A DNA stretch of 64,000 nucleotides from Exobasidium rhododendri (Eukaryota > Basidiomycota > Exobasidiomycetes > Exobasidiales > Exobasidiaceae). The notes beneath the pieces are model-generated. The model was given only the letters and a program-made list of their open reading frames with translations. It was not told the origin of the DNA and ran no database searches. Location: positions 1,302,001-1,366,000 of the forward strand of contig CP110630.1 in assembly GCA_026210745.1 (NCBI GenBank). The letters are read 5' to 3'. The translations under genes and the position numbers were made by a program. This document shows positions 1 through 64,000 of the stretch, one piece after another (the stretch's first letter is position 1; each line of letters opens with the position of its first letter).

Positions 1-3000
1 ATCTTTCCTGGTCCGTGGGAGTAGCAATGAGAGAAAGGTAGATTTTCATGTTCAGCTGGTGCTTCATGAATTTGGCGACTGTCGTTGCGTTGCTCTTGTT
101 GTTTGGTGGACAAGTGCTTTCGACGATCTGACCGAGTAGGGTGCCCCATACTGTTGTCAGTTGTCGACTGTGTTGGATGGCCGAAATGCTGGCCAAAGGT
201 GAAAGTAGAGATGCACGGGTGCTGGAATCAACTTTTGGTGAAAAGGTGGATGCGACAACGGTGGGGGAAGGGCAAAGGACGATGGCATCCAACAGGGAAT
301 GCTCGAGAACATTGTCCAACCACCGGTCTTGAACGTCCTTCGTTCCCTCCTCCTCTTCGTTGGCGATTAGACGGCACCTCTTGGCCATGGCCCACTGCTT
401 TTCAGCCATTTGATTCACTACGCCGTTTCCACGCGCAGCTCGAACCATGGCGATGGCCATTGTTCCGTGTACTCGCGCTGGCGTCATCAATTCAGAATCG
501 CCTTTGCTTTCTTGACCCACGTTTGACATTGTTCCCACCGTGAGAAGAGTGTGCAGACGAGCGAGAAGACTACGATGGGCCAGAGGACCCAAGCTAGTTT
601 CCAATTCTAAGAGACGACACCAAACCGCTGCTTGCTCTTCTTCCAACATCGACCTGCCTCCCAAGCCAACTCGATAAGCAACTTCTCTTCCTGCCAATCT
701 TAGCAATGCTAGGCCTCCCTGGACTGCATTGGCAGGAGCACCGACGAACTTTCGCATCGTGACGTCCATCTCATGAGGTCTGGGTTTGTTCCGAGCGAGC
801 GCTCCAAGCATCTCTTTGCGACGGAGAGCGAAAGCTTCCCTGTCCACTTTCTTTTGTGATCTTGATGTGACCTTTGTAGGCGATCCGACAATGAACCTGC
901 CTACGATTGGCCAGAAGATGAATGCCAGGCAAGCAAGTAGAGCAAGACCTCGCATCACCTCAACAGCGAGGACGTGGGAAGGAACGTGATCAAAGTGGTG
1001 AGGCAGCGCCGTAACGTTGCCCAGTTTGACGTTTGTCACCGTCATTCCCCGTTTGAGAAGTTGATGACTAGCCCCAAACACTCGGCCGCTCGAAGCACGA
1101 ACGATGGACTTATTCTGATCTAAGCTGCTCGAAGCTGCTGCATGTTCACTTAGCAGCTCTGCGCCTCCTCCGAAAACACTGAAGCCCATGAAGATTCCCA
1201 TCATGTAACGGGAAGAAGAAGAGGAAGAACCGGAAGAGGAACGAGACGAAGGCTTCACATCGAAATCTTCCTCGTCCTCTTCTTCATCGTCGTCGTCGTC
1301 GCCTCCGAATCCAAAGCTCTCGTCCTCCATTGCGAACGCGGCCTTTGCCTTTGCTTCTTGTTCTGCGACAACCTTCTCCATCTCTCCCTCCCAGAGATCC
1401 AACAATTCTTCACCACCTTCCAAGCTTCGAATTAATTCTCTCAAACCAGCTACTTCAGAGACTAATCTAGTCTCTCGACCTTTGAGGTAGCGGATGTACT
1501 CTGTCGCCTTGCCCAAGATGGTGGCCTTATTCAACTTCGTGGCAGCAGGAACTCCGTCCACCAGATCTTGCTCTTGCGCACCCTTTCCTTTGCGAGAGCT
1601 ACCTGGTTTCTTTGGGCGTAATTCTCGCAAGGCGGGTACGGCATTCCTCAGAGCTGTGATTCGATCATTGATGTTGTTTCGGTATCGACGCTCAATCGCA
1701 TTATGTGCCACCTTTTTCTGGTTCTTCTGAACAGGCTCTCTGATGCCGTGGCCTTCATCAGATGATCTGGATCCCCCTTTTGCACCTTCCTTCTTCGGCT
1801 GCGAGGCAAGAAATTCTTCCTGTTTGATCCTTTGTTCCACTTCGGCCCTTCTCTTTGCCTTTAGTCTCTCAATGGCAGCCAAGGCAGTTGCGTTACTACC
1901 TACTTCCATTCGTGGTAAAAAAGCTGAGGCTAAGCTGTCATAACTTGATGGGGAAGGTGCTTTCGGAGCAGGAGCAGAAAGAGCGGCTGCGACACTACTC
2001 TGCCCGGCTGTGCTTTCTTTGCGTACTTTCTTGCTTGTTCGAGGAGCGCCAGATGATCGGTCTTTGAACTCCACTTCAGTCGTCATTGCACTAGGGGCAG
2101 ATCGTTTGCGGCTGTCAATAGCAGGATGCAACGATTGCTGCTGTTGAGGGGGCGAGTAGTGTTGCACTTGCTGATACTGTTGAAGCGGCAGTGACTGGGC
2201 TCCAAACATTTGCGGTTGGAAAGAGAAATTGGACGCACCGCCAAACATGTTGTAAGCTGGTGAAACGAGGCTAGGATCCAGACCAGCTGCCGAAGTCAAT
2301 TGTCTGTCCCCACCCTGTACCATTGAGTTGACAAAGTATTCGAGCGCATTGGCATCCATGACTGGCTGTTGTTGGTGATGCCCCGCATATGCACTTTGCT
2401 GCGCTTGCTGTTGTTGTTGTAGGGACATGCTTGGTTTGAGATCATAAGCATCTGCGTCACTTTTAGGTGGCGTGGGGAAGTTGTTGTTGTGGATGAAGTC
2501 ATGGAGGCTCTGGTATCCGGTGCTACTCGTTGGACTCAAGCTATTCCTGTTTTCGTCTACTGAGCTGCCCCCGTTGACATAGCTGGGAGAGGAAGCTATG
2601 TAACTCGCTCCGCTGATGGAACTGGGAGGGGAATCGATGTTACTGGCTAGAAGATTCCTCAAAAACATCTCGGAATCATCGTTCCACCCCCCACTGGGCG
2701 TTGTTCCAGATGACTGTCCATCTCGCTGCTGTTGTTGCATGGCAAAGCCAAAGTTTTGTTGGGCAGCCAGCATCTGTCGAGAGACAAGATCAGGATTATT
2801 CTCTTGCGATTGCTGTTGTGTATGCAGCTGAGATTGAGACTGCAAGGCGTGCAAGTGGTTTTGATACAGTTGTTGCGTCTGCTGTAATTGTTGGAAGTGG
2901 GAGAGTTGCTGCTGCTGCTGCTGTTGTTGTTGGTGGTGAGTGTCGAAAGGACTGTTGCTCTCGTCACTCGATCGAAAGGCGGCGACGTTGGCTGAGGAGG

Positions 3001-3007
3001 CCAGCAT
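1..3007 (-). CDS. sre1: SREBP-type bHLH membrane-bound transcription factor (C-terminus cut by window edge)
   Basis: One uninterrupted frame of 1002 codons runs from an ATG at 3007 to the left edge; an in-frame TGA two codons before that ATG fixes the start. The N-terminal third is Gln/Ser-rich (activation-domain-like). A bHLH begins near residue 433 (about 1710 downwards): its basic part reads HNAIERRYRNNINDRI, with the tyrosine that distinguishes SREBPs from other bHLH factors, and a zipper-like helix follows. Two hydrophobic segments lie near residues 601-620 and 678-705, matching the two-pass hairpin that anchors SREBPs in the ER; the rest resembles the C-terminal SREBP regulatory region. 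In the family, proteolysis releases the N-terminal half to switch on sterol and low-oxygen genes. The acidic Asp/Glu run before the first membrane segment is notable. No intron is needed. The true C-terminus lies outside the window. Confidence 0.9.
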   Translation of the reverse strand, partial: MLASSANVAAFRSSDESNSPFDTHHQQQQQQQQQLSHFQQLQQTQQLYQNHLHALQSQSQLHTQQQSQENNPDLVSRQMLAAQQNFGFAMQQQQRDGQSSGTTPSGGWNDDSEMFLRNLLASNIDSPPSSISGASYIASSPSYVNGGSSVDENRNSLSPTSSTGYQSLHDFIHNNNFPTPPKSDADAYDLKPSMSLQQQQQAQQSAYAGHHQQQPVMDANALEYFVNSMVQGGDRQLTSAAGLDPSLVSPAYNMFGGASNFSFQPQMFGAQSLPLQQYQQVQHYSPPQQQQSLHPAIDSRKRSAPSAMTTEVEFKDRSSGAPRTSKKVRKESTAGQSSVAAALSAPAPKAPSPSSYDSLASAFLPRMEVGSNATALAAIERLKAKRRAEVEQRIKQEEFLASQPKKEGAKGGSRSSDEGHGIREPVQKNQKKVAHNAIERRYRNNINDRITALRNAVPALRELRPKKPGSSRKGKGAQEQDLVDGVPAATKLNKATILGKATEYIRYLKGRETRLVSEVAGLRELIRSLEGGEELLDLWEGEMEKVVAEQEAKAKAAFAMEDESFGFGGDDDDDEEEDEEDFDVKPSSRSSSGSSSSSSRYMMGIFMGFSVFGGGAELLSEHAAASSSLDQNKSIVRASSGRVFGASHQLLKRGMTVTNVKLGNVTALPHHFDHVPSHVLAVEVMRGLALLACLAFIFWPIVGRFIVGSPTKVTSRSQKKVDREAFALRRKEMLGALARNKPRPHEMDVTMRKFVGAPANAVQGGLALLRLAGREVAYRVGLGGRSMLEEEQAAVWCRLLELETSLGPLAHRSLLARLHTLLTVGTMSNVGQESKGDSELMTPARVHGTMAIAMVRAARGNGVVNQMAEKQWAMAKRCRLIANEEEEGTKDVQDRWLDNVLEHSLLDAIVLCPSPTVVASTFSPKVDSSTRASLLSPLASISAIQHSRQLTTVWGTLLGQIVESTCPPNNKSNATTVAKFMKHQLNMKIYLSLIATPTDQER

Positions 3008-4225
3008 TCTTCAGCGCAGAAATCTTGGGCTTGTATGACCTGATTGTGTCGTCGTCTGCTGAAAGCTTCTTAGCTGTTTTCCTTGCGATAGCGAAGGGGG
3101 GAAAGAGATCGAGTAGTCTGTCTTTTAGGGCGTTTACTTTGTCCACTAACGACGTTGATGATTGTAAGGAGTATAGTTGTGCTACAGAAAGGTTTCCTCC
3201 TGAACAACCTCACCTCATTCAAAATTCGTCGACTCGAAAGGCGTAAGCTTGAATGGAAAACCAAAATCGGATCATTCTCGACATTGGTGTGGCCTGATTC
3301 TAGATGTCATTATCAATTCTAGATCGAGTTCATATAGAACGCGTAGATTGGTAATAATAGGATTCTCGTATTGAATTAATGTCTCGTCCCTCTAGGCAGA
3401 CACCGCATTGGAAGAGTCAAGAAGAGGTAGAGAGAGACACGGTAATTGCCAGGGGAGAAGGGCGAGGAAACGGTGACGGGAGAATGAGGATTTTCAGTCC
3501 TGCGCTATCGTTCACAGACAGACGGTCTTCTTCGTGCGGGCAACCCTGACGTGTTCAAGCAGACGTCTGAGGATCACGGGGGAAACGCTATGACTCTCTA
3601 TTTGTCGGTTGAGTCTATCTGTCCGTCTATCAACACATCGCCATTCCGCCATGTTCGCTCAGAGCCGTGCTACGCAGAGTAGATGCAAACACTCCAATGC
3701 CATCACGGATAAAGTAAGCTCGTGGCTCTAGCCACGGTCATCGTACAAGGTATCGACCGCTCTGTTGCACGTATTTTGAGCGTCAATGGCATGCCCCTTT
3801 CGTAGATAGTCGAGAGGCGACCTTAGTGGCTCAGGTCTGCCACGCGACGTCGCTGTGTCCTTTCGATAAAAAAGAACTTTCCAATCTCAGATGTCCACGA
3901 ATGATGACGGAGCACTAGAGGAGTGTCGCTGCTCTCAATAAACAAATGGACACTGTTGCGAATCCGCGCCTAACGCCGTTCGTGGTTCTTTTGACACCCC
4001 TCTTTGTTCCATTATTTTATTATTTACAACATCAAATTACCTTTGTCGCTGCCCTCCTCATTCAAACGCTTTCTTCTCTCTCCCCCTTTTCCTTTCCTAC
4101 ACTAACGCTTGGACGTTTCCCATCACATTCACTTCATCACCACACTCACTCAGACCTTCTCCTATTAAACTCCCTAAACAAGAATAGACTCGGCCTACTC
4201 AAAAACACACGCATACACCATCAAC
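3008..4225. promoter_or_regulatory. Divergent intergenic region, SREBP gene / GPI-protein gene
   Basis: About 1.2 kb between two divergently transcribed genes. No coding frame here looks protein-like; the open frames are short, and the longest (3946-4323) is a pyrimidine-rich leader that overlaps the next gene out of frame. CT-rich stretches at about 4060-4200 look like a transcription-start/leader region for the gene at 4226. An ATCACCACAC element at about 4136 resembles a fungal sterol response element by eye only. Confidence 0.4.
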
Positions 4226-5245
4226 ATGCAACTCTATACCGCTCTTACCACGGCTTCCGCCATGGCCACCTTTTCAGCGATGAGCGCCATGGCTCAAAAT
4301 ACAACGAACACAACAACGAGTAGCTTGATCCCTACGGACATCAGCCCTGCCTGCACTACATTTATGACAAATTTGAACAGTGATCCTCTGATTGCGACCT
4401 GCACAGCTCCGCTTCTCAGTGCCACACAATACTACGCCAACGCCACCAGCACAACTTCCAACACTACTTCATCTGCAGCTGCATTGACCAGCAGTCTGAG
4501 CCAGCTCTGTGACAATAACACTGGGTGTGACTCGGATCTAATCCGAACGTACCTATCTCAATTCTGGACAGCATGCGATACGGAGATTCGAGCAAAGAAC
4601 GTTGGTGTGCAAGATGTTTACGATGTTCTCTACCTCATCAATCCTTTCCATGAAGCTGTCTGCACCAAGGATGACTCAAATAATTACTGCGTGCTGTGAG
4701 TCTGATACGTTGGTTTTCGATTGGTGTCGAAATCATCAAGTCTTACCTGCATCTCTCTCCCTTACACCAGTAACATTGCTACAGACACAGCATCCAAGGC
4801 AGCGGACAATACGACGACATCTAGGCGATCTCTATTCACAAATGACGACCATTCAAACCTAAAGCGACAAGATGCTAGTGAAACAGCTAGCGCCATTGAA
4901 GGTAGCTCACTCTCGAGCACCAATATTGCATTCTTGTTCTTGCAAACGACAAGTGCCAAGTCTGTGCTGTGCTCAAGTTGCAGTAAGAACATCTTAGCTG
5001 CTTACATATCATTCGAGACTTCCATTCCTTATGCCATTGGATTGGCGAATTCTGACATCCTCAAGGGTCAATCTGCGCTTTACTCGACGATGAAATCAAC
5101 GTGCGGCGACGACTTTACCACAAGTATCAACGAAGCAGCCGGTACAACAGCCTTTGCCGAAGTGGGCGGTGCGGGAAGTCTAACGACTCGAACTGGCTTC
5201 GCTCTCGTCATGGCTGCCATTGCCGCCATTGCTGTCTTCGTGTAA
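4226..5245 (+). CDS. Predicted secreted GPI-anchored cell-surface protein
   Basis: Two exons, 4226-4695 and 4771-5245, joined in frame across a 75-bp intron (GTGAGT...CACCAG), encode about 314 residues. The first 23 or so residues form a signal peptide (small and hydrophobic, ending SAMAQ). The mature part is Thr/Ser/Asn-rich with several N-glycosylation motifs near the start and evenly placed cysteines (ACTTF, TCTAP, LCDNN, GCDSD, ACDTE, AVCTK, CSSCS). The last 20 residues are a hydrophobic tail after small residues (GGAGS), as in GPI attachment signals. The cysteine layout resembles a fungal family of GPI-anchored proteins (DUF7729-type) as I recall it; its biochemical role is unknown. It probably resides on the plasma membrane or cell wall. 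Confidence 0.75.
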
Positions 5246-5780
5246 GGACTGCCATTGCATTCCTTACTATATCGCCTTTCACGTCATTTCAACCTGGGTC
5301 CCTTCACTCTTTCACCTTTTCCGCACTCACCTTCTCCACATTCACGGCCCCTCCTACATAGCCTTGTCCAAGCACGCTCTTCCGGTGTCTTCTGGGAAGT
5401 CACCTAGATGGAGCGACTGCCTCAAATCCCCTGCACTCGTCAGGCTTCTTTCTTGTCATCGTTGTCGTGTGGTGAAGCCTCCCTTCCTTTCCCCCCCTTA
5501 TTCCGCCCATGTCCAAAATTAGACTCTGTAAAATTTTATATCCCTTTCCAAGATTGAAGATATGAACTGTCATTATCAGCTTGAGGGATTTGATGCTCTT
5601 CGATGAGCGTGGCTTAACGAGTCTGCCTTTTCTCCACTTTTTGTGGGAAGAAAGCCCCTCCTAGTCGCGTTGATAATTGATAAAGATTGTAGAGGTGAAA
5701 GTAACGTCCAAGAATCCTCTTCTCTGCGTCGACATCGAAGGTTGGAAATTTAGTGCATCGCTCTTGCGACATAGTCGGGC
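5246..5780. other. Intergenic: 3' end of GPI gene and promoter of RAD10 gene
   Basis: About 535 bp, pyrimidine-rich after the GPI-protein stop. AT-rich sequence at about 5519-5545 (TGTAAAATTTTATATC) is a plausible polyadenylation region. The remainder is the upstream region of the repair gene at 5781. I see no gene here. Confidence 0.4.
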
Positions 5781-7461
5781 ATGGCGGAGGCAAGTGGGCA
5801 AGGAGGTGGAAGTCATCGAGATGCAACAAGACCACGACAGCGTGTGCAGCAATTGCGGCCCACGAACAAAGATGTACCGGTACCCGCTCCCGCTGCGCAG
5901 GTTTCGGCTCCCGACAGAACAGCAGCGGTGGCCAGTAGAGGTGACACAAATGCTAGCAGCAGCACCAGCATTGCATCAGCCCCACCAAGAGCAGTCATTC
6001 CTCGGATTGTGACTGGTCAAGGCTCTGGCTCGACTATCATAGTGAACAATTGTCAGGTGAGTGAGGGCTAAGAAGCAAAGAAGTTTACTCTCTTCATCGT
6101 CGCCTTTGATCACCTACTGAATCCCATCCTGTGAACTTCGGTCAGAGAGGTAACCCAATCTTGCAACACATCCGAAACGTAGGCTGGGAGTATGGCGATA
6201 TTGTGCCTGACTATCAGGTTGGAGTCGCCAATTGTGTTCTATTTCTGAGGTAAGTGACGGCAAGTGCATCCCTTCGAAAGACCACCCTGACACTTCTGGG
6301 CGGATGGATGCCAGTCTACGATATCATCGTCTACATCCAGAGTACATACATTCTCGAATACAGAAGATGAGTCAGATGTACACCTTGAGGATACTGCTGG
6401 TGATGTGTGATGTGGTGAGTAGCAGCCACGATCTTCTTCCGTAATTGTAATTGTAGGCGTACTGAGCATTCAACTTGAACCACAGGATCAGCATCAAAGC
6501 GCCATCAAAGAGTTGACAAAGGTAGCTTTGATCAATAACCTTACGATGATGGTTGCGTGGACGTGAGTTGCACTCAAACCCCCTTTGTGACAGGTCCTCA
6601 CGCGGGCAGACACCTTTGCTTCCTTGTCATCTGCAGTGCTGAAGAGGCAGGTACTTACATCGAACGATACAAGTCATTTGAACACAAGGCGCCAGACCTG
6701 ATTCGAGAGAGAGTCAATGATGACTATATGAGCCATTTGGGCAGTGCTCTGACCAGTATCAAAGGTGTAAACAAGACGGACGTAATCACTTTGGCCACAA
6801 ATTTTGGCGTGAGTATGCCATGGAGGAGGAAGAGGAGGTCGTCGATGCGGCTAACAGATCTTCTGTCTTTTACCGTTGCAGTCGTTCAAGCGAATCGTCA
6901 ATGCATCAAGCGATGATCTCGGTCAGCTTCCTGGATTCGGAGCCACTAAAGTAAAGCGGATCAGGGACATCTTTTCACAGCCATTTCGGGTGGGGGAGAC
7001 AAGGACCGGCAGGGAGAGACGAGAGGAGAGGCAAAGAATGAATGGTGGTGACCTTCCCTCACCATCTTCATCGGCGTCTCGAGGTCGATTCATACGCGAT
7101 GAAGAAGATCAGCAAGTGCTAGCAGAACATGAGCAGGAACAGGGATCAGGAAGACTCTCCGTGACACCCGGACCTGCACACAGCATCGATCCAGCTACCT
7201 ATGTGAAGCCAAAAGTAAATGGAACTAAGACGGCAGCAAGCGACAGTGTACTTGTAGAAGAGGAAGACGTGGAAGATGCAGGTGAGGCCTTTGTTGTCGT
7301 TGAGTACTGGTGAAGGGATGGACGGACATACCGCGGCTGACCCCCTTTTCCCCCCAACAATAGATGACTGGGATATCATGGACGGAATGACCGAGGAGGA
7401 GAAACTGCAGCTCGCTTTGGAAATGTCCATCAGCGTTGATCTGGATGAAGACGATGCATAG
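5781..7461 (+). CDS. RAD10: DNA excision repair protein Rad10/ERCC1 (XPF partner)
   Basis: Seven exons (5781-6056, 6146-6249, 6315-6414, 6486-6562, 6637-6808, 6882-7281, 7364-7461) keep frame throughout and give 408 residues. Residues 93-243 carry the ERCC1 central domain: RGNPILQHIRNVGWEYGDIV, then SLRYHRLHPEYIHSRIQ and TAEEAGTYIERYK. A helix-hairpin-helix region follows (VNKTDVITLATNFG; LGQLPGFGATKVKRIRDIF). Family knowledge: Rad10/ERCC1 is the non-catalytic partner of the XPF/Rad1 nuclease and makes the 5' incision in nucleotide excision repair and crosslink repair, in the nucleus. The first 92 residues are low-complexity. After the HhH domain comes a long disordered region and then a tail, EEEKLQLALEMSIS (about residues 386-400), that fits a ubiquitin-interacting motif and is not part of the classical ERCC1 architecture. 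Confidence 0.92.
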
Positions 7462-7675
7462 CGTAATAAACATTTGTAATCATACGAAACACAACACATG
7501 AATGCTTTCCGTGAGTCCGACCGCACCAGGATCACGCAGCTGCCTAGTGCCAGTGTGGCGGTGAGTGTGGGGAATGAAAGAGCTACTAGGCAGTACAAAT
7601 GGCAAGCCGTAAGAGTACACAGGTGGTATAATGAGGATGAGAAGTGGAAGCAGGCTAGAGCAAAAGAGACAAATT

Positions 7676-8531
7676 CTAAAGGCTATCTTCGGTTTGTGAC
7701 ATTTGATACCTCTTTGCTGCTGCGTTGTGATTATGGTGATGGTTGCCATGTCCCCGATTGTCAAGATTGTTATGTCTTTTGACTGCCGAACTCTGAGTAG
7801 CAGAAGATGAAGATGCTTCTTTGGTGGCGGAAGCTGAAGACGCTTCTTTGGTGGAAGAAGCTTGAACAGTGACAATCTGAACAGTCTGAGGTCCAGCTTC
7901 AGCTGCGTTTGTTGCTACGACTGCCGTACCGAACGGCAGCGTGGCCGCTGTGGCATTGGTGGGATTCTTCTCGTCGGCATATGTGAGATTCAAAGATGTA
8001 AACGAAGGAGGTCGAACGATGCCATTAACGACGCAAAGCATTAAGCCGTCATACACCTGATCGCAATTCAGGCTGGGATTGTTGTTTTGCAGTATGTCTT
8101 CTGTGATGTTGTATTGTGAAGATATTGTGCTGCAGTCGTCACCTGACGCCGCGCGATGAACCATTTGACAATCGCTACCATACGTCCCTAAGCATAGTTC
8201 CTATCTCGCAAAAAGGCAGAAAAGGTGTCAGCTCCTTCTTCGTCTTTTCGATTAGTATCCTCGAGAGAGAAGAAAAAATACTCACAGCGCCGATTTCGAG
8301 GGTGTAACAACTGAGACCAGCTTTTGGCAGGTTCAAGGCCATCACTTGGTAGGTGCTAGTGAACGTCTTTTGCCCAATCTTATCACACGTATCGCCATCC
8401 TCGACTACATAATTCCTCGTGCAGGCGGTCGTGGCAGATGAGAATTGAGCGAGTGTTGATGTGACTGCGAGGACGGCCAGGCATAGCAGGGCGAGTCCGG
8501 CGGAAGACCAGTCGAGCAGATTTCTTGACAT
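7676..8531 (-). CDS. Secreted LysM-domain protein
   Basis: Two exons on the minus strand, 8531-8286 and 8200-7676, with an 85-bp intron (GTGAGT...GATAG), give about 256 residues. The N-terminus has a signal peptide (SSAGLALLCLAVLAVTSTLA). LysM 1 spans roughly residues 38-90 (YVVEDGDTCDKIGQ...LEIGAELCLG) and LysM 2 follows (ASGDDCSTISSQYNITEDIL...LNCDQVYDGLMLCV). LysM modules bind chitin or peptidoglycan N-acetylglucosamine. In plant- or animal-associated fungi such secreted proteins can mask chitin; in others they act in wall remodelling. The C-terminal third is Ser/Ala-rich and then His/Asn-rich (GHGNHHHNHN), with no clear GPI signal. An effector role is only a possibility. Confidence 0.82.
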
Positions 8532-9055
8532 GATGTTTGTGTATTGATGATGTTGTTCTTATTGGGGCAAATTCGAAGAGCTGAGCTGACTATTGCGATG
8601 TCTCCAATGTTGATACTTGATTTGCTATGTAAAGGAATGTGGGGTGATTGAGGTTGTGGTGCTGCTGAGGAAAGTAGTAGTGATCGACGAAAGGGCGGGC
8701 CGTGATGGACGTATGATTATCTACTGCGACAAGCAAGGGAGTTGAAGAGGGAGATTTGGAGGCGGAGTGGGAATGTAGAGTGACTTGAAGAAGAGGATGG
8801 TGGTGAAGCCCCGACGTTGGACAGGGCAACCCCTTCAAAATAGAACTCAGAAAGAAAGAGGCGCGTTAAGATATCAGGCCTTACTTTCCCTCTTGTTTTT
8901 GTATTGTGTAACTTTTGGCATTTCAAGTCGAAAGAATGTTCCACTCTGAATACAGTCCTGTTGTGAGATGCGGTAGTGCGCGACAACAGTAACGATAGTC
9001 AGTCCTGCTCTCTACGCAGGCAAGGAAGGATCGTTCGTGTAGACGCAGGAGCACG
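8532..9055. promoter_or_regulatory. Divergent intergenic region, LysM gene / aminotransferase gene
   Basis: About 524 bp between two genes read outward. No open frame here has protein-like composition. It must contain both promoters; I could not identify a clear TATA box. Confidence 0.4.
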
Positions 9056-10332
9056 ATGCTCTTCGAGAGCTTTGCAGTGGAAAGATGGATGGACAAGTAC
9101 GAGAAGAATGCACTGTATGACCTGGCAGAGACGTGCTCGTTGTCCATATCGCTGAACACGCTGCTGAAGTGGTCAGAAGAAGATGGAGAGGGGCCGTTGA
9201 CCGAGTCGGATGCTTTTCTGAAAGCAGGCTACGGTCACATCACCGGTACACCAAAATTAAGAGAGAACATTGCTCGGTTGTATGCAAAGGACAGTGGTAT
9301 AGACTCAGACTGTATCATAACGACTCAAGGAGCTATAGGAGCGAATTTCTTGACCATGGCGACACTGGTGCAAAAGGCAGATCACGTCGTGTGCGTTTCC
9401 CCTTCCTATCAACAGCTTCAGCAGCTTCCGAAGACTTTTGGCGCAGATGTGAGCTTCTGGAGCCTGACACCAGACAACAACTGGGAGCACGATGTGGGAG
9501 AACTTAAGAAGCTCATCACTCCCAGAACAACGCTCATCGTCATCAATAATCCCAACAATCCAACCGGGGCCGTCATTCCTACTTCCACACTTTGGCAGAT
9601 TTGCGACATTGCACAGACAACGGCGCCGGATGCCATCATACTTTGCGATGAAGTTTACAGACCTCTCTTTCATTCCTTAAAGGAGGGAGAAGCTGCGCCA
9701 TCGTCCATCCTTGAGCTGGGCTTTCCCAACGTCATTGCTACCGGCAGCTTGTCCAAGGCGTATTCTTTGGCGGGGCTACGTGTCGGGTGGATCGCTACCC
9801 ATCGCAAAGACTTACTGGAACGCTTCCTCGGAGTCAGAGACTACAACGTCATAAGCGTCAGTGGCATCGATGAAGAACTGGCCGCTCGAGCGCTTGGATC
9901 GCACACAAAGGAACACATCATGGAGCGTAACACGAATCTGGCGAGGACAAATCGACAGATTCTATCGACGTGGATAGCGTCTACTGCAGGCACCATGTGG
10001 ATCCCCCCAGTGGCTGGCACTACTGCTCTCGTCTACCTTGGGGACGGAATCAATGACGAGCAATTTTGTGCACAACTATGTGAAGGCAAAGGCGTGGTGA
10101 GTGGCTGTTACAATCGCCGAAATGAGCAGTGAAATGTCAACGATCTCATGAGGATTTTTCCCTTTTGTGGCAGAACATTGTTCCCGCTGGTCTATGTTTC
10201 GGCTGGCCGGGATGGGTGAGGATTGGCTATGTAGGCGATACCGTAGTCCTCAAAGAAGGACTCGTGATTGTGTCCGTCTTCTTGAAAGAGTGGATAGAGC
10301 GACACAGTGGTGTCGAAGTCGAAGTGCAATAA
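9056..10332 (+). CDS. PLP-dependent aminotransferase (class I/II fold)
   Basis: Two exons, 9056-10096 and 10174-10332, with a 77-bp intron (GTGAGT...GTGGCAG), give 399 residues. Fold type I landmarks are present: GYGHITGTPKLRENIA near the start, INNPNNPTGAVIP, the cofactor-binding aspartate in ILCDEVY, and the Schiff-base lysine near residue 234 in GSLSKAYSLAGLRVGW. The N-terminus (FESFAVERWMDKYE) is typical of a fungal and bacterial group annotated as capreomycidine-synthase-like or general aminotransferases. The substrate cannot be told from sequence. No targeting signal is visible, so it is probably cytosolic. The next gene starts only 144 bp downstream on the same strand. Confidence 0.85.
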
Positions 10333-10476
10333 GGATTATTTTACGTTTCTTCTTGTGTGGAGAGAGAGAGCGGTCATAACGCGCGCTATAGATCATACCT
10401 TCTGATTTTTGACTTTTGACCTTTGACTTCCCTGCTTGATGCATGCGAAGCGACTAGGGCGCCTTTGTCGTCGAGT

Positions 10477-12032
10477 ATGAGCAGTGTTGCGAAAGATGAG
10501 CCTGTGGTGACCTTCATGCGATCCAGTCAGGCTCAGCACTGGCGTTTCAGTGCGCAGCAGATTGAGCACATGCGAATTCGAGGGAACGAAGCAGCCTCCA
10601 AGCGACTAGAGCAGATCTGGCAAAGTGAAAGGGTGAGTTTTGATCAGATGTTCCCGATGAAGAAGATTGGCACTGAGTACCCCAGTCTCTTTTGCAGTCG
10701 CTCGCACCAGTGGATGGTGAGCCAGCTTCCTCTTCATCGTCGGATATAATCGACTATACGACTGTCAAAGAAGAGCAAGCTCTCATACGCTACTATCTCA
10801 CAAGGGTGCATCAGCTCGTCAAGGCTTTCCTACTGCCAGAAGCAGTGGAGGCAACGACGATAACATACATCAAGCGATTCTATCTTCGGAATACGTGCAT
10901 GGACTACCATCCCAAGAACATCATGTGCGTTCTTCTTCAGGAGCGCGATAGATGAAGAGAGAGAGAGTATCTACTGACAGGTCTCTTGCATGCTCAGGCT
11001 CACTTGCCTCTTCTTGGCAGCTAAGGCGGAAAGTAATCCTATTCCTCTGAACCACTTTGCAAAGAAATTAGCAGGCAAAGATGCGTCTCCGAGTGCGATA
11101 CAAGACTACTTTGAAACAGTGCAGAAGCTCGAATTTCTTGTCTCTCAAAGTCTGGATTTCGAATATTTGGTCCATGGTGCTCATCGAGCTTTGCATGGTC
11201 TCTTGCTGGATATCTCTAAGGTGAGGTCTTGCTGGAGCATCTTTCTCCAGGCAATGATAGGCTCACTCGCGTCGCTCTTTTCAACAGGCAATACAACCTA
11301 TCCCTTCTGCGGATGCAGTGCGTTCCTTGGTCGACCCTGCTCGGAATCATTTAAAGCAATCACGCTTCACCGATGCAGAGCTGATCTACACACCTTCGCA
11401 AATAGCATTGACGTGCGTGAAGTTGGCGTCCGATACAGGGCGAGACATGGTAGAGAAGTATATTGCAGTGAAGGAGAGCAGGGCGAAAAAAGCACGACTA
11501 GAAGCCAAGCACGAGCGGGAGACATGGAAGCAAAAGAAGAGCAGGAACGGCAGCTCGCAGAAGAAAGAAGAGTCATATGAGGAATCAGAGAATAGCAGTG
11601 ATGAAGCGATAAACCGGGCTCCCTTGGGCGTCTCGGAAGACGACCTGAAGTTGATGCTAAAAGAAGTGGAAGAGCTGGTGGCGGAAAAGGTAAAGACGGT
11701 GACAGAGGATGTGGAACTGGTCAAATCGATCGATAAGAAGCTCAAACTGTGTCAAAACCCGGAGAACTTGTCGAACAGTAGAATGTGAGAAGGAGGACTC
11801 TATGCGAGGCCGGGCTTGAGGAGGTTTCACTAATAGACGTCTCTCCCTTGACAGATCGCATTCACTACTGCGAGAGAAGGAAGAAGCTGCTCTGGGAAAA
11901 AGAAAGAATAAGTCCGCAAAGGCAGGGCAGCACCCTTTCGGAGACGATGAAGACGATGACGACATTCAAGAGCTCGGGCAGGGCGAAGCAAAGAGGGCAA
12001 AGATGGATGGCGTTGGTCTGACGGCTGCATAG
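10477..12032 (+). CDS. CCL1: Cyclin H, CDK-activating kinase / TFIIH cyclin
   Basis: Five exons (10477-10632, 10698-10924, 10998-11220, 11288-11784, 11855-12032) keep frame and encode 426 residues. The N-terminus (STQ-like SSQAQHWRFSAQQIEHMR) and the cyclin box (YYLTRVHQLVKAF...TYIKRFYLRNTCMDYHPK...TCLFLAAKAE) match cyclin H. A second cyclin fold contains FTDAELIYTPSQIALTCVKLA. In the family this cyclin activates Cdk7/Kin28, which phosphorylates the RNA polymerase II C-terminal domain as part of TFIIH and activates cell-cycle CDKs. The C-terminus is longer than the human protein (about 323 aa) and is highly charged with coiled-coil character and a DDEDDDD-like acidic stretch. The ATG at 10477 is the first in-frame one after the preceding gene. 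Confidence 0.9.
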
Positions 12033-12498
12033 CATGAAAAGAGAAACGAAGGGCATTGGCAGTCGAATACCCCTGACAACCACCCCCCCCTTCCTTTCGC
12101 CGTTCTTTGCACTGAAATGTCATCGTCGACAAAACTGTATCATCAGCAACAAGAAGAAATCTTTATACATGTATACATGTTGACGGCGGACTTAAAAGCC
12201 GCGGGTGTTGTTCGGTCCGCACAGTGATGATGCACGGCGTAGCTATGAAATTGAAAGTGATAATCGATGGCGCCATAGCTAAATTAGGACCCAAGCGCGA
12301 CCAAAGCTTATCCCATACGCGCGGCAGTACCGATAAAGCAAATTAGAGTTACAGGGAAAAAGGGACACAGACACCACGCAACATCTGGCATGGAAGACAC
12401 AATTGCCTCATAGTCGCTGGGCTGGGCTTTTGCAGCTCACTTTCCTTCCTTCCTGCTGTCGTCAATTCTCTGACCATCGCTTTCCAGTCGTGATCATT
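12033..12498. promoter_or_regulatory. Intergenic, upstream of cystathionine gamma-lyase gene
   Basis: About 466 bp separating two genes on the same strand. It holds a C-run at about 12080-12090 and a perfect 14-bp palindrome, ACATGTATACATGT, at 12167-12180. No gene seen. Confidence 0.4.
12167..12180. repeat. Perfect 14-bp palindrome
   Basis: ACATGTATACATGT equals its own reverse complement. It lies 135 bp after the cyclin H stop and about 320 bp before the cystathionine gamma-lyase start, so it could be a dimer binding site or just AT-rich terminator-like sequence. Confidence 0.5.
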
Positions 12499-13957
12499 AT
12501 GGCGTCTGCAAGTGTGAAGGCTGGTGAGAATGGACACGGAAGCAATGGCCATCACAGTGTCGCTCAGCTCGGCTTCTCCACTCGAGCTATTCATGTCGGT
12601 TCTGAGCCCTCGGAAGACACAGGAGCGGTCATTCCCGCCATCAGTCTGAGCACGACCTTTAAGCAGCACGGTGTGGGTGGATTCAAGGTGAGTCAAGGTA
12701 GGGTAATCCTGGATTTGCAGGGGCCAGCTTGCTAAATGCTTCCCTTACCTTTTTACTTCAGCAATACGAATACTCCCGTTCAGCAAATCCAAATAGAGAC
12801 TCTTTTGAAAGGGCGCTGGCATCTCTGGAAGGAGGCAAATTCGGCCTAGCCTTTGCTTCCGGGAGTGCGGTGACGGCCACGATATTGAGTGCGCTGGGAC
12901 CTCGATCGCACATCATCAGCGTTAACGATGTGTATGGAGGTAGTTATAGATACTTTACCAAGGTAGCCAATCAAGCTCAAGGCATCGAAACGAGCTTCTT
13001 GGAGTTGGGAGGCGAAGAAGAGACGGTTGCGACGACACTAAAGCGCAGTATTCGCAACAACACCAAGCTGGTGTGGATTGAAAGTCCGACAAATCCTACT
13101 CTGAAGCTGATCGACATCAATCTGATCGTCAAGACTGTCAAAGCAGTAAGGGAAGAGATCGTCGTCGTCGTCGACTCGACTTTTCTCTCGCCTTGGTATC
13201 AGACACCTTTATCTTTAGGTGCTGACATCGTTTCTCACTCTGTCACAAAGTACATCAACGGACACAGTGATGTCGTCATGGGCGCTCTGGTGACCAATAG
13301 CAGTGTCTGGGCAGAGAAGCTCAAGTTCCTTCAAAACAGCATCGGAGCCATCCCTTCTGCCTTTGACTCCTGGCTGGCACTTCGAGGAATCAAGACGCTG
13401 TCCCTCAGAATGCAAGCCCACGGTTCTTCAGCTCTTCAGATCGCACGGGCACTATCTAGTCATCCAGCTGTGGAGACTGTCATTTACCCTGGTCTACCTT
13501 CGCACCCGTCCTTTGCACTAGCACAGAGACAGATCAACCCAAAGGCATTGGAGAAGCCAAGTCGAGCCAGCGATGTCACTCTCACTGGTTTCCCGTACGG
13601 TGGAATGTTGTCGATCCGTCTCAAATCTGACCCAAGTGACGATGGTCCGGCTGATAGATTCTTGAGTGCACTTCAGATCTTCACTTTAGCAGAAAGTCTC
13701 GGTGGAGTAGAAAGTCTGATAGAGCTACCGAGTAAGATGACTCATGCAGCCGTCTCAGAAGAGGATAGACTTGACTTAGGGTGAGTCTCTGCTTTCCCTT
13801 CATCTTGCCACCCCATCACACTTACACAGTTTACTGTTCCCTTCTCCATAGGATCGGTCATAATCTGGTTCGCATTTCTGTTGGACTCGAGGACGTCGAC
13901 GATCTTTTGGCGGACCTTAATCAGGCTTTTACAGCTGCTGGACTTGGACTTCCTTAG
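12499..13957 (+). CDS. CYS3: Cystathionine gamma-lyase
   Basis: Three exons (12499-12687, 12762-13780, 13852-13957) give 437 residues. Motifs of the Cys/Met-metabolism PLP family are clear: GFSTRAIHVGSEP near the start, YEYSRSANPNRDSFERAL, AFASGSAVTA, and the Schiff-base lysine near residue 226 in SHSVTKYINGHSD. YEYSRSxNPNRxxFERA is closest to yeast Cys3 rather than cystathionine gamma-synthase. The enzyme splits cystathionine to cysteine, 2-oxobutyrate and ammonia in reverse transsulfuration, in the cytosol. It is about 40 residues longer than yeast Cys3, through an N-terminal extension (first 25 residues, Gly/His-rich) and extra loops around LAQRQINPKALEKPSRAS. A distinct enzyme of the same family cannot be fully excluded. 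Confidence 0.9.
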
Positions 13958-14104
13958 AGAATCGCCCTTTTCACCTGTGTACCCATAGACATTCGATGAT
14001 AGAAGACATTCGCCCACCAATATTGTGCACAAAAGTAAAGAGGACAGCACTTGCAGGGGAATTTAATTACAGTGCGTGCAGTGATATATCTTCGTAAACA
14101 TTAC

Positions 14105-14167
14105 AGGACATCATACTCCTCCCCTCCCCCTCCTCCTCCTCCTCCTCCTCCTCCTCCTCCTCCTCCT
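14105..14167. repeat. CCT/CTC microsatellite between convergent genes
   Basis: A run of CTC/CCT triplets, near-perfect from about 14129 to 14166, sits between the stop of the cystathionine gamma-lyase gene and the stop of the ceramide synthase gene on the other strand. It is non-coding on both strands, just beyond the acidic C-terminus of the ceramide synthase. Confidence 0.85.
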
Positions 14168-14182
14168 TCGCCGTTCCTTCAA

Positions 14183-15595
14183 TCATTCGTCCTTTGCCGC
14201 CTTCTCCTCCTCCAATCTCGCTAGCTCCTTTCTCTCTTCTTCCTCCTCTTCATACTCGCCTTCTTCTCTTTCATCGGCGACCACGATCCCTCGGATAGCT
14301 CGGATCATGATGCGCCACATGAGAAAGTACCAGAAGAGGTTCAAGAGCAGTAGGAGAAAGAGAGGAGCAAAGATTTGATACTTCATCCAAGGCGCCAACC
14401 ACCAACCCTTGGTTGGATTCCACTCCCGCGTATGCTTGGGGATCAAATCAAACTGATAGTATACCGACAGCAGAGTTCGAGCACTGGTGTAGATGCGAAA
14501 GTAGCTGCAAGGTAGTGGAAAGGTAAGTACAAGAGTCTGATTCGCGACAAGGACAGGGCCTACTCACGACCAAACAAACATGAAGACAACAAAGGTGACG
14601 GTTGCCATTGTATCCATATCAAGGTAGTTGAATCCTTTGGCAATAGCGAGCCATGTATCGGGAATGTCCATACATACAAATACAGTCGTACCGATTTGCG
14701 TAAGATTGACCAGGTACGACCAACCGATAAGCCAAAGAGTAACGAGATGGTGCGCAATCAATTCGTAATAGTCCTTTCTAGGCGCCTCTAATCGCAAAAG
14801 CATGACGAGCGCCTGTTGCATCCAGTAGCTGAATTGTAATAGGTAGTAGATCTTGAGTTCAGATCGCATTTGCCAATGAGGATATTTGATCCAGAGATGC
14901 TCAAAGTCCATCCACCAACTATCCTGGAATGACATGACGTAGAGGCCGAACAAGCCGGCAGATCCCCAGTATAAGAAGGCATATCCTTGTTCCATGAATC
15001 TTTCTCTCTTTCTGTTGTTCTTGATACCCCACCACGCCGCAAAAGGCTTGAAGAAGTACAAGGTCGTCGTTTGACGAAGACAGCTGAAGACGATGATGTA
15101 GTACAGGAGGAACAAGACATCTTTCCAACCTTTTTGGTACCGATGAAGATCGCCTCTAAGAGCTAAAGTCGGGTCACTGAGTACTACTGTAGAGTATGGA
15201 ATCTGATGTGATATGAAGATGAAGGGCTCAAAGGGGTTTGCGATGTGTGGTGTAAAGATGCGCCAGTTGATGTAGCCTAACAAGACAAGACCAGCCAGTT
15301 TTGCCGAAGATGTAGGTTGTGTCATCCATCGAAAGGTATAGATGTCGCTCAACAGGCCAGCTTGACTGATGTCGTACCTGTTTTCGACTTGCTTGGCAGG
15401 TGTTTGGCCAGTGAGAGTGGCTTTCATCGTTGCCCCTGGATTCTTGTCGGATCGTCCTAGCGGGTCGGCCTTTTCGTTTCCATCAGTATATGTCTTAAAA
15501 TCGCTGACCGACGCTCCTCGAGACCGACCGCGAGTCATGGGCGTGCGTTGCGCTGCTTGTTGTGGGGAGTCTCCCGCAGAAGTTGACGCGGACAT
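14183..15595 (-). CDS. LAG1: Ceramide synthase (TLC / Lag1 family)
   Basis: Two exons on the minus strand, 15595-14568 and 14504-14183, with a 63-bp intron (GTGAGT...TTGCAG), give 449 residues. Several hydrophobic segments form the multi-pass TLC domain. The Lag1 core is visible at about residues 270-330: IAHHLVTLWLIGWSYLVNL, with the paired histidines, and later VFVCMDIPDTWLAIAK with the conserved aspartates. The enzyme joins acyl-CoA to a sphingoid base to form (dihydro)ceramide in the ER membrane. The N-terminal 70 residues are polar and likely cytosolic. The C-terminus is a long Glu/Lys-rich tail (EEGEYEEEEEERKELARLEE), ending AKDE; phosphorylatable acidic tails occur in this family. Convergent with the preceding gene. 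Confidence 0.92.
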
Positions 15596-15922
15596 GTCCG
15601 CTGATGAGATGGTGTCGTGTGGTGTTAATGGGAAGGAGGAAGGTGTCGGCGAGAGAAGAGAACAAAGAGAAGCTCAAGACGGGACAATATGAAAAGAGGA
15701 GCAATGCAGAATGCATGCAGATCGGATACTTAAAAGATGGAACCGCGGATCATATTCTTGGCGACGGAAATCAAAAAGCGGGAGAGATTTAGGATACTAT
15801 AGTATAGTATATATATAAAAGTTGGCACATGCGAGACAGGGCGCAGCTGCCACAAGTGGAAGGTTTCCAACTTATCTCCATCGTCTTCTGTTGCATCCTC
15901 GCTCGCCGAAACAACTTTCAGG
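15596..15922. promoter_or_regulatory. Divergent promoter, ceramide synthase / HIS3
   Basis: 327 bp between divergent starts. An alternating AT tract at about 15794-15819 (TATAGTATAGTATATATATA then AAAG) is the obvious TATA-like element, about 105 bp upstream of the HIS3 ATG. No Gcn4-type TGACTC site was seen. Confidence 0.45.
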
Positions 15923-16764
15923 ATGGGCGACGTCACAGCAGCAGCGCCGGAGTTCTCGGTGCGTTCCGCTACAGTGGAAAGGAACACGAACGAGACCAAG
16001 ATAAAGGCAAGTCTAGCCCTTGATGTTCACCCTACAGCGGCGCCACAAGTCATCAACGTGCAGACCGGCATTGGCTTCTTGGACCATGTGAGTCACTGTG
16101 AAGAGACAACGACGACGAACGCTGTCGGGCAAAGTATGCGAGGCTTACTGTGAGCGCGATATCGTATCTAGATGCTTCATGCTCTGGCCAAGCACGGTGG
16201 CATGTCCCTCACAATCGCATGCGACGGCGATCTGTGGATTGACGACCATCACACTGCGGAAGATTGTGCGTTAGCGCTGGGCGAAGCATTCAAAGCGGCT
16301 TTAGGACCTGTCAAAGGCATTAAGCGGTACGGGACTGGACATGCACCTCTTGACGAAGCGCTTTCAAGGGCAGTCATTGATATCTCCAGTAGACCATACT
16401 GTGTGGCGGAATTGGGTCTGAAGAGGGAGAAAATTGGTGACCTTAGCTGTGAGATGATCCCTCACGTCTTTCATAGCTTTGCCATGGCAGCGGGAGTCAC
16501 TCTACATGTCGATTGCCTCAGAGGTGAAAATGATCATCACCGGTGAGTATGCAGGTCCGGAGAAGGAATGAAGTAAGCATGTCTCATCAATGGCCCCCCT
16601 TCTCCATCAGCGCCGAGTCCGCTTTCAAGGCCCTAGCTTTAGCGATAAAGGAAGCCGTCTCCAGGACGGGCTTAGACGACGTCCCTTCAACGAAAGGTGA
16701 GCTAATCCTTTGCAATTGAAATGACTGCCAACTGAATAATTGTGTCCCTATAGGTGTTCTGTAG
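15923..16764 (+). CDS. HIS3: Imidazoleglycerol-phosphate dehydratase
   Basis: Four exons (15923-16087, 16172-16542, 16611-16696, 16754-16764) give 210 residues, close to the usual fungal length. The metal-binding histidine motifs are present: [29 protein letters not shown], and on the second half [34 protein letters not shown]. It dehydrates imidazole glycerol phosphate to imidazole acetol phosphate, the sixth step of histidine synthesis. The final exon is only 11 nt, coding the end of Lys-Gly-Val-Leu and the stop; the ending STKGVL is what the family normally shows, so this tiny exon is believable. The GFLDH|ML histidine motif is itself interrupted by intron 1. Confidence 0.94.
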
Positions 16765-16856
16765 AACTGGCATTCAAGCTTGTTCTTTTCTTGCGGTCAT
16801 ACTATCTAATACAATGTGAATTCATAGAGAAACCTAAAAGGCGAAACAGCCCTACT

Positions 16857-18118
16857 CTAGGCCTGACCCAGCGAAGCTTTCAATTGACGAATGCCTTCCT
16901 GCTGGTCGGCTGGTAGAGCAGCGATCTGATCTGGTGTCAGCTGCAGCACTTGCTCAAGTAGCGCTCGTTGCTCATCTGGCAAATGAGACATGTTCTGCGG
17001 CTGTTGCTGCTGTTGTTGTTGTTGTGGTGGTGGTGGTGGCATGGATGGATGTGACATCGGGGAAGGACCCGGGTATGCTGCCATTTGGTGTTGGTGTTGC
17101 TGTTGTTGTTGTTGTTGGTGTTGCTGTTGTGGCTGTTGTTGTGGGGGAGGAGGTCGAGCTGGAAGACCGCCAGAGTAGTCTGCATGTTGAGGTGGTGGTA
17201 TCGCTGGTCCATTTGCATCTGGTCCAAGGGCGCCTGAAGTGGTGAGGATTCGTTGCAAAATTGTCGCATCAACAACATTCATCATGAGCATTGCTTGAAA
17301 TAATGCATATGCCAATTGAGGATGACCGTTGAGAAGTGTTCGAGCTTGTTCGGGTGAAGAAGTTACTAAAGACTTCATCTGACTCATAATATCTAGCAGT
17401 TGGTTGGGGGGTAGAGCTGCTAATGTCTGCGAGATTGAATCGGTTGCATCAACGCCGGGTGGCAGGATTTGTCCTTTGGGAAGATTGGGCGGCAACTGCC
17501 TTTCGCTTTGTTGCTGTGCGCCTGGAACTGCTCCAGCCCGAGATCCTCTCAGTGCTGGTGGTGGCCCTCCTCTGGCCGCTCCTTGATTGGCGCTGTCTAC
17601 TTGACCCATCTGTGTTGTCCTCCCTTCGAACATGGGGTCCACATCGGCGAAATCTATCCTCATCGGTCTTCCTCCCACCTCCTTGTCATTTAGATTGCGG
17701 ACTGCCGAAGCGGCCGTCTCAGAGTCTGATGACGCCATATCGTGTGAGTACTACCCTACTCAAGCGCATCACTCTCTGCTATCTGCAGTCTATGGTATTT
17801 ACCTTCAAATTCACAGAACCCGTAGCCCTTTGCTTTTCCGGTGTCTCGATCAAATACCAAGCTGGAGACATCGTAGAGAGCCTTAGTAACACCTTCTCAC
17901 ACTACATCCGTTGTAGTACCAACTCACCGAAAGCCAACGACTGTGCCTACTTCCTTGAAGACCTCGATGAGTTGCTCCTCTGAGAAGTCGTAAGGAATGT
18001 TGCCCACTGCACATCATTCGAACTGAGGTGAGCCTTCGGGCATTCCTCATCACACTGACCGCTTCTCGCAGCAACGCTCACCGAACACGACTCTCGACCC
18101 TCTATGTGCACCCGACAT
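16857..18118 (-). CDS. RNA15: Cleavage stimulation factor subunit 2 (CstF-64 / Rna15)
   Basis: Four exons on the minus strand (18118-18082, 18006-17928, 17861-17803, 17725-16857) give 347 residues. The RRM is split over all four exons: VVFVGNIPYDFSEEQLIEVF (RNP2), LVFDRDTGKAKGYGFCEFED (RNP1), then SETAASAVRNLNDKEVGGR. A hinge domain follows (LPPNQLLDIMSQMKSLV...LAYALFQAMLMMNVVD), then a Gln/Pro-rich linker, and the C-terminal helical domain (LPDEQRALLEQVLQLTPDQI...). The protein binds U/GU-rich RNA downstream of cleavage sites and scaffolds the CstF/CF IA complex in 3'-end processing. The first exon codes just 12 residues. The internal Met near the old frame start at about 17738 is not the real start, since the RRM needs the upstream exons. 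Confidence 0.92.
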
Positions 18119-18472
18119 GGTCTCACTCTATTGTGCCTCTCCTGATCTACTACTCCCTTCTCTTCAGCAACGAGAGCAAAAAGGTTGAATTTCCAAGGGT
18201 ATGAATGATTGCTGTTCTGAAATTCCCTGTTGCCCAAGGGAAGAGGTGGTGACAGTCTTCTGATTGACCACGTGACGCGACTGCTAAGTGCTTCAGAGTG
18301 TGCTCGACCGGCGCCATTGACGACCGACTACACAACCTCACACAAACCGCTCTCACTAACGACTTCCGGTGCAAGCATCTCTGCCTGGCGATCTACAACA
18401 CCTTTTCACAGGCAGCAAGTGATCGTAGTCTTCCCACAGTCACTCGACACTACAACATAGAAGCGCTTTAAT
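18119..18472. promoter_or_regulatory. Divergent promoter region, RNA15 / small membrane protein gene
   Basis: 354 bp between divergent starts. No gene-like frame was found; no TATA box is obvious. Confidence 0.35.
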
Positions 18473-18821
18473 ATGACTCTCGCTACCAGCGTCTTGGGCT
18501 ATGCTGGCGTCGGATTCTTGACGAGATGCTATGCATTGGGCATTCAAAAGAGAAACATCTTTGACAGTGAGTTTGCGGACATGAGGTCATAAGTCTGAGA
18601 CTGTTGCTGCTACTTTGCTTACAATGTCTTTCGTGTGATTGTCTCTAGACCTAGGGGGACATGCGATGGCAATGGGAGCCTTTGGTGCGCTTGGATATTA
18701 CTTCCATGGATTGACAGGACGACAGAACGAGCTAATCGCCAAGAAGAAGGAGCAGATTCTCAGTAACAGAGAGAGGCTGGAAGCTGCTCGAAACAGCAAG
18801 AGTGGTGAAGAAGAGGAGTAG
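18473..18821 (+). CDS. Small conserved membrane protein, probably mitochondrial (complex I accessory-like)
   Basis: Two exons, 18473-18566 and 18649-18821, give 88 residues. The first half has a hydrophobic segment (TSVLGYAGVGFLTRCYALGI) followed by QKRNIFDNLGGH, then a second hydrophobic segment (AMAMGAFGALGYYFHGL) and a charged helical tail (NELIAKKKEQILSNRERLEAAR). This shape, QKR-x-(I/F)-F-x-N-L-G-GH followed by a short membrane helix, resembles small fungal proteins annotated as roughly 14 kDa accessory subunits of NADH:ubiquinone oxidoreductase. That assignment is from memory of the pattern only. A generic small inner-membrane protein is an equal possibility. Confidence 0.55.
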
Positions 18822-18922
18822 ATTTTGCGCAATTGTAAGAATGGGAAACGGCATGGTGAATATAGTATTGCATGCTTTCATCCACACACACACATACACA
18901 CACGCTTGCTGAGAGCACCGGT

Positions 18923-20303
18923 TCACTGTCCGTAAAGTACACTTTTATAATCTCGCAAAATCACACCGACACTTTCTGGACCGCTCAGACCGACTTCACT
19001 GGCAACAGCTGTAACGTAACGAGGCGGTGTGAGATCGTATAGTAGATTCACAGCTCCCAGTGAATTGTTCTCTTTCCATTCCGACGTTGTTATGAGGGAA
19101 GACAGTGTCTCCCCTTCTTCACCTTTCTTGCTGAGAATATCGGTGGGGTTGCCAGCTTCATTGACGACGAAACCGTCCAACTGGACCCGTTCACTGAACT
19201 TGTATGTTTCGCAGCAAACAATGACAGGCACGCCTCTCGACTTGGCCATCATAGCACAGGGCGCTGTTCCTGCTCTAGAGTAGAGAGCGCCATTAGCAAG
19301 CAAAGAGGCCGTGCCCAGCAGAACGAGTGTGGCCTGCGAGATCAGGCTGCTAAGCGAGGTCAAGAGACCGTAAGAGCAAGGTACGCCCCTAGCAACGAGC
19401 GATGACAGTAGTTTTCGACCTGATGATAGAGAAAGGTAAGAAGACCACCATCACGACATGTATGCCCCTCTACGATGTCTCTCTTCTCACCCTCGCATAG
19501 CGGCCTAGCATCGACGATCACGACGCTGAACTTCTTCCCCCTCTCCCAAGCCTCCAAGATTGTCTGTTGCACGACACTGCTCCTGGCAAAAGTCAATACC
19601 ACATCTCCGTCCTTGATCTTGCCGGTCGCTAGGTTGTGCGCAATGACTCTAGTAGCGTATGTGATACGGTCCCTAACAAAGTGGTCGATTCGCGACAGTA
19701 TTCGTTCCTTTGCCTGCGATGATGCAAAGGAAGAGGGGGTCTTTAGTGAGGCGAAATACATTAAGAAATAGAATTCAGAATCGTTGCTCTCACCTCCTCT
19801 TCGTTCAGTTCCACTGGCACCACGCTGATCTCATACTTGAGGTATCGAATAGCATGACCTACGCTGGCTCCCAACGGCCGGGACAGCACTAAGAATCCGA
19901 TCTGAGGCCCCAGCTTTGTGACGAGATCTCGACTAAAGACGGCCCCCGAAGAAGTTCGATAATCTACTACAAAGTCTCGCAGAGCTTTCAGAACAGCAAT
20001 AGCTCTTGCATCTGCTCCAACAATGGTAAAACTGGACAAGTGTTGAGCCAGCTTGAGCACAGAAGGATGGACTTGAGATCGATACAATGCTGCTACGACG
20101 TGCTGGCTGACTTCGTTTGTAGGCGTCGAAGTCGAGACATTACCAAACAATGAAACTCCTCCCAACACGGAAGACGTTTTGATGCCGGTGGTCTGTGTTC
20201 CATCTCCTTGTGTCGATTTACCCTTCGAGTGAAGTGTTCTTTCGTCGCTCGCTTTTGCATCAGCGCTGGTAGAAGCTGTTGCGGCAGCTGTCTTTTCGCC
20301 GCC

Positions 20304-20350
<47 letters not shown>

Positions 20351-20615
20351 GCTGCTGCTGTTTCTTTCCTGCACTCGATGCGATTGGTTGTGACTGTCTC
20401 CTCGCTGCTCCTTGTGAGGAGCTCACCGCTGCCGGTCCTGCCGATGCAGCAGAAGTTACTTGACTGGGATTGGTAGATCCAGCCTTCTTTGCCTGAGCTG
20501 CCACCTTCGCTGCCCGTTTTGCTTCCTTCACCGCCTCTCTGTCCGCCTTGACCGCCTCCCTCGATGGCTTGTCTACAGCTGACGTAGACGGGTCTGCGGA
20601 CGTAGCTTGCGACAT
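18923..20615 (-). CDS. GCD2: Translation initiation factor eIF2B, delta subunit
   Basis: Three exons on the minus strand (20615-19794, 19713-19491, 19419-18923) give 513 residues. The C-terminal half is the Rossmann-like regulatory eIF2B fold: FARSSVVQQTILEAWERGKK, VVIVDARPLCEGRKLLSSLV, LLGTASLLANGALYSRAGTA, and VIVCCETYKFSERVQLD, which is diagnostic for the delta subunit. eIF2B is the guanine-nucleotide exchange factor for eIF2 and the target of eIF2-alpha phosphorylation in stress. The N-terminal about 170 residues are low-complexity: a Lys/Ala coiled-coil-like start and a 19-residue glutamine tract. In other species the delta N-terminus is also variable and basic. Confidence 0.93.
20304..20360 (-). 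repeat. CAA/CAG trinucleotide repeat encoding polyglutamine in eIF2B delta
   Basis: Nineteen consecutive glutamine codons on the minus strand: three CAG then sixteen CAA. The near-pure CAA run suggests recent slippage and likely length variation between strains. Confidence 0.9.
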
Positions 20616-21047
20616 CTTGCTGACTATGTCTTGAGAAAAAGAGTCATCTGCCTTTTTTGAAATACGTCCAATCTAAACACCAGTCTCGCGATGAAGGAGG
20701 AGAGATCTCCCTTAATTTGGTAGGGAATTGGACGAAAAAAAGCCAAAAATATGGGCCGACACGGGATCGAACCGAGGATCTTACGGAAACATCAACGAGA
20801 GCTAACGCTTGGGCTGGAATCGTATGCATTACCACTATGCTATCAACCCTAACATCTGTGGAGGCAAGTCTAAGTACATATTAACCTGCGCTCATCTTTT
20901 GCAATGCTTTATATAGAGGAACCTTTTTTTATTCCGAATTTTTATTGTGACACTTGCGCTAGTCACGAAGACAATAATGGTTCTTCCTCTTTGACGAACC
21001 TCAATCACAGCAGGCAAGGGTACAAGAGGAACATCTGGCTGGCTACA
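20616..21047. other. Intergenic region containing the tRNA gene
   Basis: About 430 bp between the divergent eIF2B delta and GAR transformylase genes. Apart from the tRNA at 20753-20849 there is an AT-rich stretch (20920-20950) ahead of the next start; no protein gene is seen. Confidence 0.4.
20753..20849 (-). tRNA. tRNA-Trp (anticodon CCA) with a 26-nt anticodon-loop intron
   Basis: The minus strand folds as a tRNA: acceptor stem GGGTTGA with TCGGCCC (two G-U pairs), D arm GCAT/ATGC with loop AGTGGTA, anticodon stem starting TACGA and loop TTCCAG, and T arm around GGTTCGATCCC. The A box TAGCATAGTGG and B box GGTTCGATCCC fit RNA polymerase III consensus, and T-runs follow the 3' end (at about 20746-20733 on the minus strand). 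Removing 26 nt after position 37 leaves a 71-nt body. Positions 34-36 read CCA, so tryptophan. Two weak points are an A31-C39 mismatch in the anticodon stem and one U-U mismatch in the T stem; a mildly degenerate copy is therefore possible. Confidence 0.75.
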
Positions 21048-21823
21048 ATGACAGAAAGAAAGAAGAGAAGCATAGTTGTCCTCGTCTCGGGATCAGGTGA
21101 GTAAGACTGCCCCCCCAAGAGCATACCCAGAGCAGGATTGGGAAGAGGGAAAGTCTAATATGGAACAATACTCCTTGATGATCAACAGGTAGCAACCTAC
21201 AGGCTCTGATAGACGCCATCGACAACGGTGTGATTTCAAATGCACAGATAACACAGGTCATCTCCAACAGGAAAGCAGCATACGGCCTCGTCAGAGCAAA
21301 GAAGCACAACATCGCGACGGCGAATCTTAGTATGAAGACTTGGCTAGGAAAGAACGAGGGGAAGACGAGGCAGGACTACGATTGCGTTTTGGCAAGAGCA
21401 GTCTTGGCAGGCGCAGAAGGCAAGTCAAGCGCAGTGCTCGGATCTGATGCCACACAGTGCAGCACTCGACCAGACCTGGTAGTCTTGGCTGGGTTCATGC
21501 ACATCGTCTCTCCTGAATTCCTTCAAGTGCTTGGAGACACGCCCTGTATCAATCTTCATCCAGCGTTGCCGGGTCAATTCGACGGCATAGAGGCAATCAA
21601 ACGAGCACATGACGCCTTCCAGTCAAGTCAACTTGAAGGTGGGAAGACAGGAGTCATGGTGCATGAAGTTGTGGCAGAGGTAGACAGAGGCACGCCAGTC
21701 GTGGTGAGGGAGGTTGAATGCAAGCAGGGCGAAAGCTTGGAAGCCTTGGAGGAGAGGATACACATAGTAGAGCATCAGATCATCGTTGAGGCGACAAAGA
21801 TAATGCTGGAGAGGACCCAATAG
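21048..21823 (+). CDS. ADE8: Phosphoribosylglycinamide formyltransferase (GAR transformylase)
   Basis: Two exons, 21048-21096 and 21189-21823, give 227 residues. The intron splits the N-terminal loop IVVLVSGSG|SNLQALIDAI, which holds the phosphate-binding motif. The catalytic region is clear: DLVVLAGFMHIVSPEFLQ, then CINLHPALPGQFDGIEAI with the family's HPALLP-F-G motif, and later TGVMVHEVVAEVDRGTPV with the catalytic aspartate of the V-x-x-x-D-x-G-x-P pattern. It transfers a formyl group from 10-formyl-THF to GAR in step three of purine synthesis, as a free-standing enzyme as in yeasts. Stop codons of this gene and the convergent heme lyase gene are 70 bp apart. Confidence 0.93.
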
Positions 21824-21893
21824 TCATTCCTGAAGCACATGTACAATACTGTTGGCATAGAATGTCTTGGAAAGATTTCGACTGAGGGACATG

Positions 21894-22777
21894 TCACGAA
21901 AAGGCAATCTTCCATATCCGCGCCATCTTCAATCGCCATCCCTCTAGATCTGCCGGCGAAGGTCGCACATCGAGATAGAAAGAGAGGCCAGAAGGACCTG
22001 TTCCATCGGATCTGCCGGTGTAAAAGTCGATGATGTAACGAACCCTTTTCCCGCATCGATCTACCTCCCAATCGTGTCGGTCGAAGGGGAGTTGGTAACT
22101 GAGCGAGTTTGAGAGAGAGAGAGAGAGATTAAGTCAGTCAGTTCTAGAATTGAATCCTGTCGTTTAAGACGACGTTTCGCTCACCCTAGTAGACTCCTGC
22201 TCCACGCCTTCCAGGTATAGTCTTTCGGTCTTCCTTTGAAGCTGACCAATTTAGGGCCGCCACACGTTGCCCAAGATTGCTCATCTCCCAACTTTTCCCA
22301 CTCTAAGATCTCCCTCCATGCCCTTTCATTGACGGCGTTGTGTATGGGAACGACTACATCCATGTCTTCTGCCCGAGGATTGTGATTCTTTCGCGACATT
22401 GCTGAATAGAATTGATTAGGTGATGGGTAGACCCAATTTGGTGATGCAGTAGGGTGAGAAGACGACGACGACGACGACGAGGAGGAGGAAGAAGACGAGG
22501 CTTTGGCATTCTCTTCCTCTTTGGTCCACCGGGGAATGGAGGAGGTGACTCGATCTCTTGACAAGATCGGCGGACTGCCAGTCACTGTGTTGTGCACTTC
22601 AGATTTGGTGTTCAGGAGTGCATATGCTGAAGAAGACCTGGATGTGACATCTTCCTGATTTGCTTGAGATGTTTGTGCCAGCCAGGCCTTGCGAGTCCCT
22701 TCGTCTACTGGGCAACCGTCAGCATTGTCGAGTACTACACCTACTGTAGAGGAGCTCTGACTGCCAAACGGCCACAT
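21894..22777 (-). CDS. CYC3: Holocytochrome c synthase (cytochrome c heme lyase)
   Basis: Two exons on the minus strand, 22777-22185 and 22098-21894, give 265 residues. The family motifs are present: a CP heme-regulatory motif (DGCPV) near residue 20, WVYPSPNQFYSAMSRK, PIHNAVNERAWREILEWE, PKLVSFKGRPKDYTWKAW, PFDRHDWEVDRCGKRVRYII, and DFYTGR. The enzyme attaches heme covalently to apocytochrome c (and c1 in some fungi) in the mitochondrial intermembrane space. A poly-Ser stretch of about 14 codons (about 22463-22505) lies between the CP motif and the catalytic core and varies in length in general. The ATG at 22777 is the first one in frame; the frame stays open further upstream without ATG. 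Confidence 0.93.
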
Positions 22778-22925
22778 CGGAAGGGTGAGGCTGGAGGTTT
22801 TTGGGTTCAAGAGAAAGAACAAAAGCCTGAAACAACAGTAAAAGAATCGAGGAAACCTGGTAATTAAAAATAAGGCGCGGTCAGTCGTCCATCCTCCACA
22901 GATTCGTATCCATCCTCATCCCTTC

Positions 22926-22979
22926 ATGTTTGCAAGCGCAGTGGCAATCTATGGTCGCTCGCCCGAAGGACAAGCCTGA
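22926..22979 (+). promoter_or_regulatory. Short upstream ORF overlapping the fluoride exporter start
   Basis: An ATG at 22926 opens a 17-codon frame that ends with TGA at 22977-22979, past the exporter ATG at 22951 and in a different frame. If the mRNA leader includes it, scanning ribosomes would bypass the main start unless the uORF is leaky. Whether transcription starts upstream of it is unknown. Confidence 0.4.
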
Positions 22980-24222
22980 AAAGGCAAAGGATGAGGGAGG
23001 TATAGAGCTGTCTCAGCAGGCGGAAGCGTCTAGCTCATCTTCAGCTACACGGCAGATAGACGACAGCAACTCAGAACAGGACGAAGAAGCTGGACGTCAG
23101 TTAGAGCCAGAAGGTGGGGAAGCTCAGAGGGAGAAATACTTCCTGGTAAAAGCCGACGAGCCAAAGACAGGATTGGAACGTTCATTGCGACATTTGGCCA
23201 TCCTTTCTTTGCTTTCGCTAGCAGCGATATGGGGCACATTGGCGAGGGAAGGACTGGTAGGCCTGAATACCTACTCTGGCAGGAGTATTGAACCGACAAT
23301 CTGGGCTCAGAGCGTAGGGTGTCTCGTCATGGGGTGGACACTGGCAAATCGGAAAGCGCTGGAGAAGTGGTATCCTCCTATGTACATAGCCATTGGTACA
23401 GGGTTCTGCGGAAGTGTGACCACCTTCTCGACGTGGATCCTTCACGTCTTTCAAGCGTTTGGAGATCAAAAGCACTATGGTCGAGGAGGTCTCCACAATG
23501 TCATGGACGCACTCACCCAGACAGGAGCTACGCTTGGGATGTCACTGATAGCCGTGTCGGCAGGCGTCTCCTTGGCCGGAGTATTGCCGATTCACCCTGT
23601 GCTACACTTTCTAGAGCACAAGACGTCTTACAATCGCTGGAGAGGTCACAGTGGGGAGGCTACACCGAAAGCCAAAGAGGCGTCAGTCCCTTTCTCAAAA
23701 GTCCCAGACTTGCTGAGCATAGGAACAGGCATTGTATTCTGGGCTGCCTCAGCAATTCTTTGCGGCACATATCCTGCCTTTCGACAAGTCACGTTCGCCA
23801 TTGTCATGGCCCCACCTGGTGCGATACTCCGATGGTACCTGTCTCGACTCAATTCGATCCATCGATCGCAACGGGCTCCCTTCTGGCCCTTGGGCACTTT
23901 GGCAGCAAATCTGATAGCAACGACAGTCATTGCAGCCGTCTTTGTCGCTCAAAACGTTGGTAGCGTGTCCGGTGTGGGCGGAGGAGGGGCATACACTGTC
24001 AATGGATGCCATGCTTTGTACGGAGTCCAGGAAGGCTTCTGCGGCTGTCTCAGCACGATCAGCACCTTTGCAGTGGAATTGCGGAACTTGAAGCCGACCA
24101 GAAGGGCAGTCGGCTACGCGGTCGGTAGCTGGTCTATTGGAATCATAATCTGTGTCTTGCTCATTGGAGCACCATGGTGGAGCATAGGAATGGACGGTAG
24201 CTGCGTTGGCGTGACGCTCTGA
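22951..24222 (+). CDS. FEX1: Fluoride export protein, two-domain Fluc/CrcB type
   Basis: A single exon of 423 residues. After a polar Ser/Glu-rich N-terminus (about 70 residues), two homologous CrcB-like four-helix domains follow: the first with GTLAREGLVGL and GFCGSVTTFSTWI (about residues 90-210), the second with PPGAILRWYLSRLN and GFCGCLSTISTFAVEL (about residues 285-415). The paired GFCGS-x-T-T-F/S-T motifs carry the residues that line the fluoride path and bind the central Na+ in this family. Eukaryotic FEX proteins fuse two copies and sit in the plasma membrane, where they let toxic cytosolic fluoride leave. The ATG at 22951 is the first ATG in this frame. It shares a 173-bp divergent promoter with the heme lyase gene. 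Confidence 0.93.
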   Translation: MVARPKDKPEKAKDEGGIELSQQAEASSSSSATRQIDDSNSEQDEEAGRQLEPEGGEAQREKYFLVKADEPKTGLERSLRHLAILSLLSLAAIWGTLAREGLVGLNTYSGRSIEPTIWAQSVGCLVMGWTLANRKALEKWYPPMYIAIGTGFCGSVTTFSTWILHVFQAFGDQKHYGRGGLHNVMDALTQTGATLGMSLIAVSAGVSLAGVLPIHPVLHFLEHKTSYNRWRGHSGEATPKAKEASVPFSKVPDLLSIGTGIVFWAASAILCGTYPAFRQVTFAIVMAPPGAILRWYLSRLNSIHRSQRAPFWPLGTLAANLIATTVIAAVFVAQNVGSVSGVGGGGAYTVNGCHALYGVQEGFCGCLSTISTFAVELRNLKPTRRAVGYAVGSWSIGIIICVLLIGAPWWSIGMDGSCVGVTL

Positions 24223-24276
24223 GTGTATTCTCGATCGCATGTAATTGTCGTGATATATACCATGAATGCTATTTCT

Positions 24277-24811
24277 TTACAAAGTACTCGATCCAGCAAG
24301 TTGGAGGGCCTCTTTGGCTGCTCTTGCCTCGTCCGAGTCAGCAGCCTCGTCTACGAGATTGTCCTGCATCGCAAGTCAGCAGGAAAGTTAACATCCTCCA
24401 AGCATTGATCTCTTGTCCACTCACTACAATACTTTGTAGGTCTTCGGCCGCGATCTGAAGCCTCTTTCGGCAGTCTGGAATCATTTGTCGACAGTCTTGC
24501 AAGACTTCACGCTGGATTATGCTCGCCTTTCAGTCAGGATTGCCCATTTTCTCTTAGCGTCGTGATCTTGCTCTGCTCACCTGCTTCTTGACCTCCCATT
24601 CGTCTTTGCCCTCACTTTCGTACCTGGCCACTCGAGCTTCCTGATCCTCGGACTCTTTGACGTACGACTTCTCCTCTTTGGTGAGGCTAGCGAAGTGAGA
24701 CGAGGACTGCGTAAGATTGGCCTGCGGCATGCTTGCTTGTGTCTCGACTCACCGCTTCACCACGCCCGTCTTGATGGTGAGCTGCCTCTTACTTGCCTTT
24801 GCGTCGCTCAT
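24277..24811 (-). CDS. RBL2: Tubulin-folding cofactor A
   Basis: Four short exons on the minus strand (24811-24753, 24686-24581, 24511-24425, 24363-24277) give 112 residues; no single frame is longer than about 35 codons, so the gene is easily missed. The protein starts MSDAKASKRQLTIKTGVVKR, continues LTKEEKSYVKESEDQEARV, EGKDEWEVKKQREVLQDCRQ, MIPDCRKRLQIAAEDLQ and ends in an acidic helix. This matches TBCA/Rbl2, a three-helix bundle that holds beta-tubulin during heterodimer assembly (for example TGVVKRL, MIPDCxxRLxxA). Length agrees with the family (about 108 residues). It is convergent with the fluoride exporter (55 bp between stops). Confidence 0.92.
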
Positions 24812-25006
24812 CTTGTCTACTGTCGTAGGAAGGGATAATCAGAATAAACGGCTAATTTGAGTGTGTTATTTGGAAGTCTAATTTCGAGGCGCCCAGACTG
24901 GAGAAAGTTGCAACGCATCGACACGCGAAGGACGAATGCAGCTTCATCAGCGACCGACATTGACCGCTGCTGCTACCACTCTTCGACATCTGGTACTAGT
25001 CGCTGC

Positions 25007-26280
<1,274 letters not shown>

Positions 26281-26689
26281 GAACGATTTACAATGTAACC
26301 ATGCAGGTGACAATGTAAATAAAGTCCGACAGCTGTGCCAGACTATCTTCAACGGCCCTAACAGCTAACGCGCGGGCGTCGCTTGTTAAGGGAAGAAGGG
26401 GTGGTAAGTTCGGCCCTTAGACTTTTTCGTAATGGGAAGGGCCACTTTTTCGTTGCTCAACATCTTGCTCACTTGGGCACAGTGGGCTTCTCTAGAGTGA
26501 CCATATAGAAGACATTCTGGTGTAACACAAGAACCATAATGTCCGTTCTTTGGAGTTGGTATCATGAGTCTATCTGTGCCTATAAAAAGAGGACCTTTCG
26601 AGCATGATCTACAGCAGATTACTCCCACATCACATATTTCCTGCTTTCCAGTCATTACTCATCTCCTCGTACAATCCTACAAATCTACC
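26281..26689 (+). promoter_or_regulatory. Promoter of the first tandem SDR gene, with TATA box
   Basis: About 409 bp. A strong TATA element, TATAAAAAG, is at 26581-26589, followed about 100 bp later by the ATG at 26690. An earlier in-frame ATG at 26564 lies upstream of this TATA box and is probably not transcribed in the main mRNA, which favours the start at 26690. Confidence 0.6.
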
Positions 26690-27685
26690 ATGAGCGCACT
26701 AAAAAGCGGAGAAAAGGTACTGATAACCGGTTCGACAGGGTGGTTGGGTAGTCATGTCTCCAATCAGGCACTCAGTGCTGGGCTCAACATCAAGCTGGCC
26801 ATCCGCGACGAAGCAAAGGCCAAAGATCTGATAAATGCATTGGAAGCGATCCACGGGAAAGGACACATCGAGACTGTGATTGTGAAAGATTTTGGGGAAG
26901 ACGGAGCCTACGATGAAGCTATCAAAGGGGTTCAAGGAATCGTTCACGTTGCCTCCGATGTATCTTTTTCTTCCGATCGAGATGTTGTGATATCGGCCGT
27001 CAACAGGGCCTACAAGACACTGCTCGATGCTGCCAATTCGACGCCCTCAGTGCGCAGACTCGTCCTGACTTCTTCGTCGATTGCTGTTGGAACTGCAAAC
27101 ACGGACAAGGACAAGCCAAGACAACACCTCGATACCACCTCGTGGAACGATGCAGCGGTGCAGGATTCTCTGACGAGTCCAAATGGTGTAAACGTCTACG
27201 CTACGAGTAAGGTGCTCTCAGAACGATTAGCATTCGACTACGTGAAGGAAAAAAAGCCAAGCTTCACCGTGACCGCGATTAACCCCAGCATGATCCTCGG
27301 TAAGCCTGTTCCTGGATACTCCATCCTCAGCACTGGCAAATGGCTACGAGATGCAGCAGAAGGGAGGTCCGACGTCATATCATCGTTCGGACCTATGTTC
27401 CACATTGACGTAGAAGATGTAGCAAAACTTCATATCCTTGCTCTAACGGAAGAAGGTGTCAAGAATGAGCGTATCTTAGCATTTGGAACTCTTTTCAACT
27501 ATAACACACTCAAGAATCTCTTCAAGAAATACAAGGCAGACGTTGCCGTTGACGAGGACAAGGAGGAATGGGGTCAGACCGACTATACTACCGTGGATGT
27601 CAGTCGAGCCAATGGACTTCTCAAGTCTCAAGGCGGTCTACGTGATCTAGACTACAGTCTCCGCGGCAATTTGAAAGCCTATTGA
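26690..27685 (+). CDS. NAD(P)-dependent extended short-chain reductase, tandem copy 1
   Basis: A single exon of 331 residues. The nucleotide-binding loop is KVLITGSTGWLGSHV; the core has VQGIVHVASDVSFSS, RRLVLTSSSIAV and the catalytic Tyr/Lys in VYATSKVLSER. This is the dihydroflavonol reductase / Gre2-like aldehyde-ketone reductase branch of the epimerase/dehydratase family. The substrate is unknown; fungal members reduce methylglyoxal, aldehydes or cinnamoyl-type compounds. The start at 26690 is preferred over the in-frame ATG at 26564 because copy 2 begins with the same MSAL(K/Q) and because a TATA box lies between the two ATGs. It is about two-thirds identical to copy 2 by eye, and shares the ending SLRGNL / SIRGNL. 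Confidence 0.88.
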   Translation: MSALKSGEKVLITGSTGWLGSHVSNQALSAGLNIKLAIRDEAKAKDLINALEAIHGKGHIETVIVKDFGEDGAYDEAIKGVQGIVHVASDVSFSSDRDVVISAVNRAYKTLLDAANSTPSVRRLVLTSSSIAVGTANTDKDKPRQHLDTTSWNDAAVQDSLTSPNGVNVYATSKVLSERLAFDYVKEKKPSFTVTAINPSMILGKPVPGYSILSTGKWLRDAAEGRSDVISSFGPMFHIDVEDVAKLHILALTEEGVKNERILAFGTLFNYNTLKNLFKKYKADVAVDEDKEEWGQTDYTTVDVSRANGLLKSQGGLRDLDYSLRGNLKAY

Positions 27686-28085
27686 TGGTGGCCTTGATTC
27701 GATATATGCATGTACTTCATTCTTTCTTCTATTCCTCACTAATCAGAGTTCGATACAATCACCAGAAGTAATGCCGAGTGTTTTCGCATGCGCAGACTAC
27801 ATCACGCCTTTGTATGATCACGTATGTATGATCACCCTGGTGAGAGTGAGCCATCGTGGAGGACGAAGGCATTGACGGGGTGGGGGCCGTATCGGACATA
27901 ATGAGCCGGTGATAAGAGGCGATGATGACATCGTCGCGCCGTCCAAATTAGAGTAAGAATGTATCAGTCGCCTGCCTTTTGTCTTGAAAGGAGGCCTCAA
28001 CAGGTACATATAGCCCACATCTTCTTGACCATTCGTATTTAGCTACCCCTCTCTAACTCCTCTTTTCTCACTCGTTCCCACAACA
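27686..28085. other. Spacer between the tandem SDR genes, with an 11-bp direct repeat
   Basis: About 400 bp. TGTATGATCAC occurs twice in phase 14 bp apart (27811-27821 and 27825-27835). An AT-rich ACATATAG at about 28010 may act as the TATA element for copy 2. No gene is seen. Confidence 0.5.
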
Positions 28086-29165
28086 ATGAGCGCACTACAG
28101 CATGGAGACAAGGTCCTGATCACAGGTGAGGTCCGCTCGTGGCCATGACAAGAAGTCAGACTGTTTACAATCTTCCCTCCGCCCTCTCCTCTCTTTTTAT
28201 CCGCTCACCAAGGCGGCACCGGGTGGATAGGAAGCCACATCGCTCACGAGGCACTGGCTGCTGGTCTCACGATTAAGCTAGCGATCCGTAACGAGGAAAA
28301 GGCAAAGACGCTCATTGAAGCACTAGAGAAGATTCATGGAAAAGGACACATTGAGACGGTCATCGTCAAGGACTACGGCGCAGAGAATGCGTATGATGAG
28401 GCGATCACTGGTGTTGAAGGTGTCATTCACGCCGCGTCTGACTTGACGTTCTCTCCTAAACCGGATGAGGTCGTTCCTGCAGTCACGAAAGCATACAACA
28501 GCCTCTTCAATGCTGCAAACAGTCAAAAACAGATCCGAAGAGTCATTCTAACTTCCTCTTCCATCGCTCTCGGATTCCCAAATGCTGGCGGAAAGACAAC
28601 GCAGCATTTTGACGTTCACTCCTGGAACGACGCTGCCCTGGAGAAGATCAAGACGTCGCCAGATGGAGTAAGTGTGTATGCAGCTAGTAAAGTGCTGTCC
28701 GAGAGGATTGCCTGGGACTTTGTCAAGAACAAGAAGCCAAACTTTGTCGTCACGTCCATCAACCCGAACTTGAATCTTGGGGCAACCGTACCCGGTGTGC
28801 CTTATCTTAGCTCGGGCACGGCAATTCTTGACGCTGCCAAGGGTGCTGAGTCTTTCTTGGGATCCATCTCACCACAGTGGCACGTCGATGTAGAAGACGT
28901 CGCGAAATTGCATGTTATTGCACTCACGAGGGAGGATGTCAAGAACGAGCGGATCCTCGCTTTTGGCAGTCGATACAACTACAACACCATCATCGACATC
29001 ATCAAGAAGATCAAGCCGGATGCTACAACGCTCGAGAAGAGGGAAGAGTGGGGAGTAGAGGACAACACGACGGTGGATGTCAGTCGAGCCAATGAGTTGC
29101 TGAAGGAGCAAGGCGGTCTTCGTGACCTCGAATACAGCATTCGAGGCAATCTGCAAGGATTGTAA
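28086..29165 (+). CDS. NAD(P)-dependent extended short-chain reductase, tandem copy 2
   Basis: Two exons, 28086-28125 and 28213-29165, give 330 residues. Exon 1 codes only 13 residues and ends inside the glycine motif: KVLIT|GGTGWIGSHIA. The rest parallels copy 1: GVEGVIHAASDLTFSP, RRVILTSSSIALG, VYAASKVLSER (catalytic Tyr and Lys), DVEDVAKLHVIALTRE. The family is the same as copy 1, so the pair arose by local duplication. Copy 1 has no intron at this place, so an intron was gained or lost after duplication. The substrate is unknown, and divergence in the substrate loop (NPNLNLGATVPGVPYLSSG against NPSMILGKPVPGYSILSTG) suggests different preferences. Confidence 0.88.
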
Positions 29166-29217
29166 TTTATTTTCACCTGTATTGTTACACTGCTTTGACG
29201 TCTCTATTGAACAACAA

Positions 29218-30300
29218 TCAAAACGGCTTAAAGTTGCGGCTCGCTTTGAGCTTCTTGACCTTTTCTTGATCCTCTCGGAATTTGGAGCGCAAGTTGGCCA
29301 GTTCTTCTCGCTTCTCTTCTCTCCTCTGAAAGCGGTAAAAGTCGTCTAATTCGAATCTCTTCTTCTTCTTTTCCCTCGCAGCTTCTTCTTCGAGCTCTGC
29401 GGCAGCCCCTCTCCGCCTTGCTACCTTGAAACTAGCCCCTCCCTCTCCCTCTTGCGTTCGCCCGTACTTGCCAGTGCTCTGAACAATGACGAAACCGTCC
29501 TCATCCAAGAGCTCTCCGTTTGGTCCCACGCTAACTGCTTGAATGCCTGACTTTTTCTTTAGAGGATGCGCTCGACGATATTCGTAGTTGGCAATGACGC
29601 TGTCAACATGCGCTTTGACACTACCAAGAGCAGGCCTCAAGGAACGATGACGCGCCATCAGATACTCCAGTCCCGTCGGAGGGGCTGCGACGTTATCATT
29701 GGCTGCTGCTTCTGCTGCCGTCTTGATACTGTTTCTCTTCTTCTTCTTTGTCGAGGTCGCTTCTTGGTCTCGTGAAGATATTTGCGCATTTGCGAGGTCG
29801 ATTTCGTGAAACGGACGGGGCCATGCCTTGAGATGCGTCTGGGAGAGTGCACGTTCGAGCGATGACTCATCGAGGAAAGTAATGTGTGCACTTGTCGCGG
29901 TGGGTAAGAAGTGGTGTGGATATCGAGGATCTAAGGGTGGTAAGGTAATGACTTTGGGTGGGCCACTATCTTTCTTTGCTGCCGATTTCCCCTTTACCAG
30001 CGCCAGTTCCTCCTCTTCTGCCTCTTGCAAGTCATTTGCGGCCTTACCCTTCCACAACTTGACACTCTCAATGGCTCCTGCTTGTGCGAATATAGCCTTG
30101 AGATGCCGATCAGTGGTGTCGGTCGGTAGATTCACGAGGAACATCGTCCTCTCATCATCCCCTTCGTGAGCTCTCATGTAGCAGTAGTGAGTTCCGACTT
30201 CAAGTACGCTGAAGGCACCAATCTGACGTCCCGTTCCATCTCTAGCCTTGGAGCTAGACGCTCGCTCGCTCTTCCTTGTCTTCGCTGTTGCTATCGCCAT
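29218..30300 (-). CDS. RRP7: Ribosomal RNA-processing protein 7
   Basis: A single exon of 360 residues on the minus strand. The N-terminal half has an RRM-like fold (FLVNLPTDTTDRHLKAIFAQ...AHITFLDESSLERAL); the C-terminal Rrp7 domain is diagnostic: VIANYEYRRAHPLKKKSG, GELLDEDGFVIV, DDFYRFQRREEKREELANLR, SKFREDQEKVKKLKASRNFK, ending FKPF. In yeast Rrp7 belongs to the UTP-C/CURI complexes and is needed for 18S rRNA processing and 40S assembly in the nucleolus. The ATG at 30300 (MAIATAKTRKSE) is chosen because the residues upstream in the open frame look unlike coding sequence. It is convergent with the preceding SDR gene (53 bp). Confidence 0.93.
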   Translation of the reverse strand: MAIATAKTRKSERASSSKARDGTGRQIGAFSVLEVGTHYCYMRAHEGDDERTMFLVNLPTDTTDRHLKAIFAQAGAIESVKLWKGKAANDLQEAEEEELALVKGKSAAKKDSGPPKVITLPPLDPRYPHHFLPTATSAHITFLDESSLERALSQTHLKAWPRPFHEIDLANAQISSRDQEATSTKKKKRNSIKTAAEAAANDNVAAPPTGLEYLMARHRSLRPALGSVKAHVDSVIANYEYRRAHPLKKKSGIQAVSVGPNGELLDEDGFVIVQSTGKYGRTQEGEGGASFKVARRRGAAAELEEEAAREKKKKRFELDDFYRFQRREEKREELANLRSKFREDQEKVKKLKASRNFKPF

Positions 30301-30653
30301 GTTGTGTCGATTGCTGCAGCAGACGATGGCCGGAAGGTAATTATAGTATTTTATGTGTGATGTGTGTCCCTGAAGACAAAATTTTGAAATCGAGGGACAA
30401 GTACGCTCCACGTGAAGACATCGGAGGTTTTTTGAACAAGTCCGCATCTGTGGTGTCTTGTAGCTTGGCCAGGGTGCACTTTGCCATAGCCGATCAATCA
30501 CTTACAGGCCTCTTCTCGCTGCCCGGATTCCTTTGTCGCCCATCGCCAATGCGGACATGCTCTAGCCGCCAACACCGCTAATTTTACCATTCATTCGCAT
30601 AGCGCATATCGTCTGCAGTGGTAGATATAGATCTCGCCGCTCGGAAGTGGAGT
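30301..30653. promoter_or_regulatory. Divergent promoter, RRP7 / GGPP synthase
   Basis: 353 bp between divergent starts; no gene-like frame and no clear TATA box. The open frames here extend the neighbouring genes without start codons that look genuine. Confidence 0.35.
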
Positions 30654-32064
30654 ATGGCGCCGACTGAAGTGCCAGCTCTCACCGCTTATACTACTACTGA
30701 TACTCTGAAGCCGGACTCCACAAGATTTCCACCGGCCAGACCCCACAGAGAGATATCTGGCACTACTGCATCTCAACCTCGCCCTTCCTCGGCTGAAAAT
30801 CACGCAACGTCCTCGACTCCCTCTACGTCGTCTGTCATTCTGGGAGGCAACGCGGCGTGTTATGACGATGTTCGAGGAATGCTCTGCCGACAGCCTCGAT
30901 GGCAGAAGGAGCAAGAAGAGGTGGGTCTTCTTTGTCGTAGTCTAGCTTGGTGAGGACGTGCATCACTTACACCGTACCTTTACTGCAGGTTCTGCTGCAG
31001 CCGTACAATTACCTTGCCTCGAGGCCTGGCAAAGGAATCCGTTCCCAGATGATAGACGCCTTTAACAACTGGCTGCAGGTGCCCTCGGAGAAGATCCAAG
31101 TGATCCACAAGGTTATTGGAATGCTCCATACCAGCAGCCTTTTGTAAGTGCTGACGGTAAACGTCCTCGAGTATGATGCTGACGACGCCGCTGCTGCTTT
31201 TGCTTCCGCAGAGTGGACGACGTCGAGGACGACTCTACGCTCCGAAGAGGTGCACCGGTAGCGCATACAGTGTACGGCGTGCCCCAAACCATCAACACCG
31301 CCAACTACGTCTATTTCCTCGTCTTTGCTGAAGTATTTGCAATGAGCAGAGGAGAGACTGCTTTGAAGTCGACGGGACAGGACAGGCAAGTAGAGGAGAT
31401 GATTGTGGAAGAGATGATCAATTTGCATCGCGGACAGGGAATGGAGCTCTACTGGCGAGACAACTTCATCTGTCCGACAGAGGCAGAATACATTGAGATG
31501 GTCAACAACAAGACTAGCGGGCTCTTGCGCATCGCCATCAAGCTGATGGTGGCCAACAGTCCAGTCTTGAGTCCGCTTGACGACCGAGATGTTTTGATTC
31601 CGTTGGTCAACCTGATAGGACTGCTGTTTCAGATTCGCGACGACTACATGAACCTGCGATCGGGTGACTATGCGGAGAACAAGGGATTCTGCGAAGACTT
31701 GACAGAGGGCAAGTTTTCCTTTCCGTTGATCCACTGCATTCGAGCGAGCCCCCCTCCTGCGTCGAATGGAGTCGCAGCGGTCGGAGAAGGCAAGAACAAC
31801 AGCAATGGCCACACTTGTCAGATCGACCATAAGGATCTATTGCTCATCATGAAAAGCCGACCGAAGGATGCAAAGACGAAGCAGGTCGTAGTGGACTTCA
31901 TGCGGGAAAAGACGAAGAGCTTTGCGTACACATGCGACGTCATGACTCGATTGGACAGATTGGCGTTCGAGGAGGCGACGGCGGTGGAAGCAAAGCTGGG
32001 GGAAGGCAAAGAGAACACCCAATTAAGACGGATCCTGCTAGCCCTTCGACGGGGCTGGCATTGA
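30654..32064 (+). CDS. BTS1: Geranylgeranyl diphosphate synthase
   Basis: Three exons (30654-30920, 30989-31143, 31212-32064) give 424 residues. The first aspartate-rich motif is [13 protein letters not shown] at about residue 142, and the second is QIRDDYMNL near residue 284, with [16 protein letters not shown] (the PPi-binding Lys/Arg loop) before them and [18 protein letters not shown] after the second. It condenses farnesyl diphosphate with isopentenyl diphosphate to GGPP for protein prenylation and carotenoids. The first 70 residues are Ser/Thr/Pro-rich and specific to this protein, making it longer than the usual 300-340 aa. A loop insert of about 30 residues ([20 protein letters not shown]) follows the second motif. 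Confidence 0.93.
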
Positions 32065-32289
32065 ATATTCATCACTTGTAGCGGCCACTCTTGTACTACT
32101 AGACATCACCATGTAATTAGATATACATTTACCACTAAAACGCTTCCTTACACATGAAGGAGAGTGGGCGTCGTGCGCTGTTCGCTGTTGTGTGTAGCCG
32201 AGAAGGCATCTGTGTGTTACAGGGAGCCCTCTGTCCAGTTGAAGAGAGAGTACAAGGTCAGCATGGTGATTATTGAGACTACGATTTAG

Positions 32290-33416
32290 TGGCACTCATT
32301 CCATCACGCAGGCAATCTTGCCGACCTTGGCAGATGCACAACTCTCCCCTTTTGCATGTTTGCGAACACCCTACCTCCTACTGATGATGATCATTAGTCG
32401 ACCGGCAGACTTGTGTCGAGATTGTCGCACAGTATGTGAGCATAGAAGGGGAACTCGTCTACGTATGCTTACACCCATCTACGTCCACGGTAACTCAGTT
32501 GGATTTGCTGTCCAGCTTGGACTTTGAATGGCATAACGCTCGAGGAGAGAGAGCTCAGGAGCCGACGATACTGCAGTATCTGGACCTACTGCAAGCCTTG
32601 AGTGCCAATGCTGCAGAACCTTGCGAGTTCGAGTTCAACTGTGTCACCAGCTTACTCGCCGCTGCACGACAAGAATGGGAATGAAGATGACTCTGAATGA
32701 AAGCAATTTACGGGGAGAGTTCGGTTATGAAGCTGTGCTGATCTTGATTTACATCGGTACCAAAGAAGCCAATCGAGTGATTGACTTCGAAAGAAGAGGT
32801 GCGATGCAATCGTGAAGGAAAGTCTTGGGCACGGTCTTCACTCGAGCAAATCGTCTGCTGGAAGGGGAATAGTCGATCGAGCATTGTCTTTGGATATTTG
32901 TCTGTCTTGCTACCGAGTCTGTCTGGCTCTTCGTTGACAGAGTTTACTAGATCTGATTGCGGGTCCTGTACTGGGTCTGCGAACGGAATTGTGACACGAC
33001 TAACGGACGACGACGGTCTCGATCAGCTCTCGATCGTGTCTGTTGCTGAGCAGAAGTGAGATGGGATTCTGCTACTCATCCTTGCAGAAAGACTAGTGCC
33101 CATCATCGCAGGGTATGCATTAGACGCATTTGACGTCTGGGCGACAGTCTCGTTTACCCTCCTTGATCGACTCTGCTCACGACAACTACGCAGTAGCAGC
33201 AGCGGTAGTAGGTTATCGTCTCGCAATGTGTTCCTCGACGTCCTCCACAGGGAAGGTTACCTGAACAGCTTCGTAGCCAATTCTTGACAGATGGACCGCG
33301 ATCTGCGAAAAAATCCCTCGACACGATCCTAGCAGCCTGAAGAACGCTCTATACGTCTACGAGTCCACGACAGCCTTCTTCAACCGTTTGGCACAGCCGA
33401 AAAAGGGAGCAGAAAA
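32290..33416 (+). pseudogene. Broken fragment resembling nucleoporin Nup192/Nup205
   Basis: Protein-like segments lie in order on the + strand but in changing frames: about 32297-32410 (ILPTLADAQLSPFACLRTPY), 32410-32684 (VEIVAQYVSIEGELVYVCLH...TILQYLDLLQALSANAAEPC), 33069-33284 (LLILAERLVPIIAGYALDAF...NVFLDVLHREGYLNSFVANS), 33286-33345 (DGPRSAKKSLDTILAA) and 33346-33414 (LKNALYVYESTTAFFNRLAQ, then PKKGAEN). Helical leucine-rich text such as ALYVYES-x-x-AF-x-x-R-x-AQ-x-x-GAE recalls the C-terminal part of Nup192/Nup205 scaffold nucleoporins. No set of GT-AG introns restores one frame, so it is a relic rather than an intron-rich gene. The family assignment is from memory. Confidence 0.5.
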
Positions 33417-33704
33417 CCCTTCAGTGGATGTGGACTGACTCTTGCTAGGACAAGCTTAACAAGACACATGAAGAAGCACGAAAGAGGGAACACCTTTGTC
33501 TGTGATGAAGACGAATGCTCTAATACCTACCCGACAGCTCTCCGACTTGCCAAGCACAAGACGGGTAGCCACCAGAAGAACTTCCAATGCTACTACGATG
33601 GCTGCGAGAAGGTGTTCGCCTTTCGCCACCAGCTCAACAGACACAAGCGAGACAAGCATGCCGAGGGCCAATCAGCCGCTTCATCCTTAAGACACCAATT
33701 GTGA
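33417..33704 (+). pseudogene. C2H2 zinc-finger fragment, abutting the nucleoporin relic
   Basis: One frame from about 33418 to the stop at 33704 codes a partial finger (CGLTLARTSLTRHMKKHERG), then two full C2H2 fingers: FVCDEDECSNTYPTALRLAK followed by HKTGSH, and FQCYYDGCEKVFAFRHQLNR followed by HKRDKH. The double-space C-x4-C and DGC pattern is typical of TFIIIA/Zap-type multi-finger proteins. The first finger lacks its first cysteine because the sequence joins the nucleoporin-like relic there. A short ORF from an internal ATG at 33468 could in principle be translated (78 residues), but no promoter or N-terminus is visible. It may be a real small gene or a fragment. Confidence 0.5.
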
Positions 33705-34262
33705 AAAACAAAATGACGATCCGACTCTCGTCGCCACCACCCACTGACTCTCGTCACGGCCACCGTCCGACGTGCGATGTTCACTCACCTATCCAATCTT
33801 TACCAAACATAAATAGAACCCCCCCCCCCCGAGATCACATCTCCTGGCCGATCCCCTTACTCTAGCAGAATCTGGCCTTCGATTCGTGTCATCTTCCCCT
33901 ACTACAGTAATACGATGTCTTGTATATTTTCTTTCGTAATTATCCACAATCTAATGATACGTGAAGCCACCGTGTGTACTTGTGTATTGTGGGATCGGCA
34001 CCTTCCTCAGTGTGGGATGCTTAAAAGACGGGAGCTGGTCTGATGCTTCGTGTCAGTGCTTCGTGCGAGCGCAAGAATTTTTTTTTTACATGCAGCGGCT
34101 GTGCCATAATTCTTCCCAAGGAAGGTACAGTGACACGATGGGCTACTATGTAGACGATTCTAAATTGCACTTCTTCGTAGCACATTCATGGATCTTTACA
34201 GGTGGACAAGGACGTAAGATAAGATACAAGTGCAAGACCCGGCTCCACACAACACGACCACA
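33705..34262. other. Intergenic with a poly-C run
   Basis: About 560 bp after the relic region. It holds a run of 12 C at about 33818-33829 and a T9 run at about 34080-34088. No gene with protein-like composition is seen; the frame 33961-34266 is rejected. Confidence 0.4.
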
Positions 34263-35586
34263 TTAATTAATACCGTAGCCGGTATAAGGTGTTTCAATCC
34301 GCTCTCCAATTGTTTGGAACAGCCTATCCCAAATCCTTGTTTGCTTGCCATAATTCTTTCCTAAAAAGGGCAAGGATGGTGTCAGTATAACGTAGTCGAC
34401 TATATTCGAGCTCTCAACTCACCTGACTTTCCGAAACGATGGTGCAAGTCGTGATCTTCGACGGCCAGTTCCATTCCGAAAGGTTTGAGAACTGCTCCAA
34501 GAATAGGGTGGGGCCATATTGCACGAATGCCACTGTGTCCAAGCGCCTCGACGTATAGAGTGTAGCAAATAACTAGATATAATTCGATGAAGCTCATCTT
34601 TGGTGAAATGGCCGTGGCGAGGAAGGGGATGATGAAGATCTCTAGGACCTCTTGATAGTCGTCTGCCAGAATGGATAGAATGGGTGTTGGGTGCTTGGTG
34701 GCATGATGTTGACGGTGGATGAACCAAAGGAAGTCGAATTCGTGACAACTTCTGTGGTATAAGTAGAACCAGTAATCGAGTGCGACTTCCCACCACGCCA
34801 ATTTGAGGGGAGTCGTCCAGCTGAGACCTTCGAATGGGTTGGTCATGTCTCCTCTCCATGCCAAGATGAACGGACCCAATGTTCGGAAGATGGTGTAGAT
34901 AAAGATAGATCGACCGAGATGGTTGACATGCTTGTCATCGACCATGTCCCGACCTCTGTTCTGTTCGTCGAAGGCGCCGTATTGGGCCATGTAACCATGT
35001 AGTCGATTGATCATGGTGTGTGCGAAGACGATGAATGATAGGTGGTACATCATCCATGCCGGTGCAAAGTGCATCTTGTGTTCGGGCAGAAGGTAGTTCC
35101 AGGCCGTGTGGATTATCAAAGGGAGGGACGCAGTGCGAAGAATGAAGAAGTTTTCCTCCCACATCGGTCGAACAGGTGGTGGCCCTCTCATAGGCTCGGA
35201 TGCATCTCGCTTCTGGTATATAGACTCCGGGCAAATGTCCAAGCTGCAAATGAACTCCCACAGAGTCCACTCTCGACGAGGCTTCAACTGCCAAGTGCTG
35301 CGTAAGAAAGAGAAAAGTAAGTAAACGTGCCAAGAGGCATAAAGAGAAAAGAATGAGGTACTCACGTCTTTGGCCTGACACCGTAGACTTTGTCGAAGTC
35401 GCTGCCTTTGCCGTCCTGTGCAATGGCACCCTTTCCGGCGCCACCAGGTGCTTCTGGTGCAGGTTCGTCGCACGCATTATCAGGAGCCAAACCTGGGCCC
35501 TCTGAGTCTGTGAGCTTTTGGTCGAGATGGGGTCTCTCGTTCGGGGCTTTGCCGGCTGCTTGAGGTATTTCACCTTTAGTCGCCAT
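34263..35586 (-). CDS. Fatty acid hydroxylase superfamily enzyme (sterol desaturase type)
   Basis: Three exons on the minus strand (35586-35366, 35297-34423, 34360-34263) give 397 residues. The di-iron histidine boxes are in order: HRSCHE, HRQHHATKHP, a more distant HSGIR, and EDHDLHHRFGKSGKNYGKQ, near residues 245, 257 and 355 by rough count. Hydrophobic segments between them form the membrane core. The family hydroxylates or desaturates sterols, sphingoid bases or aldehydes in the ER. I cannot name the substrate: the final box reads EDHDLHHR-F rather than a pattern that singles out Erg3, Erg25 or Sur2. The first 75 residues are polar, proline-rich and disordered. The start is set by the first in-frame ATG that follows the promoter. 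Confidence 0.85.
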
Positions 35587-36261
35587 CTTGTGTATGTGGT
35601 GGGGTGGTGCGTAAAGAAAGGCTATGTTGGTAGAAGGTGTTGTACCTCTATATACGAGAAGAGAAGTGGGAAGCGGGGAAAGGACCGAAGCGATAGCTGC
35701 CAAATTTGCTGAGAAATTTAGGTCAGCTCGTCATTGTGAAAGAGGGCAGGCGATCCCTACTTGCGTCATTAACAAATACTATTCTCGATTTGCGGGTGGC
35801 GAGGAATAAATAGAGACTTGTAAATCATCTTGAAGATCAACCGCGCAGTCGGTCATTACAAGAAGTAGATATTTTAATAAGAACGGACTCTACTCCCATG
35901 TATCAGAAAAAGAAGACTAAAATCGAAGGCCGAAAATAAAAGCGGTAAGACTGCGATGTGAAAGGCACTTTCTGCGCTACTGGCAAAGAAGCTATAGTTG
36001 TAATTAGAATACCGAATATGAGAATAAGCGAGGAAATAAACTCCGCCGCGATTAAGAGAAGCCAAGTGACCGCTTACGTCAAAGGACCGCTTAGATCATC
36101 TCTGCGATGGGGGGAAAACAGCCACGCTCTCTGAGACGAGGAACAGCCACGATTCGAAAAATTGACCGGTGTCACGTAAGATTGGCCAATGGCGTACATC
36201 TTGTTCGAGTGGGGTAAAGGGCGGTAATGTTGTCTAATGATACAAATAAAGTGCTGGAAGG
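35587..36261. other. Intergenic region between minus-strand genes
   Basis: About 675 bp of locally AT-richer sequence separating the hydroxylase start and the TRM112 stop. It contains the hydroxylase promoter and the 3' flank of TRM112. No gene is seen in either strand. Confidence 0.4.
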
Positions 36262-36829
36262 TCACCGTAAGATCTCGTGCTCTGCCAAGAGCTAGAGGAC
36301 GATTTGGGGGGGAACAAGGTTAGAAAGAGGCTTGTTAAAGGACAAGGGTGCTAAGTCCACGCGATTGCAATCCGGAGATAGCCACTCACCATGTTGGGTA
36401 TGCCGTTGCGGATAGGAAAGATGTGTGAGCAGTTGGGGCACACCAGCTGGCCTTCAGTGACGTGCATCTGGTAGGCAAGAAGTTTTATTTTCAGCTGTCA
36501 CGATCGAGCATGCCGGCGTCGGCTCTTACAGCCCTATATATACCCACCTCGAGTAATACACGATGGAGATTCTTGAGCACTTCTTCATCCATCATGGGGT
36601 CATTAATGTCAGGGCTCTTTTCTGGCAACGAGGTGTCGCCCAGTTCTTTCGCCGTCTTGATCAATGCGTCCCACTCCAACTTTGGCAAGAACCCTCTCAA
36701 AAATGCTTCGTTGTATTCTGTCTCTTGCAATTCAAGCTTTACCTCTCGACATTGCAAAGGGTAGTTGTTTGACGTCTGTGTGCAGCTCCGCGAATGACAT
36801 GCGAGCAAGTTATGAGTAAGAAGCCGCAT
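36262..36829 (-). CDS. TRM112: Multifunctional methyltransferase subunit Trm112
   Basis: Three exons on the minus strand (36829-36548, 36467-36390, 36291-36262) give 129 residues. It begins MRLLTHNLLACHSRSC with the first zinc cysteine pair, then FLRGFLPKLEWDALIKTAKE, DEEVLKNLHRVLLE, and the second half MHVTEGQLVCPNCSHIFPIR with the second cysteine pair, ending NGIPNMLLAEHEILR. All these are hallmarks of Trm112. It activates several methyltransferases: Trm9 and Trm11 for tRNA, Mtq2 for release factor eRF1, and Bud23 for 18S rRNA. The last exon is 30 nt, and its LLAEHE ending matches the family. It is divergent from ATG16 with 230 bp between starts. Confidence 0.94.
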
Positions 36830-37059
36830 GAGGTGCTTATGTAGCTTGGATGGTCTCTTCTGCCGTAGACGCTACTCGCGGGTGGAAAGTGATCGACGGA
36901 AATGAGCGAGGAGAAAGAAAGTTTAGGGTGGGCAAAAAAAATGGGGCCACGTGATCTCGCATTGGCCACCCTCTTTCGCCGAACAATCTGGACCAGAGTT
37001 ACATAGACACAAAGTGTCAAAGGCGCCCGACTTCCACCTCGCTACAGACGCATCCCACC

Positions 37060-38029
37060 ATGGCGACCCTGACGAACGGAGGCCAAGTGGGATGGCAAAG
37101 CTTAATAAGACAGCGTCTGGAGGAGAGGGATACTCGAGAGAAAGCCTTTGACGAGATTGTCGACAATTGTAAGGCCGCTGTGAGATACTTACAGGAGCCC
37201 GCCGTCTGCCACTCACATCACCTCGCTCCGTGGCACAGATCAAAGGTTGGCGCGACATGCAAAGTCATTGCGTGATAGGAACTATAGCATGCTGCAGGCA
37301 AGCACAAACGTCAGCAATGAAACGAAAGCCGGGACCATCAAGGCTCCATCGCTAGCATCGGGTCCTTCTGCTTCAGGCGGCGATCAAGAGTGAGTCTGTC
37401 TGACCCACTGATTGGATTTAGGAGGTGTTTGTCGAGACTGACGTGGCTATGTCTGATTTTCGTGTGCTGGCCTGTCAGTAATGTTGCGGTGAAGCTGGCC
37501 TACTTTGCATCGGTCGAAGTTCAACTGAAGACGGCGAGAGACGAGCTTTCAACGCTCTACAAGACTCAATCACAGAATGCTCAGAAACTAATCAGTCTCA
37601 ATGAGCAGATGAGGGAGAAGGACGATCAAGAAAGGGACGCAAGTGAGGACACGAGGCGGTTGAATGACGAGATGAACAGGATCAAAAGGAAAGTGGGAGA
37701 CCTTCGAGGTGTCGTCGATGAAAAGGACAAGATGATTCAGGTGAGTGTTCTTAAGGGTGATCTGTGTGTCTGTTCGCGAATATTCTCTCAGTATCTTTCT
37801 TTCGTAGATGCTGCAAGATGAGCTGTCGGCGCTCTCATTGGAGTTAAATCAGGTCGAATTGAGGAACGACGATCTCAGAAGAGACAACGCAAGCCTGTTG
37901 CAGAGGTGGCTCGATCGCATGAACGACGAGGCTGAGAAGATGAACGAGGGTAATCGGTTTTTGCAGGAGGTGGAGCAAAGACGTACCAGTAAGGAAGGCT
38001 CCCCTTTATCACTACCCACCGGAGAGTGA
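37060..38029 (+). CDS. ATG16: Autophagy protein Atg16
   Basis: Four exons (37060-37168, 37239-37389, 37479-37740, 37808-38029) give 247 residues. The N-terminal helix WQSLIRQRLEERDTREKAFD matches the Atg5-binding region; the rest is a long coiled coil with LQDELSALSLELNQVELRND and LLQRWLDRMNDEAEKMNEGN, the signature C-terminal Atg16 coiled-coil. No WD repeats follow, as is normal for fungal Atg16. It dimerises and holds Atg12-Atg5 so that Atg8 is lipidated on the growing autophagosome. The last codons (SKEGSPLSLPTGE) are uncertain: GTAAGG at about 37990 could be a donor to a further exon not identified. The start follows a 230-bp divergent promoter shared with TRM112. Confidence 0.9.
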
Positions 38030-38331
38030 CACTGATACGCTTAACGTGCCATGCCCCTTTCCCAACGCGCCCTTCTTGTATGGGTATCGCTACATCCCCC
38101 TCTCTTCACATCGACTGTGCACATGTACCGTCCGGATGTATTTCTTGAGTCAAAGGTGCAGCACCTCATTGGGAGGCAGCAGACACGCGCTTTGCAGTAA
38201 ACTAGAATATAAAAACACACCTAACGCGAATACTACCGGTTAGCAGCAATTCCGGAGCCCGTCTGCTCTTTTTTGTGTGCGATGGGGAGAAGCACGTCTT
38301 CCACCACTATTACTACCACCACCACCACACA
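38030..38331. other. Intergenic, promoter of the thioesterase gene
   Basis: About 300 bp with no protein-like frame. An ACC-rich stretch precedes the ATG at 38332. Confidence 0.35.
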
Positions 38332-39922
38332 ATGACGGGCAAGAGGACGATCCCCTTAGAGGACGAATTTCAGCCACCCGTATACGAACAAGGCTCGAAC
38401 ATCGGTCCCAACATCTCTGAAGCACTAGACTGCGAACACCTTGACGCCGACCTCTTCAGAAGCAGCCAGGTGAGCCGTACACGCATACAGACCAGGGGAC
38501 TCAGTCGTGGTGTCAAATTTTACGAGGCAGCCTACTGATCATTGCACACTGTCTCCATCATCAGGCCCTATGGAGACCGGCGCAGGCCAGAGGTGTGTTC
38601 GGGGGTCAAGTCATAGGCCAAGCTGTCACTGTCGCGAATAGAAGTGTGCGGGAAGGTGTTCAGTTGCATTCACTTCACTGCTACTTCCTGCTAGCTGGTG
38701 ATGAGACTATGCCAATCTACTATCATGTCAGTCGACTGCGAGATGGTGGAAGCTACGTTACAAGACTCGTCGAAGCCAAGCAAAAGGGCAAATGTATCTT
38801 TGTGATCTTCATGTCGTATGCTAAGCCGGAACCGTATCGATCAAGATTTGCCATTCCTCTACCGGCCTCCATCAACCATGAGGGACATGTTGGAGGACAG
38901 GGACAGGGAAAGGGCGGAAATCCAGAAGATTCGAGACCGGCTTCCACCACGTCATCGACCTCCCCATCGTTTCCAACCTCGTCAGCCTCATCGACTGCTT
39001 CCTCCTCCTCAGCCACTCCTCCTCCTCCTCCCTTCTCACCCGCTTCTTTGGGTAATTTGAATGCCAGCGCAAGCATCAGCTCTAGGTTTAGTAAAGAGAG
39101 GACCACAAGTGGGGAAGTGCAAGGCCTAATTCCATATGCCAAAGCAGAGCTAAACGAGGCACGGTACCTTCGAGTCCTGAAAGACTTGGATGCAGTCTTG
39201 CCCCTGAAGGTCAAAGATGCCCTGCGAGGCTGGGTGAAAGACAGAACAGACAGCGCCATCGAAATTCGGTAAGTGCGAGGACCTGAGAAGAGGGAGGGGG
39301 AAGTAAGAAGAAAGAGGGAGATTTGATAAGAAACTGAAACGGAGTGACACCTCCTACTATCCAGCGATGCTCTGCCTGGCATGTACGATGAGAACGGTCT
39401 ACCAACACCAGGCTACGAGCAAGCGTATTGGATCCGTGCCAAATTACCTGTAGCAGGTGGTGAAGATGCTCAAAAAGCAGCGCTTTCCTATGCCAGCGAG
39501 TGAGTCGAGCCTCTGATACTCATACGTTGTTCTCTTGCTGAGAAACCTCTCCCCCGATGACAGCATGAATCTCCTGGGAACAGTAGCAAAAGCGTTGGGC
39601 AGCTCGAGAAGAATTCAGATGATGGCCACGTTAGATCATAGCATGTGGTTCTATGAGCCTTTTGACATGAATAAACCGCTGCTGTTCTTCATGCAAACGC
39701 AAGTATCATCACATGGAAGAGGTCTGGCAATTGGTCGCTTCTATTCGGAAGACGGTACGCTGCTAGCTATTGTGGTGAGTTTCCTTCCCCTTTTACCTAT
39801 TCCATTTCTTCCAGGCTTGCTAATGAATGTCTGCCGTGCCCGCGGTCCAGTCTCAGGAAGGCGTGGTACGATCTCGAGACGAAGGACCAGACAAGATACT
39901 CAATCAAGTTTCCAAATTGTAG
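38332..39922 (+). CDS. TES1: Peroxisomal acyl-CoA thioesterase (Tes1/ACOT8 type)
   Basis: Five exons (38332-38469, 38565-39268, 39365-39499, 39564-39774, 39851-39922) give 419 residues. Double hot-dog fold motifs are clear: RGVFGGQVIGQAVTVANRSV, HSLHCYFLLAGDETMPIYYH, RDGGSYVTRLVEAKQKGK, then MATLDHSMWFYEPFDMNK with the catalytic aspartate, and GRGLAIGRFYSEDGTLLAIV. The protein ends SKL, a canonical peroxisome targeting signal 1, which only appears when the last 72-nt exon is included. It hydrolyses acyl-CoAs to fatty acids and CoA alongside beta-oxidation. An inserted Ser/Thr/Pro-rich loop of about 70 residues (about residues 140-210) separates the two hot-dog halves and is not usual. Confidence 0.93.
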
Positions 39923-40126
39923 AATAATTCCATTTGCTACAATTACTGCCACTAGAATACAACGAAGGAGAGGAGGGGGGGGTGTATATATTGACTGTGC
40001 GCAAGGATTAGCACTGTTCATTCCTCCACGGCGATCCAGGAGCATTCGAGACGAACAAAGAGCAACGAGGTGCGATGGGCATCATTCTAAGGAGATTTTG
40101 GAAAAAGATTGAAGCAGACTGCACGA

Positions 40127-41869
40127 TTACGCCTCCCTTTCTCCCTTCCCATCAGTCAAGTCTCGCTCGCTACGGATCCTCTTGATAGCCCGTATCGACT
40201 CTTCTTCCTTTGTAGCACTCTCCTTTTCGAGATCTGAGAGAGATTCGGTGGATGCTTTCGAACTTGTCGTCGTCGCTGAGAGCGCCTTTGCGCCTCCCCC
40301 CAACGTGCTGATATCGACAGGTGGTAATTTTCCATGCTTCTGGCCGATGGTATCAAACTCGTCGACGTAGCCACTCGGTACTCCCAAAGGCTCATTGCTG
40401 CTGGGACCGTTTCCTGCATTCGTCACCTCGGAACTATTCACGACCGGCATTGGCTCCGCTGCTGAATGAGTGACGATGACCTTTGACATGTCGGCCGTCG
40501 ATTCTGAATTCCTGGCACTACCAACACCACCGGCTCCTTCTGAGCTCCTCCCCGAGGACACTCCTGATCCTAATCTTGATCCTGATCCCGCTCCTGCCCC
40601 ACTCTGTTTTGCGAACTCTACTGCACTTTCGGAAGTTCTATCTGCTCCTCCCAATTCCATCCCAGGCACATCTTCATCTATCATCAAGGAATCTTCCTGG
40701 TCTCCTTCACCCGGCATCCCTTCGTCGCCAGGCTTCTTCAAGAAGGGAATGGGACTGAAGAGAGGGGCCGTGTTGGGACTGCCCGGTACCGGAGTTCCTG
40801 TTCGACTCCTCGAAGTGGTGGACCCTGGTGTAGCATGACCATTGACACCGGGTACAGAGACCATAAAGCTTTCCTGCTCCACCTCTTCTTCTGCACCATG
40901 CGCAGGAAAAGCATCCCTCGTCGCAGTCACGGCAAGCAGCCTCTTCAGCGCCGAAACATATTTAGCCAGGGTATGATGATGTTCCGACGGTCGTAGAATA
41001 AGTTCTGACAACCGCTGAATGGTAAAAGGCGGCTGACCTTCAAAGTCATCTAGCATGGAGAAAATCGTTCGTTTCTCGCCATCTATAGCCGCTTGAGAGT
41101 CTAGTCTTCTACCCCAACTACCGCCCCATTCTGCAGGCGCCCTTTTTTTGCTTGGGTAGAAGGCTTGCAAGTCGGCATCTTTGATCGTCGAATCAAATTC
41201 CCGACTCGCATCACCTTCACGTTGGAATCTGCTGGAAAGTGCCAAAGCTGCTGTTGTGGTATTTGGAGACGCCGAAGAAGAAGCTTCGTCTAGCTGTGAT
41301 GATTCATTCGCCTTGAGTGGTGAGCCAGGCTGATCGCTCTGTGAGATAGACGTGGAAGAGGTGTCTACCGTAGGCTGGACTGGTAGTAGACTGGCTGCAG
41401 GGTGCAATATTGGTGCGGAGGTACTTGGCCATTCACTGAACGTCTTATTGAGCATGTATTTGATAGCATCTTTCAATGAAGGCCACCGCAGACTAGACAG
41501 ACCATGATCTCGTCAGTACTGCACCCTCTACTTTTCCGTCTTCTGTTCAGAGGTCTGATCCCTTTACTCACTCATCGCTCAATTCATCATTCTCTGCCAG
41601 TACTTGTAATTGTGATCTATATGCTGAAGTGCGACGAATATTAGCATCTGGAATGCGCAAATTCTCTGCTGCTCTCCCTTGCTCTCGCTTTCGAAGCTAT
41701 TCTCACCTTCGTTCCATTTAAAGGATGGATCTAGTTCGTAATCTGGAAGCATTAAGGAGGCAGGGCGGATCGCCGAATCGTGTTATAATTCCGCTTCATC
41801 GTGTGACGCCGTCCATTACCGCGTCGCGCTTACTGGAAAGTGTTACTCACCATTCAAATCTGCCGTCAT
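40127..41869 (-). CDS. PSY4: Protein phosphatase 4 regulatory subunit 2 (Psy4-like)
   Basis: Four exons on the minus strand (41869-41851, 41742-41707, 41623-41572, 41492-40127) give 490 residues. The conserved region is DYELDPSFKWNE, then ENDELSDDLRWPSLKDAIKY, and later GQPPFTIQRLSELILRPSEH, with HTLAKYVSALKRLL, which matches PPP4R2. In yeast and animals PP4 (Pph3-Psy2-Psy4) dephosphorylates gamma-H2AX and Rad53 during recovery from DNA damage. The first three exons are only 19, 36 and 52 nt; the first one was chosen because ATGACGGCAGATTTGAATG precedes a GTGAGT donor in phase. A later start (ATG at 41753) is possible. The C-terminal half is disordered and Ser/Gly/acidic, ending Lys/Arg-rich. 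Confidence 0.87.
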
Positions 41870-42167
41870 CTCTGCATCGAAAGCGTGCGTAGGCTTCCCT
41901 TTAGCAAATCCGGCTTGAGGTTACGAGAGCTCTGTTCCTTCGAAGACCGAGCGATGTGAGGTATGTGCCCGTTGTCCCCCTCGCTTTGTGCAATTTGGAC
42001 CTTCTCTTCCTTTCTTGGACTTTAAGTGTCGGATACGATGCAAGAAACAAAACAAAGTTTCTGCAGGTCCAGAAGTCAGTCAACAGTTCAAAAATTCTGA
42101 AAAATTCACATTTAAGTGGAGAGCCTCTTTGCCAGACTCAAACTCTGACACGTGACAGGAAGTAATA
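41870..42167. other. Upstream flank of PSY4, ahead of the transposon
   Basis: About 300 bp between the PSY4 start and the left end of the inverted-repeat element. No gene is seen. It should include the PSY4 promoter. Confidence 0.35.
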
Positions 42168-42197
42168 CCATGCCGGATCACTATTAAATACACGTGA
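42168..42197 (+). repeat. Left terminal inverted repeat
   Basis: Thirty bases starting CCATGCCGG and ending CACGTGA; 29 of 30 positions match the reverse complement of 43563-43592. It is preceded by TA at 42166-42167. Confidence 0.88.
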
Positions 42198-42963
42198 GTT
42201 TTTCCACCACTAGTGAATACGCCGTGTACGACATGCTGTATCACCATGACCGCTTGTCCAATGTAAAGTACCATCTAATGAAATAGAATTGTATGAAAAT
42301 TCTGAAAAAACTTGTTTGAAACAAAAAGAGTGAAACATGCCGTTTTGAGTGAGCTGCTCTAAGTGTGAAATTTGGCCTATTGTGAAAAAGGCGCAAATTT
42401 GGCTTCAGGAAACCTGCAGTCTGGAGGGTGTATCGATGGCCGCCACAATGCTACCATTGCATTGCTCAATGAGCTTGAGATACTGATACATTGTGCAAAA
42501 GTATAGTATTATATATATGGGGTGTGAAAAAAAATGAGAAGATACATATAAAAGAGAGGAGATATAGAGGTATTGAGCCACTATGCCGGAAGGGTCCGAT
42601 ACTTCAGAAAAGTCATGGTCACGGCACAAAGTTTATGCAATTCTAGCTCTGCTGCCTCAGCGCAACGGCTTCAAGCTCCAGTAAGTTGAGGGTATCACTA
42701 ATAGTAATATATCTAGCACTCTATTCATTTAGAATGACCGATTGTTCTCAATAAGGGTGTGTCGGCACACATTCCTCAACCTCACTTTAGTTGACCCCAA
42801 AAAACAGATTCAACTTCAATTATCTCCTTTTTTTGTCACAACAATGTAGTTTGAGACTTAGGAGATGTTTTAGCTGTATATCAGAACAATGTATGCTAGT
42901 AATACTATTTGCCCTAAAAGAGCCTGCAGATCACACAATTGAGCTTTGTAGATGGTAAAATGG

Positions 42964-43013
42964 TCAAATTTGGGTCATTATGGCAGTCTCACGGTCCTAA
43001 AATGACCCAATTT
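42964..43013. repeat. Imperfect hairpin inside the transposon
   Basis: AAATTTGGGTCATT and, 22 nt later, AATGACCCAATTT can pair over about 13 bp with one bulge. It lies in the middle of the AT-rich element. No function is evident. Confidence 0.6.
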
Positions 43014-43562
43014 TGCTATCTTATCTGATAGACGTTGTGTTGAGTTCATACTATACAAACATATGCAAAATTAGTGGGAAAAAAGATCCAATGCTTAAAA
43101 ACAACCAGTTATTAATCATGCTGACAAGTAGAAGGCCTTTGTAGCATTTCATGGTCATATTTAATGGTTCAGCCGATTAGCATGATTCTGGGCTTGAATC
43201 ACTCCAAAAGCAATTTTGTACCTAGTAAAAGTTGTTCATTACTATCTTCTATATTGTTTTCTGCTTTTAAATTTGTATATTATTAATTAGAGTATGCTAC
43301 AAAACAAGATACCGCTCATACCATGGTGCAAAATTTCTAAAAAATGATGGCGTTTGGTGTATTCAACTGTGGTCACTTTTCACGCAATGCTAGCAACATA
43401 CAGAACAATTTCAATCATAGGACAAGTACCTCATAAAATGCTTTTCATCTCTCAATCTCTCGGGTGTGGTTAGAATGCATGCTATTATACTCATCTATGT
43501 ACAGAAATGGCTCAAAAAGGGGTCAGGAGAGCGTCAATCGGGCGTCGTTCGCGTTCCCAAAA

Positions 43563-43592
43563 TCACGTGTATTTACTAGTGATCCGGCATGG
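43563..43592 (-). repeat. Right terminal inverted repeat
   Basis: Reverse complement of the left repeat with one mismatch, followed by TA at 43593-43594. It contains an ATG at 43589-43591 that is in frame with the downstream splicing-factor gene. Confidence 0.88.
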
Positions 43593-43702
43593 TACTCTCC
43601 ACCAAGCTTGGATGCTGCTCACTCTGGAGCCTTTACCTTGAGGGTGACTTGCGTCCAGGACTGACGCCTACTCCGGCATTCTGCTGGGACGACAACGTCA
43701 GC

Positions 43703-46183
43703 ATGAATGACACGGAGAGGGGTGATAGAGTGGGTCCCACCTTCATCAAGAAGAGAAGCAAGCTGCGTGGCATGGCTTCGGCTGCAACCGCCTCCCTACG
43801 AAATAGTGATCTGAGAAGCAATGAGCATGCTGTTACTGAAGATGAAGCAGGACCGAAAGACTTGGGGCAGCAGGAGATGGCAGAGGAGAGCATAGCGGTG
43901 AAAAGGACAGCTGGAATCGGCGCGAGAGGTAGGGGTGGTGTCAAAGACAATAAGCTCAAGAAGGACAGAAGTTCCGTATCGACTGCCTTGAGCTTTGGTG
44001 ATGATGGGGAAGAGCCGGCGTTTCAGCTGAAGAGGAGTGCTCTAGCACAGATGAGCAGGATCCCCATACCAGAGGCTCCGTCAGAACGACTACCCGAAAC
44101 ACTCGAACAAGCAAGCATAGCCGAGACATCAAACAGATACAATGCAAGTGCGTTAGCAGCTCTTAAAGCCTCTACTCCGGCACGAAGGCAAGCGGTAGAG
44201 GAAGATGGTGACCTCGACCTGGCCCATCGAGAGATGATCGATCCGACCACACAGATAGACGGAGATGGCAACAACCTCACACGTCTAAAATTTGGGGCTG
44301 ATTTCACTCACGATGGTATTCCCAATGAAGCGCTTGTGACTGCTGCAAAGGAACGAAGGAGGAGAGCGGCAGAAGAGCATCGAGACGTGAACCGCAGTGA
44401 CGATTTCATATCCTTGCGAGATACAAGGAAAGATCATAGCCCACATCCTGAGTCGAGACTGCAAAGAGAAGAGGATGATCTGGGGTCTGGAGAGGAGGAA
44501 TTTGCCGAATTCACAGGTGCGACGGAAAGGGTAGCACTTGGCAAAAAGGCTATCAATGAAGCCAAAAGGCGAGAGCGAGAGGAAATGAAGGAAGCAATGG
44601 ACTTGGATAATGACAGCGACGACAGCGGAAAGGAATGGGAAAGGGCACAGATGGGGAGGATGGAAGGAATGGGCTCGAGAAAGCAAATCGAGAAGAGAGA
44701 AAAGTCGCCCTTCCGACCTGCTCTCATTCCGATGACGGCACCTTTGCCGACCCTTACATCCACATCAGCTCGACTAATTCCACGGATTGCAGCACTCGAG
44801 TCATCCATCAAGAGCCATGGCCAGGTAATTGATGATGCAGGCAGACAACTGGCGCAGCTCGAAAATGACGAAAAGCGCAGCAAAGCAGAGCTTGTGCTTG
44901 CGGGAGAGAAGGAAGCCTGGTTTCGTGAATTGGAGGAATTTATCTCGAGCTTGTCAACTTTCTTAGAGGTGAAAGTGCCTCAGCTGGAGAAGATTGAGAA
45001 TGATTGGAGAAGGCTATTGGCGAAGAGAGCCATGCTGACAGGAGCAGCAAGGGCACACTCAATGACAGATGAGGCTTGCCTGTTTCACGGAGTCCCTGCT
45101 AGTAGTCTAGTACCTTCCTCCAACACGAAACCGGATGACATCGACTATGAGGGGGAAGACATCATACCACCAAATGATGAAGGTGGTCCGCTCAGTGTTG
45201 TCCGGGAGACCAGACGTCTAGCCGCTGGGCGAGACGTGGACAGCTTGACACCTGCCGATGAGTCTGCCTTGGAAGTCGCTCAAAAGGAAATACTTCGACG
45301 ATTAGGTCAAATGTTCGATGACGTCAAGGCCCCCGAATTCTTTGATCCAGCAGCTCGAGTGGACGCCAAATTGCATCCTTCGTCTCTGCTTGCTCGCTTT
45401 CATCAGTGGAGGACTCTGTATCCGAGTGAATATGCTAATGCTTGGGGCGGTCTGACCTTGGCTGATATTTGGGACTTTTGGGTCCGAAAAGAATTATGTT
45501 GCTGGGACCTACCAAAAGCGGGTCATCAAGCGTTGGACAGCTTCAAGTGGTACAAAAATCTTACTCACTACTCAGCCGTCGGATCCAGCAAGCCAAAAGG
45601 GGAGGGAGGATCAGGGACGACAGCGATAGAGAGCATCGGCGGGGATGACGAGGCAATATCGCACGTCGTTTGCAACACCTTGATTACGCAAATCATCGTC
45701 CTTTGCGAACAGCGCGTATTCGATCCCTGGAATGCAGTGGATGCAAAAAGCATGTCGGAAATACTGGAACAGATTGGCTACATCTTAGAGCGGGACCATC
45801 TGAGATATCGATCACTGGTCTCTTCCTTTTTGAACATCTTTGGGTCGCACATCACGCCGTTGGTAGACAGCATGACTTCTCCTCCCGTCGTTGCGCCTCC
45901 ACCCTTTGATCCCCGCAGCCCCATTGCTCTGCTGTCGTATCTCGATAGAGTCAAGACCCTCTTCTTTAACATGTTACTGCTCAATCGTTTTGTGCCACCG
46001 AGCGAAAAGCCTTTCTATCTCGACATGATCGATCGTCTAGTCGGTACACTGATCTGGAACTTGTTGAGTAAGGCAAAGGACACAGGAGGAAAGGAGATCG
46101 CTCGGTCGATTCTCACTCGATGCGCAAGGACGAACGTACTACAGGAGGACGTTCGAGCAAGACTGGCAGCAATGAGCCAGTGA
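43703..46183 (+). CDS. GCFC-domain spliceosomal protein (PAXBP1/GCFC1 type)
   Basis: A single exon of 826 codons from the ATG at 43703, within an open frame that starts at an ATG at 43589. From 43703 it reads MNDTERGDRVGPTFIKKRSK, typical of the short basic N-terminal motif of GCFC proteins. The middle is charged and disordered, with a coiled coil (LIPRIAALESSIKSHGQVID...). The C-terminal GCFC region has LLARFHQWRTLYPSEYANAW and WDFWVRKELCCWDL, matching the GC-rich sequence DNA-binding factor-like domain. Homologues (PAXBP1; yeast Ntr2 shares part) act in splicing and spliceosome disassembly. The upstream ATG at 43589 lies inside the transposon's right terminal repeat and would add 38 unrelated residues (MVLSTKLGCCSLWSLYLEGD...), so 43703 is preferred. 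Confidence 0.85.
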   Translation: MNDTERGDRVGPTFIKKRSKLRGMASAATASLRNSDLRSNEHAVTEDEAGPKDLGQQEMAEESIAVKRTAGIGARGRGGVKDNKLKKDRSSVSTALSFGDDGEEPAFQLKRSALAQMSRIPIPEAPSERLPETLEQASIAETSNRYNASALAALKASTPARRQAVEEDGDLDLAHREMIDPTTQIDGDGNNLTRLKFGADFTHDGIPNEALVTAAKERRRRAAEEHRDVNRSDDFISLRDTRKDHSPHPESRLQREEDDLGSGEEEFAEFTGATERVALGKKAINEAKRREREEMKEAMDLDNDSDDSGKEWERAQMGRMEGMGSRKQIEKREKSPFRPALIPMTAPLPTLTSTSARLIPRIAALESSIKSHGQVIDDAGRQLAQLENDEKRSKAELVLAGEKEAWFRELEEFISSLSTFLEVKVPQLEKIENDWRRLLAKRAMLTGAARAHSMTDEACLFHGVPASSLVPSSNTKPDDIDYEGEDIIPPNDEGGPLSVVRETRRLAAGRDVDSLTPADESALEVAQKEILRRLGQMFDDVKAPEFFDPAARVDAKLHPSSLLARFHQWRTLYPSEYANAWGGLTLADIWDFWVRKELCCWDLPKAGHQALDSFKWYKNLTHYSAVGSSKPKGEGGSGTTAIESIGGDDEAISHVVCNTLITQIIVLCEQRVFDPWNAVDAKSMSEILEQIGYILERDHLRYRSLVSSFLNIFGSHITPLVDSMTSPPVVAPPPFDPRSPIALLSYLDRVKTLFFNMLLLNRFVPPSEKPFYLDMIDRLVGTLIWNLLSKAKDTGGKEIARSILTRCARTNVLQEDVRARLAAMSQ

Positions 46184-46418
46184 CAATTTAGACTCCCCCA
46201 CGATTCATCTGTACTATTCACATACCTAATCCTTACGAATGAATGAAAATGACGCTTTTTCCTTCACCTCTTCCCGCTTCTCAGTCACCCTCGGGGCAAT
46301 ATTGTCTTGCCTGTGCAAGTTTAAGGGGGGGACTTAATTTGGATGATAAGAGGGTAGCAGTAGGTGCTCGATCTAGGTACAGGCGTTTAAGGAAGAAAAA
46401 GATGAAGTAGAAAAGGTC

Positions 46419-47389
46419 CTAGTGATGCATGAAGTCGATGCTGAGATCTGTACACACAAAGTCAACATCATCTTGCGTCTTACCACTGACGTGCACGTTG
46501 AATTTGGCCGGTGGAATTTCTTTTGGTAGAGTGACTGTTTGGGTCAGTGAATATTCACCAGGTTCGAGGGGACATCTCAGTTCTGCATCGTTTTCTTCTG
46601 CCAGCTGACAAATGTCGAAGCGTCTTGAAAGGAGTCTAATGAATCCCAGCTTGACTACCACATCAGCGTAAGTTCCCTCCTATATGGCGAACGACAAGAC
46701 AATGGCAAAGAGGAAGAGGGACGTAGAGATGAGCAAACCCCATTCGTCACAATGATACGTTTACACTTAGCATGGATACTCACACGAATGGGCGAGGTCA
46801 CGATTCCCTTTGCGCTGACAGTGAGGTTCTGTCCGGCAACAGGAGGGTCGGGGTCGACATCAAGCTCCCTGAGCACAGCTGCCTCTTCCCCGCTACCACA
46901 ATTCTTCCAAACCCATCCGCTGCCGGGTGGGTTGAATTTTGACATTAGTGAGTTGAATAAATTCTTCCTCCCTTTGGAGACAGGCTTCGATTCTGCGACT
47001 TTAGCAGCGATAGGCTGAATAGTGACGAGGGAATCTTCCAGTGCTGCTTCCCACATCAATTTTACTTTTGCCATCTCGTCATCTAGATCGACGGTCTCTA
47101 TGTAGCTCTCCGCATGCTCGGCCAAGTCATTGCTGTTCTTTTGGCGGACAATTTCGTCACCTTCGTGGATGTCAATGCCCCAAGCACTTAGATCCTGGTT
47201 TTTGGCTTTGGCCTCGGCTATCATAGAGTCGACTAAGTCACCTTGTCGATGGCTCGGGTTCAGTCGAGTGGCGTCTTCAACATCAGCAAGAACGATCTGT
47301 TGTGTGTTGGAGACCGGCGTAGAGGTAGCCATGCTGGGCAGCAGAGGCGCAGCAAGGAGTAAGCTCAAAAGGAGTGGATTGGCCTTCAT
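46419..47389 (-). CDS. ML-domain lipid-binding protein (NPC2 / PG-PI transfer protein type) with long N-terminal extension
   Basis: Two exons on the minus strand, 47389-46784 and 46679-46419, give 288 residues. A signal peptide opens the protein (LLLSLLLAAPLLPSMATSTP). The ML domain occupies about residues 155-288: GSGWVWKNCGSGEEAAVLRE, NLTVSAKGIVTSPIREGTYA, VVKLGFIRLLSRRFDICQLA, PLEPGEYSLTQTVTLPKEIP, KFNVHVSGKTQDDVDFVCTD. Conserved cysteines are present. Fungal phosphatidylglycerol/phosphatidylinositol transfer proteins of this type are usually about 170-180 residues. Here an extra acidic segment of about 130 residues (DLVDSMIAEAKAKNQDLSAW...) lies between the signal peptide and the ML domain. 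It is likely vacuolar or secreted and moves sterols or lipids. Confidence 0.85.
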
Positions 47390-47681
47390 CGTTATCGATA
47401 TTCACTAGAGTGAGGAAGGCGGGTTAGGGTGAAGGGAGACTATTGTGACGATCCTGGATCACATCTATCCAAATTCAAATCCACAGAAAACACACTGCAT
47501 CTAAAAGCGGCATACAATAGGACCTCACGCGATTACGTCAGTAGTGGTACTGCTCGCTCGATCGCCTCTTGCTTTTAGTAGAGGAGAAATGTATTTAAAA
47601 TGCGGGAGTGATTTACAGGGGTATTCTTGTATGCTCTTGGTTGTTGTACAGTTTGATGTACCAGGTGGGGAAAGATGGGAA

Positions 47682-50042
47682 CTACTCTCGACCGCTGTCG
47701 AGCTGGCTTTGGGAAGACCATTGCCGTATCAGGCTAGATCTTCGGGGCGTCGAAAAGGAGGAATCGGTGGAAGTACGCTGTGGCTGTTGTTCCTTCTTCT
47801 TGCCATTAGGATCTTGATCAAATTCAAACACAGCATGTATCGGTCGAGCCAATGAAGAAGTGCCAGGTATTGCGTCTACAAAGGCGTCGTCATCGCCCGT
47901 CCTCTGCGGACTCACAGGTTGATTGCGTCGTCGAGCTGTCGAGGAAGCACGACTGGGCGATCGAAGCGTATTGAAGTCGCCGTACTTGCCAAGATTGCCG
48001 CTACAATCACCACCGCCACCAGTCGAGCTGCCGCTTCTGTTCCTTGAGGTGAAGAAGCCGTTGGTGGGAGTGACGGGTCGCCTGGCTGAAGGAGGGGAGG
48101 CCGGCCGATTTCGAGCAGATGTAGTCGAGATAGGCCCAATTGATTGAGGTCGCAAAGCAAGAGAAGCATGCCATTGCTCCAGCAAAGCACGATCTTCGTC
48201 TTGATCAAGATAAGTTGCGGTCTCACTCAAAGAAGGAGCAAGCTGCTTGCTCTTCATGGATTGCAAAGACGCTGGCTTGCCATCAGTGAAGGCAGCAGAG
48301 AGAGGTACACTGCTCGCTGATACTGGACTAGGTGGCGGTATCGGCAATTGTCGTGCTTGACCAGGCTCTTTGTGCTCGTGCCATGGAGAGGGAGAGGAAG
48401 CAAGATCATCGACAACATCATCCCTGTTTGACATCGACGGGTCACCATTTGTAGCACGATCCTCAAACCATCTTTCTCCATTGGGATCAGAGTTGATCAC
48501 ACCGCTTCTAAAGATGTTTGCGTTGTCATCCTCTCCACTTCCAGCCACGCCAACCGGCCGTCGATCGATTCTGCCACTCTCTACATGTCCGAGCTGCCTA
48601 TCGATTTGCATCTGATTTGCTCGCTTGTACCTCTTTGCCTCTTTCCAATCCTCGCTTGGACCGTTGTACGTCAAATAGACGTTTTCAAGATTGCCTTGGG
48701 CTCCCCCCGGTGTCTCCGTGACGATTCTCAGCTTCTCCGTACTATCAGGTACTCGGGCGCCAAAGACAACTCTTATATTTTTGTGAAGATAAATCAACGT
48801 CTTTTGCTTTCTGGTCTTTTGAGAAGGATCTTCGCTTCTTCCTCCGTAGTGGAGACGATCTAGTCCTCGTGTCGTGAAGCCCGGCTCAGATGGACGAGAC
48901 CGGGAAGATCTTGTAGAGGAAAGAGAGCAGAATTGCAAGTGAACTGCATACTTTAGTGTATCACGTCCTACGCTGCGACGGCCTTGAAAGCCTGGCGAGG
49001 GAGACGTAGTGACAGATTCAGTGCCGGGACAGATGACGTGACTCTTCTGTCTGATGAAAGTCTTTGTTCCAACAGGCATGTCGGTAAAATCGTAAGGAAC
49101 AAGGAAGAGCTTTACCGCTGTCAGGTGTGGATTTTTGATGACAAGTTGAATTTGTCCCTTGGGTGGAATCTGATAGCCAGGAAAAGACAAGGCTTCTAGT
49201 GTGTTGCAATCCTTAATCGACACTGATTGCGACAGGCCATCTATATCAGATCCTAAGCCCGCAATATGCCGGGGAATTGCGAGACCGTCCATTCGGCTGG
49301 TGAGTAGTGCGTCAAGGTAGTGTCCCTCAACATCAATTGTGCCGACGTAGGGAGTACCCAGCGATGCGCTTCCATCCTTTTCTGACTCGCCTTGCAAATT
49401 ATAAAAGTGAGCAGGGAAAGTGAAGTTCACATGGGGTGGGCACCTCAGCGATGCTTTGCACTTTCCAAGACCTAACACACCCAATTCGGCATCAAAGATG
49501 AGAGGCTTTGATGGTAGGCTCGACATTCGCCCACTCAGTAGGGACTCTTCGTACGATCCTACAAAGCTACCAAAATTAGGGCCAGGACTATGGCTTTGCT
49601 CAGAAAACCGTCTACGTGACGCTGACGAGGAATTGGATCGCTGTTTTGGTGATCTTTGAAAGAAGGTGTGAGGCGACGTAGACGAAGGTGTCGAGAGTGT
49701 CGAGAGTGTATCAACAGTTTGGTTGAGAGGTGGTGTTCGAGGAGGTGAAGTAGAGATCGCACTGGAGGACAGAGGTGGAAACTGAAGATGCTTTGCAGTC
49801 CGCAAAAGTGTTGCTGGTGTGGGCACGCCCTCGGAAGCTCTTCGAGAAGCGGCGATAAATCGACTTTTGCTTAGATTTGAAGGTCCCGCTGTTGCTCTTC
49901 TTTCCTGGAAGGAGGAGGATGGTGACAGGGGAGGAAATCTGCCACTGCTGTCATCGTTTCCAAGGACCCTGTGCTCGTCCTGCAGAGCTGATCTACTGAG
50001 CGGGCTGCTCGGGAAAGCGCCTATCTCGAAGCGACAACTCAT
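47682..50042 (-). CDS. Atos/FAM214-like conserved domain protein
   Basis: A single exon of 786 residues on the minus strand. Residues about 158-216 (GSFVGSYEESLLSGRMSSLP, then KPLIFDAELGVLGLGKCKAS) match the DUF4210/Atos conserved domain; residues about 289-334 (YQIPPKGQIQLVIKNPHLTA, then VKLFLVPYDFTDMPVGTKTF, IRQKS) match the second conserved block, called chromosome-segregation-during-meiosis in older domain sets. Atos proteins are transcriptional co-regulators in animals; fungal homologues have been linked to meiosis and gene regulation. The N-terminal 155 residues and the C-terminal 350 are Ser/Pro/Arg-rich and disordered. The start is at 50042 (MSCRFEIGAFP). No intron is needed. Confidence 0.85.
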   Translation of the reverse strand: MSCRFEIGAFPSSPLSRSALQDEHRVLGNDDSSGRFPPLSPSSSFQERRATAGPSNLSKSRFIAASRRASEGVPTPATLLRTAKHLQFPPLSSSAISTSPPRTPPLNQTVDTLSTLSTPSSTSPHTFFQRSPKQRSNSSSASRRRFSEQSHSPGPNFGSFVGSYEESLLSGRMSSLPSKPLIFDAELGVLGLGKCKASLRCPPHVNFTFPAHFYNLQGESEKDGSASLGTPYVGTIDVEGHYLDALLTSRMDGLAIPRHIAGLGSDIDGLSQSVSIKDCNTLEALSFPGYQIPPKGQIQLVIKNPHLTAVKLFLVPYDFTDMPVGTKTFIRQKSHVICPGTESVTTSPSPGFQGRRSVGRDTLKYAVHLQFCSLSSTRSSRSRPSEPGFTTRGLDRLHYGGRSEDPSQKTRKQKTLIYLHKNIRVVFGARVPDSTEKLRIVTETPGGAQGNLENVYLTYNGPSEDWKEAKRYKRANQMQIDRQLGHVESGRIDRRPVGVAGSGEDDNANIFRSGVINSDPNGERWFEDRATNGDPSMSNRDDVVDDLASSPSPWHEHKEPGQARQLPIPPPSPVSASSVPLSAAFTDGKPASLQSMKSKQLAPSLSETATYLDQDEDRALLEQWHASLALRPQSIGPISTTSARNRPASPPSARRPVTPTNGFFTSRNRSGSSTGGGGDCSGNLGKYGDFNTLRSPSRASSTARRRNQPVSPQRTGDDDAFVDAIPGTSSLARPIHAVFEFDQDPNGKKKEQQPQRTSTDSSFSTPRRSSLIRQWSSQSQLDSGRE

Positions 50043-50557
50043 CAGCAGTTGAATGAATGCTATCTTCTCTTACTACTCACCATTGAAAGTCATCGTCCCT
50101 ACACCTTTTCCTCGTTTGGAGAGAGGACTGTGCTATGAAGTGATGAAGATCATGAGCGTGTCTTTGGCTATGAGAAGCTGGTCGACATTGCGGTGGAGAG
50201 TGTCCACTACCTCAGAGCGTACGGAAGGGCCAAGGGCAGTCAGATGCGAAATAGCGTTTCCCCCCTAGCCCGCGAGAGGGCAAGTCAGACCCTTGTCTCA
50301 CCGGGCACGGTATTTCTGAGTCCTGGGCGCGTGGGCGTCGAGTCACGCTAACCCTATGTTCACCTTTATGGAGACAAGCTCGGTGCGAAAGAAGGTAGAA
50401 TACGGTGGACACGATTCGCAAACAAAAATAGCTCGCAAGGGAAACCATTTACTACTCTATACAAGTGGGCGATACAAGGTGAAACTCTATATGTGCAGAT
50501 ACAAGAGGAAACTTTTGGAGCAAAGCAAAGGAGAAGCCGGGAATCTAGAGAAGATAT
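50043..50557. other. Intergenic region upstream of the Atos gene
   Basis: About 515 bp. Two minus-strand genes flank it: the Atos gene reads away and the permease ends towards it. The + strand frames 50053-50268 and 50356-50631 are short and composition-poor and are rejected. Confidence 0.4.
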
Positions 50558-52467
50558 CTATTCGGATCCCTTCGTGCTGTAGGCCGTGTTGGGGCGATCC
50601 ACTCCGCTTTCTTCATGTTCTACCGCAGTAGCAGTGTGGCCGATGTGTTCAAAGTCCTCTGCCTCGTATGGTAAGATAGCATTAGCAATGATGCCGACGA
50701 TTGCGGAGATCAGGAAAGGTGTTTCGATGATGATCTGAACAGATTGATAAAATCCTTCCAGTGCTCGATTTCCGGTAGTGGGTAGAAAGTAAGCAGCCCA
50801 GTCGTCTACCAAAAGATTACCCAGACCGAGTGAGAGGGACAGACCGAGAATAAAACGGTTCCTCCGACTGAAGTTGACTTTAGATAAGATTGACAAACCT
50901 GCTACGGCGACAGTTGCAAATAAGAAGGTGGTGACACCCCCCAAGATGGAAGAAGGAATGGCCAGAATAGCTCCACTGATCTTTCCAAGGATGCCGAACA
51001 AGAACAAGAATCCACAACACCAGTAGCCTGCTTGACGATTGGCCACTCTTGTGATGGAAACTACACCGTTGTTTTGGGCAAACACACTCAACGGCGTGGT
51101 AGTGAAAAGAGAACTAAAGACGCCAGACAGTCCGTCCGACAAGATTCCACCTTTGATACGGCGATCGAAGTTTGGTCCTTCGACTTCCAGCTGACTGACT
51201 TCGGACGTGGCAGTGATATCTCCGATAGCTTCCGACATAAGACTGCAGTATACTGCCAAAAGAGGCAGTACGGCAGGTCCGTATACTTTGAGAGGGAAGG
51301 TGGTAGTCCAGAGGAACGTAATGGCAGGAGCAGTATCAATCGAAGATCGACTGGTGTAATGCAGTGGGATGCCGAGCACGAGAGTCGGGAAGATGAGGCC
51401 AATGACAATGGAAGCGGATCTCATGGCTGGGCTTCCGAATATTTCCACCACAACGATGGTCAAGAAGCTGAACAGTCCTAGACCAAGGTATTCTCGAGAT
51501 CCCCATAACAGAGCGTGGGGACTATCGATAGTAGGGCAAAGAGCAAACAGGCCAGTGGCAGGTCTTGCGTAACAATCGCCCGAACCACCGCCCCAATTCT
51601 TGAAACCACTCGAAGACACCAAACTTGCGCCAATCAGAAAGACGACTGGACCAGTGATGATCGGAGGAAACATTCTTCGAAGGACTCGAGCAGGCAAGAA
51701 GCTGAGGAATATTTCTAGTAGGGCGCAAACAGCAGCAGTGCCCAGGACAGCACCGTAACCTTCTGGACAAGAGGCTCTTGTCACTGTTCCATCTGCCAGT
51801 GTAGTCATTTGACAAGTTCCGTCGGCATAAAGAGCGGTCGAGATGGCGGTGACGGTCGACAGGGTGGCAAAGGAAGTTCCTACAACGGAGAGAATTCCCG
51901 TTCCAATTTGCAGTCGACCAAAGTATGGCAATGGAAGAGGGATCGCGCTCATCTGAATTGCGCTCATGATGCCACAGGTGATCAACGAAGCAGAAATCAA
52001 GTATGATTGTGTAGCACCATCGAGACCAAATTCACTGGCAATGATGATAGGCGGTGTGACTTGAGGAGATATAGAGAAAGGATACGTGTGTGAGTCTTCC
52101 TTGTTCCCTCCTTTCGTCGTTCAAAACCAAGCGACAACTCACTCAATCCAGCAAGCATGGCCAAGCAGTGTTGCAGGCCGCACGAAGCTGCCAATAGAAC
52201 GGGCAAGTTGTCGTTGAGTGCATAAAAGGGAGCACTGACATTTGCCTTCTTTCCACTTCTACTGTAAGGCCATAGTCTTGGCATACACAATTCACCCCAG
52301 TCGTAGTTACCGAGCAGGCCTTCCTTGGTCGTGTACTTGTGCTTCATTCGCTGGGCAAAGTTGCCTCTGTATTCTTGGCGGTTGTCAGACGTATCCAAGT
52401 CATACTCCTGCACCTCCGGCTTGGGCACAGGCGAGGGTTGTTTGGTCACTGCTCTTACCTCCGACAT
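50558..52467 (-). CDS. Xanthine/uric acid permease (NCS2 / NAT family, UapA-UapC type)
   Basis: Two exons on the minus strand, 52467-52143 and 52059-50558, give 608 residues. About 12-14 hydrophobic segments follow a polar N-terminus (residues 1-80). The NCS2 signature is in TMS10: FAQNNGVVSITRVANRQAGY contains Q-N-x-G-x4-T-R, the pattern of fungal UapA/UapC. The TMS1 QH motif is present (SCGLQHCLAMLAGL). PYFGRLQIGTGILSVVGTSF and the late region FLISAIVGIIANAILPYEAE match the family. It imports xanthine and uric acid with H+ at the plasma membrane for use as nitrogen source. The upstream region carries GATA-type elements, consistent with nitrogen control. Confidence 0.9.
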
Positions 52468-53860
52468 GGCTGTGGAGTGGTGAGTGAAAGAAGCGGGGGG
52501 GAAGAGAGAGAGAGAGAAGGGGGAGGAAGGAAAGGTGGCAAAGACGAAGGGTCGATGTTTGAGGGTATGAAATGTCAACTACCTTGACCTGAACCTCGAC
52601 CTTTTTAATCTTTTCCTTCCTTCCTCCTTTATCTCACTTATCTTAGCCTGGTCAAGGTCGTTTGACCTTGCAACTACCAACACTTGAGATATGCTTTCCG
52701 TTCTAGTCGAATTCCCATCGACACTAGTGTTCTCCCCCTCGAAAGTAGAGGACCTTCAGCCCGGGACCAGCGCTTTCCGCCCTGGCAGCTAAGCTTTCTT
52801 CCGGGAGCCTAGCCACTATTTCGACTGACAGATATGATTCAATACTGTTAGACTGGGTTCAGTACCCACACTATTACATTACACTATCTATGCACTGATG
52901 CAGTCTTTATAATGTATAGTACAGTGACAACACGGGAAGGGGAAAGGGGGGGAGGGGGGAAGATACTACTGCGAATATGAATTCGCGCCTGTATTCTACA
53001 CACGAACAAGAAATCCAACAAAAGCTCATTAGCTGGTGCAAGATAAGACAGAACTTCTTATCTCGCCCGGCACATCGCCGTCGCGGTTTGGCGCTTATAT
53101 GTATATATTCTACTTCTCATTTCCTTCCCTTTGCCTTTTCCTCTGGCTTTGGTCGCCTAAGGCTGGTGTCAGTCGCCTAGTAGTCCTCCTGACCATTGTG
53201 CACTTGAGATGCTATGAGGAGCTAAGAAGACCTTAGCCTGAAAACCTAGTCTGACTGCTTCACTGGGGATGCTATCGTTCGTAGTGGGGGAATGGGGTTC
53301 AAAGGACGTCATAGATTACAAGACCATGATCTTGCTCCTGATTGGGCCTCATTTCAATCAGTCAAGATGAAGATCGAGAAGAGGATAGGGGACGGCGCTT
53401 AAGTAATCTAAAATTCCTCTCTCGAAAAAATGCCATACGCGAGAGGGCAGAAAGATGTCTTGCATGGACACGTGTGCTCGCCCTCGTTAGCGGGCTTCCT
53501 CCCATCGGAGATTCGAATGCCTTCATGATCAGTGACAGAGTAGCTTCTTCCGAAGGTAGCAGCAACTGTCCCAAGATCACACACCTACCGACTACACTAA
53601 ACCGCCTACAAAGACCCTATACAGAGTGTGAGTATGATGCTAAGGAGGTAGAGCGTGTTGAGGGTCAGACGTGAAGGCGGTACGTTCGCAAGGACAATAT
53701 TACTAGACGGTAATCTTGACGCGGATGTAAAGTAATAGATATAGGAGGCCTACCTGATCACGATCTCTTTGATCTCCTCGAAGCTGGCCACACTTTCATG
53801 CACGAATACTAACCCCACTATCATCTTCTGCCCACCCGGAAACTTTCCTCCTGTAGAGCC
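52468..53860. promoter_or_regulatory. 1.4-kb divergent region between permease and VTC1, with GATA-type sites
   Basis: No gene is seen in this interval on either strand. Visible elements: CTTATC at 52637-52642 (GATAAG on the permease strand) near the permease start; a 7-bp inverted repeat CAAGGTC-N4-GACCTTG at 52653-52670; and an inverted pair AGATAAG / CTTATCT at 53041-53047 and 53057-53063, spaced by 9 nt. HGATAR sites are bound by nitrogen or iron GATA factors in fungi. The assignment to the permease is inference from position. Confidence 0.5.
53041..53063. promoter_or_regulatory. Inverted pair of GATA elements
   Basis: AGATAAG and its exact inverse CTTATCT face each other with a 9-nt spacer. 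The arrangement fits closely spaced GATA sites that bind GATA factors cooperatively. It lies about 570 bp from the permease ATG and about 800 bp from VTC1. Confidence 0.5.
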
Positions 53861-54542
53861 ATGTCGACCCAGCCATTGCTTCAAAGGACTGCCAATAAGC
53901 GGATCGCTCTGCCAGTCCGAGTCGAGCCCAAAGTATTCTTTGCCAGTGAGTTGCAACAGCACCAAATAATGCTACGAGGATGAGCATCCATACTGACTGT
54001 AAAACAACGGACAACTACATTGCAGACGAGCGAACATGTGAGTACGCTCACACATGTGACAGGCCAACAAGTGCAGGTGCTCACCACGATCTTTTCCCTG
54101 CACCAGTCCTATCATGGCTCAACTTCACTGTCACCCTATCGGCGCTCGCTGCTGGTCTGCTCAACTTTGGTGACAGTGTTGGTCGGATCAGTGCAGCCAT
54201 GTTCAGCTTTGTCGGTGAGCAAAAAAGCTGCTACGTGCTTGTATTGCCAGCAGTTGCTGACCACCTTTCCAATCTATCAATTAGCCATGGCTATCATGGT
54301 GTATGCCCTTGTCACATACCACTGGCGAGCATCTGCTATTCGAAATAAAGGAAGCGGGCCTTACGATGATCGTCTCGGTAAGTTCGATTTTTTATCATGT
54401 CATGTTCCTGCTTGACAACAGCGCTGACGACTTGCAATGCCCTCCTCCTCACTTTCCCTTTCTCTTAGGTCCCACCGTCCTATCTGTCCTCCTCCTCATT
54501 GCCGTCCTGGTCAACTTTATCCTTCGATTCCAAGACAAGTAA
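53861..54542 (+). CDS. VTC1: Vacuolar transporter chaperone 1 (Vtc1), DUF202 protein
   Basis: Five exons (53861-53945, 54027-54038, 54107-54214, 54285-54377, 54469-54542) give 123 residues. The sequence starts with a short tail and then [20 protein letters not shown], the hallmark of Vtc1/DUF202, with three membrane helices after it ([52 protein letters not shown]). Vtc1 is the membrane core subunit of the VTC complex that makes and translocates polyphosphate into the vacuole, and it helps V-ATPase and microautophagy. Exon 2 is only 12 nt and codes the N-E-R-T of the ANERT motif; GT-AG sites flank it, and skipping it would delete four conserved residues without frame change. Confidence 0.9.
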
Positions 54543-54853
54543 ACTTGGCCGAAGAGCATTTGCAATTTTCCATCTATACAGTCTTAAATAGTCCAAAGTC
54601 TCTGCTGTAAGATGGAAAGTCCCTATTATGCTGCTTTTGTAGCTTTCCCTTCCGTTTCTCGAGTGTAAACATATGTTCATGCGGACAAAGTCGAGGGAGT
54701 CGAGATCGTAAGTAGGACAAAACGCGTGCAGAGTAGTGCGTGAAATGGCTAAAGTAGTAGTAGAGAAGAAGACAGTCTATTTTGTTTTGCGTCGGTGTGC
54801 TCTCTTGTGTCGCATTATCCTTCAATCCCGGGCTTGTCTGCTCGGCTGTGTTG
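54543..54853. other. Intergenic between VTC1 and SWD1
   Basis: About 311 bp. It holds the VTC1 3' flank (AT-rich) and the SWD1 promoter; no protein-like frame. Confidence 0.35.
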
Positions 54854-56610
54854 ATGAATTTGAGTAGGTATTCGTGGTGAGAGGGTGGCAGTGTGCCGAA
54901 TGATTATGCCGGATGATGTGCTGCTAATCTCTCTCTGCAGACCCATTCGCAGTACAAGCGCCGGACTCCGTCGAAAGTATTCTCGAAAATGCAAGTGCTT
55001 CCTGCGTTCAGTTCAACAATGGAAAGGGACTCTTCGTAGGACAGTATCTTGCAATTGGCAGATCTGATGGATTCGTAGCAATCTGTAACGTAGAGACAAA
55101 GGGCTGCTTGCGCTTCTTGGAAGGTCACGTCAAAGCTGTCACCAGTGTTAGGTACATAAGGGAAAGGAAGATGAATGCGTGGAGGATAGCTTACTAAAGT
55201 GTCTCTGAAATTGCAGTTGGTCTACATACAATCGATATGTGGCATCATCCTCACTAGACTGGAACGTCATAATCTGGGACTTGGGAGCTGCCCGAGGGGA
55301 GAGGGCGAGGACCCTGCGATTCGATTCACCCATCAGCCGAGTGCAATTCTGTCCGACGAGCAGGTAAGGATTTTTAGGTCCTCGGAAGCATAACGAGCTT
55401 CTACTTCCTGATCTTCTATCCTTACCACACCAGTAAAGTTCTCATTGTCGTCCTTGAATCGCAACAGGCTATCCTTGTCGATCTAAGGAAGCGCAAGAGG
55501 ACTCTTGCACAAAGCGAGACAAATGGAGCGACCACCTCACATGACATTGGAATAGACAATGTTGTGGAAGTAAGGCACGAATTAAAGGGGCCGGAGCTGG
55601 ATGAGGGGGATGTCAGAAGGTGAGCAGAAATACGTACATTGCAGACCCACATGAGAGCGAGAGCTAGCTACTGATTGAATCTCGAACGCAGCTCCTCCAT
55701 CTTGTCGGCCGCCTTCACTCCAGATGGTCAACGAATCGTGGCGGGCACATCGAAGGGAGATCTGCTTGTATTTGATAGGATCAGCAGGAAGCTCGTCAAT
55801 CGGGTGCACACGAGCTCTTCAGGTGTAAGAGAGCTGGCGTTTGATCGTTCGGGAAGGTATGCATGGTCTCCAGCAGCCCGGCTAAGGGAGAGGCTATACG
55901 AAAAGTAGGCTCACATTGATTACTTGCTCAATCACAGAACCCTAGTGATCAATTCAAACGACCGAATCGTCCGACTCTTCACAGTCACCATCAAAAGGCA
56001 CAACGAAGACGGATCCGCTCTAGAGATTACCGCACTCCATCGCTTTCAGGATCTTGTGAACCGGACACCCTGGCGTGGAGTTGGCTTTAGTGGAGATGGC
56101 GAATACGTCTTTGGAGGCGCTTCTCATAAAGTAGCACATAATATTTACATTTGGGATCGTGGAGCAGGCGTACTTGACAAGATCCTCTCAGGTCCCCGGG
56201 ATTCTTTGATCGACGTAGACTGGCACCCTACCAGGCCAATGCTGGCTTCTGCCTCTAACGTTGGCATTGTCAATCTGTGGTCAACTCCACCTGTCGAGAA
56301 TTGGAGTGCCTACGCGCCGGGATTCGAGGAATTGGAGGAGAATATAGAATATGAAGAGAGGGAGGACGAGTTTGACTTGGAAGATGAGGAAGAGTTGACG
56401 AGGAGAAAGCAAGACGAGGAGGAAGCGTACGTTGAAATCAGACCCTCAGCGGCAAGGGCAGCAAAAGAAGAAAAGAGGATGACAGAAGTAGAAGAGCTTT
56501 TGTTGGAAGAAGAGGAAGACGACTCCGACGACGACCACGACGAAGCGTTCATTATACCTGTACGATTATCCTTAGACGATCTTCTTCCCGATCTTGAGGG
56601 GGAAGGGTAG
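54854..56610 (+). CDS. SWD1: COMPASS complex subunit Swd1 (RBBP5 homologue)
   Basis: Six exons (54854-54863, 54941-55151, 55217-55363, 55434-55619, 55692-55856, 55938-56610) give 463 residues. Exon 1 has only 10 nt and codes MNL plus one base; the protein starts MNLNPFAVQ, the pattern MNL- seen at the start of RBBP5. WD repeats are clear: AIGRSDGFVAICNVETKGCL with FLEGHVKAVTSVSWS, ASSSLDWNVIIWDLG, DSPISRVQFCPTSRKVLIVV, IVAGTSKGDLLVFDRISRKL and VINSNDRIVRLFTV, AHNIYIWDRGAGVLDKIL, WHPTRPMLASASNVGIVNLW. Swd1/RBBP5 is a scaffold of Set1/COMPASS, the histone H3K4 methyltransferase. The C-terminus is very acidic (EEREDEFDLEDEEELT). Confidence 0.92.
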
Positions 56611-57129
56611 TCCCGAGTCCGCTTCATCGCATATACACCACCATACTTGAATGACATGACAATGCTGCTATCAGATGTATGCTGCTTGTGACGTTTCTTA
56701 GCTTCTTCGCGAGGCAACTAAACTTTACTGGTCCGTGCAGTTTCCCGGACCTGCAGCCAGCTACAGTTGCTTGATGTCAAATGAAGAAAAGATAAGGACG
56801 GGCCCCCCACCCTCACCCGGACCTCCCCTCGGCCAACCCCATCCTTCTCGCACATTCCAGCCGAGTCTCCTCCCTTGTCCGTCCTGCTAGGGCGCAAGTC
56901 TTTGCCATTGCGCCTTGTGGTGAGTGAGAGGAAGACTTCTGAGCGCGAACAGACACTCGAGAGCCTTTTCGCGAACATTCTATCGACTATGAATGCACGG
57001 GCTGAATAGGAAGGAAGTGTCATAAACCTGAAGCTGACGCCGCCCTTTCCTCGTTGTCCCCTCCCTTTTCCAATTTTGCCTCACCCCTTCAAATCCCAAA
57101 AGCCAGTCAATTGAAGGCACATCAAAGTT
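56611..57129. promoter_or_regulatory. Intergenic, promoter of the siderophore acyltransferase
   Basis: About 520 bp. GATAAG at 56791-56796 is a possible GATA-factor site; siderophore genes in smut fungi are repressed by the GATA factor Urbs1. Only one such site is seen. No gene is identified. Confidence 0.4.
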
Positions 57130-58600
57130 ATGGAAGTTGCCAATTTCCACTCTGCTCTCACGCACACTGCCCAAAGTACCGAATCACAGTGGCTTACGTC
57201 AGGGGCTTCCAAGAATTTCACCTTAGCTCTACCAGATGGCACTTCGCTAAGCTTTGATGTCAAGGTGAAGGACTCTAGTGGTCTGAAGAGTATCGACTTG
57301 ATACAGATAACAATATGGATGAACCACAAGCTCATCGAAGATGAACGTCGAGCGTCGAATGGAGGAAGCAGCTTCAACAAACCTCTTGCCAAATTTCTTA
57401 ATCCTGATCATTTTCCAATCACCATCCAATGTCAACCTCCACTACCCAAGTACAAGACAGTGGAAGAAGAGCCCGATGACAACTCACCGGCAATGAGAGC
57501 TTCCAGATGTGCGACTGCTCAAATCGACACTTCCAAATATAGCGAAGGGAACATGTCGTCCGAGCAGATCACAGCCACTGTGTGGGTGCAGTTGTATGTC
57601 ATGATGTCACTGCTGCCAAGTGAAGAGGCTATAAATGTCTATTTCGAGCATCAGGAGGGTGGTCTGGACATAGGTGCACTTCTTCAGGCTTCTGGACTAG
57701 GCGTTCGGCATCCCATCAAAGATAATCAGACCAGCTCTACCAGCAGGGTGATCCTGTGCCCGAGAGCTGCATTTTGGCAGTCAAATTACCCGTTCTCGCA
57801 GAGTCCTTGGTTACTGAATCAAAATACCAAAGGAAACACCTTGACCAGTGCTTGCCTTCCCACCTCGTATATCGTCACCGCCAACGTCAAGCACCCTCAG
57901 CGTCCTGCCAAGTATATGCCAGCAAAAAGACCTCTCTATACTCGATATATCATGGAGCTAGGAGAGACACTCACCTTCGAGGTCGCTTCCAGCAAGGATG
58001 CCGCCTTTGTCAAGCAATTCTCAGCATGGCAGAATTCGGATAGAGTCAGTGCAGGTTGGCGACAGAAGGGAAGTGAGGAAGAGCATCGTCAGTATCTTGA
58101 GTCAGTGGAGAAATCAGCGAGCTCGATTGGTCTGGTGGGAAAGTGGGACGGTCAACCTTGGGGCTACATGGAGATCTACTGGGTCAAAGAGAGTAATGTA
58201 GGGCCTTACTACGATGCTCAAGATTACGATCGAGGATTTCACGCTCTTGTAGGGGAAGAAAACTTTCGTGGACCTCATCGAGTGAGAAGCTGGATGGGGA
58301 GCTTGATCCACATGCTCTTCTTGCTCGACCCCAGAACAGAAAGGGTCTTGTTGGAGCCGAGGGCAAGCAACTATAAGATGATCAACTACGCTCAGATGTG
58401 CGGTGGTCATGTGGAGAAGGTGAGTCTGTGCCGGGAAAGAGAGGAGAAAAGAAGCAAATCTCGTAGTCCCCTTTTACTGACCAGACCCTTTCCTTTTCTT
58501 TCCACAGCTCATTGATCTGTCTCACAAGCGAGCCGCTCTCGTCGTAATTCCACGAGAGGGCTTCTTTCAGCTGTGTCCCCTCGGTCCCCTCCCCGCATGA
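57130..58600 (+). CDS. Siderophore N-acyltransferase (AlcB/IucB-type GNAT)
   Basis: Two exons, 57130-58419 and 58508-58600, give 460 residues. The C-terminal half matches the acyltransferases that acylate N5-hydroxyornithine: FVKQFSAWQNSDRVSAGWRQ, WDGQPWGYMEIYWVKESNVG, RGFHALVGEENFRGPHRVRS and ERVLLEPRASNYKMINYAQM with CGGHVEKLIDLSHKRAALVV. The family includes SidF/SidL/Fer5 and bacterial IucB. It builds hydroxamate ligands of ferrichrome- or fusarinine-type siderophores, in peroxisomes or cytosol. The protein ends PLGPLPA and has no SKL. No neighbouring siderophore gene (monooxygenase, NRPS, transporter) is in the window. Confidence 0.88.
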
Positions 58601-59829
58601 CCGTAAAAGGACATGCATTGAAAAAGAAAAAAGAGGAAAGAGTGAATTGCTGCCATTTGTACTATATATCTCGCGAAAAAGAAAAAGGACAAGAATACGA
58701 TAGGGACATCAGGAAGCAAAGTAGCTGTGGGAGAAAAAGGCAAGAAGGTAGGGAGTTGATCAGATCCTACACTCTCACACCGCCGATGACGAGACGCATT
58801 TACCCACCCTCCGTGATTCAGATGAAGAGTTTGACCAGTCATGATGTTGCTGCAACCATTGTCGGCAAGGAACACGTACGATGGCCCCATCTCGGCAGGC
58901 TGAGCAGGTCGGCCGTGGAGAGGAGTGCCTCCTACAGCGTACTCTTCCGTCTCGTCTGGATTCTGGCTTGCCGGGATCAGGGGCGTGTAGACTGGTCCTG
59001 GCGCGACGGCGTTGACGCGGATACCTCTGGGAGGGGAGAGGGCGTTAGAGCTCGGAAGAACACTCTCTGGTCACTCTATCATTTCTGCAACATACCTCGG
59101 CGCCAGCTGCTGTGCCAGACTTCGAGTCAATGAGTGGAGAGCACCCTTTGTGGCCGAGTAATCGACCTTGTTCGCCGAGCCTCTGTATGCCGTCACACTG
59201 CCTGAGATGATGATGGCGCTACCCCTACGAAGATGAGGGATAGAGTACTTGATCAATGCCATAGTTCCTAGCACATTCGATCGGAAAGTAGATTCGACAT
59301 CTTCCATCTTGATGTCTTCAAACTTCTTGCACGGAATCTGCTTGCTTGCATTGCTCACTACAATGTCTAATTTCCCAAAGTGGGCCAAATGCTTCTCCAC
59401 CAAGGTCTGAACATACTTCTCATCTCGAATGTCACCTGGGATGGTGTAGATTTCGCTCTCGCCCATAGGTGCTTGCTTTGCCATCTTGACAACGTTGTCA
59501 GCGTCCTCCTGCTCTTCCGGCAGATAGGCAATGCTGACTTTACAACCCTCCCGAGCAAACATTAAAGCGACGCTTCGACCTATTCCAGAGTCACCGCCAG
59601 TCACGATCGCAGTCTTCCCTTGCAGTCGTCCATTCCCTTTGTACTCTTCCAGGTAAGGCTTTCCGTCGTCGTCCCACTTCTCAAGTTGAATGTGCTCGGC
59701 AAGTGGGTCCATCCGACTGTCTAATCCAGGAAGATTCTGATTTTGTTTTCCAGGTGCGTAATTGGGGTAAGCGGTGATAAGATCGTGCTCCTTGCCCGCC
59801 TCATGCTGTTCCTTCTTGGATGTAGACAT
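58567..59829 (-). CDS. Short-chain dehydrogenase/reductase (YhdF/YhxC-like), C-terminal end uncertain
   Basis: Two exons on the minus strand, 59829-59096 and 59026-58567, give 397 residues if read to the first stop. The cofactor loop is TAIVTGGDSGIGRSVALMFA, the NNAG-equivalent is DIVVSNASKQ, and the active site is Ser ... Tyr-x-x-x-Lys in SGSVTAYRGSANKVDYSATK. MTGQTLHLNHGGWVNA is the usual family end. The open frame then adds about 70 atypical, hydrophobic residues and overlaps the last 34 nt of the siderophore acyltransferase on the other strand. An in-frame intron from about 58781 to 58725 (GTGTGA...CCCACAG) would instead end at TGA 58709 with the tail YFAS. The first 45 residues are a typical polar extension of this SDR subgroup. 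Confidence 0.82.
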
Positions 59830-60884
59830 GTTTTCACGTAGGGTGGAAGATTCGGTTGCAATTAGGCAGGTTCTTTATCACTTCCTCCCTTCCTCTCCCT
59901 CTTTATAGTCTTCACAGGAAGATTCTCGCAGCGGCGTCTTCTTAGGTCAGGGTCCGGCGCAATGACGCGCGGTGAACTCTACCAATGGCTTTTCCCCATT
60001 ATTCGTGATGTGGAGCAAGCCACTACCGCCTTGTCGCGGTACCGAGAGTGTGTGTACCTTTTGAATTCTCGCCAAGACTGTAGCAAAGGAGGCAGAAGGG
60101 GTGGTGTTTCAGGTGGCGCCAAGTGAAGTGTAATGGTAAGAAGAAAGACGGATGATGGATGATACATAGATTAGGAGACTCGTAGCAGTGATACATGTAC
60201 CGCTACTTCAGGATCAGGCTGGGCGGAAGGAGTGATGGGCTACAGGCGACGATTAGCAGAACAAATTTCTCACAGCGCAATCGTGATGCCGCAAATTGCT
60301 CTGCTTCGAAATCGTCGTTCATGCGGCCGTCACTCATATTGGAGAAAAGGAAAACCAGACCATTGTTGATTGCTAATAAAAGAATGCTGCAATTTGGGCG
60401 CTCAAACCCACTACTTTACGAGTCGGAAAGTGGGGAACCGTGTGTTGAATTACTGGTGTCTGCGCTTGGTATATGCCGTCTTGTGGTAGTTTACCTTAAG
60501 ACTACTCCGAAGTCAATTGCACCGTCTCCTTTTCTTCACAATTGGCAGCACTCCTTAATATGTCACAGCGAGATACTCTCACAGCGCAAAATATAGGGGT
60601 ACACAGACTGCGCCCCCACGATATTCTTTCCTGCTCGCGATGGCATTGCTGTTCCTAAAAGGATCTGTATATATTCTTCTTACTGGTCTACGCCTCTCCT
60701 GTCACACCCTACTCACTAAATCTCGCCCCCTCGTCCCTTCTCCCTCCTCCCATCTCCTTCGTTACTTCCACTCCGCCACGGTCACTTCATTTGTTACTTC
60801 TTAGACTACCTCCCCTTCGGCCTGATCCCCACACTCCTCACACCCTTTCTCCATCTTTCACGACCAAGCAACAAAGTCCTCGCA
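59830..60884. other. 1-kb intergenic region with a 13-bp direct repeat
   Basis: TCTCACAGCGCAA occurs at 60268-60280 and again at 60577-60589, about 310 bp apart. The open frame 60195-60596 between them is composition-poor and not convincing as a gene. Pyrimidine-rich sequence at about 60700-60860 precedes the next start and is probably its leader region. Confidence 0.45.
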
Positions 60885-63006
60885 ATGGCCAAGGGACTGT
60901 ATGCTTTCGTCTCTGTAGTAGCTCTGACGATTATCTGTGCCGCACCTTCAGTATTCGCTCGTGAGTAACTGTCCTTTTGCGCTGTCGTACGTTCGACGCG
61001 AGACAACAGTGACACTGATACTCTATGAACAGACGGTGGTCACAATCATGGCGGCCTTAGTGTGTCTAAGCGAACGGAATCTGCTGCTGCTGCCAGTGTA
61101 ATGAAGCCGTACATTGTGTCGAAGCTACACGATCCCAAGAGTGAAGGCGTGGGGTACTGCAAAGCATCTGCAACGGGCACTCTTCAAGACTTTGGTGAAG
61201 TAGACACAACTTGCTTCGTGCACTGGTCCGACAAGCTGAAGCAGGTGACTGGTGAGTGTGGCATTTGTAGGGGGGCCCGATGAATTGAATTGCTTGACAC
61301 TGACGAGGACTCCCTTTCGGAAATGCGATTCGTAAGGGTCTTACAACGATGCGACGTCGCATTCCAGCATTCAGGCCAACTGGACATCCTGCCTCGAGAA
61401 GGCCTATCACACCGAGACAATCAAAGTAGGCGGCAAGGAAGTTATCACGGAGACTGCCGTGGAAAAGTGCGGAGGCGTACGGTTTACCATTGATCTGCCG
61501 ACCGAGCTTGATTGCACCAAATCTGGCACCAAATGGACGTGCATCGGCACGCTGCCTGATGTGACTTGCGACAGCAACGGTACCAGTAGTGCCAAGATTT
61601 CGAACACTACAACGAAAGCCTCTCCAAAATCGTCAAAGCCTGTCACGAGTGGCACGGAATCTGGTGAGAAGTCTGCTGCAAAGGAGGCCACCACCGCGCC
61701 CGTCTCCACCAGCGAAGGTACGGAGAGCAATATCAAGTCTACAACAGGCGCAAGCACTACCCCTGCCACCAAGCAGTCAAATCTAAAGAACACAGAACAG
61801 CAACTGACAAAACAGGACAATGTCGTTAAGAGTGGCAATTTGGGCGACTCGACCACAACAGCTACCTCTGGAAGGAAGCAAACGGACAATACTCCGACGG
61901 CACAGTCAGAAGTGCCAGATGTGAGCGGCAGTAGCTCGAAAGGAACCACGTCCGCGGATGAGAGTGGCTGCGACAAGGAGGAAGGAAGGGAGACACCCTC
62001 AAGTGAGACAATTTCGTCTACCACTACGGGAAATGTGGCCAACACGCACCAGAAGTCGTCGTCCCAGTACCCTCCTACGTCAAGCGGTAGACAGAGCCAG
62101 CAAGTACCGTCCAGCAGCACGTACGGCTCGAACGACACGACTTCTTCCACAACCGCACCCAACAACACAGGCTACAGCTACAGCAGCGGCAAAGAGAGCA
62201 CGGCCCCCTGCGATTGCGAGGAAGATGACAAGATCGAGGGTGTCAAGAGCTCCACAACCACAACCACTGTCAAGACAAGTCCATCGTCATCGTCGTCCTC
62301 GACAGGCTCTTCCGGTGGCAAGGGAGCTTTCAACGAATTGACGGATGTTGACCAGGGATTCACAAGCTCGGATTCGGGCTCACAGCGAAGTAGCGGTGCG
62401 GATGATAGCAATACAGTGGGCAGCAACACGCCAAATGGAGTGACCTTTGGTGTCACACTGAACGGACAAGGCCTCACCCCTTCTGTTCAGACCAAGGACG
62501 ACAATTATGGCACTGGAGACAGCAGCCTACGAGGAGGTAGCAGCAGCCCTTCTAGCACACAGCAAGCAGGGATCTCCTATGGCGAAAGTGACGTCAATCA
62601 GAGTAAACCAAATTCAAAACCAGGACAGGGACTCCTTTCGGGAGGAAATGCTACTTATGATGTCGGTGAGAGTGACCAAGGCACAAGGCCAGGCATTCAA
62701 GCTGATAGCGAGAATTATAGTAATGGCAATCAGACGAGTGGTGTACAAACAGGCGCCAGCTATTCTGGTGACTCGCCTAGCGATACCCCTACTTCAACAA
62801 AGGGAACGTCGGATGGGCAAGACACTTCGACGGACGAGGATGACGGCGATCAAAGCGGAAAACCCAGCGGAAATTATCCGAAATCGTCCGGTGCTTCGAG
62901 TGGAAGGAAGGCTAGCGCCTCAGCGGGCACTAATGACGGGCAGCCCTCGGTGTCTGGCTCCTACACTAAGCGATTCCACAAGCGGTGGATGAAGAACAAC
63001 TTGTAG
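60885..63006 (+). CDS. Large secreted Ser/Thr-rich protein with a Cys-containing N-terminal domain
   Basis: Three exons (60885-60960, 61033-61251, 61337-63006) give 654 residues. The signal peptide is MAKGLYAFVSVVALTIICAA with cleavage near VFAHGG; a Kex2-type KR site follows (SVSKR). The N-terminal domain (about residues 35-160) has conserved-looking cysteines (VGYCKAS, TTCFVHW, WTSCLE, EKCGGV, DCTK, WTCIG, VTCDSNG). Residues 160-630 are low-complexity Ser/Thr/Gly/Asn-rich text typical of an O-glycosylated stalk; a stretch PCDCEED sits in it. It ends KRFHKRWMKNNL. I do not recognise a family. The acceptor of intron 2 (CGTAAG at 61331-61336) is not a strong one but gives perfect frame continuity; an alternative is CAG at 61378. 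Confidence 0.72.
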
Positions 63007-63091
63007 ACGCGCATTCCTCCCTCCTTTTCTCTCCTGTCCCCTCAACGTCTTCCCTCTCTCCTCTCATCATTGTTTCATCCCATGAACACGT

Positions 63092-64000
63092 TCAAGTCTT
63101 TCCATCCTCTCCTCCTGCAGGACTGGTCAGTGTGCGGAGCGTAAATTGGAGGATAGATGCCCAGTCAGCAACGACTGCTTCCACTTTCTCCTTCTGCCAG
63201 ATGTAAGGATTGAAGGCCGACGTGAGTGTCAAGCAATCACGGAACGTATGTGACCTGTTCTGCAAGACAGAACCACAATCGAAGTTGGCCATCAAGACTT
63301 TCTCTACGTTCCAAGAAAGCGCTGCACCTGTATATCTGCGCTTTATAGACCTTTCAAGGACGCCGTCAGATACAATGCCCATGGGTACAGGCGCCTGCTT
63401 TCCAAGGTCTTGACGCGGCGATGGCGGTCTTGTCTTCATGAAGCTGTTGAAGGCTATAATATCATCGAGGCCAGCATCCCCCTGACGTATCTTTATGAGG
63501 TGATTGAGGACGTTGGCCATGCTAAGGACGACCAAGGTATCCTCTCTTGTTTGTGGACTGCCGCAAAGGACATTGTCTGACAGGTCCGAACAGTCAAAAA
63601 GTGCGAAGAGTGCGCCGATGGCATTTCCGAAATATGGGGTGTCGACCAATCCCAGGTCTTTACGAATGTTGATGGAGATGATGTAGTTCAATTTTGACGA
63701 TCTCTGGGCCGGGTAAGACTTCATCAAGGCTACGAAAAGCGATGCATTGGCCAATTGAGAGATGGTGATCTTGATCTCTTTTGCCTGACGGAGGAGCGTC
63801 GATGAGTCTGCTTCGTTGAATGTGTGCCGCACAGCAGCAAATCGGACACCCATGGACGAAAGATTGAGCGGTGTTGCAGGATATAGAGCATGCGCATTCT
63901 GAGGAGGAAGGAAGGAGTGAATCATATCAACTTCATCAGTGCTTCGTCGATGGGAGAAGGCTTGCGATTACCCAGTGATCTCAAGTAATTCCGCCACTCA
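63092..64000 (-). CDS. Condensation-type acyltransferase fragment (BAHD/Tri3/PapA5-like), 5' end outside the window
   Basis: The minus-strand frame up to at least 63925 codes about 278 residues, ending with the stop at 63092. Text includes IKITISQLANASLFVALMKS, YPAQ, YIISINIRKDLGLVDTPYFG with NAIGALFALF and GAALSWNVEKVLMANFDCGS. YFGN plus a later SW-x(7-10)-DFG-like block recalls the C-terminal half of fungal O-acyltransferases in the chloramphenicol-acetyltransferase/condensation superfamily (for example Tri3, Tri101, BAHD). The HHxxxDG motif would be upstream and is not visible. An acceptor-like AG at 63942-63943 (minus strand) suggests an intron, so the reading upstream of 63941 is uncertain. 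The substrate is unknown. Confidence 0.55.

Follow-up and report, generated by a model that had tools for sequence, protein, structure and literature searches.

Matched ends and mosaic interiors in a probable pogo/Fot-like transposon family of Exobasidium rhododendri

The genome of the basidiomycete Exobasidium rhododendri, reportedly published by Li et al. in 2023, is compact (17.6 Mb). The fungus parasitises Rhododendron (PMC13010171, available text). In strain CBS 101457, we analyzed a single stretch of 64,000 nucleotides, here called the window, in which positions 42168-43592 form a 1425-bp block. The features of the block and its immediate surroundings are given below, where A1 and A2 are longer, transposase-bearing relatives in the same genome and percentages are identities to the sequence named.

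42166..42167, no strand: left TA of the target-site duplication, read from the sequence (TA pairs in 25/25 scorable copies)
42168..42197, plus strand: left terminal inverted repeat, end type I, identical over 29 nt to the left end of A1
42168..42601, plus strand: left arm common to A1 and A2 (83% to A1, 80% to A2; outer 195 bp 96% to A1)
42374..42428, plus strand: left exchange block, approximate limits (93% to the block of A2, 35-44% to most other copies and A1)
42602..43338, plus strand: interior cassette of ~740 bp in place of the A1/A2 transposase gene, from similarity search
42956..43023, plus strand: imperfect interior palindrome (matches itself at 69.6% over 69 nt)
43340..43353, plus strand: motif AAAAATGATGGCGT, where similarity to A1 resumes, from exact genome search
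43354..43505, plus strand: right exchange block with approximate limits, at which three alleles occur (that of the window copy 54% to A1, 51% to A2)
43563..43592, minus strand: right terminal inverted repeat, end type I, from inverted-arm search and end comparison
43593..43594, no strand: right TA of the target-site duplication, read from the sequence
43703..46183, plus strand: host gene, NTR2-domain (GCFC-type) homologue (PF15458 NTR2, E 1.3e-42; alignment of relatives)

An independent, unguided search for inverted arms recovered positions 42166-42201 and 43559-43594, which span 36 nt including the TA flanks and are 94% complementary. The 30-bp ends match at 29/30 positions, the single difference being T/G. 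The GC content is 38.3% in the element and 50.1% in the remaining window, and the most AT-rich part of the element is its interior. The longest stop-to-stop frame in the element is 75 aa, and none of its open reading frames is transposase-like. The first-pass annotation had described a TA-flanked DNA transposon that is low in GC against its surroundings and holds no transposase frame; all three points were confirmed, and further copies exist in the genome.

The last base of the element lies 110 bp from the NTR2 start codon backed by relatives (43703), which places a 1.4-kb AT-rich element just ahead of the likely start codon of a splicing-factor homologue. The database protein for this gene (P0007) starts 23 codons downstream of 43703, and the open frame runs from 43589 to 46183, with its first ATG within the right inverted repeat of the element. 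A plasmid collection searched with the host protein gave no match. Elsewhere in the window, positions 20752-20849 on the minus strand hold a tRNA gene (Rfam 45.2 bits, above the cut-off), which ARAGORN with bacterial settings did not report; its length of 98 nt suggests an intron.

A search with the whole element detected at least 22 nearly full-length copies of 1412-1426 bp, including the window copy; in two of them a nested insertion interrupts one end, and these copies were trimmed at that point. With C1:9938, a more divergent copy of 1426 bp, the 1.4-kb form has at least 23 copies in the genome, the window copy counted. We also detected at least two copies of a short form of 651 bp, a plain deletion form, which lie on different contigs and have two differences between them; a decayed copy (C1:1633784); and the two long relatives, A1 (C1:5452024-5454933, 2910 bp) and A2 (from C3:1412727, 2894 bp). 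In total, the family occupies at least 28 places and, with the decayed copy excluded, accounts for ~0.23% of the genome. When up to three mismatches were allowed, the 32-nt end had 16 matches in the genome, compared to 0 for a reversed-pattern control.

In A1 and A2, the segment between the arms contains a minus-strand gene. Its model in A1 has five exons and is open over 582 aa; its introns, of 63, 111, 165, and 82 bp, are all GT...AG, and a 40-nt palindrome was noticed by eye in intron 2 (L030 4841-4951). At NCBI, part of the A1 product is listed as a 'hypothetical protein' of 364 aa, for which the exon model differs. In A2, a stop falls in the stretch matching the first exon of A1. The predicted A1 transposase scores 50.9 bits for DDE_1 (cut-off 22), 27.3 for HTH_Tnp_Tc5, and 23.6 for HTH_psq, the latter two also exceeding their curated cut-offs. 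Its triad consists of D176, D294, and D330, with 35 residues from D294 to D330 (DD35D). A homology search returned six proteins above the threshold, A1's own record included. In an alignment of A1 with six other proteins, D294 and D330 are invariant in 7/7 proteins, and D176 faces D in the five other proteins with a residue there (P0005 has none); the A1 protein is at most 23% identical to each of the six others. Solved structures searched with residues 1-361 gave no sequence match up to E 1. In the genome, a 269-aa piece of the A1 transposase matched A1, A2, a fragment at C2:362093, and short stretches in copies. The C2:362093 fragment (L053) is short, 63% identical to part of the A1 transposase, and located beside a 465-aa frame; its first catalytic residue appears by eye to be changed.

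Because A1 has HTH_psq, HTH_Tnp_Tc5, DDE_1, and DD35D, we call the family pogo/Fot-like and not proven Fot, a placement made by domains, triad, and TA duplication. Because its ends are common to A1 and it has no transposase of its own, the window block is a non-autonomous element, most likely moved by an A1-type transposase. The first-pass annotation had also read it as non-autonomous, which agrees with the longer relatives that have the same ends, and had proposed searching for further copies and for a full-length relative with the same ends and a DDE/D transposase; at least 22 other 1.4-kb copies came to light, and A1 is such a relative. It had linked the TA flanks to Tc1/mariner elements; for the partner, pogo/Fot-like (DD35D) is the more precise term. 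Tc1/mariner elements in the narrow sense have a DD34E/DD34D-type triad and lack a CENPB-type domain, and A1, with DD35D, falls outside them.

In the available text of a published survey, Fot and Fot-like transposases are almost all DD35D, and the ITm group is divided so that pogo and Tc1/mariner are separate superfamilies (PMC7386202). The length of A1 (2.9 kb) and of its product (582 aa) fall within the published ranges of 1.20-5.20 kb and 300-977 aa (PMC7386202), and DDE_1, DD35D, and the pair of HTH_psq and HTH_Tnp_Tc5/CENPB-type domains are all present in the A1 model. Pogo duplications are TA, TAA, or TAAA; the TA found here is a minority state in Fot proper, where most elements duplicate TAA, and TA is given for the FotC and FotD clades as well as 50 Fot-like elements (PMC7386202). 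The repeats of Fot and Fot-like elements are mostly 40-60 bp, with type 1 reaching up to 40 bp, so that the ~30-bp repeats here fit type 1 and not the usual Fot type (PMC7386202).

The ends of the family fall into four types, which diverge after CCATGC. In all 25 scorable copies, both ends are of the same type (8 of type I, 8 of type II, 7 of type III, and 2 of type IV). When we shuffled the ends, the mean number of matched pairs was 7.2 and the maximum in 10000 shuffles was 16, a comparison that yields no strict probability because near-identical copies are not independent. The inverted repeats are ~30 bp long, and 27-29 of 29 positions match within each of the 25 scored copies. Over the outer 195 bp, a comparison that left out C1:4778795 (left end cut), A1 has 96-98% identity with the 7 type I copies that are non-autonomous and 85-89% with 14 copies of types II and III, and the type IV copy C1:9938 is 94% identical to A2 and 75% identical to A1. 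Types II and III make up 15/25 scored copies, though they lack a detected partner: the genome search with the 269-aa A1 piece showed no transposase with type II or III ends. The closest pairs are of type II: C1:508591 and C1:651618 have a single aligned difference over ~1425 positions, and the 651-bp pair has two. These pairs indicate recent movement of a type for which no autonomous partner was detected. Either the A1 enzyme works across end types, or the actual source has been lost or has diverged too far.

TA is present on both sides of 25/25 scorable insertions among the 28 places, a score that excluded the decayed copy and the two copies cut by nested insertions. Because the next base varies, we take the duplication to be TA and not TAA, and no target preference beyond TA is obvious in the 25 sites. 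The nested insertions are the C1:4777369 copy within the left end of the C1:4778795 copy, and the 651-bp copy C2:2099819 within the right end of the C2:2098414 copy. In both cases, a type III end without interruption is recovered when the flanks are joined with one TA; this end is intact in 8 left and 6 right ends across the 23 copies, including the uncut ends of both host copies. The nested cases therefore show insertion with TA duplication, their empty sites being paralogous with one TA each. The first-pass annotation had taken the lack of both a second copy and an empty site in relatives as grounds for refutation; second copies and empty sites were both found, the latter in paralogues and not in relatives. 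Under uniform placement, two insertions within the ends of other copies would have a probability of ~2.7e-6, which is a rough, post hoc figure.

We also compared insertion places with open frames. In the window, 39% of 2244 TA sites lie within frames of >=150 aa. Among the 28 family places, a frame of this size runs into the element at one, and at four more such a frame starts or stops <=26 bp away, one of these beside a nested copy. The median distance from element to nearest frame of >=150 aa is 174 bp. These data suggest that the family avoids genes, with the reservation that the two measures differ and that split genes can be missed. At the C1:508591 insertion (L020 371-2017), a 548-aa frame enters the end of the element, which provides its last few codons and stop.

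Identity among the 22 copies ranges from 78 to 100% overall. The nearest relative of the window copy is 91% identical to it, and the window copy has 15 near-private substitutions, compared to 0 to 5 in 17 of the 22 other copies, a count in which copies with a near-identical sister score low automatically. By identity and by near-private substitutions, the window copy is not among the young copies, and the label "recently inserted" in the first-pass annotation is not supported. Because the ends of one type are alike between copies, near-perfect ends are no clock. RIP-like mutation as a cause of the low GC content was not supported: two-state columns of A/G and C/T are about equally frequent (154 and 133), transversions are numerous (172), and direction is unreadable from the alignment.

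The copies of the 1.4-kb form share with A1 and A2 arms of ~435 bp on the left and 253-257 bp on the right, and are ordered as left arm, interior of ~740 bp, and right arm starting at the motif AAAAAATGATGGCGT. In the right arm, identity to A1 is 69% for the window copy and 88% for C1:3791694. The 14-nt core AAAAATGATGGCGT occurs exactly at 27 places in the genome, all in the family (21 in 1.4-kb copies, 3 in A1, and 3 in A2); those in A1 are located in introns 3 and 4 and ahead of the start codon. Motifs face each other across the central segment, with CACTACGCCA on the left and TGGCGTAGTG, part of AAAAAATGATGGCGTAGTG, on the right. The exact facing pair bounds the transposase segment in 2/2 long copies (A1 and A2) and the interior in 11/23 copies of the 1.4-kb form; among the other 1.4-kb copies, two have a mismatch on the right, nine have the left motif only, and the window copy has neither. 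In the 64-kb window as a whole, the 10-mer motif has 0 exact and 4 one-mismatch matches.

The source of the interior was sought by several searches, none of which found it. A 531-bp interior probe taken from C1:3791694 matched the 23 copies of the 1.4-kb form and nothing else in the genome, and an origin from host sequence was set aside on this ground. A coding interior was also rejected, with longest frames that vary in place and length and exceed 100 aa in 5/23 copies (longest 141 aa), the window copy not being one of them. Positions 42100-43700 had no Rfam match at E up to 1. The palindrome region is the best conserved stretch, reaching a 50-column conservation of 0.97 at column 800, the top of all windows; considered as an RNA structure, it offers little variation between the copies. 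The interior could instead be a decayed transposase gene from a lost sister lineage, as opposed to captured or unrelated DNA, which we regard as rather unlikely. In favor, the interior and the transposase segment have coinciding limits, and directly ahead of the right motif there is a weak resemblance to A1 around its motif copy in intron 3 (75.6% over 41 bp, motif included; E 0.03). However, tblastn with the A1 transposase against the 23 interiors returned one chance-level match (E 5.8), and the outer 195 bp of the copies compared retain 75-98% identity to A1, so that a gene lost at the same time should have remained visible.

The copies are strongly mosaic. Windowed comparisons between them showed stretches of ~50% identity between stretches of >90%. 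The left exchange block (~55 bp) of the window copy has 93% identity to both A2 and C1:9938; against C1:3791694, the sole copy tested, it aligns no better than shuffled sequence (z 0.9, 108/500). At the right exchange block, the allele of the window copy is 92-94% identical to seven other carriers, and it is distantly homologous to the allele of C1:3791694 (z 4.5, 0/500 shuffles). In A1, type I ends are combined with the right-block allele that elsewhere accompanies types II and III, and in C3:3498628 the allele of the type I group is combined with type II ends. C1:9938 has 63-70% identity to other copies over its first 60 columns and 59-65% over columns 1000-1180, the last part of the interior, yet columns 440-1000 of its interior are 84-92% identical to the other 22 copies. 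All four end types thus enclose most of one and the same interior. In a recombination test on 367 informative sites in 22 copies, which left out C1:9938 and 40 columns per end, the PHI statistic was 0.184, compared to 0.354 (sd 0.006) when permuted, and 0/2000 permutations were as low. The incompatibility between sites is 0.11 at distances below 25 bp and climbs to 0.42 at 200-400 bp, after which it flattens and drops to 0.33 beyond 800 bp. The Hudson-Kaplan count is 84, a rough value that recurrent mutation inflates.

It is quite improbable that a separate 1.4-kb derivative arose by deletion from its own autonomous element for each end type, with the mosaic reflecting unequal divergence. Such an origin would fit the 651-bp form, a plain deletion form, and the fact that type I and type IV ends each have a long relative with nearly the same outer 195 bp. 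It does not account for an interior that is absent from A1 and A2 yet common to all four end types, for the extreme result of the permutations (0/2000), or for the comparison of the window copy with C1:5155618, in which the ~55-bp block is 36% identical directly after two 100-column windows at 97%. An artefact of assembly or haplotype collapse is less probable still: repeats that are 80-90% identical do misassemble, and the case is built on the assembly, but the copies lie within contigs 5-7 Mb long, each has its own flanks, and their TA pairs are intact; near-identical pairs that are far apart share their mosaic state, and matched ends in 25/25 copies are unlike random chimeras. We likewise give very little credence to mobilization of the 1.4-kb elements by family B, a second DDE_1 family whose six almost identical, TA-flanked 1902-bp copies were probably active recently, and reject it because their ends (ACAGTAGAACCTCC...) have no meaningful similarity to those of the 1.4-kb elements (best local match 8 nt). 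The copies of family B are C1:147470 (L058), C1:5260520, C2:3659714, C2:4581194, C2:4893171, and C3:2761381 (L058-L063); five are 99.95-100% identical to L058, in which a 519-aa transposase frame was read and the repeats start ACAGTAGAACCTCC.

We conclude that the block very probably belongs to a small pogo/Fot-like cut-and-paste family, in which it is a non-autonomous member served in trans by an A1-type transposase, and in which interiors have been traded by repair. A transposase supplied in trans, most likely that of A1, which has the same type I ends, would recognize the ends of the block, cut there, and insert the element at a TA, duplicating this target. In the origin of the 1.4-kb form, a 740-bp sequence would have replaced the transposase gene between the arms, probably when a break was misrepaired. 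Subsequent breaks within elements would have been repaired by copying internal tracts between dispersed copies. With both conversion breakpoints inside the element, the recipient would keep its ends and acquire a new interior, and in this way end pairs would have stayed matched while interiors and subterminal blocks were traded among the four end types. From sequence comparison, we infer that A1 is active, that it moved the window copy, and that repair was the mechanism of exchange. Internal gene conversion is the best account of mosaic interiors with matched ends; the matched ends could also result from selection, or from conversion between both ends of one copy.

MITEs are usually below about 600-800 bp. 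The present elements resemble them in being non-coding, in having inverted repeats and a target-site duplication, and in having copies of one size. Because the main form, at 1412-1426 bp, exceeds the size of a MITE, which only the two 651-bp copies fit, we refer to a non-autonomous element and not to a MITE.

Parts of the proposed history have precedents. In the available text on the P-MITEs of Anopheles gambiae, elements of 205-2450 bp have ends like those of their master and an unrelated interior; the authors propose repair from an ectopic template and call the origin of the interior controversial (PMC1562414). Our family is similar in that the ends are common to a transposase-bearing master and the interior is unrelated to it. 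It differs in that P-MITEs belong to the P superfamily, have 8-bp duplications, and occur in a mosquito, and in that their interiors have no significant identity between families, whereas here one interior spans four end types (PMC1562414). In Galileo of Drosophila mojavensis, subfamilies are set by the inverted repeats, and chimeras that combine the ends of one subfamily with the interior of another are ascribed to exchange with both breakpoints within the element (PMC3573991, available text). Matched ends around a foreign interior, and the same reasoning about exchange, have thus already been published; unlike our family, with repeats of ~30 nt and ends matched in 25/25 copies, Galileo has repeats that are long, and the two ends differ from each other in twelve of its copies (PMC3573991). 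For Tc1-Mariner elements and MITEs of Sclerotinia sclerotiorum, the available text reports no interior swapping, and those MITEs are shorter than the 1.4-kb form (PMC4188875). No description of the present family was found in the literature searched, which covered Exobasidium transposable elements, the species and strain, and Tc1 elements and MITEs in Ustilaginomycotina, with subscription papers mostly outside the search; the first-pass annotation's term "undescribed" is in line with this result.

A more far-reaching reading, which we put forward tentatively and consider doubtful, is that matched end pairs and exchangeable interiors form a system in which internal conversion tracts bounded by the facing motifs move a non-coding cassette between transposase specificities. 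If true, a non-autonomous lineage would outlive each of its autonomous partners by a change of ends, with no fresh deletion needed. Both the choosiness of the transposase about end type and the persistence of a lineage by end swapping are directly testable in this genome.
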